DNA from: Actinomycetes bacterium
GTDB lineage: Bacteria > Actinomycetota > Acidimicrobiia > Acidimicrobiales > Ilumatobacteraceae
Length of the DNA stretch: 43,539 nt
NCBI GenBank assembly: GCA_025359865.1
Contig: JANYDH010000175.1
Span: 1 to 43,539, forward strand
Direction of reading: 5' to 3'
The notes below the pieces were generated by a model. It made no database searches. It saw nothing but the letters and a program-made list of their open reading frames with translations, and had not been told where the DNA came from. This document shows positions 1 through 43,539 of this stretch, in pieces; positions within the stretch are counted from its first letter, which is position 1; each line of letters starts with the position of its first letter. The position numbers were made by a program, and so were the translations under genes.

Positions 1-188
1 TGCTGTAACCAGAGCGGCATCGACAGCGATCCGTCTACGGCCCATTCGCCGGTGTCGGCCAAGCGGGCGACATCAAGCGCGAAGCGGGCATGGCGGCGTT
101 CGAGATCCGCGGCGACACCGGCAAGATCATCGAGGCAGACGAGCTGGCAGACGGGCTGTTCGGTGAGTTGGTCTGCACCCGTTCCCAT
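1..188 (-). CDS. DUF222/13E12-type HNH endonuclease, N-terminal part only
   Basis: Reverse-strand reading from ATG at 188 stays open to the window edge, giving 62 residues. The protein has an acidic start, then a helix with LERRHARFALDVARLADTGE, then a W-x-x-D-G-x-x-S-M-x-x-W-L pattern. That pattern is typical of the N-terminal DUF222 region of actinobacterial 13E12-repeat HNH nucleases. The HNH domain itself would lie outside the window. Family members are numerous, often mobile-like, and of uncertain physiological role; they are presumed DNA endonucleases. An SOS-box-like palindrome lies 8 bp upstream of the ATG, so damage-inducible expression is likely. The family call rests on a short stretch, but the WAVDGSLSMPLWL segment is distinctive. 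Confidence 0.72.
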   Translation of the reverse strand, partial: MGTGADQLTEQPVCQLVCLDDLAGVAADLERRHARFALDVARLADTGEWAVDGSLSMPLWLQ

Positions 189-195
189 GTTCTAA

Positions 196-211
196 TCGTA
201 CACGTGTTCGA
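196..211. promoter_or_regulatory. LexA (SOS) box
   Basis: TCGTACACGTGTTCGA matches the actinobacterial SOS box TCGAAC-N4-GTTCGA at 11 of 12 defined positions; only the fourth base differs. It lies 7 bp upstream of the DUF222/HNH start at 188, on the other side from the exonuclease gene at 392. Some 13E12-family genes in mycobacteria are known LexA targets, which fits. It could also influence the divergent exonuclease. Confidence 0.6.
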
Positions 212-391
212 TTACGGTCGTCTCGCGCAAACACGGTGCCCGCATAGATTCCAGCGATACCCAACCAGACAAACATCACTACCAACGATCGATGATCGAG
301 TTCGCCGAAGAAGTCGCGCAGACAACCGCTAAGGCCGCCGAAACGATTGCGGTGTGGTGGGCGAGAATCAACCTGTGACAAGGTATTCCTC

Positions 392-1339
392 ATGAACGTG
401 CACCTCATCGACGGCACCTACGAGCTGTTCCGGCAGCACTTCGGGATGGCGACACGCCACGGCGACCCATCGCCGTACGCGGCAACTGCCGGAGTGGTTG
501 CATCCACGTTGCAGCTCGTCGCAGGTGGGGCGACCCATGTCGGCGTCGCGTCCGATCACGTGATCGAGAGTTTCCGTAACGATCTGTGGCCCGGTTACAA
601 GACCAGCGAGGGGATGCTTCCCGAGTTGCTGAACCAGATTCCCGTGATGGAAGAGGCGCTATACGCTGCCGGCTTCACGGTGTGGCCGATGATCGAGTTC
701 GAGGCCGACGATGCGCTCGGTGCAGCGGCGGCAGTGGCCGATGCCGACCCACGCGTCGAACGCGTCCTCATCGTCACCCCCGACAAGGACCTCGGCCAAT
801 GTGTACGCGACACCCGGGTGGTGCAGTACGACCGGCGTAAGGACGAGATCATCGATCGCGACGGTGTCATTGCCAAGTTTGGTGTGCCGCCGGAATCGAT
901 CGCCGACTACCTGGCCCTCGTCGGGGACACGGCCGATGGATTCCCCGGGCTGTCCGGGTGGGGGGCCAAGAGCGCGGCCACGGTGTTGGCTGCGTTTGGA
1001 TCCATCGACAAGATCCCCGACGACGTTGCCGAGTGGAACCTTCCCAGCCTGCGCGGGGCTGCGAAACTGGCAGGAACCCTTGCCGGTCAACGCGATCTGG
1101 CGTTGCTGTTTCGCCGGATCGCCACGGTGGTCACGACGGCCGCCAGCTCTGGTGGTCCGCTTGTCGGGAACGTGGATCAGTGGGAATGGCGCGGTCCCCG
1201 CCCCGAGTTTGCCGAGATGGCCGAACGGCTCGGCGCGCCAGCACTGGTGCAGCGCGCAGAGCGGCTGGCCGCAACGGCGTTGAAGCCCGGCCCGCTGCCG
1301 AGTGAGGTGACGGCCAGGCGGCCTGCGGCGCTCGAGTGA
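392..1339 (+). CDS. 5'-3' exonuclease (PolA N-domain type)
   Basis: A 315-residue protein of the FEN-like 5'-3' exonuclease family, which removes flaps and RNA primers during replication and repair. Visible signatures are an N-terminal HLIDGTYELFRQHF strand-helix, the acidic cluster FEADDALGAAA, TPDKDLGQCV, and the helix-3-turn-helix DNA-binding segment VGDTADGFPGLSGWGAKSA. It has no polymerase domain, so it is the free-standing actinobacterial type and not PolA. I chose ATG 392 because homology begins there; an upstream in-frame start at 347 would add 15 unsupported residues. It stands alone, divergent from the HNH gene. Confidence 0.9.
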   Translation: MNVHLIDGTYELFRQHFGMATRHGDPSPYAATAGVVASTLQLVAGGATHVGVASDHVIESFRNDLWPGYKTSEGMLPELLNQIPVMEEALYAAGFTVWPMIEFEADDALGAAAAVADADPRVERVLIVTPDKDLGQCVRDTRVVQYDRRKDEIIDRDGVIAKFGVPPESIADYLALVGDTADGFPGLSGWGAKSAATVLAAFGSIDKIPDDVAEWNLPSLRGAAKLAGTLAGQRDLALLFRRIATVVTTAASSGGPLVGNVDQWEWRGPRPEFAEMAERLGAPALVQRAERLAATALKPGPLPSEVTARRPAALE

Positions 1340-1559
1340 TGCCGTTGAAGGCTGCTACCTTCCGGTCCTGACCTGATTCCCGGTTACCCGTCGCACAGAA
1401 CCCGACCGTCACCTCACCCGGCAGCAGCCGGGCTTGTTCGACACGTTACCGGCCACTGACGTTCGAACAGCCCCGGCGCGCTGCGGACCGGGCCTGCACT
1501 CGTCATCGAGGAGGACTCGCCGCACCACGTGCTCCGAACGGTAGCCTGCGTCCACTCCT

Positions 1560-1644
1560 GGAGGGGTGCGAGAGCGGCCGAATCGGCACGCTTGGAAAGC
1601 GTGTGAGGGGCAACCCTCCGTGGGTTCGAATCCCACCCCCTCCG
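1560..1644 (+). tRNA. tRNA-Ser(GGA)
   Basis: Class II tRNA. The acceptor stem GGAGGGG (1560-1566) pairs with CCCCTCC (1637-1643), with discriminator G1644. The anticodon loop TTGGAAA (1592-1598) carries GGA at 1594-1596. A long variable arm (GAGGGGCAACCCTC) precedes the T arm with TTCGAAT. The 3' CCA is not encoded. It reads UCC/UCU codons. Confidence 0.96.
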
Positions 1645-1693
1645 CTCGGCACCGCAGGCCTGTTCGCCCGCACCTGTGCTGTACTGATCCACC

Positions 1694-2206
1694 ATGACTG
1701 CTGACCCGTTCGAGAGCATCTCCGACGTCGGGGCCATGCGCATCGCGTTGGATGAAGCTCGCGCCGCCGAAGCCCATCATGACGTTCCGGTGGGTGCATC
1801 AGTGGTGCGTGGCGGAGTGGTCATTGCTCATCGTCACAACGAGCGTGAGCTCACCGGTGACCCGACTGCACATGCCGAGGTACTTGCGGTGCGAGACGCG
1901 GCAGCAGTCGTCGGACAGTGGCGGCTTGATGACTGTACGTTGTTCGTCACGCTCGAGCCGTGCGCGATGTGCGCCGGTGCCATTGTCAACGCCCGTGTGG
2001 CGAGGGTCGTGTACGGCGCCACCGACCCCAAGGCTGGCGCAGTCCGCAGCCTGTACGGATTAGCCGATGACCCGCGGTTCAACCACCGGGCAGTTGTGGA
2101 GGGTGGCCTGCTGGCCGATGAATCGGCCGCGATGCTGCGAGCATTCTTCGCAGCCCGTCGCCGTGGGGGGTCAACCCTTGCGGATTCCGCCGATCAGCCT
2201 GCGTAG
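1694..2206 (+). CDS. tadA: tRNA adenosine(34) deaminase / nucleoside deaminase
   Basis: A 170-residue zinc deaminase that most likely converts adenosine 34 of tRNA-Arg(ACG) to inosine. The zinc and catalytic motif H-A-E is in TAHAEVLAVRDA and the two cysteine ligands are in PCAMCAGAIV. Next come the VVYGATDPKAGAV strand and a FFAARR tail typical of TadA. Length and motif spacing match bacterial TadA. The 3' end overlaps by 36 bp with the convergent DUF4388-type gene. The alternative is a generic guanine/cytosine deaminase, but the PCAMC plus ARVVYGA combination favours TadA. Confidence 0.88.
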   Translation: MTADPFESISDVGAMRIALDEARAAEAHHDVPVGASVVRGGVVIAHRHNERELTGDPTAHAEVLAVRDAAAVVGQWRLDDCTLFVTLEPCAMCAGAIVNARVARVVYGATDPKAGAVRSLYGLADDPRFNHRAVVEGGLLADESAAMLRAFFAARRRGGSTLADSADQPA

Positions 2207-3184
2207 CCCTACTCCGCTTGGGCTGTCGCCAGCCGACGTCGAGGAAGCGACGTGGTTGGCGCTATCTGCTACCAGCGGTTCGAGCAGAGCGATGGCGCCC
2301 GTCGTCTTGAGGGAGTGACGCTCGGGCAAGGACGGATTCTGCACGGCTTTCGTGGTGTTCGATGCACTCTCGGCGGCGTAGAGGGCACTCATCGAGAAGC
2401 TGGCAGCGATCAACGGCCGGGTAGCGGCCTCGATTTCGGCGAGTGCCAGGCGGACAGCCGACTTGACCTCGTCGGACACGTCGTCGTCATCGTTGTCATC
2501 GTCGTCGTTGTCGGGCAGCCAGGTGATCCGTTTCCCAGGTATGTCCTCGAGCGCGTCGTACAGGTCGACGTCGCTCGCCTGCACTTCGGCGGCTGTGACT
2601 TCGGCGGCTGTGACTTCGGCGGCTGTGATTTCGGCGGCTGTGATTTCAGCGGCTGTGATTTCGGCGGCTGTGATTGCGGCGGGTTCGACTTCGACAGCTC
2701 GGGCATCGGTCCACCAATGGTGTAGTCCGCTTGGATGGAACCGGTAACTGGTCACGGTGATGTGGTCGACGATCAGGTCGGCGATCTCACTCACTGCCTG
2801 TTCCGCATGGAGATCGATCGACAGTTCGATTGCATCGCGGTCGAGACCTGGCACGCGGTCGAACAGGCGGCCGAGATGACGGATGCCTGCCACACCGACC
2901 ACGCCGCGCTCCAATTCGTCTGGTGTGATCAACTGTTGCGTGAGTAGCCGTTGCTCGACCGAGGGATCGGTTTCGCGTTCTACCAGGTGAATCCTGCCGG
3001 ACGTCACGTACACGCGGACGTGTGGGCTGAGGTGCAACGTCACCTCGCCGGTGAACCGTCGTTCGCGCACCGCATCGAGCACCGCCCACACGGGGCGCGG
3101 CCCAGGCTGGTCGAGTAGCAGCAATCGACAGGGCGAGCCGGTGGTCGAACACTGCGCGGATGTTTCGCTCATCACCGTGGTCAT
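2171..3184 (-). CDS. DUF4388-type protein with AAE(I/V)T repeats and acidic linker
   Basis: A protein of about 337 residues. The first 130 residues resemble the DUF4388/PATAN domain, which is found in signalling and gliding-type proteins: a small beta region (FTGEVTLHLSPHVRVYVTSGRIHLV), then helices ending in YRFHPSGLHHWW. A linker follows, made of six to seven AAEIT/AAEVT pentads, then an extremely acidic stretch of Asp and Asn (DNDDDDNDDDD), then an unassigned C-terminal region rich in Ala and Ser. Starts at 3226, 3184 and 3172 are all possible, and the domain does not decide between them. Its C-terminus overlaps the tadA 3' end. The biochemical role is unknown. Confidence 0.72.
   Translation of the reverse strand: MTTVMSETSAQCSTTGSPCRLLLLDQPGPRPVWAVLDAVRERRFTGEVTLHLSPHVRVYVTSGRIHLVERETDPSVEQRLLTQQLITPDELERGVVGVAGIRHLGRLFDRVPGLDRDAIELSIDLHAEQAVSEIADLIVDHITVTSYRFHPSGLHHWWTDARAVEVEPAAITAAEITAAEITAAEITAAEVTAAEVTAAEVQASDVDLYDALEDIPGKRITWLPDNDDDDNDDDDVSDEVKSAVRLALAEIEAATRPLIAASFSMSALYAAESASNTTKAVQNPSLPERHSLKTTGAIALLEPLVADSANHVASSTSAGDSPSGVGLRRLIGGIRKG
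2583..2687. repeat. 15-bp in-frame minisatellite
   Basis: Six near-perfect copies of acttcggcggctgtg, with a/t variants at position 2, plus one degenerate seventh copy. On the minus strand they encode the AAEIT/AAEVT pentads of the DUF4388-type protein. Because the unit is a multiple of three, copy-number change alters linker length without a frameshift. Confidence 0.93.
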
Positions 3185-3255
3185 CGTCCGATCAACGCAC
3201 CACCTTGATCGAATATTCGGGCGCATGCGCCGTTCGGCCGCTAACGTGGCGAACC

Positions 3256-3346
3256 GGAAGGGTGCCAGAGTGGACGAATGGGACAGTCTCGAAAACTGTT
3301 GAGGTCTTCTGGGCCTCCGTGGGTTCGAATCCCACCCCTTCCGCCA
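3256..3346 (+). tRNA. tRNA-Ser(CGA)
   Basis: Class II tRNA with acceptor GGAAGGG (3256-3262) pairing CCCTTCC (3336-3342) and discriminator G3343. CCA follows at 3344-3346, so the 3' end appears encoded, unlike the tRNA-Ser at 1560. The anticodon loop CTCGAAA (3288-3294) has CGA at 3290-3292. A long variable arm and a TTCGAAT T-loop are present. It reads UCG. Confidence 0.95.
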
Positions 3347-3380
3347 AAACGGTTGCGGTCCCGGTCTTCGGACAGTTCCT

Positions 3381-3411
3381 GACAGGCCTAGCCATCGCGG
3401 CTAGGCCTGTC
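3381..3411 (+). terminator. terminator hairpin after tRNA-Ser
   Basis: Perfect 13-bp stem gacaggcctagcc / ggctaggcctgtc with a 5-nt loop, 35 bp after the tRNA, followed by a short T-containing stretch (gccgtttctg). It separates the tRNA from the universal stress gene. Confidence 0.75.
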
Positions 3412-3483
3412 GCCGTTTCTGTCGTCAGCGGGCGGGGACTTCTGGCCCTGGCGCCTAGCGCGGCATTGGAGCATCCTTGAAGT

Positions 3484-3933
3484 ATGACGAAGATCGTGGT
3501 TGGTGTGGACGGCTCGGCCGTCGGAAATGAAGCGCTGGCATGGGCATACGCCGAAGCCGTGATCCGTGGTGCCGAGCTGCACCTGGTGCACTGTTGGGAC
3601 TACCCGTACTACGGCACGATGGACATGGTCGGCCTCGACGAAAAGATCCGCGAGACCAGTCGGGTTGCCGCGCAACAGTTGCTCGACGAGCTGATCACCC
3701 AACTGCACGCGCAGCATTCTGATGGCGCGGTGGTGGTGACCGCAGAGAGCGTGCAGGGTGGCGCAGCATGGTCGCTCGTCAAGGCTGCCAAAGGTGCCGA
3801 CCTATTGGTTGTCGGTTCACGCGGTCGAGGTGGGTTCGCCGGGTTGCTCCTCGGATCCGTCAGCCAGACCGTGGTTTCGCACTCGGAGATCCCGGTGGTG
3901 GTGGTGCACCATCAGCACGCTGCGGCTGATTGA
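3484..3933 (+). CDS. Universal stress protein (UspA family)
   Basis: A 149-residue single-domain Usp fold. The N-terminal IVVGVDGSAVGNEALAWA is the nucleotide-base strand. The C-terminal VVGSRGRGGFAGLLLGSVSQ carries the G-x2-G-x9-G-S ATP-binding loop, so this is the ATP-binding subclass. It is a cytosolic stress or dormancy-type protein whose partners cannot be told from sequence. It ends 3 bp from the convergent peptidase gene, with no room for a separate terminator. Confidence 0.93.
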   Translation: MTKIVVGVDGSAVGNEALAWAYAEAVIRGAELHLVHCWDYPYYGTMDMVGLDEKIRETSRVAAQQLLDELITQLHAQHSDGAVVVTAESVQGGAAWSLVKAAKGADLLVVGSRGRGGFAGLLLGSVSQTVVSHSEIPVVVVHHQHAAAD

Positions 3934-3936
3934 CCG

Positions 3937-5493
3937 TCACTCGCAGCGAGTGCCGCTCGCCGGCACTTTGAGGTCGACGAGGTAGCCGTCGATCGTGTCA
4001 TACGAGCATTGGTTGACTCCGTAGCCGGTGTGCTGATCGGCAACCACCACGAGCAGCACGCCGCCTTCCAGCGTCTTGGCCATGTTCTCCGTACTCGACA
4101 ACGGTGTCGCTGGATCACCTGTTGTACCGACCACCAGTATCGGCCCCGCGCCTGCACCGGTGATGTCCACGCGAGGATCTTCTGCCGGAGGGTAGAACGT
4201 ACAGAAGTAGGCCCCAGTCGTGCCTGGCGCGAATCGCGGGGCCACCTTGTGATACTGCGGCGCGGTGGCGTCGTCTTCGGCAACCGTGGGGCGTGCAGGG
4301 TCATCCATGCAACTGATGGTCTGGAACGCCTCGAGTGAGTTGTCGTACGTACCGTCGAACTGGCGTTGGTAGTACTTGTCGTACAGTGCCAACAAGCCAG
4401 ATCCGTTGCCGTTCTGGGCGTCCGTGAGCGCCTGCGCGAGTTCGGGCCACGAACTGTCGCTGTACATCGCCTCGGCCACGCCCGCGAGCGCCAACCCGCG
4501 GTTGACGAGAGGTCGGTCGGGGTCGCTCGGCACCGGCTTGTCGTCGAGCGAAAGCATCAGGGCATCGAACGCTGCTTCGGCTTTGCCGTCGTTGTAGAAC
4601 ACGCAGGTCTTGTCGGCGCTGCATTGGGCGAGGAAGGTGTTGAGCGAGTTCTCGAAACCTGCTGTCTGCTGGAGGCCGCTCTGCAGGAAGTCCGCTGTGG
4701 GGTCGGAAGCACCATCGAGCACGGCGGCGCGGACCGTATGGGGAAATAGTGTGGTCCACGTGGCGCCTAGTTCGCTGCCGTAGCTGAACCCGAAGTAGGA
4801 GATCTTCGGCTCGCCGAGAGCGCTACGGATCGAATCCATGTCGCGAGCAGAGTTGTTGGTGCCGATGTATTGGATGATCTTGGCGTTCTTTTCGGCGCAC
4901 AGCGTCTCGAACTCTTTCGCCAGATCGATGATCTGCTGGCGCTCCTCGGGCGTGTCGGGGGTGATGTCGGTACTCGCAAAATACTTGTCGTAGTCGTCGA
5001 TGCAATTGATCGCTGGCGTCGTCAGCCCCGTTCCGCGAGGATCCCACGCGACGATGTCGAAATGGTCGAGCAGAGTCTGGCTGTAGATCTGGTCGGCGTA
5101 GATCGCGAAGTCACTGCCGCCGAATCCTGGTCCACCCGGGTTGACCAGCAGGGTCCCGATCCTTTTGGCCGGGTCGGCTGCCTTGTGTCTGGTGACGTAC
5201 AGGTCGAACGTACCCTTCGATTCATCGTTGTAGTCGATCCACACCGGCAGATGGCCGATCTGCACCGTTTGGTCCGATGGGTTGTCGCCGAACGGCTGCC
5301 ATTCGAACGCCAGCTGAGTCGGGTCGGTAGTGCCTGAGGTGTCGGTAGTGCCTGAGGTGTCAGGAACCACGCTGGAGTTGGCCGTAGCGGCAGTCGAACT
5401 GTTGCTCTGTGTGACCGTAGGCGTGAAGTTGTCGCTACATGCCAGCGCAAGAAGAGCGAGAGGAAGAAGTGTTGCCGCCAGTTTCGTGCGCAT
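3937..5493 (-). CDS. Secreted lipoprotein alpha/beta hydrolase, S33 tripeptidyl-aminopeptidase type
   Basis: A 518-residue protein with a lipoprotein signal peptide (lipobox LALAC, Cys19) and a Ser/Thr-rich linker to about residue 60. An alpha/beta hydrolase fold of the SlpD/SlpE/TAP-like type follows. The oxyanion segment NPGGPG is at about 118-123. The nucleophile elbow GFSYGS places Ser237. The acid lies in LVVGTTGDPATPL and the histidine in VVADQHTGYG, in the TAP-like C-terminal domain. It probably trims short peptides from the N-terminus outside the membrane. Conserved cysteines suggest disulphides. An 18-bp duplication encodes the DTSGTT linker repeat. Confidence 0.87.
   Translation of the reverse strand: MRTKLAATLLPLALLALACSDNFTPTVTQSNSSTAATANSSVVPDTSGTTDTSGTTDPTQLAFEWQPFGDNPSDQTVQIGHLPVWIDYNDESKGTFDLYVTRHKAADPAKRIGTLLVNPGGPGFGGSDFAIYADQIYSQTLLDHFDIVAWDPRGTGLTTPAINCIDDYDKYFASTDITPDTPEERQQIIDLAKEFETLCAEKNAKIIQYIGTNNSARDMDSIRSALGEPKISYFGFSYGSELGATWTTLFPHTVRAAVLDGASDPTADFLQSGLQQTAGFENSLNTFLAQCSADKTCVFYNDGKAEAAFDALMLSLDDKPVPSDPDRPLVNRGLALAGVAEAMYSDSSWPELAQALTDAQNGNGSGLLALYDKYYQRQFDGTYDNSLEAFQTISCMDDPARPTVAEDDATAPQYHKVAPRFAPGTTGAYFCTFYPPAEDPRVDITGAGAGPILVVGTTGDPATPLSSTENMAKTLEGGVLLVVVADQHTGYGVNQCSYDTIDGYLVDLKVPASGTRCE
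5323..5358. repeat. 18-bp direct tandem repeat (2 copies)
   Basis: gtcggtagtgcctgaggt occurs twice in perfect tandem. It encodes the DTSGTT duplication in the surface linker of the lipoprotein peptidase, just after the lipidation site. Confidence 0.9.
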
Positions 5494-5592
5494 TCACCGA
5501 AGTGTACGACGCCGTCCGGCTCCGGTTCGGTCGCCCTGGACACCATTGGTGCCGGGCGGCATGTTGCAGGCGCTCACCCGTATCCTCGGCTG

Positions 5593-7455
5593 ATGCGAAT
5601 GGGACCTCACATGCTGATGCCGGGCGATGCGTCGGCGGTCAAGGGCAGAAAGTTGGAAGGCGCTTCGCTGCGTCGGGCCTGGCATTTTGCGAAGCCGTAC
5701 CGCGGCACCATCGTGTGGTTCCTGGTGGCGATCCTGCTGTCCGCGTTGGTCGGGCTCATCCCCCCGTTCGCCTTCCGGTCGATCCTCGATCGGGCCATCC
5801 CTCAGAAAGATCGCACGCTCATCACTGTGCTCGCCGTACTGGTCGTTGGCGCTGCGCTCGCTGATGCAGCGTTCGCCATCGTCCAACGGTGGTGCAGCGC
5901 GCGGATTGGTGAGGGATTGATCTACGACCTCCGCGTGGCGCTCTTTGCCAAGGTCCAGCGGATGCCGGTGGCGTTCTTCACCCGTACTCAGACGGGTGCC
6001 CTGATCAGCCGGTTGAACAACGATGTTGTGGGTGCTCAGACGGCTGTGACCAGCACATTGGGCAGCGTCGTCAGCAATGTCATCGTGCTCGTCACCACCA
6101 TCACCGCCATGGCATTACTCGAGTGGCGGCTCACGTTGGTGTCGCTCATCGTGTTGCCGATCTTCGTCATCCCGGCCAAACGAGTAGGAGGCAGGTTGCA
6201 GACCATTGCGCGCGAGCAGATGGGCGTGAACGCCGAAATGAACAGCCAGATGACCGAACGGTTCAACGTGTCGGGTGCCCAACTCGTCAAGTTGTTCGGT
6301 CGCTCACACGATGAGGTCACGCTGTTCGACAAGCGTGCCCGCCGCGTGCGTGACATCGGCATCACGTCGGCGATGTACGGCAGAGTGTTCTTCGTTGCGC
6401 TCGGCCTGGTCGGTGCGCTCGGGGCTGCGGCGGTCTACGGCATCGGCGCCCATTTCGTGGTCGACGGCGCGCTCACCGCCGGTACCCTCGTCACGCTCGC
6501 CGCACTCGTCACCCGCGTGTATCAACCGCTTACGGGGCTCACGAATGCCCGTGTCGACCTGATGACCGCGATGGTCAGCTTCGAGCGGGTGTTCGAGGTA
6601 CTCGATGCTCCTGAGGCAATCACCGATCGTCCGGGCGCGGTCGATTTGATCAATCCCACCGGGCGGATCGAATTCCAACACGTCCGGTTCCGGTACCCGG
6701 CTGCCGCAACGGTCACTGTGGCATCACTTGAAGCACCAGGCGCGCTCGGCGGGGCGGATCCCGATGTCGACGTGCTCGTCGACGTCTCGCTGATGATCGA
6801 ACCGGGAGAAACCGTCGCCCTGGTCGGATCGTCCGGATCTGGCAAGACCAGCCTCGCCTCACTGCTGCCACGGATGTATGACGTGAGCGACGGTGCGGTG
6901 CGTATCGACGGGCGCGACGTACGCGACCTTACCCAGGAGTCACTGAGGGCTGCGATCGGTGTGGTCAGCCAAGACCCACATCTGTTCCATGACAGCATCG
7001 GCGCCAACCTGCGGTACGCGAAGCCCGATGCCACCGATGCGGAATTGAATGAAGCCTGCCGCGGTGCGCGCATCTTCGACATGATCTCCGGCCTGCCCGA
7101 TCGGTACGACACCATCGTCGGAGAGCGCGGGTACCGACTGAGCGGTGGCGAGAAACAACGCTTGGCCATTGCCCGACTGTTACTGAAGAATCCGACGATC
7201 ATGATCCTCGACGAGGCGACCAGCCATCTCGACAACGAAAATGAGGCGTTCGTGCAGGCCGCGTTGGAGCATGCTCTCGAGGGTCGCACAGCGCTCATCA
7301 TCGCTCATCGACTGTCCACCATCCGTGACGCCGACCGGATCATCGTGCTGAACGACGGCCTGATCGCCGAAGAGGGAACGCACGAGCAGTTGATGGCCGC
7401 CGACGGGCTGTACGCAGCACAGGTTCGCGCCGGGGAAACGGTTTCACCAGGCTGA
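5593..7455 (+). CDS. ABC exporter, fused permease and ATPase
   Basis: A 620-residue half-transporter of the MsbA/LmrA/MdlB type; it should act as a dimer exporting lipids, drugs or peptides. Residues 20-330 form a six-helix exporter domain (IVWFLVAILLSALVGLIPP and others). The ATPase has Walker A GSSGSGKT at 412-419, signature LSGGEKQR at 516-523, Walker B IMILDE at 536-541 and the H-loop in IIAHRLSTI. An unusual insert of about 25 residues rich in Gly, Asp and Pro lies between the A-loop strand (FRYPAA) and the strand before Walker A. The substrate is unknown. Two further in-frame ATGs (MRMGPHMLM) make the start uncertain by up to 8 residues. Confidence 0.93.
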   Translation: MRMGPHMLMPGDASAVKGRKLEGASLRRAWHFAKPYRGTIVWFLVAILLSALVGLIPPFAFRSILDRAIPQKDRTLITVLAVLVVGAALADAAFAIVQRWCSARIGEGLIYDLRVALFAKVQRMPVAFFTRTQTGALISRLNNDVVGAQTAVTSTLGSVVSNVIVLVTTITAMALLEWRLTLVSLIVLPIFVIPAKRVGGRLQTIAREQMGVNAEMNSQMTERFNVSGAQLVKLFGRSHDEVTLFDKRARRVRDIGITSAMYGRVFFVALGLVGALGAAAVYGIGAHFVVDGALTAGTLVTLAALVTRVYQPLTGLTNARVDLMTAMVSFERVFEVLDAPEAITDRPGAVDLINPTGRIEFQHVRFRYPAAATVTVASLEAPGALGGADPDVDVLVDVSLMIEPGETVALVGSSGSGKTSLASLLPRMYDVSDGAVRIDGRDVRDLTQESLRAAIGVVSQDPHLFHDSIGANLRYAKPDATDAELNEACRGARIFDMISGLPDRYDTIVGERGYRLSGGEKQRLAIARLLLKNPTIMILDEATSHLDNENEAFVQAALEHALEGRTALIIAHRLSTIRDADRIIVLNDGLIAEEGTHEQLMAADGLYAAQVRAGETVSPG

Positions 7456-7559
7456 TCGAGCCCCACACTCCTGCGAGCGTGGACCGGGAACTCCGCACGT
7501 TCGAGTAATCCCACCGATGACCATGGTCATTCGTCCGAGTGCGGGCACAATCGTGGACG

Positions 7560-8933
7560 ATGTCACAGCCGAGCTTCGATTTCGTCACGCCGCCTACGCC
7601 GTCCTCGCCGACGGGTATCACCGTCGTCGCTGAAAGCCCAGTCGTCGCCGTAGAAGCGGAGTCGACATATTCGGTCGGCGAGCTCGCCGATGCGATCAAC
7701 GGAACCCTGCGCCGGCAATTCGGCGACGGGGTGTGGGTTCGTGGCGAGATCCAGGGTTTCAACGAGCGCGGCCCTCACGCATACTTCCGGCTCGTCGAAG
7801 ACGGGCCGAATGGCAAGGCGGTCCTCAACGTGCAGCTCTTTGCCCCGGCCAGGTCACGGCTGCGCCCGGTGCTCGAGCAGCACCGTCTTCGGCTCGGCGA
7901 TGGACTCAAGGTGCGGGTCTTCGGTCGCCTCGATCTGTATGCGCCGTCCGGACAACTGGGCTTGAAGATGACCGACGTCGACCCCCGGTTCACACTGGGT
8001 GACATGGCCGCTCAGCGCGATGAGCTGATCCGCAGGCTGGTCGCATCAGGCCAGTACGACGAGAACCGACGGCGGGTACTCGTCTCGGCACCGCTGCGGG
8101 TCGGTGTGGTTGCCAGCGTCGACAGCGCGGCATGGGCCGACTTCGTGCACGAACTCGACCGGAGCGCCCTCGCGTTTCGCGTGCGGGTTGCCGACGTGCG
8201 GGTCCAGGGGCCGACGGCAGTGGCGATGATCACGCGAGCGCTGCGTATGTTCGGCTCCGCAACCGATCTCGATGTGGTCGTGCTCATCCGCGGCGGCGGG
8301 GCAAAGACCGAACTCGTCACGTTCGATCACGAGGCGATCGCTACGACGATCGCGGCGTGCGCGTTGCCGGTCCTCACCGGTCTCGGCCACGAGATCGACC
8401 GGAGTATCGCCGACGACGTCGCCCACAGCGCATTCAAGACCCCAACGGCGTGTGCAGCCGGGCTGGTTGAACGGGTGCAGTCCTTCCTTGTTGGCGTCGA
8501 GCAGTCGTGGGTGAGTGTTGCCCGCCGAGCCGACCTGCTACTCACCAGAGCCGATCACGAACTCGCCACGTCGGGTGGGTCAATCGGGCACCGCGCGCTG
8601 ACCGCTCTCGACCGGTGCAACGCTCGGCTGACGGGTGCCGTGTCGACTATCGCCCGAGTTCCGAGCCGGCTCGACGCCGAACAGCGCCACCTGGCGGGGC
8701 TGCACAAGCAGGTGCGCCTCGCCGATCCGGTGCTCACGATGGCGAGGGGGTGGAGCATCACCCGCGATGAGTCCGGCCGCACGGTGCGCGATGTCACGCA
8801 CTTGGCGCCTGGCAACCTGCTCGTCACCACGTTCGCCAACGGTGCCGCCACCAGCACGGTCACCGGCGTGACACCAGACCCGGTGCAGCCCGACCAGATC
8901 CAGCCAAACAGTTCTCAGGGGGCATTGCCATGA
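7560..8933 (+). CDS. xseA: Exodeoxyribonuclease VII large subunit
   Basis: A 457-residue large subunit of the single-strand exonuclease VII, used in repair and recombination. After a short Pro-rich leader comes the N-terminal OB domain (YSVGELADAINGTLRRQF, VWVRGEIQGF). The catalytic region follows, with VVLIRGGGAKTEL, PVLTGLGHEIDRSIADDVAH and KTPTACA; these are conserved ExoVII blocks. A coiled-coil C-terminus comes next. I chose ATG 7560; GTG 7539 would add seven residues. It overlaps xseB by 4 bp (ATGA), indicating translational coupling, as expected for a complex with several small subunits per large subunit. Confidence 0.95.
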   Translation: MSQPSFDFVTPPTPSSPTGITVVAESPVVAVEAESTYSVGELADAINGTLRRQFGDGVWVRGEIQGFNERGPHAYFRLVEDGPNGKAVLNVQLFAPARSRLRPVLEQHRLRLGDGLKVRVFGRLDLYAPSGQLGLKMTDVDPRFTLGDMAAQRDELIRRLVASGQYDENRRRVLVSAPLRVGVVASVDSAAWADFVHELDRSALAFRVRVADVRVQGPTAVAMITRALRMFGSATDLDVVVLIRGGGAKTELVTFDHEAIATTIAACALPVLTGLGHEIDRSIADDVAHSAFKTPTACAAGLVERVQSFLVGVEQSWVSVARRADLLLTRADHELATSGGSIGHRALTALDRCNARLTGAVSTIARVPSRLDAEQRHLAGLHKQVRLADPVLTMARGWSITRDESGRTVRDVTHLAPGNLLVTTFANGAATSTVTGVTPDPVQPDQIQPNSSQGALP

Positions 8934-9163
8934 CCAGCACCGATCCAACGCCAGACCCGGCCGCGCCGACGGGCTACGCCGCGGCGCAGCGCGAGCTCGA
9001 CTCGATCCTCGCCGAACTCGAAAGGACCGACCTCGATGTCGACCGGTTGGCCACGCAGGTACAACGTGCGGCGCAGCTGATTGCGTACTGCCGTGACCGC
9101 ATCGGCAACGCTCGGGTGCAGATCGAACAGGTCGTGGTCGAACTCGGCGACGACCGCAGCTAG
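8930..9163 (+). CDS. xseB: Exodeoxyribonuclease VII small subunit
   Basis: A 77-residue helical protein with the family pattern GYAAAQRELDSILAELE...DVDRLATQVQRAAQLIAYCRDRI. It begins inside the stop of xseA and forms the helical sleeve of the ExoVII complex. A long hairpin lies 20 bp downstream. Confidence 0.94.
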   Translation: MTSTDPTPDPAAPTGYAAAQRELDSILAELERTDLDVDRLATQVQRAAQLIAYCRDRIGNARVQIEQVVVELGDDRS

Positions 9164-9183
9164 CCACCCACCCCCTCTGCGAG

Positions 9184-9226
9184 CTTTGGTCGTGAGATGT
9201 TATTGAGCAACATCTCACGACCAAAG
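9184..9226. repeat. Long intergenic hairpin, probable terminator
   Basis: Perfect 18-bp inverted repeat: ctttggtcgtgagatgtt at 9184-9201 and its complement at 9209-9226, with a 7-nt loop. It lies between xseB and the polyprenyl synthase. There is no T-tract on either side, so it is either a Rho-independent terminator of the U-less actinobacterial kind or a member of a dispersed hairpin family; compare 24126 and 26110. Confidence 0.8.
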
Positions 9227-9249
9227 TTGCGCTGGCATAGCCTGATCGG

Positions 9250-10317
9250 GTGTCGCAGCCGCTTCTACCGCCACCGTCGCTTGCCGGGATCGCTGCAGGA
9301 GTCGAGCGTCGTCTCGGTGTGTTGCTGCAGGCTGAGCGCAGCCGTTGGGCCGCGCTCGACCCCGACCTTGATGATGTTGTGCACCAGGTCGAGCGGTTGG
9401 TACTCGCCGGCGGAAAGCGTCTCCGTCCGGCGTTCTGCCACTGGGGGTACGTCGGCGCGGGGGGCGACCCGCACGCCGAGGTGCTGGTCGATGCGGGCGC
9501 AGCGTTCGAGCTAATGCACGCGTTTGCGCTGTTCCACGACGATGTAATGGACGATGCCGCCAGCCGTCGCGGCACGCCGACCACGCACGTCGTGTACGCC
9601 GAACAACATGTGCAGCACGCTTGGGGCGGCGAGCCGCGTCGATTCGGCGAGGGCATTGCCATCCTCGTCGGCGATCTGGCATTCGTGTATGCCGACCAAC
9701 TGATGCGCGGCGTCACCGTCGAGGCGTGGGACATCTGGAACGAGTTGCGGATCGAGCTGAACATCGGCCAACTGCTCGATGTACTCGGCAGCGTACGCAA
9801 CGAACGCCGCCTTCAGCAAGCCGAACGGATCTGCCGCTACAAGAGCGGTAAGTACACCATCGAGCGGCCACTCCATCTCGGCGCTGTACTCGCCGCCCCG
9901 CAACGCGCAGCCGAATTGATTCCTGGGCTCAGCGCGTACGGCCTGCCGTTGGGTGATGCCTTCCAGATGCGTGACGACGTGATGGGCGTGTTCGGCGACG
10001 AAGCCCTCACCGGCAAGCCCGTTGGCGGTGATCTGCTCGAAGGCAAGCCCACACCGCTGATGGCTCGAGCCGTGGCCGCTGCGACACCGACTCAACGCGA
10101 GGTGCTGGGTCTGGTCGGGCAGCGCAACCTCGACGCCAGCCAGGTGGGGCGCATCCAGCAGGTCATCGTCGAAACCGGCGCGCTCGACCAACTCGAGGCC
10201 CACATCGTGGCGTTGGCCGATGAAGCGGTCAACGCCCTCGAACGTGTCGACATCACTGCCGAGGCTCGCAACGAACTCACGCAGTTGGCGCACTACGTGA
10301 GCTGGCGACAGCAGTAG
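9250..10317 (+). CDS. Polyprenyl (geranylgeranyl/farnesyl) diphosphate synthase
   Basis: A 355-residue all-helical trans-prenyltransferase condensing IPP with allylic diphosphates. The first aspartate-rich motif is HDDVMDD, Asp97-Asp102 (D-D-x-x-D). The second is MRDDVMGVFGD from Asp242, with the Lys of LTGKPVGGD following. GGKRLRPAF supplies the Lys and Arg of the IPP site. Bulky versus small residues before the first motif (AFALFHDD) suggest a medium chain length such as GGPP, but this cannot be fixed by eye. The start is GTG 9250. It is isolated, with no carotenoid or quinone neighbours. Confidence 0.92.
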   Translation: MSQPLLPPPSLAGIAAGVERRLGVLLQAERSRWAALDPDLDDVVHQVERLVLAGGKRLRPAFCHWGYVGAGGDPHAEVLVDAGAAFELMHAFALFHDDVMDDAASRRGTPTTHVVYAEQHVQHAWGGEPRRFGEGIAILVGDLAFVYADQLMRGVTVEAWDIWNELRIELNIGQLLDVLGSVRNERRLQQAERICRYKSGKYTIERPLHLGAVLAAPQRAAELIPGLSAYGLPLGDAFQMRDDVMGVFGDEALTGKPVGGDLLEGKPTPLMARAVAAATPTQREVLGLVGQRNLDASQVGRIQQVIVETGALDQLEAHIVALADEAVNALERVDITAEARNELTQLAHYVSWRQQ

Positions 10318-10351
10318 CTGGTCCTCACGGCGGCTGGGCTACACCAGCGCT

Positions 10352-10427
10352 CGTCTCACACTGCGGCGCCCGTCTCACACTGCAGCGCCCGTCTCACACT
10401 GCAGCGCCCGTCTCACACTGCAGCGAA
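10352..10427. repeat. 19-bp tandem repeat, 4 copies, running into a stop codon
   Basis: Four copies of cgtctcacactgcagcgcc (the first has one change, the last ends in aa) lie between two convergent genes. The last copy contains the stop codon (10413-10415) and final codons of the minus-strand hydrolase. The array therefore looks like three duplications of that gene's terminus outward into the spacer. A 19-bp unit is not a multiple of three. Confidence 0.9.
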
Positions 10428-11060
10428 GGTAGCGAGCGCCTCATCGATGGTGGCGGTGACCACACCGACTTCATCTACCACGGCCGCCAACCAGGGCGGC
10501 CGAACGATGCCGGTCACGGCGATCGGCTCGTCAAGCCCAGAACCCTGCACGGCCAATCGCACGAACTGGGTGGCGTAGTCGGGCGGACGTAAATCGTGTG
10601 ACAGTTCGAGCAAGGCGTACTGGTCGGGTGACGTCATGGAGCGCGCCAGATTGACGAAGCTCTGCGATGTCGGCCCCACCGCTCCACCGGCCAGGCCAGG
10701 CCCGTCGAGCAGTATCGCTCCCCGAACGCGCTGCGGCCGCGCTCCGGCCAGCATGAGCGCGATGTATGCACCCAACCCTCGTCCGGCCACGGTGGCCTCG
10801 CCGAGTGCCCCGAGCGCGATGTCGGCATCGGCCAACAGCAGTTCGGCTCCGTATCCGCCACCCGGGGGCACGGTCGATGCGCCGTGGCCGGTGAAGTCGA
10901 GCGCGTGAATCGGCCCTGTCCACGGTGTGGCCCATGATGGTACGCGTGCCGTGGATGGTTCGCCGAGCCCATGCAACAACAACAATGGGCGACCGCTGCC
11001 GTTGCGCAGTTCGTGCAGCGCCAACCTGATCTTGTTGTGGGTGAGGAACACCGTGTTCAC
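10413..11060 (-). CDS. Alpha/beta hydrolase-fold protein lacking the nucleophile
   Basis: A 215-residue protein with clear alpha/beta-hydrolase strands: PLLLLHGLGEP (HG oxyanion segment), IHALDFTGHGAS, and an elbow helix GAYIALMLAG. At the nucleophile elbow the usual G-x-S-x-G is G93-R-G95-L-G97: the serine is glycine, from a GGG codon. No obvious C-terminal catalytic histidine follows. It overlaps the upstream hydrolase gene (11057-11968) by 4 bp, so the two are co-translated. It is probably non-catalytic, such as a pseudo-enzyme partner of the intact hydrolase. The fold is well supported, the function unknown. Confidence 0.8.
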   Translation of the reverse strand: MNTVFLTHNKIRLALHELRNGSGRPLLLLHGLGEPSTARVPSWATPWTGPIHALDFTGHGASTVPPGGGYGAELLLADADIALGALGEATVAGRGLGAYIALMLAGARPQRVRGAILLDGPGLAGGAVGPTSQSFVNLARSMTSPDQYALLELSHDLRPPDYATQFVRLAVQGSGLDEPIAVTGIVRPPWLAAVVDEVGVVTATIDEALATFAAV

Positions 11061-11968
11061 GCAGTACCCGCCAGGAACTCAAGGACCATTGTGGCGACGT
11101 GGTCAGGTCGTTCGATGTGAACGAAGTGGCCGACGTCACCCAGCACCTCGCACCGGCCCCCGATGGGTAAGTACGGCAGTACATGGTGGGCAAGGGTGCC
11201 CCAACCCATTTCCTCTTGCTCGCGACCGAGCACTCCGAGAAATGGCATCGCCAGGCCGGGCAGGCGATTGATCGTCCACTCGGGCCGCCATGGTCCGAAG
11301 CCGCCGAACCGCATGCTCGGGTCGATTTTCCACCGCCATCCGTCGACGTCCTCGCGGGCGCCGACGCTGACGAGATGGCACAGCCATTCGTGCGAGAGCC
11401 GCGGGTTCATCCGGCCACGCCGCCGGGCGAGGTCCTCGAACGCCCCCGGCTTGCGTGAAGCAGTAGCCGTGGTGTGGCGATGGTCGAGCCAGTCGGTGAT
11501 GTCGCTGCCCATCATTCGCGTGCGTTCGTGATCGGACACGTCGGGGAGGCGGCGTTTGTAGGGAATGCCGTCCAGGTTGACCACGTGCGTGAAACGGTAC
11601 GGCTGTGCATCGGCGAGGTTGATCATCAACGCCCCGCCCTTGGAATGACCGATCACGGGCGCCGGGCGAGTGGTAACCGAGTCCATCACCGCCATCGCAT
11701 CGCGGAGATCGCCATCCCACGCATACAGCGGGGCGTGTTCGCTGTCGCCGTGTCCGCGTTGATCCCACGAAACCACGCGCCACCCTTCGGCGGCCAGCAG
11801 CGGTGCGAACACGTCGTATGTGCGGGCGAAATCGAAGCCGCCGTGCACCAAGAACAGCGGGGCGTCCTCTGCTGATCCCCACTCGTGAACCGCAAGCTGC
11901 AGGCCACCGACATCGAGGTGGTATTCGCGGGCCGGGGTGACGGCGCCGGGATAGTCGCCAAGAGCCAT
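11057..11968 (-). CDS. Alpha/beta hydrolase
   Basis: A 303-residue hydrolase of the epoxide hydrolase/haloperoxidase-like group. Motifs in order are FLVHGGFDFARTYD (oxyanion HGG), VVSWDQRGHGDS, the nucleophile elbow VIGHSKGGALMI with an intact Ser, and a C-terminal VLGDVGHFVHIERPD supplying the His. A lid region with LDHRHT and LARRRGRMNPRLS lies between. The substrate cannot be inferred. It is the first gene of a two-gene operon with the nucleophile-less paralogue, and is divergent from the LysM lipoprotein. Confidence 0.88.
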   Translation of the reverse strand: MALGDYPGAVTPAREYHLDVGGLQLAVHEWGSAEDAPLFLVHGGFDFARTYDVFAPLLAAEGWRVVSWDQRGHGDSEHAPLYAWDGDLRDAMAVMDSVTTRPAPVIGHSKGGALMINLADAQPYRFTHVVNLDGIPYKRRLPDVSDHERTRMMGSDITDWLDHRHTTATASRKPGAFEDLARRRGRMNPRLSHEWLCHLVSVGAREDVDGWRWKIDPSMRFGGFGPWRPEWTINRLPGLAMPFLGVLGREQEEMGWGTLAHHVLPYLPIGGRCEVLGDVGHFVHIERPDHVATMVLEFLAGTA

Positions 11969-12026
11969 TCCACGACCCTACGGCGCGCCACCCGACCGGC
12001 CCGAATCGGCATATAGCCTCATCCAT

Positions 12027-12371
12027 ATGAACCGCATGGGACTGTCGCTCTTAGCTGGCACGCTGATCGTTCTGCCGCTGGTCGGGGCTGGGTGCGGTAC
12101 CGGCGACGAACTTTCAAACGATCCGTTGCCGCCGATGCGCACCACGACGACCACCATCGTGTCGCTCACCACCACGACGGAAGTCACGATGAAGGTGTAC
12201 ATCGTCCAGCCAGGCGACTTGCTCGGCAACATCGCCACCGGGTTCAAGGTCAGCCTTGACGACCTGATGGCCATCAACGGCATCACGAATCCAGACAAGA
12301 TCCAGTCCGGGCAGACATTGAAGATCCCCAACAACACGGTGGTTGTCTTCGAATCCCTGCCGCAGCCGTGA
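12027..12371 (+). CDS. LysM-domain lipoprotein
   Basis: A 114-residue protein. It has a signal peptide with lipobox VGAGC, a Thr-rich linker (TTTTTIVSLTTTTEV), then one LysM domain at about residues 57-102 (VYIVQPGDLLGNIATGFKV...LMAINGITNPDKIQSGQTLKIP). LysM binds peptidoglycan or chitin-like N-acetylglucosamine polymers, so this is a membrane-anchored wall-binding protein with no catalytic domain. An in-frame ATG three codons in (MGLSLL) is an alternative start. Confidence 0.9.
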   Translation: MNRMGLSLLAGTLIVLPLVGAGCGTGDELSNDPLPPMRTTTTTIVSLTTTTEVTMKVYIVQPGDLLGNIATGFKVSLDDLMAINGITNPDKIQSGQTLKIPNNTVVVFESLPQP

Positions 12372-12425
12372 CGAGGTGACATTGGTCCCGGGACACGGTG
12401 GGCCTCGCGGAACTAGACTACATCC

Positions 12426-13124
12426 ATGACGTTCTGGCCGACTCTCGAACACTGGAGTGTGCAGATTCCTCTGCACACGAACCACTACCGCATGGCCGCC
12501 CTGGCCGAGACAGGGTTCGTCAAGATGGCCGACCTGCCGTTCGAGGTGCCCGTTGCAGAGTGGGAGAACCTGGAGTATCTCGACTGGAAGAGCGGCGGCG
12601 ACACCAACTTCGCACCGCTCGCTTCGGCCGATGGCCAACTCGACTGCCGCGGGTTTTGGGACAAGGGCAAGACCGATAAGGACGCACTCTGGACCTCGAA
12701 CGCCGACTTGGCCCCAACATTGCGCAACTACATCGCGGGCGTCGGAGCCAACTTTGGTCGGGTGCGCATCATCAAACTCGAACCGCAAGACCATGAGACT
12801 GCGCTGCGCTCGTTTCATCGCGACGACAACAACCGGTTCAACCCCGACAACGAGGGTTGGGTGGTGCGTAACTGGATCGAGCTCACCGACGATCCCGACA
12901 GCTACATGTTGTTGATGGAGCCGGGCGCCGATGGCCTGCCCGACCCTTCCACCGAGGTTCGGGTTCCATTGCCGCAGTGGTCACGGTTCACCGTCGACAC
13001 GCAACGACTCTGGCATGTGGTGGTCCACAACGGCACCGCGCCGCGGTATGCACTCATCACCAGCCTGGAAAGCGGTCCGGTGCTCGAACACTGGATCGAC
13101 AGCCAACTGCCTGTCAGTGTCTGA
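12426..13124 (+). CDS. Conserved hypothetical, possible cupin/2OG-hydroxylase-like fold
   Basis: A 232-residue soluble protein I cannot assign to a named family. The second half looks like a double-stranded beta-helix: ALRSFHRDDNN, then WVVRNWIELTDDPDSYMLLMEPG, then TQRLWHVVVHNGTAPRYALIT. The His-x-x-Asp and late Trp-His-x-x-x-His segments recall aspartyl/asparaginyl hydroxylase-like Fe(II) enzymes. This is inference from pattern only. It has no signal peptide and stands alone between the LysM lipoprotein and a small membrane protein. Confidence 0.72.
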   Translation: MTFWPTLEHWSVQIPLHTNHYRMAALAETGFVKMADLPFEVPVAEWENLEYLDWKSGGDTNFAPLASADGQLDCRGFWDKGKTDKDALWTSNADLAPTLRNYIAGVGANFGRVRIIKLEPQDHETALRSFHRDDNNRFNPDNEGWVVRNWIELTDDPDSYMLLMEPGADGLPDPSTEVRVPLPQWSRFTVDTQRLWHVVVHNGTAPRYALITSLESGPVLEHWIDSQLPVSV

Positions 13125-13185
13125 CCAGCAGGTTCGTTCGATCGGTTTAGGCCGATCGGACCGTGTCAGCGGCCAGACTTGGTGA

Positions 13186-13758
13186 ATGGAAACACGGGAC
13201 TGGACCGACCGAGCGTTCGACCCGAGCAAAGGGCCGATTCTGGTGAGAGTGGCCACGGTTGAGCGGCTGTTCAATCCGATCGATCCGCAGCCGTTCAATC
13301 TGCGCGATCTCGATGTCGAGGTCGCTAACTGGATTGGCGAGTGGGCCGAGGAGCAACGCGGTCACGACGAGATCACCATCGAGGTGTTGATCGCCGATAA
13401 TAGCGTCGCCAACCGTGAGGATCTGGTGGCTGACGGCATCCGCAACCACTTCGCGTATCGGCGGTGGGCCACGGCACGCACGCTCTCGAGGTTGTGGCGA
13501 GATGGCCGGATCAGTCTCCTCATCGGTCTGACCGTGTTGATCTCGCTCTCATCGGCATCGCGCTTTTTGTTCTCGAACTCCGACAGCGCCTACGTGTCAC
13601 TGTTCCGGGAGGGGCTCGCCGTGGCGGGATGGGTGGCAATGTGGCGTCCGATGGAGATCTTCTTGTACGAGTGGTGGCCGGTCCGCCGAGAACTGCGTAC
13701 GTTCCAACGTCTGGCCGATGCGCGGGTGGTGTTCCCTGCATCCAAACCCACCGTGTAG
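13186..13758 (+). CDS. Two-TM hypothetical membrane protein
   Basis: A 190-residue protein. The soluble N-terminal region to about residue 100 contains LFNPIDPQPFNLRDLDVEVANWI and EITIEVLIAD. Two hydrophobic helices follow (about 106-126 and 134-156), then a cytosolic tail with YEWWPVRRELRTFQRL. I recall similar proteins across bacteria but no function is known to me. It ends 22 bp from the convergent mutase gene. Confidence 0.75.
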   Translation: METRDWTDRAFDPSKGPILVRVATVERLFNPIDPQPFNLRDLDVEVANWIGEWAEEQRGHDEITIEVLIADNSVANREDLVADGIRNHFAYRRWATARTLSRLWRDGRISLLIGLTVLISLSSASRFLFSNSDSAYVSLFREGLAVAGWVAMWRPMEIFLYEWWPVRRELRTFQRLADARVVFPASKPTV

Positions 13759-13780
13759 CTGTCCAAACTCAACCGTCGAG

Positions 13781-15736
13781 TCACCCGCTCGTACTGCGGT
13801 GAGCCACCGCCAATTCGGCCACGTCACGCATGATTCGGGCCATCTGAAAGTCCTTCGGTGTGTACACCTTGGCCACTCCGGCAGCGAGCAACCGCCGTTG
13901 GTCGATCTCAGGGATGATGCCGCCGACCACCACTGGAGCATCGACGCCGTCGGCGGCCAGCAAGGCCAAGATGTCGGGAACGAGGGCAAGGTGTGAGCCC
14001 GACAGAATCGACAACCCGATTACGTCGGGGTCTTCGTCCCGGGCCGATGCCGCGATTTGGGCGGGGGTCAGACGGATCCCCGAATACACCACTTCCATCC
14101 CGGCATCGCGAGCGGCCACCGCGATCTGCTCGGCGCCGTTGGAGTGCCCGTCGAGACCCGGCTTGGCGACGAGAAACTTCGGTGGGCCACCGGCAATGGT
14201 CTTCACGAATGCCGCCACCTCGGCCAGTTCCCCACCGCGACGGCCTACAGCGGCAGATACTCCCGTTGGTGCGCGGAACTCGCCGAACAGGTCGCGCAAG
14301 ATTCCCGACCACTCGCCGGTGGTACCGCCGGCCTTGGCCAGGTCGATCGACGGGCCCATGATGTTGGTGCCGTCGATCGCAGCTCGGCGGAGCTCGACAA
14401 GCGCGGTCGCTACCGCGCTCGCGTCTCTGTCGGCGCGCCATGCCTGCACGTCGGCAACCAACTCTGCCTCGACAGCAGGGTCGACCATCAAGATGTTGTC
14501 ACTGCCGCCGAGCGGTGAGTCGGTGGATTCGGTGTACGAGTTGACACCGACGACCGTGAGGTCACCCGATTCGATTCGCCGTGTCCGTTCGGCCATTGAC
14601 CGCACGAGACGACCCTTCAGCTCATCGACCGCTTCGAACGCTCCGCCGATGGACAACACATCCTCCAGCTCAGCCCAAGCCGCGTCGCGCAGTTCCGCTG
14701 TCTTCGCTTCGATCACGACAGAACCATCGAAGATGTCCCCGTACTCCAACAGGTCGGTCTCGAACGCCAGAACCTGTTGCATTCGCAACGACCACTGCTG
14801 ATCCCATGGACGCGGCAGGCCGAGCGCCTCGTTCCAGGCCGGCAACTGCACGCTACGCGCCCGCGCCCGCTTGGACAGCGTGACTGCAAGCATCTCGAGC
14901 ACGATCCGCTGCACGTTGTTTTCCGGTTGGGCCTCAGTGAGTCCCAGACTGTTGACCTGGACTCCGTAGCGAAAGCGCCGTGCCTTGTGATCGGTCACGC
15001 CGTATCGCTCGAGGCCGATACGGTCCCACAGTTCGGTGAAGGCACGGAGCTTGCAGATCTCCTCGACGAACCGGATGCCGGCGTTGACGAAGAACGAGAT
15101 CGAGCCGAACACCTGGGTGAACTGGTCGTCACCGACCTGGCCGCTGGCCTTGACGGCGTCGAGCACATCGATCGCGGTGGCGAGCGAGAACGCGATCTCC
15201 TGCACCGGTGTAGCACCAGCTTCTTGGAGGTGGTACGAGCACACGTTCATCGGGTTCCACTTCGGCGCATGGTGGGCGCACCACGCGACCATGTCGACGA
15301 TCAGGCGGCGTGAGGGTGCCGGCGGGAAGATGTAGGTGCCACGCGACAGGTATTCCTTGACGATGTCGTTCTGGGTGGTTCCTCGCAATGCTCCGGGTGG
15401 TGTGCCCTGTTCCTCGGCGTTGGCGACATAGAGGGCGAGCAGCCACGCGGCGGTCGAGTTGATGGTCATCGACGTGTTCATGCCGCCGGGCGGGATGCCG
15501 TCGAGGAGCGAGCGCATGTGCCCAAGATGAGCAACGGGCACCCCGACCTTGCCGACCTCACCGCGGGCCATCACCGAGTCGGGGTCGTAGCCGGTCTGGG
15601 TCGGCAGGTCGAACGCAATCGATAGACCCGTCTGCCCCTTGGCCAGGTTCGTACGGTACAACTCGTTGCTCTTGCGTGCCGTGGAGTGCCCGGAGTACGT
15701 CCGCATCAGCCAAGGTTCGTCGCGTGGGGCCATCAT
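13781..15736 (-). CDS. meaA: Ethylmalonyl/methylmalonyl-CoA mutase family protein (MeaA-type)
   Basis: A 651-residue adenosylcobalamin-dependent acyl-CoA mutase. The N-terminal TIM barrel starts with RTYSGHSTARKSNELYR and GLSIAFDLPTQTGYDPDS, and contains TTQNDIVKEYLSRGTYIFPP and NVCSYHLQEAGATPVQEIAF. This matches actinobacterial MeaA more closely than classical MutB. The C-terminal B12 domain has GLDGHSNG (Asp529, cobalt-ligand His531), SILSGSH and VVGGIIP. Both domains are on one chain, as in MeaA/Ecm. The likely reaction is (2R)-ethylmalonyl-CoA to methylsuccinyl-CoA in the ethylmalonyl-CoA pathway. Crotonyl-CoA carboxylase/reductase is not in the window, but a 3-hydroxyacyl-CoA dehydrogenase lies 2 kb away on the same strand. 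Confidence 0.88.
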   Translation of the reverse strand: MMAPRDEPWLMRTYSGHSTARKSNELYRTNLAKGQTGLSIAFDLPTQTGYDPDSVMARGEVGKVGVPVAHLGHMRSLLDGIPPGGMNTSMTINSTAAWLLALYVANAEEQGTPPGALRGTTQNDIVKEYLSRGTYIFPPAPSRRLIVDMVAWCAHHAPKWNPMNVCSYHLQEAGATPVQEIAFSLATAIDVLDAVKASGQVGDDQFTQVFGSISFFVNAGIRFVEEICKLRAFTELWDRIGLERYGVTDHKARRFRYGVQVNSLGLTEAQPENNVQRIVLEMLAVTLSKRARARSVQLPAWNEALGLPRPWDQQWSLRMQQVLAFETDLLEYGDIFDGSVVIEAKTAELRDAAWAELEDVLSIGGAFEAVDELKGRLVRSMAERTRRIESGDLTVVGVNSYTESTDSPLGGSDNILMVDPAVEAELVADVQAWRADRDASAVATALVELRRAAIDGTNIMGPSIDLAKAGGTTGEWSGILRDLFGEFRAPTGVSAAVGRRGGELAEVAAFVKTIAGGPPKFLVAKPGLDGHSNGAEQIAVAARDAGMEVVYSGIRLTPAQIAASARDEDPDVIGLSILSGSHLALVPDILALLAADGVDAPVVVGGIIPEIDQRRLLAAGVAKVYTPKDFQMARIMRDVAELAVAHRSTSG

Positions 15737-15743
15737 CCCAGTG

Positions 15744-16961
15744 TTACCGGTCGGCGGACGTCACCGCCACCTGCACCGCGGAGGCGCTGTTCGAAATGAC
15801 CCGCAGCGACCAGCCGTTGGCAACGAACGTTTCGTCCAAGCCGAGTAGATCGGTGTACGGCGCCGTGCCGACAAGCGTCTCCTGCAACCGCTCGACGCCC
15901 TCGCCGGCGGAGTCGTCGATGAGGTGCACTGCCACGCCAGCTTCTGGCAAGGCGTTGTCGAATCCCGTCGGTCTGAGATATTCGACGGTGAGCATTCGGT
16001 GCTCGTCGATGGGCAGCAGCAGTAGGCGCGTACCCGACGATGCCGTCGAGGGGGCGAGCGTAAACGGTTGCGGTTCGCTGGCCGCGGCAGCGTTGGACAG
16101 CGCGTGAGCGACATCGTCGAGCGGCAGCCATCCCACTGCAAGGCGGTTGACAGCAAGGGTGTCGGGACCGTGTCGCCGCCATGGGTCGACGTCGCGTGGC
16201 GCAGCGCTGTTGCTCATCACGTCGAGTGCGCTGGTGTAGCCGAACTTGTCGTTGAGCACCTCGCCGGAATGCGGCAGGCCGATGGTGTGGCCGATCTCAT
16301 GCTCGATCAGGTCGAGGGCCGGGATGAACCCCCAGTCGGGATGAAAGTCGCTGGCACCGACATAGGCGGATCGTCGCGTGATCGATGCCTCGCATGAGGT
16401 GGTGCACGATGCCCACGTGCCAGGTGTGCCCCACCCCCCAGGGGCCTGCGCAGTGTGCTCGGCCGTGGCGATCGCGAATACCGCAGTAGCTGTGGGAGAT
16501 GACTGGTCGAGGGCGTTGTCGACGCACGTCTGGCTGGTATCGCCAGGTGCCATGGAGATCGTGCCGCCGGGGATGAAGCGCGGTTGGTAGACGCCGAACG
16601 AGATTGCGGTGAAGTACCCACGTACTCGTGATCCGGCGCGACGGATGACGTCGTCCGGGGAGAGCGGCAACCGCAGCGTAGGGTCGCCGTAGGTGGGGTC
16701 GGTGGTGTCGACCGGAACGTCGCAGATCCACACCTCGAACGTGTCCGGCCCGGCAGCGTCCTTCAGCGCAGCGAGTCGCATCGCCTCTGCCGGCATCGCC
16801 TCTGGTGCCTCGGTCGTGGTGGTCGCAGCAATGCTGGTGCTGGTGGTCGTGGTGCTCGTGCTGGTGCTGTTGGAATCCGGCGCGGCAGTTCCGGGCTGCT
16901 GCGTGCAGGAGGCGATCAGCACGAGTGCCACCAACGTGGCGGCGGCGCCAGTTCTGCCCAT
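15744..16961 (-). CDS. Metzincin-like zinc metalloprotease lipoprotein
   Basis: A 405-residue protein starting at ATG 16961. An upstream in-frame start at 17036 would put 25 residues ahead of the signal peptide and is rejected. The signal peptide has lipobox LIASC, then a Ser/Thr low-complexity linker. The catalytic site HEIGHTIGLPH has His221, Glu222, His225 and His231, the HExxHxxGxxH metzincin pattern. A Met-turn candidate (ALDVMSNS) lies about 20 residues on. Cysteines near CVDN and SCTTSCEAS may form disulphides. It is an extracytoplasmic membrane-anchored peptidase of unknown substrate. It ends 7 bp before the mutase start, so the two may be co-transcribed. Confidence 0.85.
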   Translation of the reverse strand: MGRTGAAATLVALVLIASCTQQPGTAAPDSNSTSTSTTTTSTSIAATTTTEAPEAMPAEAMRLAALKDAAGPDTFEVWICDVPVDTTDPTYGDPTLRLPLSPDDVIRRAGSRVRGYFTAISFGVYQPRFIPGGTISMAPGDTSQTCVDNALDQSSPTATAVFAIATAEHTAQAPGGWGTPGTWASCTTSCEASITRRSAYVGASDFHPDWGFIPALDLIEHEIGHTIGLPHSGEVLNDKFGYTSALDVMSNSAAPRDVDPWRRHGPDTLAVNRLAVGWLPLDDVAHALSNAAAASEPQPFTLAPSTASSGTRLLLLPIDEHRMLTVEYLRPTGFDNALPEAGVAVHLIDDSAGEGVERLQETLVGTAPYTDLLGLDETFVANGWSLRVISNSASAVQVAVTSADR

Positions 16962-17099
16962 CGCTTCAGCATCGCACGCCGGCTGACGATTCGAGCATGC
17001 AGGTAGAAGTCGACGATGGTCGATGCCGTTCGGCAAACTTCTTTCAAGAATTTCTCAAGTTGCCTACAGGGCCGTCCGATACCTCTTCCACAACGGTGT

Positions 17100-17129
17100 T
17101 GGTGGTGGCGGTCGGCGGGGCCACCACCA
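17100..17129 (-). terminator. Probable terminator of aat
   Basis: 10-bp inverted repeat (tggtggtggc at 17100-17109 and its complement at 17120-17129) around a 10-nt loop, 26 bp downstream of the aat stop on the minus strand. No T-tract is visible. Confidence 0.45.
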
Positions 17130-17155
17130 CTAGCACCGGGGCGGGCTCTTGATCA

Positions 17156-17875
17156 TCAGGAGTGTCGGTCCATGGCGCGGCCTGCGGCAGATGCCTCGGC
17201 GAGCAGGCCCAGGTACGTCGCTCGGGGCACCTCGATCACGCCAAGTGACGCAAGGTGATCGGTTCTCCATTGCACGTCCAGCAGGGTCGCGCCCGTGGTG
17301 TTCAACCACTCGACGAGTGCGACAAGGGCCACCTTCGAGGCGTCGCGTGCGGCGGAGAACATCGACTCGCCGGCGAACACTCGCCCGATTCGCACGCCGT
17401 ACAGGCCTCCGACAAGTTCGCCGTCGCGGTAGGTCTCGACGCTGTGCACCCAACCGAGCCGAAACAGTTGTTCGTACGCGTCGATGAAGGCCGGCGTGAT
17501 CCAGCCATGCGGGCGGTTCGAATCACCGCATCGCAGCATCACTTCACGAACGTCGGTGTCGAAGCGCACCTCGTAGTGACGGCAACTCTGACGCAACGAG
17601 CGCGTCACTCGCAACCCGTCGAGTGGAAGGATCCCGCGTGGGTCTGGCGACCACCACCCGATGACGCGTTTGCGGACCGGCATCGGGAACAAACCACTTC
17701 GATACGCAGCAAGAACCGTGCCGGGTTCTAAATCGGCACCCACACCGCAGAGCCCTTGGTCGTCGGCCGTATCGGGGTGGGGCAGTCGCCATCGCGAGGG
17801 TGGTGGCTCGACCGGGTCTGGCCGGGTGGTAGGAAACTCAGTACTGATAGAAGCCCAGTTTGGTCTTCCTGCCAA
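17156..17875 (-). CDS. aat: Leucyl/phenylalanyl-tRNA--protein transferase
   Basis: A 239-residue GNAT-fold aminoacyl-transferase of the N-degron pathway; it adds Leu or Phe to proteins with N-terminal Lys or Arg for ClpS/ClpAP recognition. Family blocks are GLCGVGADLEPGTVLAAYRSGLFPMPV, WWSPDPRGILPLDGLRVTRSLRQ, TWITPAFIDAYEQLFRLGWVHSVE-like (here GWITPAF), and LVGGLYGVRIGRVFAGESMFS, with LDVQWRTDHLASLG near the end. The only start is ATG 17875, inside the 3' end of the dehydrogenase gene (38-bp overlap), so the pair is translationally linked. Confidence 0.94.
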   Translation of the reverse strand: MAGRPNWASISTEFPTTRPDPVEPPPSRWRLPHPDTADDQGLCGVGADLEPGTVLAAYRSGLFPMPVRKRVIGWWSPDPRGILPLDGLRVTRSLRQSCRHYEVRFDTDVREVMLRCGDSNRPHGWITPAFIDAYEQLFRLGWVHSVETYRDGELVGGLYGVRIGRVFAGESMFSAARDASKVALVALVEWLNTTGATLLDVQWRTDHLASLGVIEVPRATYLGLLAEASAAGRAMDRHS

Positions 17876-18701
17876 GACGACCTGCAGTCACCATCCGCCG
17901 AAGGGTCGGTACAGCGGCGTAGTTGGCGTCGCGGAACTCGTCATAGAGCGCGTCGAGGATGGCAAGCGAGGTGTCGAGTCCGACGAGATCGAGCAATGCG
18001 AACGGCCCCATCGGGAAGTTGCAGCCGCCCTTCATCGCCGTATCGATCGACTCCTTGGAGGCCGTCCCCTGCTCCCACAGTCGAACGGCGTTGTTGAGGT
18101 AGGGAAACAGGAGCGCGTTGACGATGAAGCCGGCACGGTCTTGCACCTCGACAGCGTCCTTGCCGCACGCAGCGGCGAAGGCCATCGCTGTGGCGATCGT
18201 CGCATCGGACGCCGTGATCGGGCGGATCACTTCGACGAGCTTCATCGCCGGCGCCGGATTGAAGAAGTGGATTCCGCACACCAGTTCAGGCCGCTTGGTG
18301 ACCATCGCCAACTCAACAACCGGCAGCGTGGACGTGTTCGTGGCGAGGATTCCGCCCGGCTTGACGATTTGCTCGAGTTCGGCGAAGAGGTCCAACTTCA
18401 CCTGCAGGTCTTCGACGACCGATTCGATCACCAGATCGCAGTCCGCGACTCCGCCGAGGTGATCAGTTGCGGTGATACGACCGAGAATGGCCGCTTTGTC
18501 CTCCTCGGTTGCCTTGCCGCGTTCGATCGACTTGGTGAGCCCTTTGTCGATGGAGGCGACGAGAGCGTCGGCGGTGGCTTGCGACCGCGATCTGACGACC
18601 ACGTCGTACCCGGCGCGAGCGGCGACTTCAGCGAGTCCCGCCCCCATGATCCCCGAGCCGAGGATCCCGACCCGCTTGATGTCATCCGGCGCACCTGTCA
18701 T
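17838..18701 (-). CDS. 3-hydroxyacyl/3-hydroxybutyryl-CoA dehydrogenase
   Basis: A 287-residue NAD(P)-dependent dehydrogenase interconverting acetoacetyl-CoA and 3-hydroxybutyryl-CoA type substrates. The Rossmann loop is VGILGSGIMGAGLAEV at the N-terminus. The catalytic His is in CGIHFFNPAPAMKLVEVI with the paired Glu. The C-terminal domain has DRAGFIVNALLFPYLNNAV and GPFALLDLVGLDTSL. Length matches the FadB2/Hbd single-function type. Together with the MeaA-type mutase downstream it fits C4 acyl-CoA metabolism, possibly the ethylmalonyl-CoA pathway. Confidence 0.92.
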   Translation of the reverse strand: MTGAPDDIKRVGILGSGIMGAGLAEVAARAGYDVVVRSRSQATADALVASIDKGLTKSIERGKATEEDKAAILGRITATDHLGGVADCDLVIESVVEDLQVKLDLFAELEQIVKPGGILATNTSTLPVVELAMVTKRPELVCGIHFFNPAPAMKLVEVIRPITASDATIATAMAFAAACGKDAVEVQDRAGFIVNALLFPYLNNAVRLWEQGTASKESIDTAMKGGCNFPMGPFALLDLVGLDTSLAILDALYDEFRDANYAAVPTLRRMVTAGRLGRKTKLGFYQY

Positions 18702-18771
18702 GAGATGACACTAACGACTGACCCCCGACGAAAGCTACTCACGGGTAACAGCCGCTGCCAGCCCACATCCG

Positions 18772-18823
18772 CAGCGTTTGGTAGCTGCGGCCCCCCAGAG
18801 GGGGCGCGACCTACCAAACGCTG
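18772..18823. repeat. Hairpin element, family A, copy 1
   Basis: Arms cagcgtttggtag (18772-18784) and ctaccaaacgctg (18811-18823). An inner GC arm, gcggccccc / ggggcgc, sits at the tip. It is intergenic between the dehydrogenase and the LLM oxidoreductase, both minus. It shares arms and the G/C-rich tip with the element at 28478-28531. Confidence 0.85.
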
Positions 18824-18858
18824 GGCTGTGAAGAGGGGCGGGGCGGGGCGGGTCACGA

Positions 18859-19953
18859 TCATCGCGGTGGTGGGGCGGCCGAATGCGCTTGCCAGTGTTC
18901 GGCGAGTAGCTCGATGCTGCGAATTCGCGCCGACAAGTCGTAGGCGACCGAAGTGACCATCAACTCGTTCGCTCCAGTACGCGAAACCAGGTTCCGGAGT
19001 TCGGCCACTACGGTAGAAATCTCTCCGACCACCCGGCTGGTAGGTAATCGGTTGGCCTGGTCGAGGTCGGGGTGGATGGAAGCGTCGTGGGGCGATGGGA
19101 GGCGAATGAACCGACCGGTGCGCCGTCCGAGCGCGGTGAGGCGACCCGGTGCCGAGTGCCAGTCGGCCTGCTCCTTTGTATCGGCGGCGAGCACGTTCGC
19201 GGTGACGATCAGATACGGCTGATCAAGGACTATCGACGGGCGGAAGTGCTGGCGGTACAACTCGGTGGCCTGCAGGGTGCCGCCCATGTCGAAGTGGTGC
19301 GCAAAGGCGAACGGCAAACCGAGATGCCCCGCCAGTTGAGCGCTGAACCCGCTCGACCCGAGAAGAAAGACAGCAGGCGCCGAGGTGGCGGCTGGGGTTG
19401 CCCGAAACCTGTCCCACAGTCCGGTATCACGGCGCGGATCGCCGAGCAGGCCCATCAGGTCGATCAGGTCATGGGGGAAGTCTTCTGCGCCAAGGGAATC
19501 AGGCGATCGCCGCAGCGCAGCGGCGGTGAGTTGGTCGGTACCGGGGGCGCGGCCGATCCCGACGTCGATCCGTCCAGGGTGCAGGCTCTCCAACAGCGCG
19601 AACTGCTCGGCCACCACGAGCGGAGCATGGTTGGGCAGCATCACTCCGCCGGACCCGATGCGGATCGTGGTGGTGATCGCCGCGAGATGCGCCATCAGCA
19701 CGGTTGGCGCTGTACAGGCCACGCTCGACATGTTGTGGTGCTCGGCCACCCAGAATCGGGTATAGCCGAGTTCGTCGGCACGTCGGGCGAGTGCCGCGGT
19801 GGTTTGCAGGGCGTCGCCGCTCGACTGACCGTCGTTGAGCACGGTCAGATCAAGAATCGACAGGCGTACAGATTCGGGCTCGGTCTCGGGCTCGGGTTTG
19901 GTCACGTCGTCGGTCACGGTCACGGTCACGGTCTCGGTCACGGTCACGGTCAC
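18859..19953 (-). CDS. LLM-class flavin-dependent oxidoreductase
   Basis: A 364-residue luciferase-like monooxygenase (F420 or FMN). Typical blocks are LSILDLTVLNDG, ALARRADELGYTRFWVAEHHNM, TTIRIGSGGVMLPNHAPLVVAEQFALLESLHPGRIDVGIGRAPG, and FLLGSSGFSAQLAGHLGLPFAFAHHF. This is the MsnO8-like subgroup. The first 28 residues are odd: Thr-Val dipeptides followed by a Pro-Glu tail, encoded by a hexanucleotide repeat. Conserved sequence begins only at SVRLSIL. The only upstream start is GTG 19953, with a stop eight codons before it, but internal GTGs in the repeat could also serve. Confidence 0.9.
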   Translation of the reverse strand: MTVTVTETVTVTVTDDVTKPEPETEPESVRLSILDLTVLNDGQSSGDALQTTAALARRADELGYTRFWVAEHHNMSSVACTAPTVLMAHLAAITTTIRIGSGGVMLPNHAPLVVAEQFALLESLHPGRIDVGIGRAPGTDQLTAAALRRSPDSLGAEDFPHDLIDLMGLLGDPRRDTGLWDRFRATPAATSAPAVFLLGSSGFSAQLAGHLGLPFAFAHHFDMGGTLQATELYRQHFRPSIVLDQPYLIVTANVLAADTKEQADWHSAPGRLTALGRRTGRFIRLPSPHDASIHPDLDQANRLPTSRVVGEISTVVAELRNLVSRTGANELMVTSVAYDLSARIRSIELLAEHWQAHSAAPPPR

Positions 19954-19959
19954 GTCGTC
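19901..19959. repeat. Hexanucleotide repeat over the LLM gene start
   Basis: About nine units of gtcacg/gtcggt-type 6-mers (cggtca register), with two cgtcgt interruptions. On the minus strand they encode alternating Thr-Val and supply several GTG codons. A similar ggctcg array follows at about 19877-19897. The unit length preserves frame. Confidence 0.85.
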
Positions 19960-20067
19960 AACCGTATGGCCGAATCAGCGACATTGTGGTCGACCGATCT
20001 ATCAGCCACAGCGAATACGACTCACTCGGTCCGATTGACCACCCGGTTGTCTCCTGTTGAGCGAAGG

Positions 20068-21210
20068 TCAGGCCAGCGAAGGCCGGATGAGGAACTTCTG
20101 CCCGGTCGCCTGGCGGGCATAGGCGGTGATGGCATCGAGTCCGAGCGCGCCGACCAGCGAGACCTCGTCGGTGTAGTGGCTGGCGAAGGTGGTGGTCAGC
20201 TCGGCCACAACTCGGTTGCGCAACCGTTGCATCCCGTCGAGGCCGATCTTTTGGAGGAAGGGGGTGAGTAGCCAGCCGCCGATGCTCCACGCCATGCCGA
20301 AGTTGCGGCCCAACTCTGTGGCACTGCGATCGAGTCCACCATAGATGTACACCTGCTTGTGGACGGTGCTTCCATAGCGGCTGTACTCGGTGGCGGTCGC
20401 GTTGGCGGCGGCCTCCATTGCGCTGAGGATCTGGCCGGCAACCCGTCCGCCGCCGATGGCATCGAACGCAATGGTGGCCCCAGTGGCGATAAGCGCCTGG
20501 GTGAGGTCGTCCATGAATGTCGGAACGCTCGAGTCGCACACGTGCACCGCTCCAACGTCGCGCAACATCGCAGCCTGTTCCGGTCGGCGGACGACGTTGA
20601 CCAGCCGAACACCGTCGGCGAGACAGATCCGGTGCAGCATCTGACCTAGATTTGATGCGGCCGCGGTGTGTACGAGCGCACTGTGGCCCTCCATCCGCAT
20701 CGTCTCGACCATGCCGAGCGCAGTGAGCGGGTTCACGAAACACGACGCCCCGTGCGCGGCCTCGGTTCCGTCTGGTAATGGCAGGCACATCCCAGCGGGC
20801 AGGCTGCGGTACTCCGCGTACATCGCCCCGCCGACGGCGGCCACCATCGTTCCGAGCAGCGCCTGCGCTTCGGGGGAGGAGCCAGCGGCCACCACCACGC
20901 CAGCACCTTCGTTACCGACGGCCATCGACTCTCCGAGCCGACCCGCCATTGCCGCCATGACCGGCGGTGAGATGGGAGCGCTGACGACCACGTTGTCGGC
21001 GGTGCCGCTCGTCGTGGCCTGTGTGAGGTCGGCAGCAGCCAGTAGCAAGCCGAGGTCTGAAGGGTTGATCGGCGCAGCGTCGACGCGCACCAGCACTTCG
21101 TGGTCAGCGGGAACCGGGGTGTCGACGGTGGCGATCGACAACTCCAGGCGGCCATCGCTCGTGACCAGCGATCGGATCTGGCGCATGGTGGTGGGCACGA
21201 CTGGTTGCAT
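20068..21210 (-). CDS. MDR-superfamily zinc-free alcohol dehydrogenase / quinone oxidoreductase
   Basis: A 380-residue medium-chain dehydrogenase/reductase. The N-terminal GroES-like domain has EVLVRVDAAPINPSDLG, then VGNEGAGVVVAAG. The Rossmann domain has ALVHTAAASNLGQMLHRICLADGVRLVNVVRR, in which the usual G-x-x-G-x-x-G is altered to AAASNLGQ. The structural-zinc cysteine cluster is absent, as in QOR-type enzymes. The C-terminal segment KFLIRPSLA is typical of a subgroup I remember only as annotated zinc-binding dehydrogenase. A GGAG Shine-Dalgarno before 21210 supports that start over an internal ATG at 21186. The substrate is unknown. Confidence 0.85.
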   Translation of the reverse strand: MQPVVPTTMRQIRSLVTSDGRLELSIATVDTPVPADHEVLVRVDAAPINPSDLGLLLAAADLTQATTSGTADNVVVSAPISPPVMAAMAGRLGESMAVGNEGAGVVVAAGSSPEAQALLGTMVAAVGGAMYAEYRSLPAGMCLPLPDGTEAAHGASCFVNPLTALGMVETMRMEGHSALVHTAAASNLGQMLHRICLADGVRLVNVVRRPEQAAMLRDVGAVHVCDSSVPTFMDDLTQALIATGATIAFDAIGGGRVAGQILSAMEAAANATATEYSRYGSTVHKQVYIYGGLDRSATELGRNFGMAWSIGGWLLTPFLQKIGLDGMQRLRNRVVAELTTTFASHYTDEVSLVGALGLDAITAYARQATGQKFLIRPSLA

Positions 21211-21313
21211 GGCTCATCTCCGTTGCCTCGGTGAAGTCAGTACCCTACAAGGCCCGCCGATCGCTCCCCGTCTGATGCTTACCTGAGCCTGCCGATGAGC
21301 TAGACGAGCAACC

Positions 21314-22252
21314 ATGACCGAAGCTGTCACCGGAGCGTTGCTGAATACCGACCAGATGGCGGCGTTCGTATCTCGTGGGTTTCTCCGCTTCGATGCGGTC
21401 GTGCCAGCCGAGATCAACGCCCAGGCAATGGAGGAACTGCCGACGCTGTTCCGGGCTTGGCTCGACGAGTTCCGCGGGCCAGCGTCGGACCCAGCAGTAG
21501 ATACCGCCGGCGGTGTGCCGTTGCCCCGCTCTGGCACGATGCTCGCTCACGCGTACCCGGAGCACTCGGCGTTCGCCAGGATGGTGCGAGTGCCGGAGGT
21601 GGCGGGTGCGATCGCGTCGCTCGTCGGTATTGACCCGGTGGTCGACCATCACTTCGTCCACCTCAAGAAGCCAGGCGATCTCACCGCGCAGGGACTGCAC
21701 TGCGACGCGATCATCGATCACGGCCAAGCCTTCGACATCCAACTGTTCTGGTTTCCTCACGATGTGTCCCCTGGTGCCGGTGGGACCCGGTTCGTTCCCG
21801 GCAGCCATCTGCGGCATGTGAACATGGATGACATCTCGCGCTATCAGCACCTTGCCGGGGAGGAGTACTACTCCGGCACGGCAGGTACGGTCATAATTTT
21901 CCATCAGGGCATGTGGCATGCCGGGGCACCGAACCGCAGCGACACCCTCCGCGTGATGGGCAAGCTACGACTCAATCCAACGCAGCGGCAATTGCGGCTG
22001 TGGGACACGGCCGACCTCGACGAACGCAATCGTGCTGATGACCACTTCTTCGCGCTCAGTGAGCAGGGCACAGTGGCCTCGCGGTTGCGCGGCTCCGAGC
22101 CGTGGTTCGAGCCGTCTGTACACCGGCTCGAGACGGTGCAGCGGGCCCATCTGTGGCGCTACCTCACCGGTGACGAGGGATTCGACGTCGACTGGTACCT
22201 CACCCGTACCGAGCACCGTGCTGCGTTGGACGCAAAGGAAGCGGGCCGATGA
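21314..22252 (+). CDS. Phytanoyl-CoA dioxygenase (PhyH) family Fe(II)/2OG oxygenase
   Basis: A 312-residue protein. The iron triad is visible as H-x-D in GLHCDAIIDHG and the distal His in FHQGMWHAGAPNRSD. The 2-oxoglutarate Arg is likely in LRVMGKLRLNP. GAGGTRFVPGSHL is the characteristic PhyH loop. Members hydroxylate lipids or small molecules; the substrate here is unknown. It overlaps by 4 bp with the small ORF at 22249, so the two are coupled. Confidence 0.9.
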   Translation: MTEAVTGALLNTDQMAAFVSRGFLRFDAVVPAEINAQAMEELPTLFRAWLDEFRGPASDPAVDTAGGVPLPRSGTMLAHAYPEHSAFARMVRVPEVAGAIASLVGIDPVVDHHFVHLKKPGDLTAQGLHCDAIIDHGQAFDIQLFWFPHDVSPGAGGTRFVPGSHLRHVNMDDISRYQHLAGEEYYSGTAGTVIIFHQGMWHAGAPNRSDTLRVMGKLRLNPTQRQLRLWDTADLDERNRADDHFFALSEQGTVASRLRGSEPWFEPSVHRLETVQRAHLWRYLTGDEGFDVDWYLTRTEHRAALDAKEAGR

Positions 22253-22521
22253 CCACGCAACGCCAGCAGATCCTGATCCTCTGGCTGGCCAGTTCATCGC
22301 TCGATACGCGGGTGTTGGGGTGGGCCTTTCATGACGGCACGGCAGGTGCCGGACCACAGCCGGTCGGCGATCCGCCCTATTCCACCGGCGTAGACGCGAT
22401 GACGCATGGGTGGCGCATGATCCAGATGTCGCCGCTACTTCCGGCGCACCCGGGACAAGAGCGCGAGACATCGTTCCTCAAGCACGAGTTCACGTTTGAG
22501 CGGATACTTGACGTTCCTTGA
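22249..22521 (+). CDS. Small conserved hypothetical coupled to PhyH gene
   Basis: A 90-residue protein starting in the stop of the PhyH gene (ATGA). It holds ILWLASSSLDTRVLGWAFHD and GWRMIQMSPLLPAHPGQERETSFLKHEF. The second block resembles small bacterial proteins of unknown function that I have seen, which argues for a real gene. The 3' end overlaps by 32 bp with the convergent homocysteine methyltransferase gene. The function may be linked to the PhyH reaction, but this is inference. Confidence 0.7.
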   Translation: MTTQRQQILILWLASSSLDTRVLGWAFHDGTAGAGPQPVGDPPYSTGVDAMTHGWRMIQMSPLLPAHPGQERETSFLKHEFTFERILDVP

Positions 22522-23452
22522 CGATGGTTGCGATCAGCTCGATGTGCGCGGGCTCCATCCCGCAGCATCCTCCGACCAGTGTGGCGCCGATGTCCAGCCA
22601 GTTCGACACGAACCGGCCATAGCTCGGCGGGTCGAGATCGTTGCGGAACTCCGAGATCTGAGCGTTGGCTTCGCCGGTGGTGGTGTGCGCTGCGACGAAG
22701 CGGTTGGCGTAGCCGCCGACTGCAACCGAATCGCCTACGCGGCCAACCGCGATCGCGATCGCCGCGGTGATCGTCTCGGCCGAACAGCAGTTGAACAGCA
22801 CTGCGCTGGCTCCGAGGTCAACTGCTGCTGCGACCGCGTCGGCAACGGGTTCTCCCGACCGGAGCAAGCCGTCCCGAGTGTTGCCGCGAGTGTTGCCGCG
22901 GGTGTTGCCGCGGGTGTTGTCAAGGGTGTACGAGATCCACAGGGGCAGTGTCGCTGACGTGCCCGCCCGGTCGAGCGCATTTCGTACGGCTGTCGCTTCT
23001 GCGATCGAACCAAGGGTCTCGCCGAGCCAGATGTCGATGTGTTCAGTCAATCCCTCGACGAGTGGATCGATGAGCCGCGGCGCGTCAACGGCGGCGAAGA
23101 GGTCGGGCCTGTACGAGCCAAACAGCGGGGGAAGCGAGCCAGCCACCAGCACGGGATGTGACGCTGACGCTGCCGATGCTGCTTGCCGAGCCAACCGACC
23201 GGACAGGGCGGCAAGGTCACGGGCCTCGGCAGCGAAGCGTTCTTCACCGATGTGGAACGGCACGATCGCGTAGCTGTTGGTGGTGATCACTTGAGCACCG
23301 GCATCGATGAAATTGGTGTGTGCTTGCACCACCCGGTCCGGCCCATCGGTCAGCGCTAGCGCCGACCACTCGGGCTGCCGGAATGGCGCACCGATACGCA
23401 TTAACTCGCGACCCATTCCGCCGTCCAACACCATCACCTGTGCGCTCATCAT
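22490..23452 (-). CDS. Homocysteine S-methyltransferase family protein
   Basis: A 320-residue (beta/alpha)8 zinc methyltransferase of the MmuM/BHMT type. It opens with VLDGGMGRELMRIGAPF and continues TNFIDAGAQVITTNSYA. The zinc cysteines are in LFNCCSAETI and VGGCCGMEP. It likely transfers methyl from S-methylmethionine or a betaine-type donor to homocysteine. An in-frame 12-bp repeat inserts four NTRG/NTRD units near residue 180, between two conserved strands. MM at the start leaves one residue of ambiguity. Confidence 0.92.
   Translation of the reverse strand: MMSAQVMVLDGGMGRELMRIGAPFRQPEWSALALTDGPDRVVQAHTNFIDAGAQVITTNSYAIVPFHIGEERFAAEARDLAALSGRLARQAASAASASHPVLVAGSLPPLFGSYRPDLFAAVDAPRLIDPLVEGLTEHIDIWLGETLGSIAEATAVRNALDRAGTSATLPLWISYTLDNTRGNTRGNTRGNTRDGLLRSGEPVADAVAAAVDLGASAVLFNCCSAETITAAIAIAVGRVGDSVAVGGYANRFVAAHTTTGEANAQISEFRNDLDPPSYGRFVSNWLDIGATLVGGCCGMEPAHIELIATIVKERQVSAQT
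22878..22925. repeat. 12-bp tandem repeat, 4 copies
   Basis: gtgttgccgcga/g, three close copies plus one diverged (gtgttgtcaagg). On the minus strand it encodes NTRG-type tetrapeptides inside the homocysteine methyltransferase, a loop where the family has no such repeat. Confidence 0.9.
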
Positions 23453-23510
23453 CGAAGCCTGGCACAGCCACTGCGTGAGGCCGTCCTTGCTGGATCACAT
23501 CCTCACTCCC

Positions 23511-24095
23511 TCACATTGGCGCGAGTCGAGCGTTGATCACATCCTCGAGTCCCTTGAGAAACATCCCGAGGCGAAGTACGACGACATTCGTGGAGCGGGG
23601 CATTGTGACCACCAGCGCGCGTGGTCCAGACTGCCCCGCGATGATTCCGGCGAACTGGACCGGCTGATCGGGGTCGATGCGCAGCACGTCGACCCCACGG
23701 GCGAGCCAGACTCGGCCCGGCACGAACCGTAGGTACTCGTCGAAGAGTTCGAGGTTGCCGGTGATGGTGGTGTCCGGCCCGCCGATCGATAACACCATCG
23801 AACTCTCGTCGACCGAGGCCCTGGTGTACTGGGCGATCGTCAGTGCGTCGTGCAGATGAATTTTCGCCGCACCCCTCCACAGCGGCGTCACGCTCGCTGT
23901 CGAACTCGTCAACATGGACGGACCGCCGTCGTTCATGTCGCGCCGCTCTCGGTCGGTCTTCAGCAGCTCCGAGAACAGCTCGCCCACAGCTCCGGCACCA
24001 GCACCGAGCGCTGGCCGAATCCGCTTTACCGAAATCTCGGTTCTGGCGAGAATCGTTCGCAGTGTCTCCTCGTGCGCGCTACAGAAGCTCAGCAT
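23511..24095 (-). CDS. Conserved hypothetical protein
   Basis: A 194-residue soluble protein that I do not recognise. The N-terminal helix is SAHEETLRTILARTEISVKRI. The C-terminal half is beta-rich (SSMVLSIGGPDTTITGNLELFDEYLRFVPGRVWLARGVDVLRID, then RALVVTMPRSTNVVVLRLG). It has no signal peptide or metal motif. Codon use and the lack of a competing frame support a real gene. It lies alone, between the methyltransferase gene and a divergent SAM enzyme. Confidence 0.65.
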   Translation of the reverse strand: MLSFCSAHEETLRTILARTEISVKRIRPALGAGAGAVGELFSELLKTDRERRDMNDGGPSMLTSSTASVTPLWRGAAKIHLHDALTIAQYTRASVDESSMVLSIGGPDTTITGNLELFDEYLRFVPGRVWLARGVDVLRIDPDQPVQFAGIIAGQSGPRALVVTMPRSTNVVVLRLGMFLKGLEDVINARLAPM

Positions 24096-24125
24096 CGCCT
24101 CAGCCTAGAACACCATCGCCGAGAC

Positions 24126-24175
24126 TGATGTTTGGCGCTGGGCAGTTGTCAATGACAACCAAACGCCAAAGGTCA
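24126..24175. repeat. Hairpin element, family B, copy 1
   Basis: Outer arms tttggcg (24131-24137) and cgccaaa (24164-24170), inner hairpin gttgtc-aat-gacaac (24145-24159), and outermost tga/tca pairing. It lies 15 bp upstream of the SAM methyltransferase start. It shares tgtcaatgacaac and cgccaaaggtca with the element at 26110-26163. Confidence 0.82.
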
Positions 24176-24190
24176 TGATGGAAAATCGAG

Positions 24191-24847
24191 ATGTTCGATC
24201 CGGCGGTCGTTGACCCGGCCGTCAGCTTCCTCGCCGACCTCGCGGGAGCCGGGCGTGCACTGGAACTGGGCATTGGCACAGGGCGAATCGCCGTGCCGCT
24301 CAGTCAGCGCGGTGTCCGCGTGCACGGGATCGACCTCTCATCGGCGATGGTCGAGCGACTACGGACCAAACCCGGCGCGACCGACATCGGCGTAACGATC
24401 GGCGACTTCGCCACCGCCAGGGCGGACGGCACCTTCACGCTCGCCTACCTGGTGTTCAACACCATCACGAACCTGATCACGCAAGATGAGCAGGTGCAGT
24501 GCTTCCGTAACGTCGCTGCGCACCTTGAACCCGGTGGGAAGTTCGTCATCGAGGTCTTCATCCCGATACTCCAGAGGCTCCCTGCTGGTGAAACCATTCG
24601 GGCATTCACGGTGGAACCAACACGTCTCGACTTTGATCAGTACGACGTGGCAACCCAGACCCTGTTCTCGCACCACTATCGCGTCAATGACGGTCAACTC
24701 GAAGTCTTCTCGATCCCGTTTCGCTACGTCTGGCCCGCGGAACTCGACTTGATGGCGCGACTCGCCGGGATGACGTTGAGCGAGCGCTGGAGCGGCTGGA
24801 ACCGTGAGCCGTTCACGAGCGACAGCACCTCACACGTCTCGGTCTGA
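24191..24847 (+). CDS. Class I SAM-dependent methyltransferase, short N-terminus
   Basis: A 218-residue methyltransferase. The SAM loop is RALELGIGTGRIAVPLSQRG and motif II is VHGIDLSSAMVERL, with YLVFNTITNL and LEPGGKFVIEV following. It ends with FRYVWPAELDLMARLAGM. Homologues I remember have about 20-40 residues before the FDPAVVDPAV segment; here that segment is the N-terminus. An in-frame stop at 24176 and the family B hairpin sit directly upstream, so the start may have been lost to rearrangement. The substrate is unknown. Confidence 0.82.
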   Translation: MFDPAVVDPAVSFLADLAGAGRALELGIGTGRIAVPLSQRGVRVHGIDLSSAMVERLRTKPGATDIGVTIGDFATARADGTFTLAYLVFNTITNLITQDEQVQCFRNVAAHLEPGGKFVIEVFIPILQRLPAGETIRAFTVEPTRLDFDQYDVATQTLFSHHYRVNDGQLEVFSIPFRYVWPAELDLMARLAGMTLSERWSGWNREPFTSDSTSHVSV

Positions 24848-25462
24848 CGCAAGACGGAGTAAGAGCGTCGCAACCATCGCGGCAACGACGACTCCAGTCA
24901 ACGCGCCAAGGGCAATTGCGATGCCACCGCCACCGGACCATCGTCGATTCGTTGCCCGGTCGATCGTGAGCCGAACCACCGATGACTCACTTGCCGAATC
25001 GCGGGCCACGGCAGTGATTCGTTCGAAGTCGCCGAGCTTGCCCTCGCCGGTCCAGCTGCGAACGGTCCGTACGGTGACTCCGACGAGGCCGGAGCGTTTG
25101 CTCCACTGGCCGTGCCCTGATCGCAGCACGTCGCGGCGAAGGTGATGGCCGACGACCAACCAGGAGTCGATTCGGACCAACGCTGCGTCGGCTGGCACGT
25201 TGACCTCGGCATCAGCGCACACCTTTGATGGGCCGACGATCCGGTCGCCAAGGTGCGGTACGGGGAGCGGTCCGAGCCGTTCGAGTGCAACGGAGCGGCG
25301 CACAGCATCAACGGACAGCCCAACCTCCTCGGCCGCAGCGATCAGCGAGTCCGCCGAGATCGTGCCCGTCTCATCCGGCAACTCATCGGCGCGCTCGAGT
25401 TCGCTGGCACGCCGCAATATCCGGGCCACGTGCCGTGCCTCGATCGGTCCTTGATCGGTCAT
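24830..25462 (-). CDS. Hypothetical protein with C-terminal membrane anchor
   Basis: A 210-residue protein. The N-terminal helices are ARHVARILRRASELERADEL and ADSLIAAAEEVGLSVDAVRRSV, a helical module I have seen in actinobacterial membrane proteins of unknown role. A beta-rich middle follows (VNVPADAALVRIDSWLVVGHHL). One TM helix lies near the end (IAIALGALTGVVVAAMVATLLL). The bulk is probably cytosolic. The 3' end overlaps the convergent methyltransferase by 18 bp. Confidence 0.7.
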   Translation of the reverse strand: MTDQGPIEARHVARILRRASELERADELPDETGTISADSLIAAAEEVGLSVDAVRRSVALERLGPLPVPHLGDRIVGPSKVCADAEVNVPADAALVRIDSWLVVGHHLRRDVLRSGHGQWSKRSGLVGVTVRTVRSWTGEGKLGDFERITAVARDSASESSVVRLTIDRATNRRWSGGGGIAIALGALTGVVVAAMVATLLLRLASDRDV

Positions 25463-25753
25463 CGTTGAAGGAGTTTATTGGGCGCAGATCAAACGTGTAT
25501 CCGCTACCGACTCGCGTACGATTTGTTCGTCCGCGAAGAGCGCGTCGACCACTGCACCTCGAATTCGATCACGGCGCAGGCGTCTACCGCGAAGCGCTCC
25601 AGATCGCGGCGCCGAGCACTCAGGGCGGCCTCCACTGCGAGGACGTCATTCAGCTGGGAATCAACGGACTTTGTGTTGCCGATGGAGCGCTCATGACTCT
25701 CATTCGTAGCCGCTCCGAACGGGGCGGCATGACACAACACGAGGAGCTACACC
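25463..25753. other. Spacer with no convincing gene
   Basis: This 291-bp spacer has several open frames, but none shows protein-like composition or a start with a ribosome site. It presumably carries promoters for the divergent flanking genes. The only clear signal is a GAGGAG Shine-Dalgarno at 25741-25746, ahead of the secreted protein at 25754. Confidence 0.5.
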
Positions 25754-26086
25754 ATGGACACCATCACGACCAGCAACACTCATGCCGCGCTTGGCCGTCA
25801 GCCACGCAGCCTTCTGTCGAAGGCGGTCAGCATTGTTCCCGCGCTGGTCGCAATCGCATCGTTCAGCAGCGTCAGCCACGCGTCTGCGGCATCACCCGAC
25901 ATCGCGCCACACCCGTCATCGAAGCGCAGTGCGTGCGCCAGCTCCGGTGGCACCTGGACCGGCTGGGGCGCGAACACCGGCACCTGCCACCGCCCCAACG
26001 GCGACACGTTCCGCTGGAAGGGCGGCGAGCTGATCACGATCTGCTGGATCGGCGTGACTGGCGCAACATTCTGCATGCCCGCTTGA
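25754..26086 (+). CDS. Small secreted cysteine-containing protein
   Basis: A 110-residue protein with a long N-region, a hydrophobic signal core (AVSIVPALVAIASFSSV) and a probable Ala-x-Ala cleavage near SHASAA. The mature part is about 60 residues with four cysteines (ACASSGGTWTGW, GTCHRPNGD, ITICWIG, TFCMPA) that could form two disulphides. GAGGAG lies 7 bp before the ATG. I recognise no family. It could be a cell-envelope or antimicrobial-type peptide, but nothing beyond secretion is shown. Confidence 0.72.
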   Translation: MDTITTSNTHAALGRQPRSLLSKAVSIVPALVAIASFSSVSHASAASPDIAPHPSSKRSACASSGGTWTGWGANTGTCHRPNGDTFRWKGGELITICWIGVTGATFCMPA

Positions 26087-26109
26087 ACCACTGGCCGCCG
26101 ACACTATCG

Positions 26110-26163
26110 GCTGACGTTTGGCGTCTTGCTGTCAATGACAACAGCCTGCCGCCAAAGGTCAGC
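26110..26163. repeat. Hairpin element, family B, copy 2
   Basis: Arms gctgac-g-tttggcg (26110-26123) and cgccaaa-g-gtcagc (26150-26163), with the inner tgtcaatgacaac core. It lies between the secreted protein and the DksA-like gene and probably terminates the former. It is closely related to 24126-24175. Confidence 0.85.
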
Positions 26164-26193
26164 GGGCCTCCGCTGATCGACAAGACTGGTCCG

Positions 26194-26541
26194 GTGACGA
26201 GAATTGATGCTGATCTCCGAACGGTTTTCGCGACTGAGCGTCTTCGGATGGTCGGCCAGATCGACAGTCTTCATAAGCGGTTCGGTGACATCGTCGCGTC
26301 AGCTGAGCTCACCTCAACCGACGACGAGCACGATCCTGAAGGCGCGACGATTGCGTATGAGCGCGCTCAGGTGTCGGCTCTGTTACAACAGGCTCGCCTC
26401 GATCTCGCTGCGCTCGACGAGGCCGTCGTGCGGATCGACGACGGCACGATCTGGTCGTGCAGCGCATGTGGAGGCCCGATCGTTATGGAGAGGCTGCTCG
26501 CCTTACCCGGCGTGCGAACCTGCATCAAGTGCGCGAGATGA
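26194..26541 (+). CDS. DksA/TraR-family C4 zinc-finger protein
   Basis: A 115-residue protein. A coiled-coil N-terminal half (ATERLRMVGQIDSLHKRF ... ERAQVSALLQQARLDLAALDEAVVRI) leads to IDDGTIWSCSACGGPI. The zinc ligands are Cys89, Cys92, Cys110 and Cys113. DksA/TraR proteins bind the RNA polymerase secondary channel; actinobacterial short forms are poorly studied. The start is GTG 26194. The frame is open far upstream, but the coiled-coil homology begins here. There is no clear Shine-Dalgarno. Confidence 0.85.
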   Translation: MTRIDADLRTVFATERLRMVGQIDSLHKRFGDIVASAELTSTDDEHDPEGATIAYERAQVSALLQQARLDLAALDEAVVRIDDGTIWSCSACGGPIVMERLLALPGVRTCIKCAR

Positions 26542-26563
26542 ACGTAGCGGTGTCTCGAGCGAT

Positions 26564-27046
26564 CTAGCCGATCAGCCCAGCGAGTGTCGCTTCGACACCG
26601 AGCTCGGCCGCCCACCGGCGAAGGTATTCGAGATCGAGCAGTTCACGCTGCACAGCGATGATGCCGCGGACGTCATCTAGTTGGCGTGTCGACCCGGATT
26701 GCGCCGACCATTCGAGCTTGGCGAGCAGCACGTCTTCTACAGAGGCGAGCATGACATCGACCTTCCAACCCCCTCGTAGATCAATCAGGTTGAACATCTG
26801 GCCAGGGCCGACGAGCACCCCCGCTGCAGGCTCGTCGATGTAGATCGTTTCGCGATCGAATGCGTCGAACAGCGCCAGGAGCGCCGTGTTTTCGACCTCC
26901 ACCACAATGTCGATGTCGCGAGTCGTTCGCGGCTCGCCATACACCGAACTGGCAATGGAGCCAGCAATCATGTAGTCGATCGCAGCCGACTCGAGGTGAC
27001 CCACGACGTGAGACAGGAACCTGGCCAAGGTCATGGCCGGAGTCAT
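26564..27046 (-). CDS. Nucleotidyltransferase-fold protein
   Basis: A 160-residue protein. The N-terminal IDYMIAGSIASSVYGEPRTTRDIDIVVEV has the G-S-x(n)-D-x-D pattern of Pol-beta-like nucleotidyltransferases, then WKVDVMLASVEDVLLAKLEW with the third acidic residue. It resembles stand-alone MNT/AbiEii-type proteins often paired with a small helical partner. It overlaps the upstream small gene by 4 bp (ATGA). A role as one half of a toxin-antitoxin or defence pair is plausible but unproven. MTLARFL at 27034 is an alternative start. Confidence 0.82.
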   Translation of the reverse strand: MTPAMTLARFLSHVVGHLESAAIDYMIAGSIASSVYGEPRTTRDIDIVVEVENTALLALFDAFDRETIYIDEPAAGVLVGPGQMFNLIDLRGGWKVDVMLASVEDVLLAKLEWSAQSGSTRQLDDVRGIIAVQRELLDLEYLRRWAAELGVEATLAGLIG

Positions 27047-27294
27047 GGCCGCAAGTGAGCGAACTCAGGCCATGCCTTGTTTGCCAATGAGTCACCCACG
27101 AGCAGGCGGTGCAACGCATGCTCGACGTTCGTCGAGTTGTATTCCGGATGACGTGACCGGATTCCGCAACGAGCCAACTCACGCGCTTCTTCTGACATCT
27201 GCTCGACCATCGAGGCCTTTTCGGACACAGTCATTCGTCGGAACACTGCTGAGCGCACGTGTGCTGCAGACACCGATGTATCCGAAACGCCCAT
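27043..27294 (-). CDS. Small helical protein paired with nucleotidyltransferase
   Basis: An 83-residue protein. The motif MTVSEKASMVEQMSEEARELARCGIRSRHPEY...VEHALHRLLVGDSLANKAWP matches a small bacterial family I have seen next to nucleotidyltransferase genes, with no assigned function. It precedes and overlaps the nucleotidyltransferase. MTVSEK (27234) is an alternative start that would match the conserved core more closely. Confidence 0.75.
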   Translation of the reverse strand: MGVSDTSVSAAHVRSAVFRRMTVSEKASMVEQMSEEARELARCGIRSRHPEYNSTNVEHALHRLLVGDSLANKAWPEFAHLRP

Positions 27295-27390
27295 TGCCGT
27301 TGAGCCTAGCCAATCGGCGTTGTGGGATCATCAGAGGGTGACGATCCCGGGCCCGGTTCGCGTTGTCTGTCCGCATTCGGAACGACGCTC

Positions 27391-28479
27391 ATGACCATCG
27401 AGCCGACCAGCGCGGTACGCAGGCTCATCCAGGCGATGCCCAAGGCGGAGCTGCACCTCCATCTCGACGGGTGCCTTCGTCCGGCAACGGCGATCGAGCT
27501 CGCCAACCACTACGGGGTCGCATCCCCACGGTCGTTCACCGAGATGTTCGCCACGCTCGTAGCGCCCGCTCATCCTCGTTCTCAGGCTGAATTGTTGCGT
27601 TCATTCGATTTGCCGATCGCGCTGATGCAACATCGCGATTCGTTGACGAAGGTCACGACCGACCTTGTCGAAGACAAGGCGGCCGATCGCGTGCGATACA
27701 TGGAGATCAAGTGGGCGCCGGCCTGCCATACCGGCGGTGGGCTCTCGCTCGACGACGTGGTCGACGCTGTCGCTGTTGCAGTTACTGCAGCCGCTCAACG
27801 GTGTGGTGTGGTCGTCAGGCTCACGGTGGTGGCCCTACGTTCGGCCGATCCGTTCGTCAACGTCGAAGTCGCCCATGTTGCGGTGGCCCATCGCTCACAA
27901 GGTGTCACCGGGTTCGATCTCGCCGGTTTCGAAGGAGCCGATCCCGACCCGATGGACCACGCTGCAGCATTCGGTGTCGCTCGCGACGGCGGGCTGGGGA
28001 TCACCGTCCACGCCGGGGAACTGCCTGACAACGGCTCGCTGGTGCGTCGAGCACTGGATCTGCATCCGCATCGGATTGCTCATGGCGCGTCGGCCGTAGC
28101 CGATCCATCAGTGGTCGCCGAGCTGATCGCGCGTCGTGTCACCCTCGACCTGTGCCCGACGAGCAACGTGCAGGCGGGCACCGTGGCCAGCTTTGCTCAG
28201 CATCCGTTGGCGCGACTCATCAGGCTCGGGGTACCGGTCACGATCAACACCGACGACACCACGGTCTCCGACATCACACTGTCGGAGGAGTTGCTCTCCT
28301 GCTACCGCGAACTCGAACTCACACTCCCGGAGATCTGGCGCTGCAACCTGCACGCGTTGCAGGCTGCTTTCGTCGACGAGCCCACACGTGCCGAGTTGCT
28401 CGGCTTGTTCGAGAACTGGGCCGAGCGGATTCCCGAGCTACACGAGGAGCCAACGTCGTCTCACCCGCGCGCCCGCTGA
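27391..28479 (+). CDS. add: Adenosine deaminase family protein
   Basis: A 362-residue zinc amidohydrolase-fold deaminase converting adenosine or a related 6-aminopurine nucleoside to the inosine form. Zinc ligands are in [14 protein letters not shown] (His22, His24). [11 protein letters not shown] holds the catalytic Glu region, RIAHGASA the next His, and [17 protein letters not shown] the Asp pair. I chose ATG 27391 because family homology starts there; a start at 27322 would add 23 unsupported residues. The stop overlaps hairpin family A copy 2. Adenine deaminase or aminofutalosine deaminase specificity cannot be excluded. Confidence 0.88.
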
Positions 28480-28531
28480 TGCGTTTGGTAGGTGCGGCCC
28501 CCCTGCGGGGGCTGAACCTACCAAACGCATC
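28478..28531. repeat. Hairpin element, family A, copy 2
   Basis: A 16-bp perfect arm, gatgcgtttggtaggt (28478-28493), and its complement at 28516-28531, with a G/C tip (gcggcccccc ... gggggc). It begins at the add stop codon and probably terminates add. It shares gcgtttggtag, the C-run/G-run tip and ctaccaaacgc with 18772-18823. Confidence 0.88.
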
Positions 28532-28558
28532 GCACGGACGAGAGTTAGCCTTGGGCCG

Positions 28559-30040
28559 ATGGGTAACGCTCGCCATCAGCTGTTCGCGTTCGACAACTCG
28601 TTCGTACGTGACCTCCCGGGCCTCTACGAACCTTGGCAGGCGGCGGTGGTCTCGGCACCGAAGTTGCTGGTGTTCAACGATGCTCTGGCGGCGGAGTTGG
28701 GGGTCGACGCTGAGGCGTTGCGTGCACCGGAGGGCGTAGCCGCCCTCGTCGGCAACGCTCCGCCTGACGGGGCATCGCCGGTGGCACAGGCCTATTCCGG
28801 CCATCAGTTCGGAGGGTTCTCGCCCCGACTCGGTGATGGCCGTGCGCTCCTCCTTGGTGAGGTCCACGACATCCACGGTCGCCGTCGTGACCTGCACCTG
28901 AAGGGTTCGGGACGCACACCGTTCGCTCGAGGAGGTGACGGCAAAGCTGCCGTCGGTCCGATGCTGCGCGAGTACCTCATCGGCGAAGCGATGCACGCGC
29001 TCGGCATCCCGACAACACGGGCGCTCGCCGTGACTGCCACGGGTGATCAGGTTGCCCGTGAGACGATGCTGCCGGGTGCGGTGCTCGCCCGAGTTGCGGC
29101 GAGTCATCTCCGCGTCGGCACGTTCCAATATGCGGCGTTGGGCGAAGACCCCGCGCTCGTCCAGCGCCTCGCGGACTATGCGATCGCCCGGCATCACCCC
29201 GCTTCGGTCGAGTCGGCCAACCCGTATCTCGCCTTCTTCGAAAGCGTCGTCGCCGCTCAGGCATCATTGGTCGCTAGGTGGATGCTGGTCGGGTTCGTGC
29301 ATGGCGTGATGAACACCGACAACATGACGATTTCCGGAGAGACCATCGACTATGGACCGTGTGCGTTCATCGACGCGTACGACCCAGCGGCGGTGTTCAG
29401 TTCGATCGATCACGGCGGTCGGTACGCATACGGCAACCAACCGCAGATCGCGCAGTGGAACCTGACGCGCCTGGCCGAGGCCTTGCTGCCGTTGCTCGAC
29501 GTCGAGACGGAGTCAGCGATCGAGATTGCCACCCACGTATTGCAGTCGTTCCCCGACCAGTACCGCTCCTCATGGGGAACTGGGATGCGCGCCAAGTTGG
29601 GTTTGGACGATGAACAGCAAGGCGACGCCGAACTGATCGATGACCTGTTGACGCTGCTGCAGGAACACCACATCGACTTCGCGTCATCCTTCCGGGCACT
29701 GTCGTCGGTGGTGCATGGCGACACCGAACGCGTCCGGTCGCTGTTCGTCGAGCCGCGGGTCTTCGATGGTTGGGCCGTTCGCTACCGGGCGCGGCTGGCT
29801 TCGGTGGATCGCGACCCGCACACGGTTTCTGCAGCGATGGACCGAGCCAACCCCGTCTACGTCTCGCGCAATCATCTGGTGGAAGAGGCGCTGGCCGCCG
29901 GGACCGGCGGCGACCTCGGGCCCTTCCAACGGCTGCTGGATGTGGTCTCTCAGCCGTTCGACGAGCGGTCAGGTCTCGAGCGCTACGCCGAACCGGCCCC
30001 TGCGAGCTTCGGCCGCTACCGAACCTTCTGCGGCACGTGA
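28559..30040 (+). CDS. selO: SelO-family protein adenylyltransferase (YdiU/UPF0061)
   Basis: A 493-residue pseudokinase-fold enzyme that AMPylates Ser, Thr or Tyr residues on redox proteins. Family blocks are [72 protein letters not shown], and [23 protein letters not shown]. The C-terminus is FCGT with a TGA stop; this is the normal family end, so the TGA is not selenocysteine despite the protein's name. I chose ATG 28559; the longer open frame upstream crosses add and is not coding. Confidence 0.93.
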
Positions 30041-30097
30041 ACGAGTCCGGTGCCAGTTGCTCCGGCGGGGTGGGCGGGCCAGCTCTAGGCTCCGTCG

Positions 30098-31513
30098 ATG
30101 GCTGGCAACGACAACGGCAACGACAACGGCAACGACAGCGGGTACAGAGCCAGGAGCCTGTGGCTCGGTGGGATCGACGCTCCGCTGACCCCGCGGGCCG
30201 CGCTCGGCGGCGACGTGGCATGCGATGTCGTGATCATCGGCGCCGGGTTCACCGGGTTGTGGACCGCCTATTACTTGAAGCGACTCCAGCCCGACCTTCG
30301 CATCATCGTTGTCGAACGCGAGATCGCCGGATTCGGTCCGTCAGGTCGAAACGGTGGCTGGGCGTCAGCGTTCATTGCCGGTAGTCCCGGAGTGTACGAA
30401 CGCCGCAGTGGCCGCGATGCCGTACTGCGCGCCGAGCGTGAGACCTTCGATGCGGTGACCGAGATCGGTCGGGTCGTTGCTGAGGAACAGATCGAATGTG
30501 GGTTTGAGCACTCCGGCTCTCTCTCGCTCGCGTTCACCGGTCCGCAGCGCGACCGACTCATTGCCGGGGTCCGGTCGAAGCACGCGCGCGGCCTCTCGGA
30601 CATCGACATCAGGGTGCTCGGGAGCGAGGAGAGCGCTGGCTACGTCCGTGCCCGCGAACCACTCGCAGCATCCTTCACTCCCCATTGTGCCCGTATCGAC
30701 CCTGGCCGACTCGTACGTGGCCTGGCCGACGCATGCGAACGCATCGGTGTCGTCATACATGAACTCACTCCGGCGACCTGGATCCTGCCGCACAAAGTTC
30801 GGTGCCCCAACGGGGTGATCAGTGCCCCAATGGTCGTCCGCGCGACTGAGGCATACACCACGCAGATCAAAGGAGAAGCCCGCCGGTTCCTCCCCCTGTA
30901 TTCGCTGATGATCGCCACGGAACCGCTCGACGCTTCGGCGCTCGACGAATTGGGATGGGCGAGTGGGCTGACCGTGTCGGATCAACACCACCTGTTCTTC
31001 TATGCGCAACTCACTACCGACGGGCGCATTGCGATCGGTGGCCGCGGCGCCCCCTACCGCCTCGGTGTACCGATCAGCGACCTGTACGAACGCAACGACG
31101 CCGTTCGGGAGCGGCTGACCGACTCGATCCGGAGGCATTTCCCTGCTGCGGCAGACACCGAGATTGCTCAGTCCTGGGGTGGGCCACTCGGCGTGCCGCG
31201 TGACTGGTGCATGAGCGTCGTCTGCGATCATACTGCTGGGTTCGCGTGGGCGGGTGGTTACTCGGGCCACGGTGTTGTCGCCGCGAACATCGCCGGGCGC
31301 ACACTCGCCGATCTCATCACCCGACGCGACACCGATCTCGTGCATCTCCCGTGGGTCGGCCACGTCCCACGTCGGTGGGAGCCCGAGCCCCTTCGCTACC
31401 TGGCGTCAAAGTCGATCGTGGCTGTACTCGGCAGCGCCGACAACGCTGAAGATCGAACAGGACGAACGGCTCGGCGGACCACGCTCGTGCGACCGTTCGT
31501 CATGAGCCGTTGA
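30098..31513 (+). CDS. FAD-dependent amine/amino-acid oxidoreductase (DAO family)
   Basis: A 471-residue DAO-fold flavoenzyme. The dinucleotide motif DVVIIGAGFTGLWTAYYLKR follows a short leader made of GNDN repeats. FGPSGRNGGWASAFIAG is the second FAD block typical of gamma-glutamylputrescine oxidase/PuuB-like enzymes. The C-terminal GFAWAGGYSGHGVVAANIAGRTLADLI closes the FAD site. It probably oxidises a secondary amine or amino acid; the substrate is unknown. It is transcribed in the same direction as selO, 57 bp after it. Confidence 0.88.
   Translation: MAGNDNGNDNGNDSGYRARSLWLGGIDAPLTPRAALGGDVACDVVIIGAGFTGLWTAYYLKRLQPDLRIIVVEREIAGFGPSGRNGGWASAFIAGSPGVYERRSGRDAVLRAERETFDAVTEIGRVVAEEQIECGFEHSGSLSLAFTGPQRDRLIAGVRSKHARGLSDIDIRVLGSEESAGYVRAREPLAASFTPHCARIDPGRLVRGLADACERIGVVIHELTPATWILPHKVRCPNGVISAPMVVRATEAYTTQIKGEARRFLPLYSLMIATEPLDASALDELGWASGLTVSDQHHLFFYAQLTTDGRIAIGGRGAPYRLGVPISDLYERNDAVRERLTDSIRRHFPAAADTEIAQSWGGPLGVPRDWCMSVVCDHTAGFAWAGGYSGHGVVAANIAGRTLADLITRRDTDLVHLPWVGHVPRRWEPEPLRYLASKSIVAVLGSADNAEDRTGRTARRTTLVRPFVMSR
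30104..30139. repeat. 12-bp tandem repeat, 3 copies
   Basis: ggcaacgacaac twice and ggcaacgacagc once, immediately after the ATG and Ala codons of the FAD oxidoreductase. It encodes GNDN GNDN GNDS before the conserved fold. Confidence 0.9.
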
Positions 31514-31693
31514 CCAACTCAGGGACGTGGCGTTGCCCCTTGTTGGCAGAGCGGAAAGAATGCGTTCCCATCCGGCACCTGGACGAATCTCGCAGAGTCG
31601 TTCAAGTTCGACGTAGACGGCGGTGTGCTCGAAGTCTGGCTGGAGTAACGCTCCCGCAAGGTCCGACGGCATGTGATGGCTGGCCATCTGGCC

Positions 31694-31718
31694 AATGTAC
31701 GGATATTGTCCGTACATT
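31694..31718. promoter_or_regulatory. Palindromic operator-like site upstream of molybdoenzyme operon
   Basis: Perfect 10-bp inverted repeat AATGTACGGA-tattg-TCCGTACATT in the 290-bp spacer (31514-31803) before the FeS/NrfD gene. Size, AT-bearing arms and the 5-bp spacer suit a dimeric regulator of TetR or MarR type better than a terminator. No regulator gene lies nearby. Confidence 0.6.
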
Positions 31719-31815
31719 CGGCCCTTCGAGCAAAGCGGGGTCGCGGAAGGATTTCGTCGGTGATCGTCATGCAGTTCCAGAGTGGTTGTTCGTCACGCGC
31801 ATCGTGTCCGACCCG

Positions 31816-33342
31816 ATGACGAGATACGCGTTCCTGATCGACCAGGACACCTGCATCGGGTGTCATGCCTGCACGGTGGCGTGCAAGGCCGAGCACGATG
31901 TACCGCTCGGCGTGAACCGCACATGGGTGAAGTACATCGAACGCGGCGAGTTCCCCGACACCCGTCGGTTCTATTCCGTGAACCGTTGCAACCACTGCGA
32001 CGATGCACCCTGCGTGTCGATCTGTCCGACCACCGCCTTGTTCCGCAGGGATGACGGAATCGTCGATTTCAACGATTCGTCGTGCATCGGCTGCAAGTCA
32101 TGTATGAACGCATGCCCGTACGACGCGCTCTACGTCAACCCACAGACTCAAACAGTCCACAAGTGCAACTTCTGCACCCATCGGGTCGAAGTCGGATTGG
32201 AGCCGAGTTGCGTGGTCGTGTGTCCCACCCAGTCGATCTTCGCGGGAGACATCGAGGATCCGACCTCGAAGATATCGGTGATGTTGTCGCGTCACGAGAC
32301 CTCGGTGAAGGCGCCCGAACAGAACACGAAGCCACACGTGTTCTACAAAGGTGTCGATCAGGCAGCGATCGACCCACTGCGAACCAAGATTGCCGAAGAC
32401 GGCATGATCTGGGCCGAGACCACGGAACATCATCCGACGATCCGAGTCGACACGCCAGGTCGGGGCAAGCAGATCGTTGCTCGCACCGCCTACACCACTG
32501 CGCATCCAATGGTCTGGAAGGGCAAGGTCTCGGCCTACCTCGCGACGAAGGCGATCAGCGCGGGCGCGATCCTCGCCGGGGCCGTCGCCGTGCTCGCCGG
32601 GCATGCCGACAATCGAGCGTTCGTGGGGTTGGCGCTACCGATCGTTGCGTTGCTGTTCGCCGCGGCGACGGGTGCGCTACTCATCGCCGACTTGAAGCAA
32701 CCGAAGCGGTTCCACTACATCTTCACCCGCCCGCAGTGGGGTTCGTGGCTCGTGCGTGGGGCATTCATCCTCCTCGGCCATGGCCTGTTCGCTTCGCTCT
32801 GGTTGCTCGGTGGGCTGCTCGACTCGCCCGGGCTGATCAAGGCGGTGGCGATACCCGCCGCACTGTTCGCCGCAGGGACTGCCGGTTACACCGCCTTCCT
32901 GTTCGGCCAATGCGAAGGCCGTGACTTCTGGCAGACACCACTGTTGTTGCCGGTGCTGCTCGCTCAGGCGGGGGCCGCCGGCGCCGGGCTGGGACTGGTC
33001 ATGGCTCGGCTGTTCGACCTGCCGGAGCCGCTGATGACGACGATGATATGGGTGCTGCTCGGCAGCGTTCTAGCGCTCGCGTTCTTGATCTGGACCGAAC
33101 TATCCAGTACCGGCACGGTCCACGTCGAGATGGCCCAACGGGCCATGACCCACGGCGACTACAAGGGTCGATTCTGGGTTGGCGTGGTTGTCGGCGTCGC
33201 CGGTGCCGGTGCCCTCGCGATCCTCGCGCTGGTCACCGGGTCGTGGATTTTGGCGCTGGTTGCCGGTGTTGCCGCAATCGTCGGCGTTGCCCTGTACGAA
33301 GACGCCTTTGTTCGGGCCGGCCAGTCCGTGCCCCTGTCGTAG
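31816..33342 (+). CDS. Fused ferredoxin-type FeS subunit and NrfD-like membrane anchor
   Basis: A 508-residue fusion of subunits B and C of a complex iron-sulfur molybdoenzyme. The N-terminal ~140 residues hold 16 cysteines in four sets (13/16/19/23, 58/61/66/70, 90/93/96/100, 117/120/132/136), enough for four [4Fe-4S] clusters as in DmsB/PsrB. From about residue 225 there are eight hydrophobic helices of NrfD/DmsC type, with LLIADLKQPKRFHYIFTRPQWGSW. This part passes electrons to or from quinone. There is no Tat signal, so the FeS part faces the cytoplasm. ATG 31816 or GTG 31804 are both possible; the earlier open frame is non-coding. Confidence 0.9.
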   Translation: MTRYAFLIDQDTCIGCHACTVACKAEHDVPLGVNRTWVKYIERGEFPDTRRFYSVNRCNHCDDAPCVSICPTTALFRRDDGIVDFNDSSCIGCKSCMNACPYDALYVNPQTQTVHKCNFCTHRVEVGLEPSCVVVCPTQSIFAGDIEDPTSKISVMLSRHETSVKAPEQNTKPHVFYKGVDQAAIDPLRTKIAEDGMIWAETTEHHPTIRVDTPGRGKQIVARTAYTTAHPMVWKGKVSAYLATKAISAGAILAGAVAVLAGHADNRAFVGLALPIVALLFAAATGALLIADLKQPKRFHYIFTRPQWGSWLVRGAFILLGHGLFASLWLLGGLLDSPGLIKAVAIPAALFAAGTAGYTAFLFGQCEGRDFWQTPLLLPVLLAQAGAAGAGLGLVMARLFDLPEPLMTTMIWVLLGSVLALAFLIWTELSSTGTVHVEMAQRAMTHGDYKGRFWVGVVVGVAGAGALAILALVTGSWILALVAGVAAIVGVALYEDAFVRAGQSVPLS

Positions 33343-33360
33343 AAGGAAAGGCTTGGTCAC

Positions 33361-36306
33361 ATGTCGTTGCTCGATGATCTCCACCGTTGCGCCCAGGCGA
33401 ACCTCACCCGGATCATGCCCGGCTCGCAACTCACGAACTACGCACCGGTCGAACGGTGGGACGACTGGGTCGAACTCGACGCAAAAGCGTGGGCACACGG
33501 AGAGAAGAAAGAACGCCGGTACCGGCTGATTCCGACTACCTGCTTCAACTGCGAGGCGTGCTGCGGGTTGCTCGCGTATATGGACAAGTCCACCGGACAG
33601 ATTGCGAAGCTGGAGGGCAACCCAGCCCATCCGGCGAGCCGCGGACGCAACTGCGCCAAGGGCCCAGCCACGATCACACAGGTGTACGACCCCGAACGGA
33701 TCCTGTATCCGTTGAAGCGGTCAGGTCGGCGAGGCGAAGGAAAGTGGCAACGAATCACGTGGGAGCAGGCGCTCGACGAGATCGGCAGCCGCATCCGAAC
33801 CGCCTTCATGGAGGACCGCCACGACGAGGTCTTCTACCATGTCGGGCGACCCGGCGATGACAGCTACATCGAGCGCGTGCTGCACGCATGGGGGATCGAT
33901 GGCCACGACTCGCACACCAACATCTGCTCATCGGGTGCACGCGTGGGCTACGCCACGTGGATGGGTTTCGACCGGCCCTCCGGTGATCACGCCAACGCCA
34001 AGGTGATCTTTCTCATCTCCTCCCATCTCGAGGCGGGCCACTACTTCAACCCGCACGCCCAGCGGATCATCGAAGGCAAGATGCGTGGCGCGAAGATCAT
34101 CTGCGTCGACCCTCGGTTGTCGAACACCGCTTCAATGAGTGACCACTGGCTGGCACCGTGGCCCGGTACCGAAGCCGCGATGCTGCTTGCGATCGCCCGA
34201 CTGCTGCTCCTCAAGGGCACGTGGGATCGCGAGTTCGTACGGCGCTGGGTGAACTGGGAAACGGTGCTGCGCGAGATGCGGCCGGACCTCGACTGCACGT
34301 TCGAGAACTTCGGTCCAGCGGTCATCGATCTCTACGAGGAGTTCACGCCAGAGTACGCCGCGCAGCAATGTGGTATCACCGCAGAGAAGATTCGCGAGAT
34401 CGCCGATGTCATCGCGACCGCGGTGCCGGGCAAACTCAGCTCTCACAGTTGGCGTGCTGCTGCAGCTGGCAACGAGGGGGGCTGGCAAGTTGCCCGCTGT
34501 CTGTGGTTCCTCAACGTGCTGACCGGTTCGGTCGGCACCGAAGGCGGGGCCAGCCCGAACGGATGGAACAAGTTCATTCCAGTCCCGCCGAAGGTGGTGC
34601 ACCCGCAGGGCCGGTGGAACGACCTCACCTGGCCCGTCGAATATCCGCTTGCGCATCATGAAGCATCGATCCTGCTACCGCACTTCCTAAAGGAGGGCCG
34701 CGGCAAGGTCGATACCTACTTCAGCAGGGTGTACAACCCGATTTGGACCAACCCCGACGGGTTCTCCTGGCTCGAGGCGCTCACCGACGAGAACATGGTC
34801 GGCTGCCACATCGCGCTCACCCCGACCTGGTCGGAAAGTGCATGGTTCGCCGACTACGTGCTGCCGATGGGCAACGGTGCGGAGCGTCACGACGTCGCTA
34901 GCTACGAAACCCACAGTGGGCGTTGGATCGGGTTCCGCCAGCCGGTGTTCCGAGTCAACGCCGAACGCGAAGGCCGAACCGTCAACCGAACGTGGGAGAC
35001 GAACCCGGGCGAGGTCTGGGAGGAGAACGAGTTCTGGATCGATCTGTCGTGGAAGATCGACCCGGACAACTCGCTCGGCATCCGCCAGCATTTCGAGTCG
35101 ACGAAGCACCCGGGTACACCGCTTGGGATCAACGAGTACTACGACGACATGTTCCGGAACTCGATTCCTGGCCTGCCGGAAGCGGCCGCGCGCGAAGGAC
35201 TCGACCCGCTCGCCTACATGCGCAAGTACGGCGCATTCGAGATCCCAGGCGGCCAATACGCGGTCCACGAACGGATCGTGTCCGCTGAGGAGATCATCAA
35301 GACGAAGGCGGTCAAGAACGCTGACGGCGTGTACCAGGTTCCCGGTACAGCGGGTCTGCACGATAACTTGGACGACATCACCGGGCACATGCCGTTCATC
35401 GGTGATGGCTCGATCGGTGTCGAGATCGACGGCAAGGTTCACTTTGGCTTCCCGACCCCATCGCGCAAGCTCGAGATGTACTCTCCGATGCTGCGCGACT
35501 GGGGATGGCCCGAGTACGCGATGCCGGGATTCATCAAAAGCCATGTCCATTGGGAAGACCTCGACATGGAACATGGTGAACGAATCCTGCTTCCCACGTT
35601 CCGGCTCCCGACATTGATCCATACCCGGTCGGGACAGGCGAAATGGTTGAACGAGATCAGCCACTCGCACCCGATGTGGATTCACCCATCCGACGCAGAG
35701 CGGCTTGAGATCGGGATGAAGGGACTCGTCCGGATCACCACCCAGATCGGATACTTCGTCATCCGCGCGTGGCGAACCGAAGGCATCCGGCCTGGCGTCG
35801 TCGGGGTCTCGCATCACATGGGCCGCTGGCGACTCGATGATGGCGAAGGGACCCCGCGCTATTCGTCGGCGCTGGCCGCGCTCTGCGGACCAGCCGATGC
35901 GTATGGGCAGAACACCACCCCGACCGGTATGCCTGGCCAGTGGAAGATGAGCCAAGTCAAAGGCGTGACCCCGTTCGAATCGTCGGATCCCGACTCGGGG
36001 CGGGTGTGGTGGTCAGATGCCGGGGTACATCAGAACCTCACCTTTCCGGTGCAGCCGGACCCCATCTCGGGGATGCATTGCTGGCTCCAGAAGGTCACCG
36101 TTGCTCCGGCTCATGCCGATGACCGTTACGGCGACATTGCCGTCGACACCGGCAAATCCACCGAGGTCTACCGGGAATGGCTCGCCAAGACCCGACCCGG
36201 CCCCGGACCGGGCGGGCTCAGACGACCGCTCTGGTTCGCCCGTCCGGTCAAGCCGACAGCGGCTGCCTACGCGACTCCGCCGAGGCAATGGAAGGCACGG
36301 CATTGA
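33361..36306 (+). CDS. Molybdopterin-dependent oxidoreductase, catalytic subunit (DMSO reductase superfamily)
   Basis: A 981-residue molybdo-bis-MGD enzyme. The N-terminal [4Fe-4S] site uses Cys61, Cys64, Cys68 and Cys98 (TTCFNCEACCGLLAYM ... RGRNCAKG). The molybdenum ligand is probably Cys189 in NICSSGARVGYATW, as in Psr/Phs/Nap/Arr-type enzymes, not Ser or Asp. The C-terminal MGD-binding domain ends the chain. There is no Tat signal, so it works in the cytoplasm with the FeS/NrfD fusion encoded 18 bp upstream. AAGGAAAGG precedes the ATG. Size and topology recall cytoplasmic sulfite dehydrogenase SoeA, but the substrate is undetermined. Confidence 0.9.
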   Translation: MSLLDDLHRCAQANLTRIMPGSQLTNYAPVERWDDWVELDAKAWAHGEKKERRYRLIPTTCFNCEACCGLLAYMDKSTGQIAKLEGNPAHPASRGRNCAKGPATITQVYDPERILYPLKRSGRRGEGKWQRITWEQALDEIGSRIRTAFMEDRHDEVFYHVGRPGDDSYIERVLHAWGIDGHDSHTNICSSGARVGYATWMGFDRPSGDHANAKVIFLISSHLEAGHYFNPHAQRIIEGKMRGAKIICVDPRLSNTASMSDHWLAPWPGTEAAMLLAIARLLLLKGTWDREFVRRWVNWETVLREMRPDLDCTFENFGPAVIDLYEEFTPEYAAQQCGITAEKIREIADVIATAVPGKLSSHSWRAAAAGNEGGWQVARCLWFLNVLTGSVGTEGGASPNGWNKFIPVPPKVVHPQGRWNDLTWPVEYPLAHHEASILLPHFLKEGRGKVDTYFSRVYNPIWTNPDGFSWLEALTDENMVGCHIALTPTWSESAWFADYVLPMGNGAERHDVASYETHSGRWIGFRQPVFRVNAEREGRTVNRTWETNPGEVWEENEFWIDLSWKIDPDNSLGIRQHFESTKHPGTPLGINEYYDDMFRNSIPGLPEAAAREGLDPLAYMRKYGAFEIPGGQYAVHERIVSAEEIIKTKAVKNADGVYQVPGTAGLHDNLDDITGHMPFIGDGSIGVEIDGKVHFGFPTPSRKLEMYSPMLRDWGWPEYAMPGFIKSHVHWEDLDMEHGERILLPTFRLPTLIHTRSGQAKWLNEISHSHPMWIHPSDAERLEIGMKGLVRITTQIGYFVIRAWRTEGIRPGVVGVSHHMGRWRLDDGEGTPRYSSALAALCGPADAYGQNTTPTGMPGQWKMSQVKGVTPFESSDPDSGRVWWSDAGVHQNLTFPVQPDPISGMHCWLQKVTVAPAHADDRYGDIAVDTGKSTEVYREWLAKTRPGPGPGGLRRPLWFARPVKPTAAAYATPPRQWKARH

Positions 36307-37430
36307 CCGCCGACCTCACGCTGATCGCCGAACGCCGAGCCGCGCTCTCAGCACTGCTCGGGCTGCTGATCCTCGGAGAACCAGGCCCGGGTCTCGCCGA
36401 ATTGATCGGCGCCATCCCTGCGCTTGCCGCACTTGGGTCTGGCGACCCTGCGATCGCCACCGAGTACGAGCGGGTGTTTCTTCGTGGCGTTCCGATGTAC
36501 GAGTCGGTCTTTCGCAGCGACGATGGTCAGCATGGCGGCGAAACGATTAGCGCACTCGTCGAACGGTACGACCGACTCGGGTTCACAGAGTTCCTCGAGC
36601 AGCGATGGCGTATCGCCGGCCCGGATCATCTCGGACTGCAGCTGCGCTGCCTTGCTCATCTCTGCAGCCAAGAGGCCGCGGCCTGGCGAGACGGCACCCC
36701 CGACAAAGCGATGGAAGCGGTCGAAGCCGAACGAACGTTTCTTGCGCACCACCTCGCCGGATGGGCACCTGTCGCGATCCAGTGTGCACTGAGACATGTC
36801 GGCGAAGGTGCCTACGTGCCGGTGCTGCGGGCGATCGCCGATCACCTCAGTGAAGAATTCGACCGGCTTCGCCCAGCCCCCGACCTGGGCAGCCAGGTCG
36901 AGTGCGAGCCGTTGCCGACGAACCTCGGACCTGCCCGGCTCTCACGACTGATCCTCGCTCCTGCCACCTGCGGAACATGGATCGACTCGGCGGTCATCGG
37001 CCTGGCAGCGAGGTCGATCGGTGCTCCATGGCGGCCGAGCGACACCCGCTCATCGCTGCGCCATGTCATCGCCGATGCCGAGACCAGCGGTGATCTTCAC
37101 ATCGTGCTCGAACCCATCGCTGAACGCCTTGATGTAGCGATCACCGCCCACCAGCACGCCGCCGAATGCTCGCCGGGTAACGCTGCGAATGCCCGTCGCT
37201 GGGCGCTGACCGCAGCAACAATGCGGGAACGGCTCGCGAGCATTGCCGAGACCGGCATGTATGGACGTGACCGACTCGTCGACTCCGAGACGTTCACCGT
37301 CAGCGGTCCCGACGCTGACCAACTCGCCGACGCGATCGACGAGCTCGTCACCGACCTGCGCCGCCAAGGCTTGTGCGTGCAACGGCACACCGACCAAAGC
37401 AGCGGTCTGGGCACCGGTGGTGGGCTATAG
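36288..37430 (+). CDS. TorD/DmsD-like molybdoenzyme chaperone with C-terminal extension
   Basis: A 380-residue protein. The first ~200 residues are TorD-like helices with IATEYERVFLRGVPMYESVF, the E-Y-x-x-x-F and Y-E-S-V/Y marks of the family, and a long helical body. The remaining ~180 residues (ARLSRLILAPATCGTWIDSA ... ADAIDELVTDLRRQGL) form an extension that usual TorD (about 200 residues) lacks. It likely guards the apo catalytic subunit during cofactor loading. It overlaps the catalytic gene by 19 bp from ATG 36288; TTG 36303 is an alternative. It is the last gene of the operon. Confidence 0.82.
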   Translation: MEGTALTADLTLIAERRAALSALLGLLILGEPGPGLAELIGAIPALAALGSGDPAIATEYERVFLRGVPMYESVFRSDDGQHGGETISALVERYDRLGFTEFLEQRWRIAGPDHLGLQLRCLAHLCSQEAAAWRDGTPDKAMEAVEAERTFLAHHLAGWAPVAIQCALRHVGEGAYVPVLRAIADHLSEEFDRLRPAPDLGSQVECEPLPTNLGPARLSRLILAPATCGTWIDSAVIGLAARSIGAPWRPSDTRSSLRHVIADAETSGDLHIVLEPIAERLDVAITAHQHAAECSPGNAANARRWALTAATMRERLASIAETGMYGRDRLVDSETFTVSGPDADQLADAIDELVTDLRRQGLCVQRHTDQSSGLGTGGGL

Positions 37431-37445
37431 CCCACCACCGGTGCC
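37410..37445. terminator. Perfect 36-bp palindrome, bidirectional terminator
   Basis: ggcaccggtggtgggcta at 37410-37427 and its exact complement at 37428-37445, with no spacer. The TorD stop codon is the first triplet of the right arm. It lies between convergent genes and can terminate both. Confidence 0.8.
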
Positions 37446-37485
37446 GAGACCAGCTACGGGCCTACGGGTCGCAGGTGAGCGCTCG

Positions 37486-37797
37486 TCAGCTCATGTCGAT
37501 TGCTTCGTAGACGTCGACGGTGCCGCCGTCTGCGATGATCGGGCATCCGGCTGCCAGACCCGATGCGGCGTCGAGGGAATCGGCCGTCACGACCGAGTAG
37601 CCGGTCAGCTCGGCACCGCCGCCAGCGGTGTTGCCTGAGCCCGAGACGGTCGTCGACGGGCCGAACGGTGCGCCCCAATCGGCGACGGATTCGCCCAACT
37701 GGCCGAACCACGCGCCCCAAGCATCCATCGATGCCTGTTGCGCTTCGGGGGTTTCTGCCATGCCGGCGCCACGGTAGGCCAGGACGTACTTGCCCAT
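37486..37797 (-). CDS. YCII/DGPF-type small protein
   Basis: A 103-residue ferredoxin-like-fold protein: MGKYVLAYRGAGMAETPEAQ, then WFGQLGESVADWGAPFGPS, then GYSVVTADSLDAASGLAAGCPIIADGGTVDVYEAI. This matches the YCII-related family whose members are dimeric enzymes or regulators of unclear role. AAGGAG lies 8 bp before the ATG at 37797. The longer open frame to 38559 antisense to the amidohydrolase is not coding. Confidence 0.85.
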   Translation of the reverse strand: MGKYVLAYRGAGMAETPEAQQASMDAWGAWFGQLGESVADWGAPFGPSTTVSGSGNTAGGGAELTGYSVVTADSLDAASGLAAGCPIIADGGTVDVYEAIDMS

Positions 37798-37928
37798 GAT
37801 GTGCTCCTTGTTCTGGATGAATTTGGTAAAGGCCGAAGTAGACGCGCGGCGAAGCACCGTGGTCAACCGATTTTGTGCTCCGTTGCCCGGCGTGCTCCGC
37901 CGACTGGCTGATCGGCGATGATGGCACG

Positions 37929-38942
37929 ATGAACGCACCCGCACCCGGCACGCAGGACTGGCTCGATCTCGTCGTCGAGGATGTGATCGAACCAGATCTG
38001 CCGATCGTCGATCCGCATCACCACCTCTGGCCTGTTGGTGGTGGGCTGCCGTACGGGCTTGCCGACCTACATGCGGATGTGGCTGCTGGCCACCGCGTCG
38101 AGCAGACCATCTTCGTCGAGTGCCATGCGGCCTACCGCACCACCGGCCCGGCCGAACTGGCTTGCGTCGGTGAGACAGAGTTCGTCGCGAGTAACGCTCA
38201 GGGTGACCCGGCGCCGTTGATCGCGGGGATCGTGGCGCATGCCGATCTGCGCCTGGCCAACCTCGATGAGGTGCTCGACGCTCACGAGGTCGCCGGCAAT
38301 GGACTGCTCCGCGGGATCCGTGACGCGCTTGCTCGCGCCACGCACCCCGAGGTGATGATGATCGCAGGCCGAGCACCGGTCGATCTGTATCTCGACCCCG
38401 CGTTTCGGGCGGGCGTCGGCCGACTCGGCGAGCGTGGTCTGACGTACGACACGTGGCACTACCACCACCAAAACCGTGAACTGCTCGAACTCGCGCGTGC
38501 CGTGCCGGGTACCACGATGGTGCTCGACCACTTCGGTACGCCGGTCGGTGTGGGCCCATACGCGTCGAAACGCGACGAGATCTTCGAGCAGTGGAAGATC
38601 GATATTGCGGAGCTCGCCCGGTGCGAGAACGTCGTGGCCAAGCTCGGCGGGTTGGCGATGCCCGATAACGGCTTCGGGTGGCACACTGCGGCGCGCCCGG
38701 CCACCTCGGATGAGCTCATCGCCGCACAACGCCGCTACTACATGCACACCATCGAGTGCTTCGGGCCACAGCGGTGCATGTTCGAATCGAACTTCCCGGT
38801 CGACCGATTCTCGCTGTCCTACCGCACAGTATGGAACGCGTTCAAGAAGATGACAGCGGAGTTCTCCGCGGACGAACGTACAGCGATGCTCAGCGGTACC
38901 GCACGACGTGTGTACCGCTTGGCAGAGCCTGGCGCTTCGTGA
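37929..38942 (+). CDS. Amidohydrolase (PF04909-type TIM-barrel metal hydrolase)
   Basis: A 337-residue amidohydrolase_2 member. The metal site H-x-H is in PIVDPHHHLWPVGG. TMVLDHFGTPVG holds the next His, and MFESNFPVDRFSL the Asp. Family members are lactonases or non-oxidative decarboxylases such as those acting on 2-pyrone-4,6-dicarboxylate or resorcylate. The start ATG 37929 is preferred over 37875, which adds an unrelated leader. It is 17 bp upstream of two CMD/AhpD-like genes on the same strand, suggesting one operon. Confidence 0.88.
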   Translation: MNAPAPGTQDWLDLVVEDVIEPDLPIVDPHHHLWPVGGGLPYGLADLHADVAAGHRVEQTIFVECHAAYRTTGPAELACVGETEFVASNAQGDPAPLIAGIVAHADLRLANLDEVLDAHEVAGNGLLRGIRDALARATHPEVMMIAGRAPVDLYLDPAFRAGVGRLGERGLTYDTWHYHHQNRELLELARAVPGTTMVLDHFGTPVGVGPYASKRDEIFEQWKIDIAELARCENVVAKLGGLAMPDNGFGWHTAARPATSDELIAAQRRYYMHTIECFGPQRCMFESNFPVDRFSLSYRTVWNAFKKMTAEFSADERTAMLSGTARRVYRLAEPGAS

Positions 38943-38959
38943 CGACGTACCATCATCAA

Positions 38960-39427
38960 ATGGAGTCGCTCGGGATGCTGTCGACGGTCGCGGTGATCGA
39001 CCGCGTGTTGGGTTCCGGAGCGACGGGTCATGCCGACGTGCTCGAACAGTTGAGCACGGCGAACAAGGCGGCATGGTCGGCGACGTCCCCGCGCCTGCTG
39101 GAGTTGTGCCGGGTGCGGATCGCGACGATGCTCAGCTGCGATGCGGAGACGCTCTCGCGTAGTCCAGGCACTGGGGTCGATGAGGAACTGCTCGATGCCA
39201 TCGCGACCTGGCCGGGCGAACCCCGTTTGACCGACGTCGACCGCGCATGTCTCGCGTTCACCGAGATGTTCGTTCTCGACGTTGCATCGATGGACGATGA
39301 GACCGTGGCTGCCGTGCGCGAGCACCTCGGTGATGCGGGGCTTGCCAATTTCGTGCGGGCGCTGCTCATCGTTGAGCAACGGATCCGGTTGCGACTGGTG
39401 TGGGATCGACTGCTGGGAGGCGACTGA
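38960..39427 (+). CDS. Carboxymuconolactone decarboxylase/AhpD-like protein, first of a tandem pair
   Basis: A 155-residue helical protein with LLELCRVRIATMLSCDAETLSRS and LTDVDRACLAFTEMFVLDVASMDDETVAAV, which fit the CMD/AhpD fold. It lacks a C-x-x-C pair; only isolated cysteines occur in that region, so it is probably not a thiol peroxidase by itself. It ends one base before the start of the Sec-candidate gene and likely partners with it. The start is ATG 38960; GTG 38939 would overlap the amidohydrolase. Confidence 0.72.
   Translation: MESLGMLSTVAVIDRVLGSGATGHADVLEQLSTANKAAWSATSPRLLELCRVRIATMLSCDAETLSRSPGTGVDEELLDAIATWPGEPRLTDVDRACLAFTEMFVLDVASMDDETVAAVREHLGDAGLANFVRALLIVEQRIRLRLVWDRLLGGD
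39415..39420 (+). promoter_or_regulatory. Shine-Dalgarno deciding the start of the Sec-candidate gene
   Basis: GGGAGG ends 8 bp before GTG 39429. It shows that translation is meant to enter upstream of the internal TGA, which supports recoding over a start after the TGA; TTG 39600 has no ribosome site. Confidence 0.75.
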
Positions 39428-39428
39428 C

Positions 39429-39926
39429 GTGGAACGTGCTCGACGAGTGGCCGCCGGCACGGCGACCGACCCAGCGTTGCGACATTCGACGGTCGGGTTC
39501 GCGGCAGCCGCCGTCCGGTTGGCAACGGTTGATCCGGTGACCACCGAAATCGTGAGGATGCGGTGCGCCAAGCACCATGACTGCGGTACTTGACTGTCGT
39601 TGCGCTTGGCGGTCGCCAGGGATGCAGGACTCGATGAGGCCACGATCACCGACGTGCTCGAGGCGCGCGCCGATTCGTTGCCGGCCCGCCACCGGGCAGC
39701 GCTGTCGCTTGCCGATGCGTTGATGACCCAGCCTTCGTCACTCACGAACGCCGACGTGGTGGAGCTACGCAGGCACTTCACCGACGAACAGCTTGTCGAG
39801 TTGACGCTCGACGTTATGAAGTGGAACGAGCAGAAGATAGCAGTGGCATTGGGCACCGATGTCTGGATAAGCCCAGGCCAGCTGAGTGACCTCGTGTTCG
39901 ACGCTGAAGGCAACTTTGTTCGCTGA
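39429..39926 (+). CDS. CMD/AhpD-like selenoprotein candidate (C-G-T-U)
   Basis: Read through the in-frame TGA at 39591-39593, this is a 165-residue CMD-domain protein. Before the TGA: VDPVTTEIVRMRCAKHHDCGT. After it: LSLRLAVARDAGLDEATIT, then LADALM and HFTDEQLVELTLDVMKWNEQKIAVALG, the family C-terminus. Homologues read H-D-C-x-x-C-x-S-L-R, so the TGA (codon 55) replaces the second redox cysteine, giving C52-G-T-U55. Frame is kept on both sides with no other lesion. GGGAGG precedes GTG 39429, and a SECIS-like hairpin follows. It is probably a thiol/selenol oxidoreductase or peroxidase. The alternative is a nonsense pseudogene. Confidence 0.8.
39591..39630 (+). promoter_or_regulatory. UGA codon with bacterial SECIS-like hairpin
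   Basis: After the UGA at 39591-39593, CUUGGC (39605-39610) pairs with GCCAGG (39615-39620) around a GGUC loop. Lower helices are UGC/GCA (39601-39603 with 39624-39626) and GUC/GAC (39596-39598 with 39628-39630). The loop GGU starts 17 nt after UGA. In E. coli fdhF the SelB-contacted GGU lies 18 nt after UGA. Pairing was worked out by hand. Confidence 0.7.
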
Positions 39927-40022
39927 GCTTCAGCGCCGAACTGGAACCTTGACCGCGTCACAGGGAGGATACGGGCCGATTTCCTAGGCCACGAAGGGCG
40001 TGATGCACTATGATGCGAGGTG

Positions 40023-40244
40023 ATGCGTACCACCATTGATCTCGATCAGGATCTCCACGAGGCGGCGGTCGCAGAGGCTCGGCTTCGCCGCATGTCGCTG
40101 AGTCGACTACTCAATGATGCGCTGCGCGCAGCGCTCCACCCGGTTCCTGCCGTCGAGATTCACTCGACAACGGGCCTTGGCGTCGTACACCTGGGGCGAC
40201 CAATCACCGACTCGGAACTTGCCGAAGTCCTCGACGATGACTGA
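40023..40244 (+). CDS. vapB: VapB-type antitoxin
   Basis: A 73-residue ribbon-helix-helix-like protein: MRTTIDLDQDLHEAAVAEARLRRMSLSRLLNDALRAAL is the DNA-binding module, and the acidic tail LAEVLDDD would wrap the toxin. It overlaps the PIN gene by 8 bp. ATG 40023 is preceded by GAGGTG; GTG 40020 is an alternative. It likely represses its own operon together with the toxin. Confidence 0.88.
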   Translation: MRTTIDLDQDLHEAAVAEARLRRMSLSRLLNDALRAALHPVPAVEIHSTTGLGVVHLGRPITDSELAEVLDDD

Positions 40245-40629
40245 ACCGATGCTCATCGATGCGAACGTGCTGATCGCGCTGTCGTTCGCCGATCACTTTC
40301 ACCATGAGCGGGCGGTCGCCTGGTTGGGGAGTAGGCGGAGATTTGCGACGACGCCGTGCGTGCAGGGCTCGCTGATCCGGTTCGCGGTTCGGGTGGCTAG
40401 CCCGACGCATGCCGGTGATCTGATCGACCTGCTCACTGCTCACGGGCGTCACGTCTTTTGGCCAGACGACGTTGGGTACACTCGTTCCATGCTCCGGGGA
40501 CTGACTGGGCACGGTCAGGTCACCGACGCATATCTCGCTGAGATCGCAGTGGCTCATGCCACCAAGCTGGCCACCTTCGACCAAGGCCTCGCAACACTCC
40601 GGCCTGATGTTGTCGAATTGGTGGCGTAA
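40237..40629 (+). CDS. vapC: VapC-type PIN-domain toxin
   Basis: A 130-residue PIN ribonuclease: MLIDANVLIALSFADHFHHERAV carries the first acidic residue (Asp8). The later acids are in GQVTDAYLAEIAVAH and LATFDQGLATL, the usual PIN quartet spacing. It probably cleaves tRNA or rRNA when freed from its antitoxin. It is translated from inside the antitoxin's 3' end. Confidence 0.9.
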   Translation: MTEPMLIDANVLIALSFADHFHHERAVAWLGSRRRFATTPCVQGSLIRFAVRVASPTHAGDLIDLLTAHGRHVFWPDDVGYTRSMLRGLTGHGQVTDAYLAEIAVAHATKLATFDQGLATLRPDVVELVA

Positions 40630-40701
40630 CTGCGTCGTCCAGATTGCTCGGGAATGAGTAACGGCTACTCACGCCGGTCGAGCCGGGAGCATGCACGCTG
40701 T

Positions 40702-40729
40702 GAGGCGCCATCCGCGAGCTGGCGCCCTC
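40702..40729 (+). terminator. Probable terminator of vapBC
   Basis: Stem ggcgcca / tggcgcc extended by gag/ctc with one bulged base, and a 9-nt loop, 72 bp after the toxin stop, followed by ttgtgctcgctt. Confidence 0.5.
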
Positions 40730-40762
40730 TTGTGCTCGCTTGATTCCGAAGAGGCTTTCTCG

Positions 40763-43539
40763 ATGAGACATCACCATCCCATGTGCGCGTCCGAGCAGGT
40801 TCGTCGGCGGCGAGTGATCAACGCATTGGTCGCAGTCGCAATCGCGGTGCCGAGCGTGAGTATCGCGTCGGGAGTGCCTGCTTCGGCGGCACCGATCGCA
40901 TCCGTTGCGCTCGGCGTGATCCAGACGGCGGCGGGAAGATCGAGCGATGGAACTCCGGCCGCAACGGCGTCGATGAACCCCTCAGGCCTTGCCACCGACG
41001 CCGCCGGGAACGTGTATCTAGCGGAGTCGACTGTGGTCCGCAAGATTGCGGTGGGGAGCGGGATTATCACCACGGTGGCCGGGAATGGTGGCTATGAGGG
41101 CGACGGCGATGGAGGTCCCGCGACGGACGCTTCGGTCGTTCCGAACGGTATCGCCATCGCGTCGAACGGTGATCTTTACATCGCTGATGCCCTCAACCAT
41201 TCTGTTCGCAGGGTCGCGGCGACAACCGGCATCATCACCACGGTGGCCGGCAACGGCACGTCCGGGTCGAGCGGGAACGGTGGGCCCGCTACGAGTGCGC
41301 AACTGAAGGGGCCGACGGCCGTGGTGGTCGACGGTAACGGGGTGCTGTACATCGCTGACGGCACCGACAACCGGATTCGCAAGGTCGTTGGCGGCACGAT
41401 CAGCGCTGTTGCCGGGACCGGCGTCGCCGGGTTCGGGTTCAACAACCAGCCGGCGGCAACGGCACCACTGTCCGACCCGCAATCCCTTGCGGTCGATCCT
41501 GCGAACGACCTGTACTTCTCCGATTGGGGCAATGCGAGGGTCCGTAAGCTCACCTTCTCGTCCGGCAACATCACCACGATCGCCGGCACCGGTGTGTCTG
41601 GTTTCACCGGTGATGGTTCCGCCCCCACGAAGGCGCTGAACGATCCGGCGCAGCTCGCCATTTCCGCCGGATTGTTGTACATCGCGGACTCGACCAACCA
41701 CCGCATACGACGAGTCAACCTCACTACGTTGAACATGACGACCATCGCTGGAACCGGTGTCAACGGTTCCAGTGGCGACGGAGGCCTGGCCACGGCCGCT
41801 GGACTGGCGTTTCCCAGAGGGGTGGTCGTCACCGCTGCAGGAGTGATCGTGAGCGACGGGGGCGACCGGCTGCGGATCATCGTCGGCACGCAGATCAACG
41901 CCCTGGCAGGACACGCCGCATCGTTCTCGGGTGATGGCGGACCAGCTACGGGTGCGCTCATCTCCCCCTTCGTCGACGTCGTCGTCGATGCAGCCGGCAA
42001 CGTCTACGTCAGCGACAACTACAACTACCGGATCCGCAAGATCACTGCCGCCACCGGAGTGATCACGACAATCGCTGGGAACGGCGACGGCAAGTTCAAC
42101 GGTGACGGCCCGGCATCGACCACCAACATCGAGCCCTACGCATTAGCGGTCGCTCCGAACGGAGACGTCTGGTTCTCCGAGATCGAGGGCGGTCGGGTCC
42201 GCAAGCTCACCGTTGCTACGGGAATGGTCACCACGATCGCAGGAACAGGCACCGTCACGTTCAATGGTGATGGCCCGGCGAACACGACCAACCTCGGCGC
42301 ATCGGGGATCGCCCTCGACGAGCATGGCGACATCTACCTCGCCGACCTCGTCCAACATCGAATCCGCAAGATAACGGTCGCGACGGGCATGGTCACCACC
42401 CTCGCTGGAACCGGAGTCAAGACCTTCAACGGCGACGGCCCGGGCGCCACTCGAAACGTCGATGGATGGGGCATCGCGGTCGGTCCGACTGGCGACCTGT
42501 TCATCTCCGAGCCCGATCTCGGACGGATCCGCAGGCTGACCATGGCCACCGGGAATCTGACCACCATCGCCGGTACGGGAGTGACCTCGTTCAACGGTGA
42601 TGGTTCCGCATTGAGCACCAACATCGCGCCCTACCGCCTGAGCCTCGATGCTGACGGCAACGTCTATCTCTCCGAGTCGGAGGGGAACCGTGTCCGCAAG
42701 TTCGATGTGATGGCCAGCACAATTGCCACCATTGCCGGTACAGGTCATTCTGGTTTCAACGGCGACGATCGCCCGGCCACCACCGCGTACGTGGAGGATC
42801 CGGGCGCGGCGGTCGCCGACCATTTCGGGCATCTGTACATCGCCAACAACGGCAGTGCTCGCATCCGCATGGTCGGGATTGCGCTTCCGGCGACGCCCGC
42901 CGCCCCGGGGTCGCCAGGGTCGCCAGGGTCGCCGGGGTCGCCGGGGTCGCCGGGGTCGCCTGGGTCGCCTGGGTCGCCTGGGTCCGGACCGTCGTACAAT
43001 CCGGTCACTCCGGAGCGGTTACTCGATACTCGTGATGGCACTGGTGTCGCGGGTGCAGTGGCCGGCAAGCTCGGTGCCGGTAACACGCTCGTGTTGCAGA
43101 TCACCGGTGTCGGGACGTCCAATGTGCCGGCCACGGCGAGTGCTGTTGCGATCAATGTTGCGGTCACCGAGCCTGATGGGCCCGGCTTCTTGACGGTCTG
43201 GCCGTGTGGACAGCCGCGCCCGTTGGCCGCGAACCTCAACTTCATGGCCGGGCAGACCATCCCGAACCTTGTCATCGCCAAACTCGGTACGAACGGCACG
43301 ATCTGCATCTACACCCTCGCCAGCACCCACATCGTCGGCGACATCAACGGCTGGTACCTGGCGGGGCCCGCGTACAACCCGGTCACCCCGGAGCGGTTAC
43401 TCGATACCCGTGACGGCACCGGTGTCGCGGGTGCAGTGGCCGGCAAGCTCGGTGCCGGTAACACGCTCGTGTTGCAGATCACCGGTGTCGGGACGTCCAA
43501 TGTGCCGGCCACGGCGAGTGCTGTTGCGATCAATGTTGC
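40763..43539 (+). CDS. Secreted NHL-repeat beta-propeller protein, C-terminus beyond window
   Basis: Open for 925 codons from ATG 40763 to the window edge. The signal peptide (VINALVAVAIAVPSVSIASGV, then ASAA) is followed by about 12 NHL-type blades. Each has a G-x-x-x-D-x-x-G-x-x-Y-x-A/S-D/E...R-I-R-K core and ends ITT-(I/V)AG-x-G-...-GDG-PAT, enough for two six-bladed propellers. Then come eight G-S-P triplets and at least 1.4 copies of a 126-residue beta-rich repeat beginning YNPVTPERLLDTRDGTG. It is probably a surface adhesin or polymer-binding protein; no enzyme motif is seen. It is an accessory-type gene next to vapBC. Confidence 0.9.
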   Translation, partial: MRHHHPMCASEQVRRRRVINALVAVAIAVPSVSIASGVPASAAPIASVALGVIQTAAGRSSDGTPAATASMNPSGLATDAAGNVYLAESTVVRKIAVGSGIITTVAGNGGYEGDGDGGPATDASVVPNGIAIASNGDLYIADALNHSVRRVAATTGIITTVAGNGTSGSSGNGGPATSAQLKGPTAVVVDGNGVLYIADGTDNRIRKVVGGTISAVAGTGVAGFGFNNQPAATAPLSDPQSLAVDPANDLYFSDWGNARVRKLTFSSGNITTIAGTGVSGFTGDGSAPTKALNDPAQLAISAGLLYIADSTNHRIRRVNLTTLNMTTIAGTGVNGSSGDGGLATAAGLAFPRGVVVTAAGVIVSDGGDRLRIIVGTQINALAGHAASFSGDGGPATGALISPFVDVVVDAAGNVYVSDNYNYRIRKITAATGVITTIAGNGDGKFNGDGPASTTNIEPYALAVAPNGDVWFSEIEGGRVRKLTVATGMVTTIAGTGTVTFNGDGPANTTNLGASGIALDEHGDIYLADLVQHRIRKITVATGMVTTLAGTGVKTFNGDGPGATRNVDGWGIAVGPTGDLFISEPDLGRIRRLTMATGNLTTIAGTGVTSFNGDGSALSTNIAPYRLSLDADGNVYLSESEGNRVRKFDVMASTIATIAGTGHSGFNGDDRPATTAYVEDPGAAVADHFGHLYIANNGSARIRMVGIALPATPAAPGSPGSPGSPGSPGSPGSPGSPGSPGSGPSYNPVTPERLLDTRDGTGVAGAVAGKLGAGNTLVLQITGVGTSNVPATASAVAINVAVTEPDGPGFLTVWPCGQPRPLAANLNFMAGQTIPNLVIAKLGTNGTICIYTLASTHIVGDINGWYLAGPAYNPVTPERLLDTRDGTGVAGAVAGKLGAGNTLVLQITGVGTSNVPATASAVAINV
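42908..42979. repeat. 9-bp repeat encoding (Gly-Ser-Pro)8 linker
   Basis: Eight units of ggg-tcg-ccN, with the third base of the Pro codon changing in blocks (cca, then ccg, then cct). It is a collagen-like, flexible linker between the propeller and the C-terminal repeats. Confidence 0.93.
42995..43539. repeat. 378-bp coding repeat, second copy cut by window end
   Basis: Unit 1 is 42995-43372; unit 2 starts at 43373. Over the 167 shared bases they differ only at synonymous third positions in the first ~55 bp, and are then identical for more than 110 bp. Each encodes a domain starting YNPVTPERLLDTRDG and ending GDINGWYLAGP. Confidence 0.93.

Follow-up and report, generated by a model that had tools for sequence, protein, structure and literature searches.

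Strong support for a selenocysteine-encoding CMD/AhpD-like gene with a putative partner subunit in an Ilumatobacteraceae bacterium

The gene at 39429..39926 on the forward strand of the analysed stretch (43,539 nucleotides in total, hereafter the window), here called CMD-B, is strongly supported by comparison of its sequence with those of relatives as a functional selenoprotein gene, in which an in-frame UGA would be read as selenocysteine (Sec). The initial annotation had proposed a real selenoprotein at this place, and the proposal is now backed by the Sec machinery of the genome, by a codon that is either UGA or Cys in relatives, by a covarying hairpin and by purifying selection. Together with the gene directly upstream, CMD-A, CMD-B would form a two-subunit selenol/thiol oxidoreductase of the AhpD fold, with CMD-A in a structural or regulatory role. 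We infer the incorporation of selenium, the pairing and the kind of substrate, and give this reading a probability of about 0.85.

Reading frame and conservation of the UGA codon

CMD-B starts with GTG, encodes 165 residues with Sec at codon 55 and ends with a TGA, which is included in the coordinates above (39429-39923 without stop). The internal UGA is located at 39591-39593. A single frame runs through it, as described in the initial annotation, and yields the motif HDC-GT-U-LSLR. The active-site codons C52-G-T-U55 are found at 39582..39593 (forward strand), where the UGA takes the position of the second Cys of the CxxC motif; the column holds UGA in relatives and Cys in distant homologues. 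A Shine-Dalgarno-like GGGAGG (39415..39420, forward strand) is placed 8 nt upstream of the GTG, within the 3' end of CMD-A, and had correctly been assigned to this start; four close relatives (L021-L024) have ATG instead of GTG at the same start codon. Splitting of the gene by standard annotation had also been foreseen, and stop-based ORF calling indeed yields two ORFs, 39282-39593 and the TTG-started 39600-39926. The Pfam CMD domain (PF02627) matches residues 15-95 with 22.9 bits, compared to a gathering score of 23.

Protein matches to CMD-B were present in 83 of the 150 genomes of the family. From the 31 CMD loci that were fetched, two were cut off by contig ends and excluded. Among the 29 that were aligned, 25 carry an internal UGA that always falls in the same column, where the remaining four have Cys. 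A scan of contigs from named genomes gave 47 loci (38 with UGA, nine with Cys), many of them from the same genomes as the first set and some of them near-copies. Neither TAA nor TAG was found at codon 55 in the 29 aligned or the 47 named-genome loci. The expected pattern, with UGA in the close relatives and a Cys codon in those further away, was therefore observed. A search of 395 genomes of the class gave matches in 58 at E 1e-12. UGA is present in all eight rows that score above 230 bits and an internal stop is absent from the following eight (98-131 bits), with both kinds found further down. In the phylum, 13 of 396 genomes matched at 1e-25, with UGA only in the two that belong to the source family. 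On a tree of 67 rows, the UGA/Cys labels require four changes, the placement of L044 and L141 on long branches being unsure. Cys counterparts such as L152 (TDCAYC) sit among the UGA rows, pointing to several Cys/Sec switches, and further UGA-containing CMD subclades exist in the class, namely L156, L157, L158 (NDCNIU) and L084 (NECHVU). Plasmid records gave distant matches only (best 40.6%). The named genomes that harbour the clade are labelled Ilumatobacteraceae, Acidimicrobiales, Acidimicrobiaceae and the like, and the names of the isolates suggest an aquatic origin. The labels Bifidobacterium and Neomarinimicrobiota on some members are probably naming or binning errors.

Both halves of CMD-B are, judged from the substitution pattern, under purifying selection. 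In ten pairs, dN/dS ranged from 0 to 0.19 before the UGA and from 0.01 to 0.23 after it, some of these values being rough because dS is high in those pairs. Signs of decay in the downstream half, which would have spoken against a selenoprotein, were not seen: its frame is open and its dN/dS is low. Third-position G+C is 0.70 before the UGA and 0.77 after it, the latter being the same as in both upstream genes; the short part before the UGA has an unusual second-position G+C of 0.61. That the gene is a decaying pseudogene, or a sequencing error, with a Cys codon turned into a stop would fit its splitting by standard ORF calling, but this reading is in effect refuted because UGA is conserved across relatives (25/29 and 38/47, with Cys in all others), and the low dN/dS on both sides and the covariation of the hairpin also contradict it, so that we give it virtually no weight.

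Selenocysteine machinery and the SECIS hairpin

The source genome (4.99 Mb in 219 contigs, 96.6% complete) contains all components that the initial annotation had suggested looking for: tRNA-Sec with the anticodon UCA, selB (281.6 bits, and 298.7 in a second search), selA directly beside selB (399.8 bits, cut-off 267.9) and selD (309.8 bits). Two tRNA-Sec matches at contig ends (C89 and C200) represent a single gene, because these contigs overlap at their ends with 141 identical bases. In the family, tRNA-Sec was found in 103 of 150 genomes. It is present in 25 of the 26 genomes with a UGA orthologue compared to 78 of the 124 others (one-sided Fisher test, p 0.0003), where an orthologue was defined by at least 40% identity over the match, which is partial in G104, G071 and G044. 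The one exception is G059 (80% complete), which has a UGA orthologue and gave no tRNA-Sec match. No tRNA-Sec was found at E 1e-9 in G023, G024, G040, G101, G102 and G142, which have weaker matches through one TGA. G023 is 97% complete, yet its UGA-containing CMD gene (L077) is followed by a good SECIS.

The candidate SECIS hairpin is located at 39605..39620 on the forward strand, with a 6-bp stem (39605-39610/39615-39620) and the loop GGUC (39611-39614). The distance from the UGA is 17 nt to the loop and 11 nt to the stem. A hairpin with this loop had been reported to begin right after the UGA; hairpin and loop are there, but 11 nt intervene. No Rfam family matched the hairpin, and no Rfam match was obtained within the CMD-B gene. 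When the sequence was folded alone, z was -1.69 over 29 nt (11/200 shuffles folded as well) and -0.32 over 49 nt (61/200 shuffles). Folding of one sequence is weak evidence, and the case for the hairpin was therefore built on its relatives.

In 20 distinct sequences and eight pairs (seven in the stem, one in the loop), 93.1% of the cells are paired and covariation reached 0.407 compared to 0.201 in shuffles (0/500 as high), with slid controls at 0.148 or below. With 27 sequences, from which the two copies of the source genome were left out, it was 0.490 compared to 0.231; in this set the number of pairs with double changes did not exceed that in shuffles (113/500), whereas the other four measures did. 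In 38 distinct sequences, on average 6.37 of the seven stem pairs are formed, compared to 4.48 (sd 0.13) in 2000 synonymous-codon shuffles. The loop conforms to RGUY in all 38 distinct UGA sequences, 28 with AGUU, ten with GGUC and none with a mixed form. The first and last letters of the loop fall on the third positions of an Ala and a Val codon. Since they change jointly, the sequences suggest that the loop ends pair with each other and leave GU exposed. RGUY was not found in any of the 13 Cys homologues, in which the stems have one to six pairs. The stem itself is not exclusive to UGA loci, as the Cys homologue L046 forms 6/7 pairs. Thus, the GGU-type loop that had been noticed in one sequence is part of a hairpin that covaries across the clade.

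A hairpin model, R1, was trained on the 27 sequences, which exclude the two copies of the source genome and include sequences of the same genus. In the 5 Mb source genome, where 150 of 3959 first-look candidates were scored, R1 found two UGA codons with 48.7 and 37.8 bits, those of CMD-B and of L002, and the next site had 15.1 bits. L002 (G000:C70:14098-14613, outside the window) is the second UGA-containing CMD gene of the genome, with the motif CGYU and a SECIS of its own. In sister clades the UGA codon was found in six loci (33.5-37.1 bits), and no site above 14.1 bits was found in 18 Cys loci. R1 is specific to this type of SECIS, since it gave no site in L206, an NF041238 selenoprotein, and the UGA of L084, which belongs to another clade, scored only 12.9 bits. 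L206 (G000:C91:19324-20298) matches NF041238 with 273.8 bits (cut-off 175). Its one in-frame UGA is part of CFFU, and downstream of this UGA there is an AGUU stretch with GCUC and GGAGC on its two sides.

The window contains a look-alike. The SelO gene (PF02696, 28136-30040) ends in ...FCGT-TGA-TS followed by an AGUU stretch and was considered as a second Sec gene. In 59 rows, however, 48 read through TGA alone, eight through TAA or TAG alone, two through TGA and TAA, and one through none. All 30 loci that were read have TFCGT followed by a stop and no conserved sequence beyond it. Because relatives use TGA, TAA and TAG and nothing after the codon is conserved, the UGA of SelO is an ordinary stop; R1 found no site in the SelO loci L176 and L178. 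This terminal TGA is a useful negative control for CxxU motifs.

Could the UGA of CMD-B likewise be an ordinary stop with a separate gene downstream, or be read through with insertion of Trp or another residue? The TTG-started ORF and the SelO gene ending in CGT-UGA in the same window would be compatible with this. The two halves, however, form one CMD domain in the Pfam match and in the model, Cys occupies the codon in distant relatives, and SelO, as a control, shows the opposite pattern. Insertion of a different residue is at odds with the hairpin and the machinery, which fit Sec, and with the use of UGA as a terminator in this genome, at the end of CMD-B included. We consider both variants very improbable and retain Sec at codon 55.

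The putative partner CMD-A and its gene neighbourhood

CMD-A (38939..39427, forward strand) encodes a CMD-related protein of 162 aa without CxxC. It ends 1 nt before the start of CMD-B, while its GTG start shares bases with the stop codon of the preceding gene, which encodes an Amidohydro_2 protein (PF04909; 37875..38942, forward strand) and is perhaps part of the same transcript. CMD-A is found directly upstream of CMD-B or fused to it at 38/38 UGA loci and at 9/9 Cys loci (five detected by tblastn and the other four by profile, three of these being fusions). A 4-base overlap between the genes is seen at 14 of 24 loci. At the active-site place CxxC is missing in 24/24 CMD-A rows; the CxxC of L103 belongs to an N-terminal stretch probably located before the true start. 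CMD-A is homologous to CMD-B (hhalign, 95.7%) and its profile matches AhpD-like PDB chains, while Pfam names it as CMD in 5/24 only (E up to 1). Both domains are encoded in one frame with the UGA in L100, a Sec fusion, and are fused in the Cys proteins L126, L127, L129 and L131. At sister UGA loci, the CMD-A match is clear for L077, L081, L153 and L159 (44.8-78.3 bits), lower for L156-L158 (27.5-31.6 bits) and only 10-14 bits for L074-L076. No CMD-A match is listed for L084 beside its own CMD-B, and L002 is preceded by a weakly CMD-A-like ORF (6.8 bits).

Across the 38 UGA loci and the window, no constant neighbour other than CMD-A was found, as neighbours vary by lineage, and no conserved redox partner gene was found near the pair. 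An amidohydrolase occurs within up to 4 kb upstream at only one of the 38 UGA loci (L085), where it is not adjacent. Downstream of CMD-B in the window, a small ORF and, behind it, a gene for a PIN-domain protein (PF01850; together 40023-40629) resemble a VapBC-type toxin-antitoxin pair. The region 31510-37430 holds a molybdopterin oxidoreductase cluster with a 610-aa single chain of 4Fe-4S and NrfD parts, a 981-aa catalytic subunit and a Nitrate_red_del protein.

Structure, proposed mechanism and relation to known systems

The CMD-B model (pLDDT 81.2) clearly matches AhpD-like structures in fold, and its best PDB matches are PA0269/AhpD-like chains (E 6.5e-6). In AhpD, Glu118, Cys130, His132, Cys133 and His137 form a proton relay (PMC3141380). 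When these positions were assigned in CMD-B by their spacing around CxxU, E40, C52 and U55 were found to be invariant in the clade, and so were T54 at the place of His132 and R59 at that of His137. As Glu and the CxxU residues are kept and both His are replaced, the sequence makes a redox role of CMD-B likely, and the exact AhpD reaction not. The model of the fused L100 protein (pLDDT 73.5, pTM 0.74) gave Foldseek E-values above 0.001. In VIA-align comparisons, its C-terminal domain matched P. aeruginosa AhpD (7xw1; Z 17.1), and a match to Sestrin2 (5dj4; rmsd 3.9, Z 16.8) extended across both domains, covering 236 residues. The likeness to Sestrin2 is only suggestive, since predominantly helical models can score about 14 even when no clear match exists. 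In a joint alignment of fused and split proteins, CMD-A fell on the C-terminal domain; this alignment was not taken as input for folding.

We propose that SelB with Sec-tRNA reads UGA 55, aided by the hairpin at 39605-39620. The product would be an all-helical protein of the AhpD/CMD fold in which C52-x-x-U55 replaces the CxxC of AhpD. Genetic linkage, natural fusions and the model suggest that it pairs with CMD-A, as do the halves of the fused relatives and of Sestrin2. U55 would then attack a peroxide, a disulfide or another oxidised substrate, resolution by C52 would give a selenenylsulfide, and the protein may be recycled by a thiol system of the cell. The role of CMD-A would be to complete the dimer and, perhaps, to bind a substrate, a reductant or a ligand. 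A more specific version, in which the pair is a split, Se-dependent bacterial counterpart of Sestrin, i.e. an obligate heterodimer whose Sec subunit is redox active and whose CxxC-less subunit senses a ligand or stress and controls it, appears improbable to us, though less so than an ordinary stop.

Somewhat better placed, and still unlikely, is the possibility that CMD-B is active alone as a homo-oligomer and that CMD-A is a separate protein merely encoded in the same operon. AhpD proteins are treated as oligomers in the crystal work cited here (PMC3141380), and the CMD-A match of the paralogue L002 is only weak. Against it stand the linkage or fusion of CMD-A at every UGA and Cys locus while other neighbours change, the fusion that itself carries Sec (L100) and the uniform loss of the active-site CxxC from CMD-A. 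Of all alternatives, the one we would doubt least concerns the substrate, which might be a special one rather than a peroxide or disulfide, for instance in a dehalogenation as by Bmp8 or in a degradation step with the amidohydrolase. The debrominase Bmp8 is among the PDB relatives, the amidohydrolase gene overlaps CMD-A in the window and a relay His of AhpD is an invariant Arg here. However, the amidohydrolase is not kept beside the pair at the UGA loci, and Bmp8 ranks below AhpD-like structures. A two-subunit selenol/thiol oxidoreductase thus remains our preferred reading.

CMD and AhpD-like selenoproteins with CxxU have been in print since 2005 (PMC1088965, PMC2398784, PMC9312934, PMC13188914), among them four CMD sequences from the Sargasso Sea and 70 AhpD-like 2 sequences from the GOS survey (PMC1088965, PMC2398784). 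As described there, these have a Pfam02627-type domain and Sec at the second Cys of CxxC, like CMD-B; compared by these descriptions, the sets may or may not include the clade studied here, and a paired CMD-A gene is not mentioned in the passages on these proteins. NF041238 (AhpD_rel_CFYUT), listed as Sargasso Sea hypothetical protein 1 (PMC13188914), is also an AhpD-related selenoprotein with CxxU. In contrast to CMD-B it is a single-gene model of 357 positions, and CMD-B is not matched at E up to 1. The best NCBIfam match of CMD-B is NF053654, a YciW-related (seleno)protein, with 33.4 bits against a cut-off of 310; it is matched by 24/24 clade members at E 0.01. No NCBIfam AhpD/CMD (seleno)protein model reaches its cut-off with the clade. 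The earlier impression of an undescribed protein may hold for the clade and does not hold for CxxU proteins of this kind. Searches of the open literature on selenoproteins (Acidimicrobiia/Ilumatobacter, Actinobacteria, NCBIfam) and on AhpD and Sestrin gave no paper on the clade or the pair among the matches listed. What appears to be new is the clade with its CMD-A/CMD-B architecture.

CMD-B shares the fold, the Glu (E40) and the CxxC/CxxU positions with AhpD of Mycobacterium tuberculosis and with PA0269, and differs from them by Sec for the second Cys, Arg at His137, Thr at His132 and a separate CxxC-less subunit. Bmp8 (6ohi) is a relative in sequence and fold of lower rank, and its entry titles name neither Sec nor a partner. 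Two AhpD-like domains, one of them without an active site, are also found in Sestrins and in the fused AhpD of Corynebacterium ureicelerivorans, a prokaryotic protein reported to have a Cys-less N-terminal domain (PMC11429811). CMD-A and CMD-B, unlike these, are usually encoded by two genes and have Sec. The fused relatives have the degenerate domain first and the active one second, as in C. ureicelerivorans, whereas in Sestrin the antioxidant domain comes first. Sestrin features described in the same paper are the electronegative DDYDY hinge, a leucine site and GATOR2 binding (PMC11429811).

These results add to the CMD/AhpD family a clade with fixed Sec in Ilumatobacteraceae-like actinobacteria, which is unnamed by NCBIfam and split by stop-based gene calling. 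Its SECIS is unusually clear, with a fixed RGUY and joint A-U/G-C changes at the loop ends, and the clade is therefore a good natural test set for the rules of bacterial SECIS elements. CMD-A, which lacks the active site, provides a concrete system for the origin of active/inactive pairs of AhpD-like domains, represented in eukaryotes by Sestrin.
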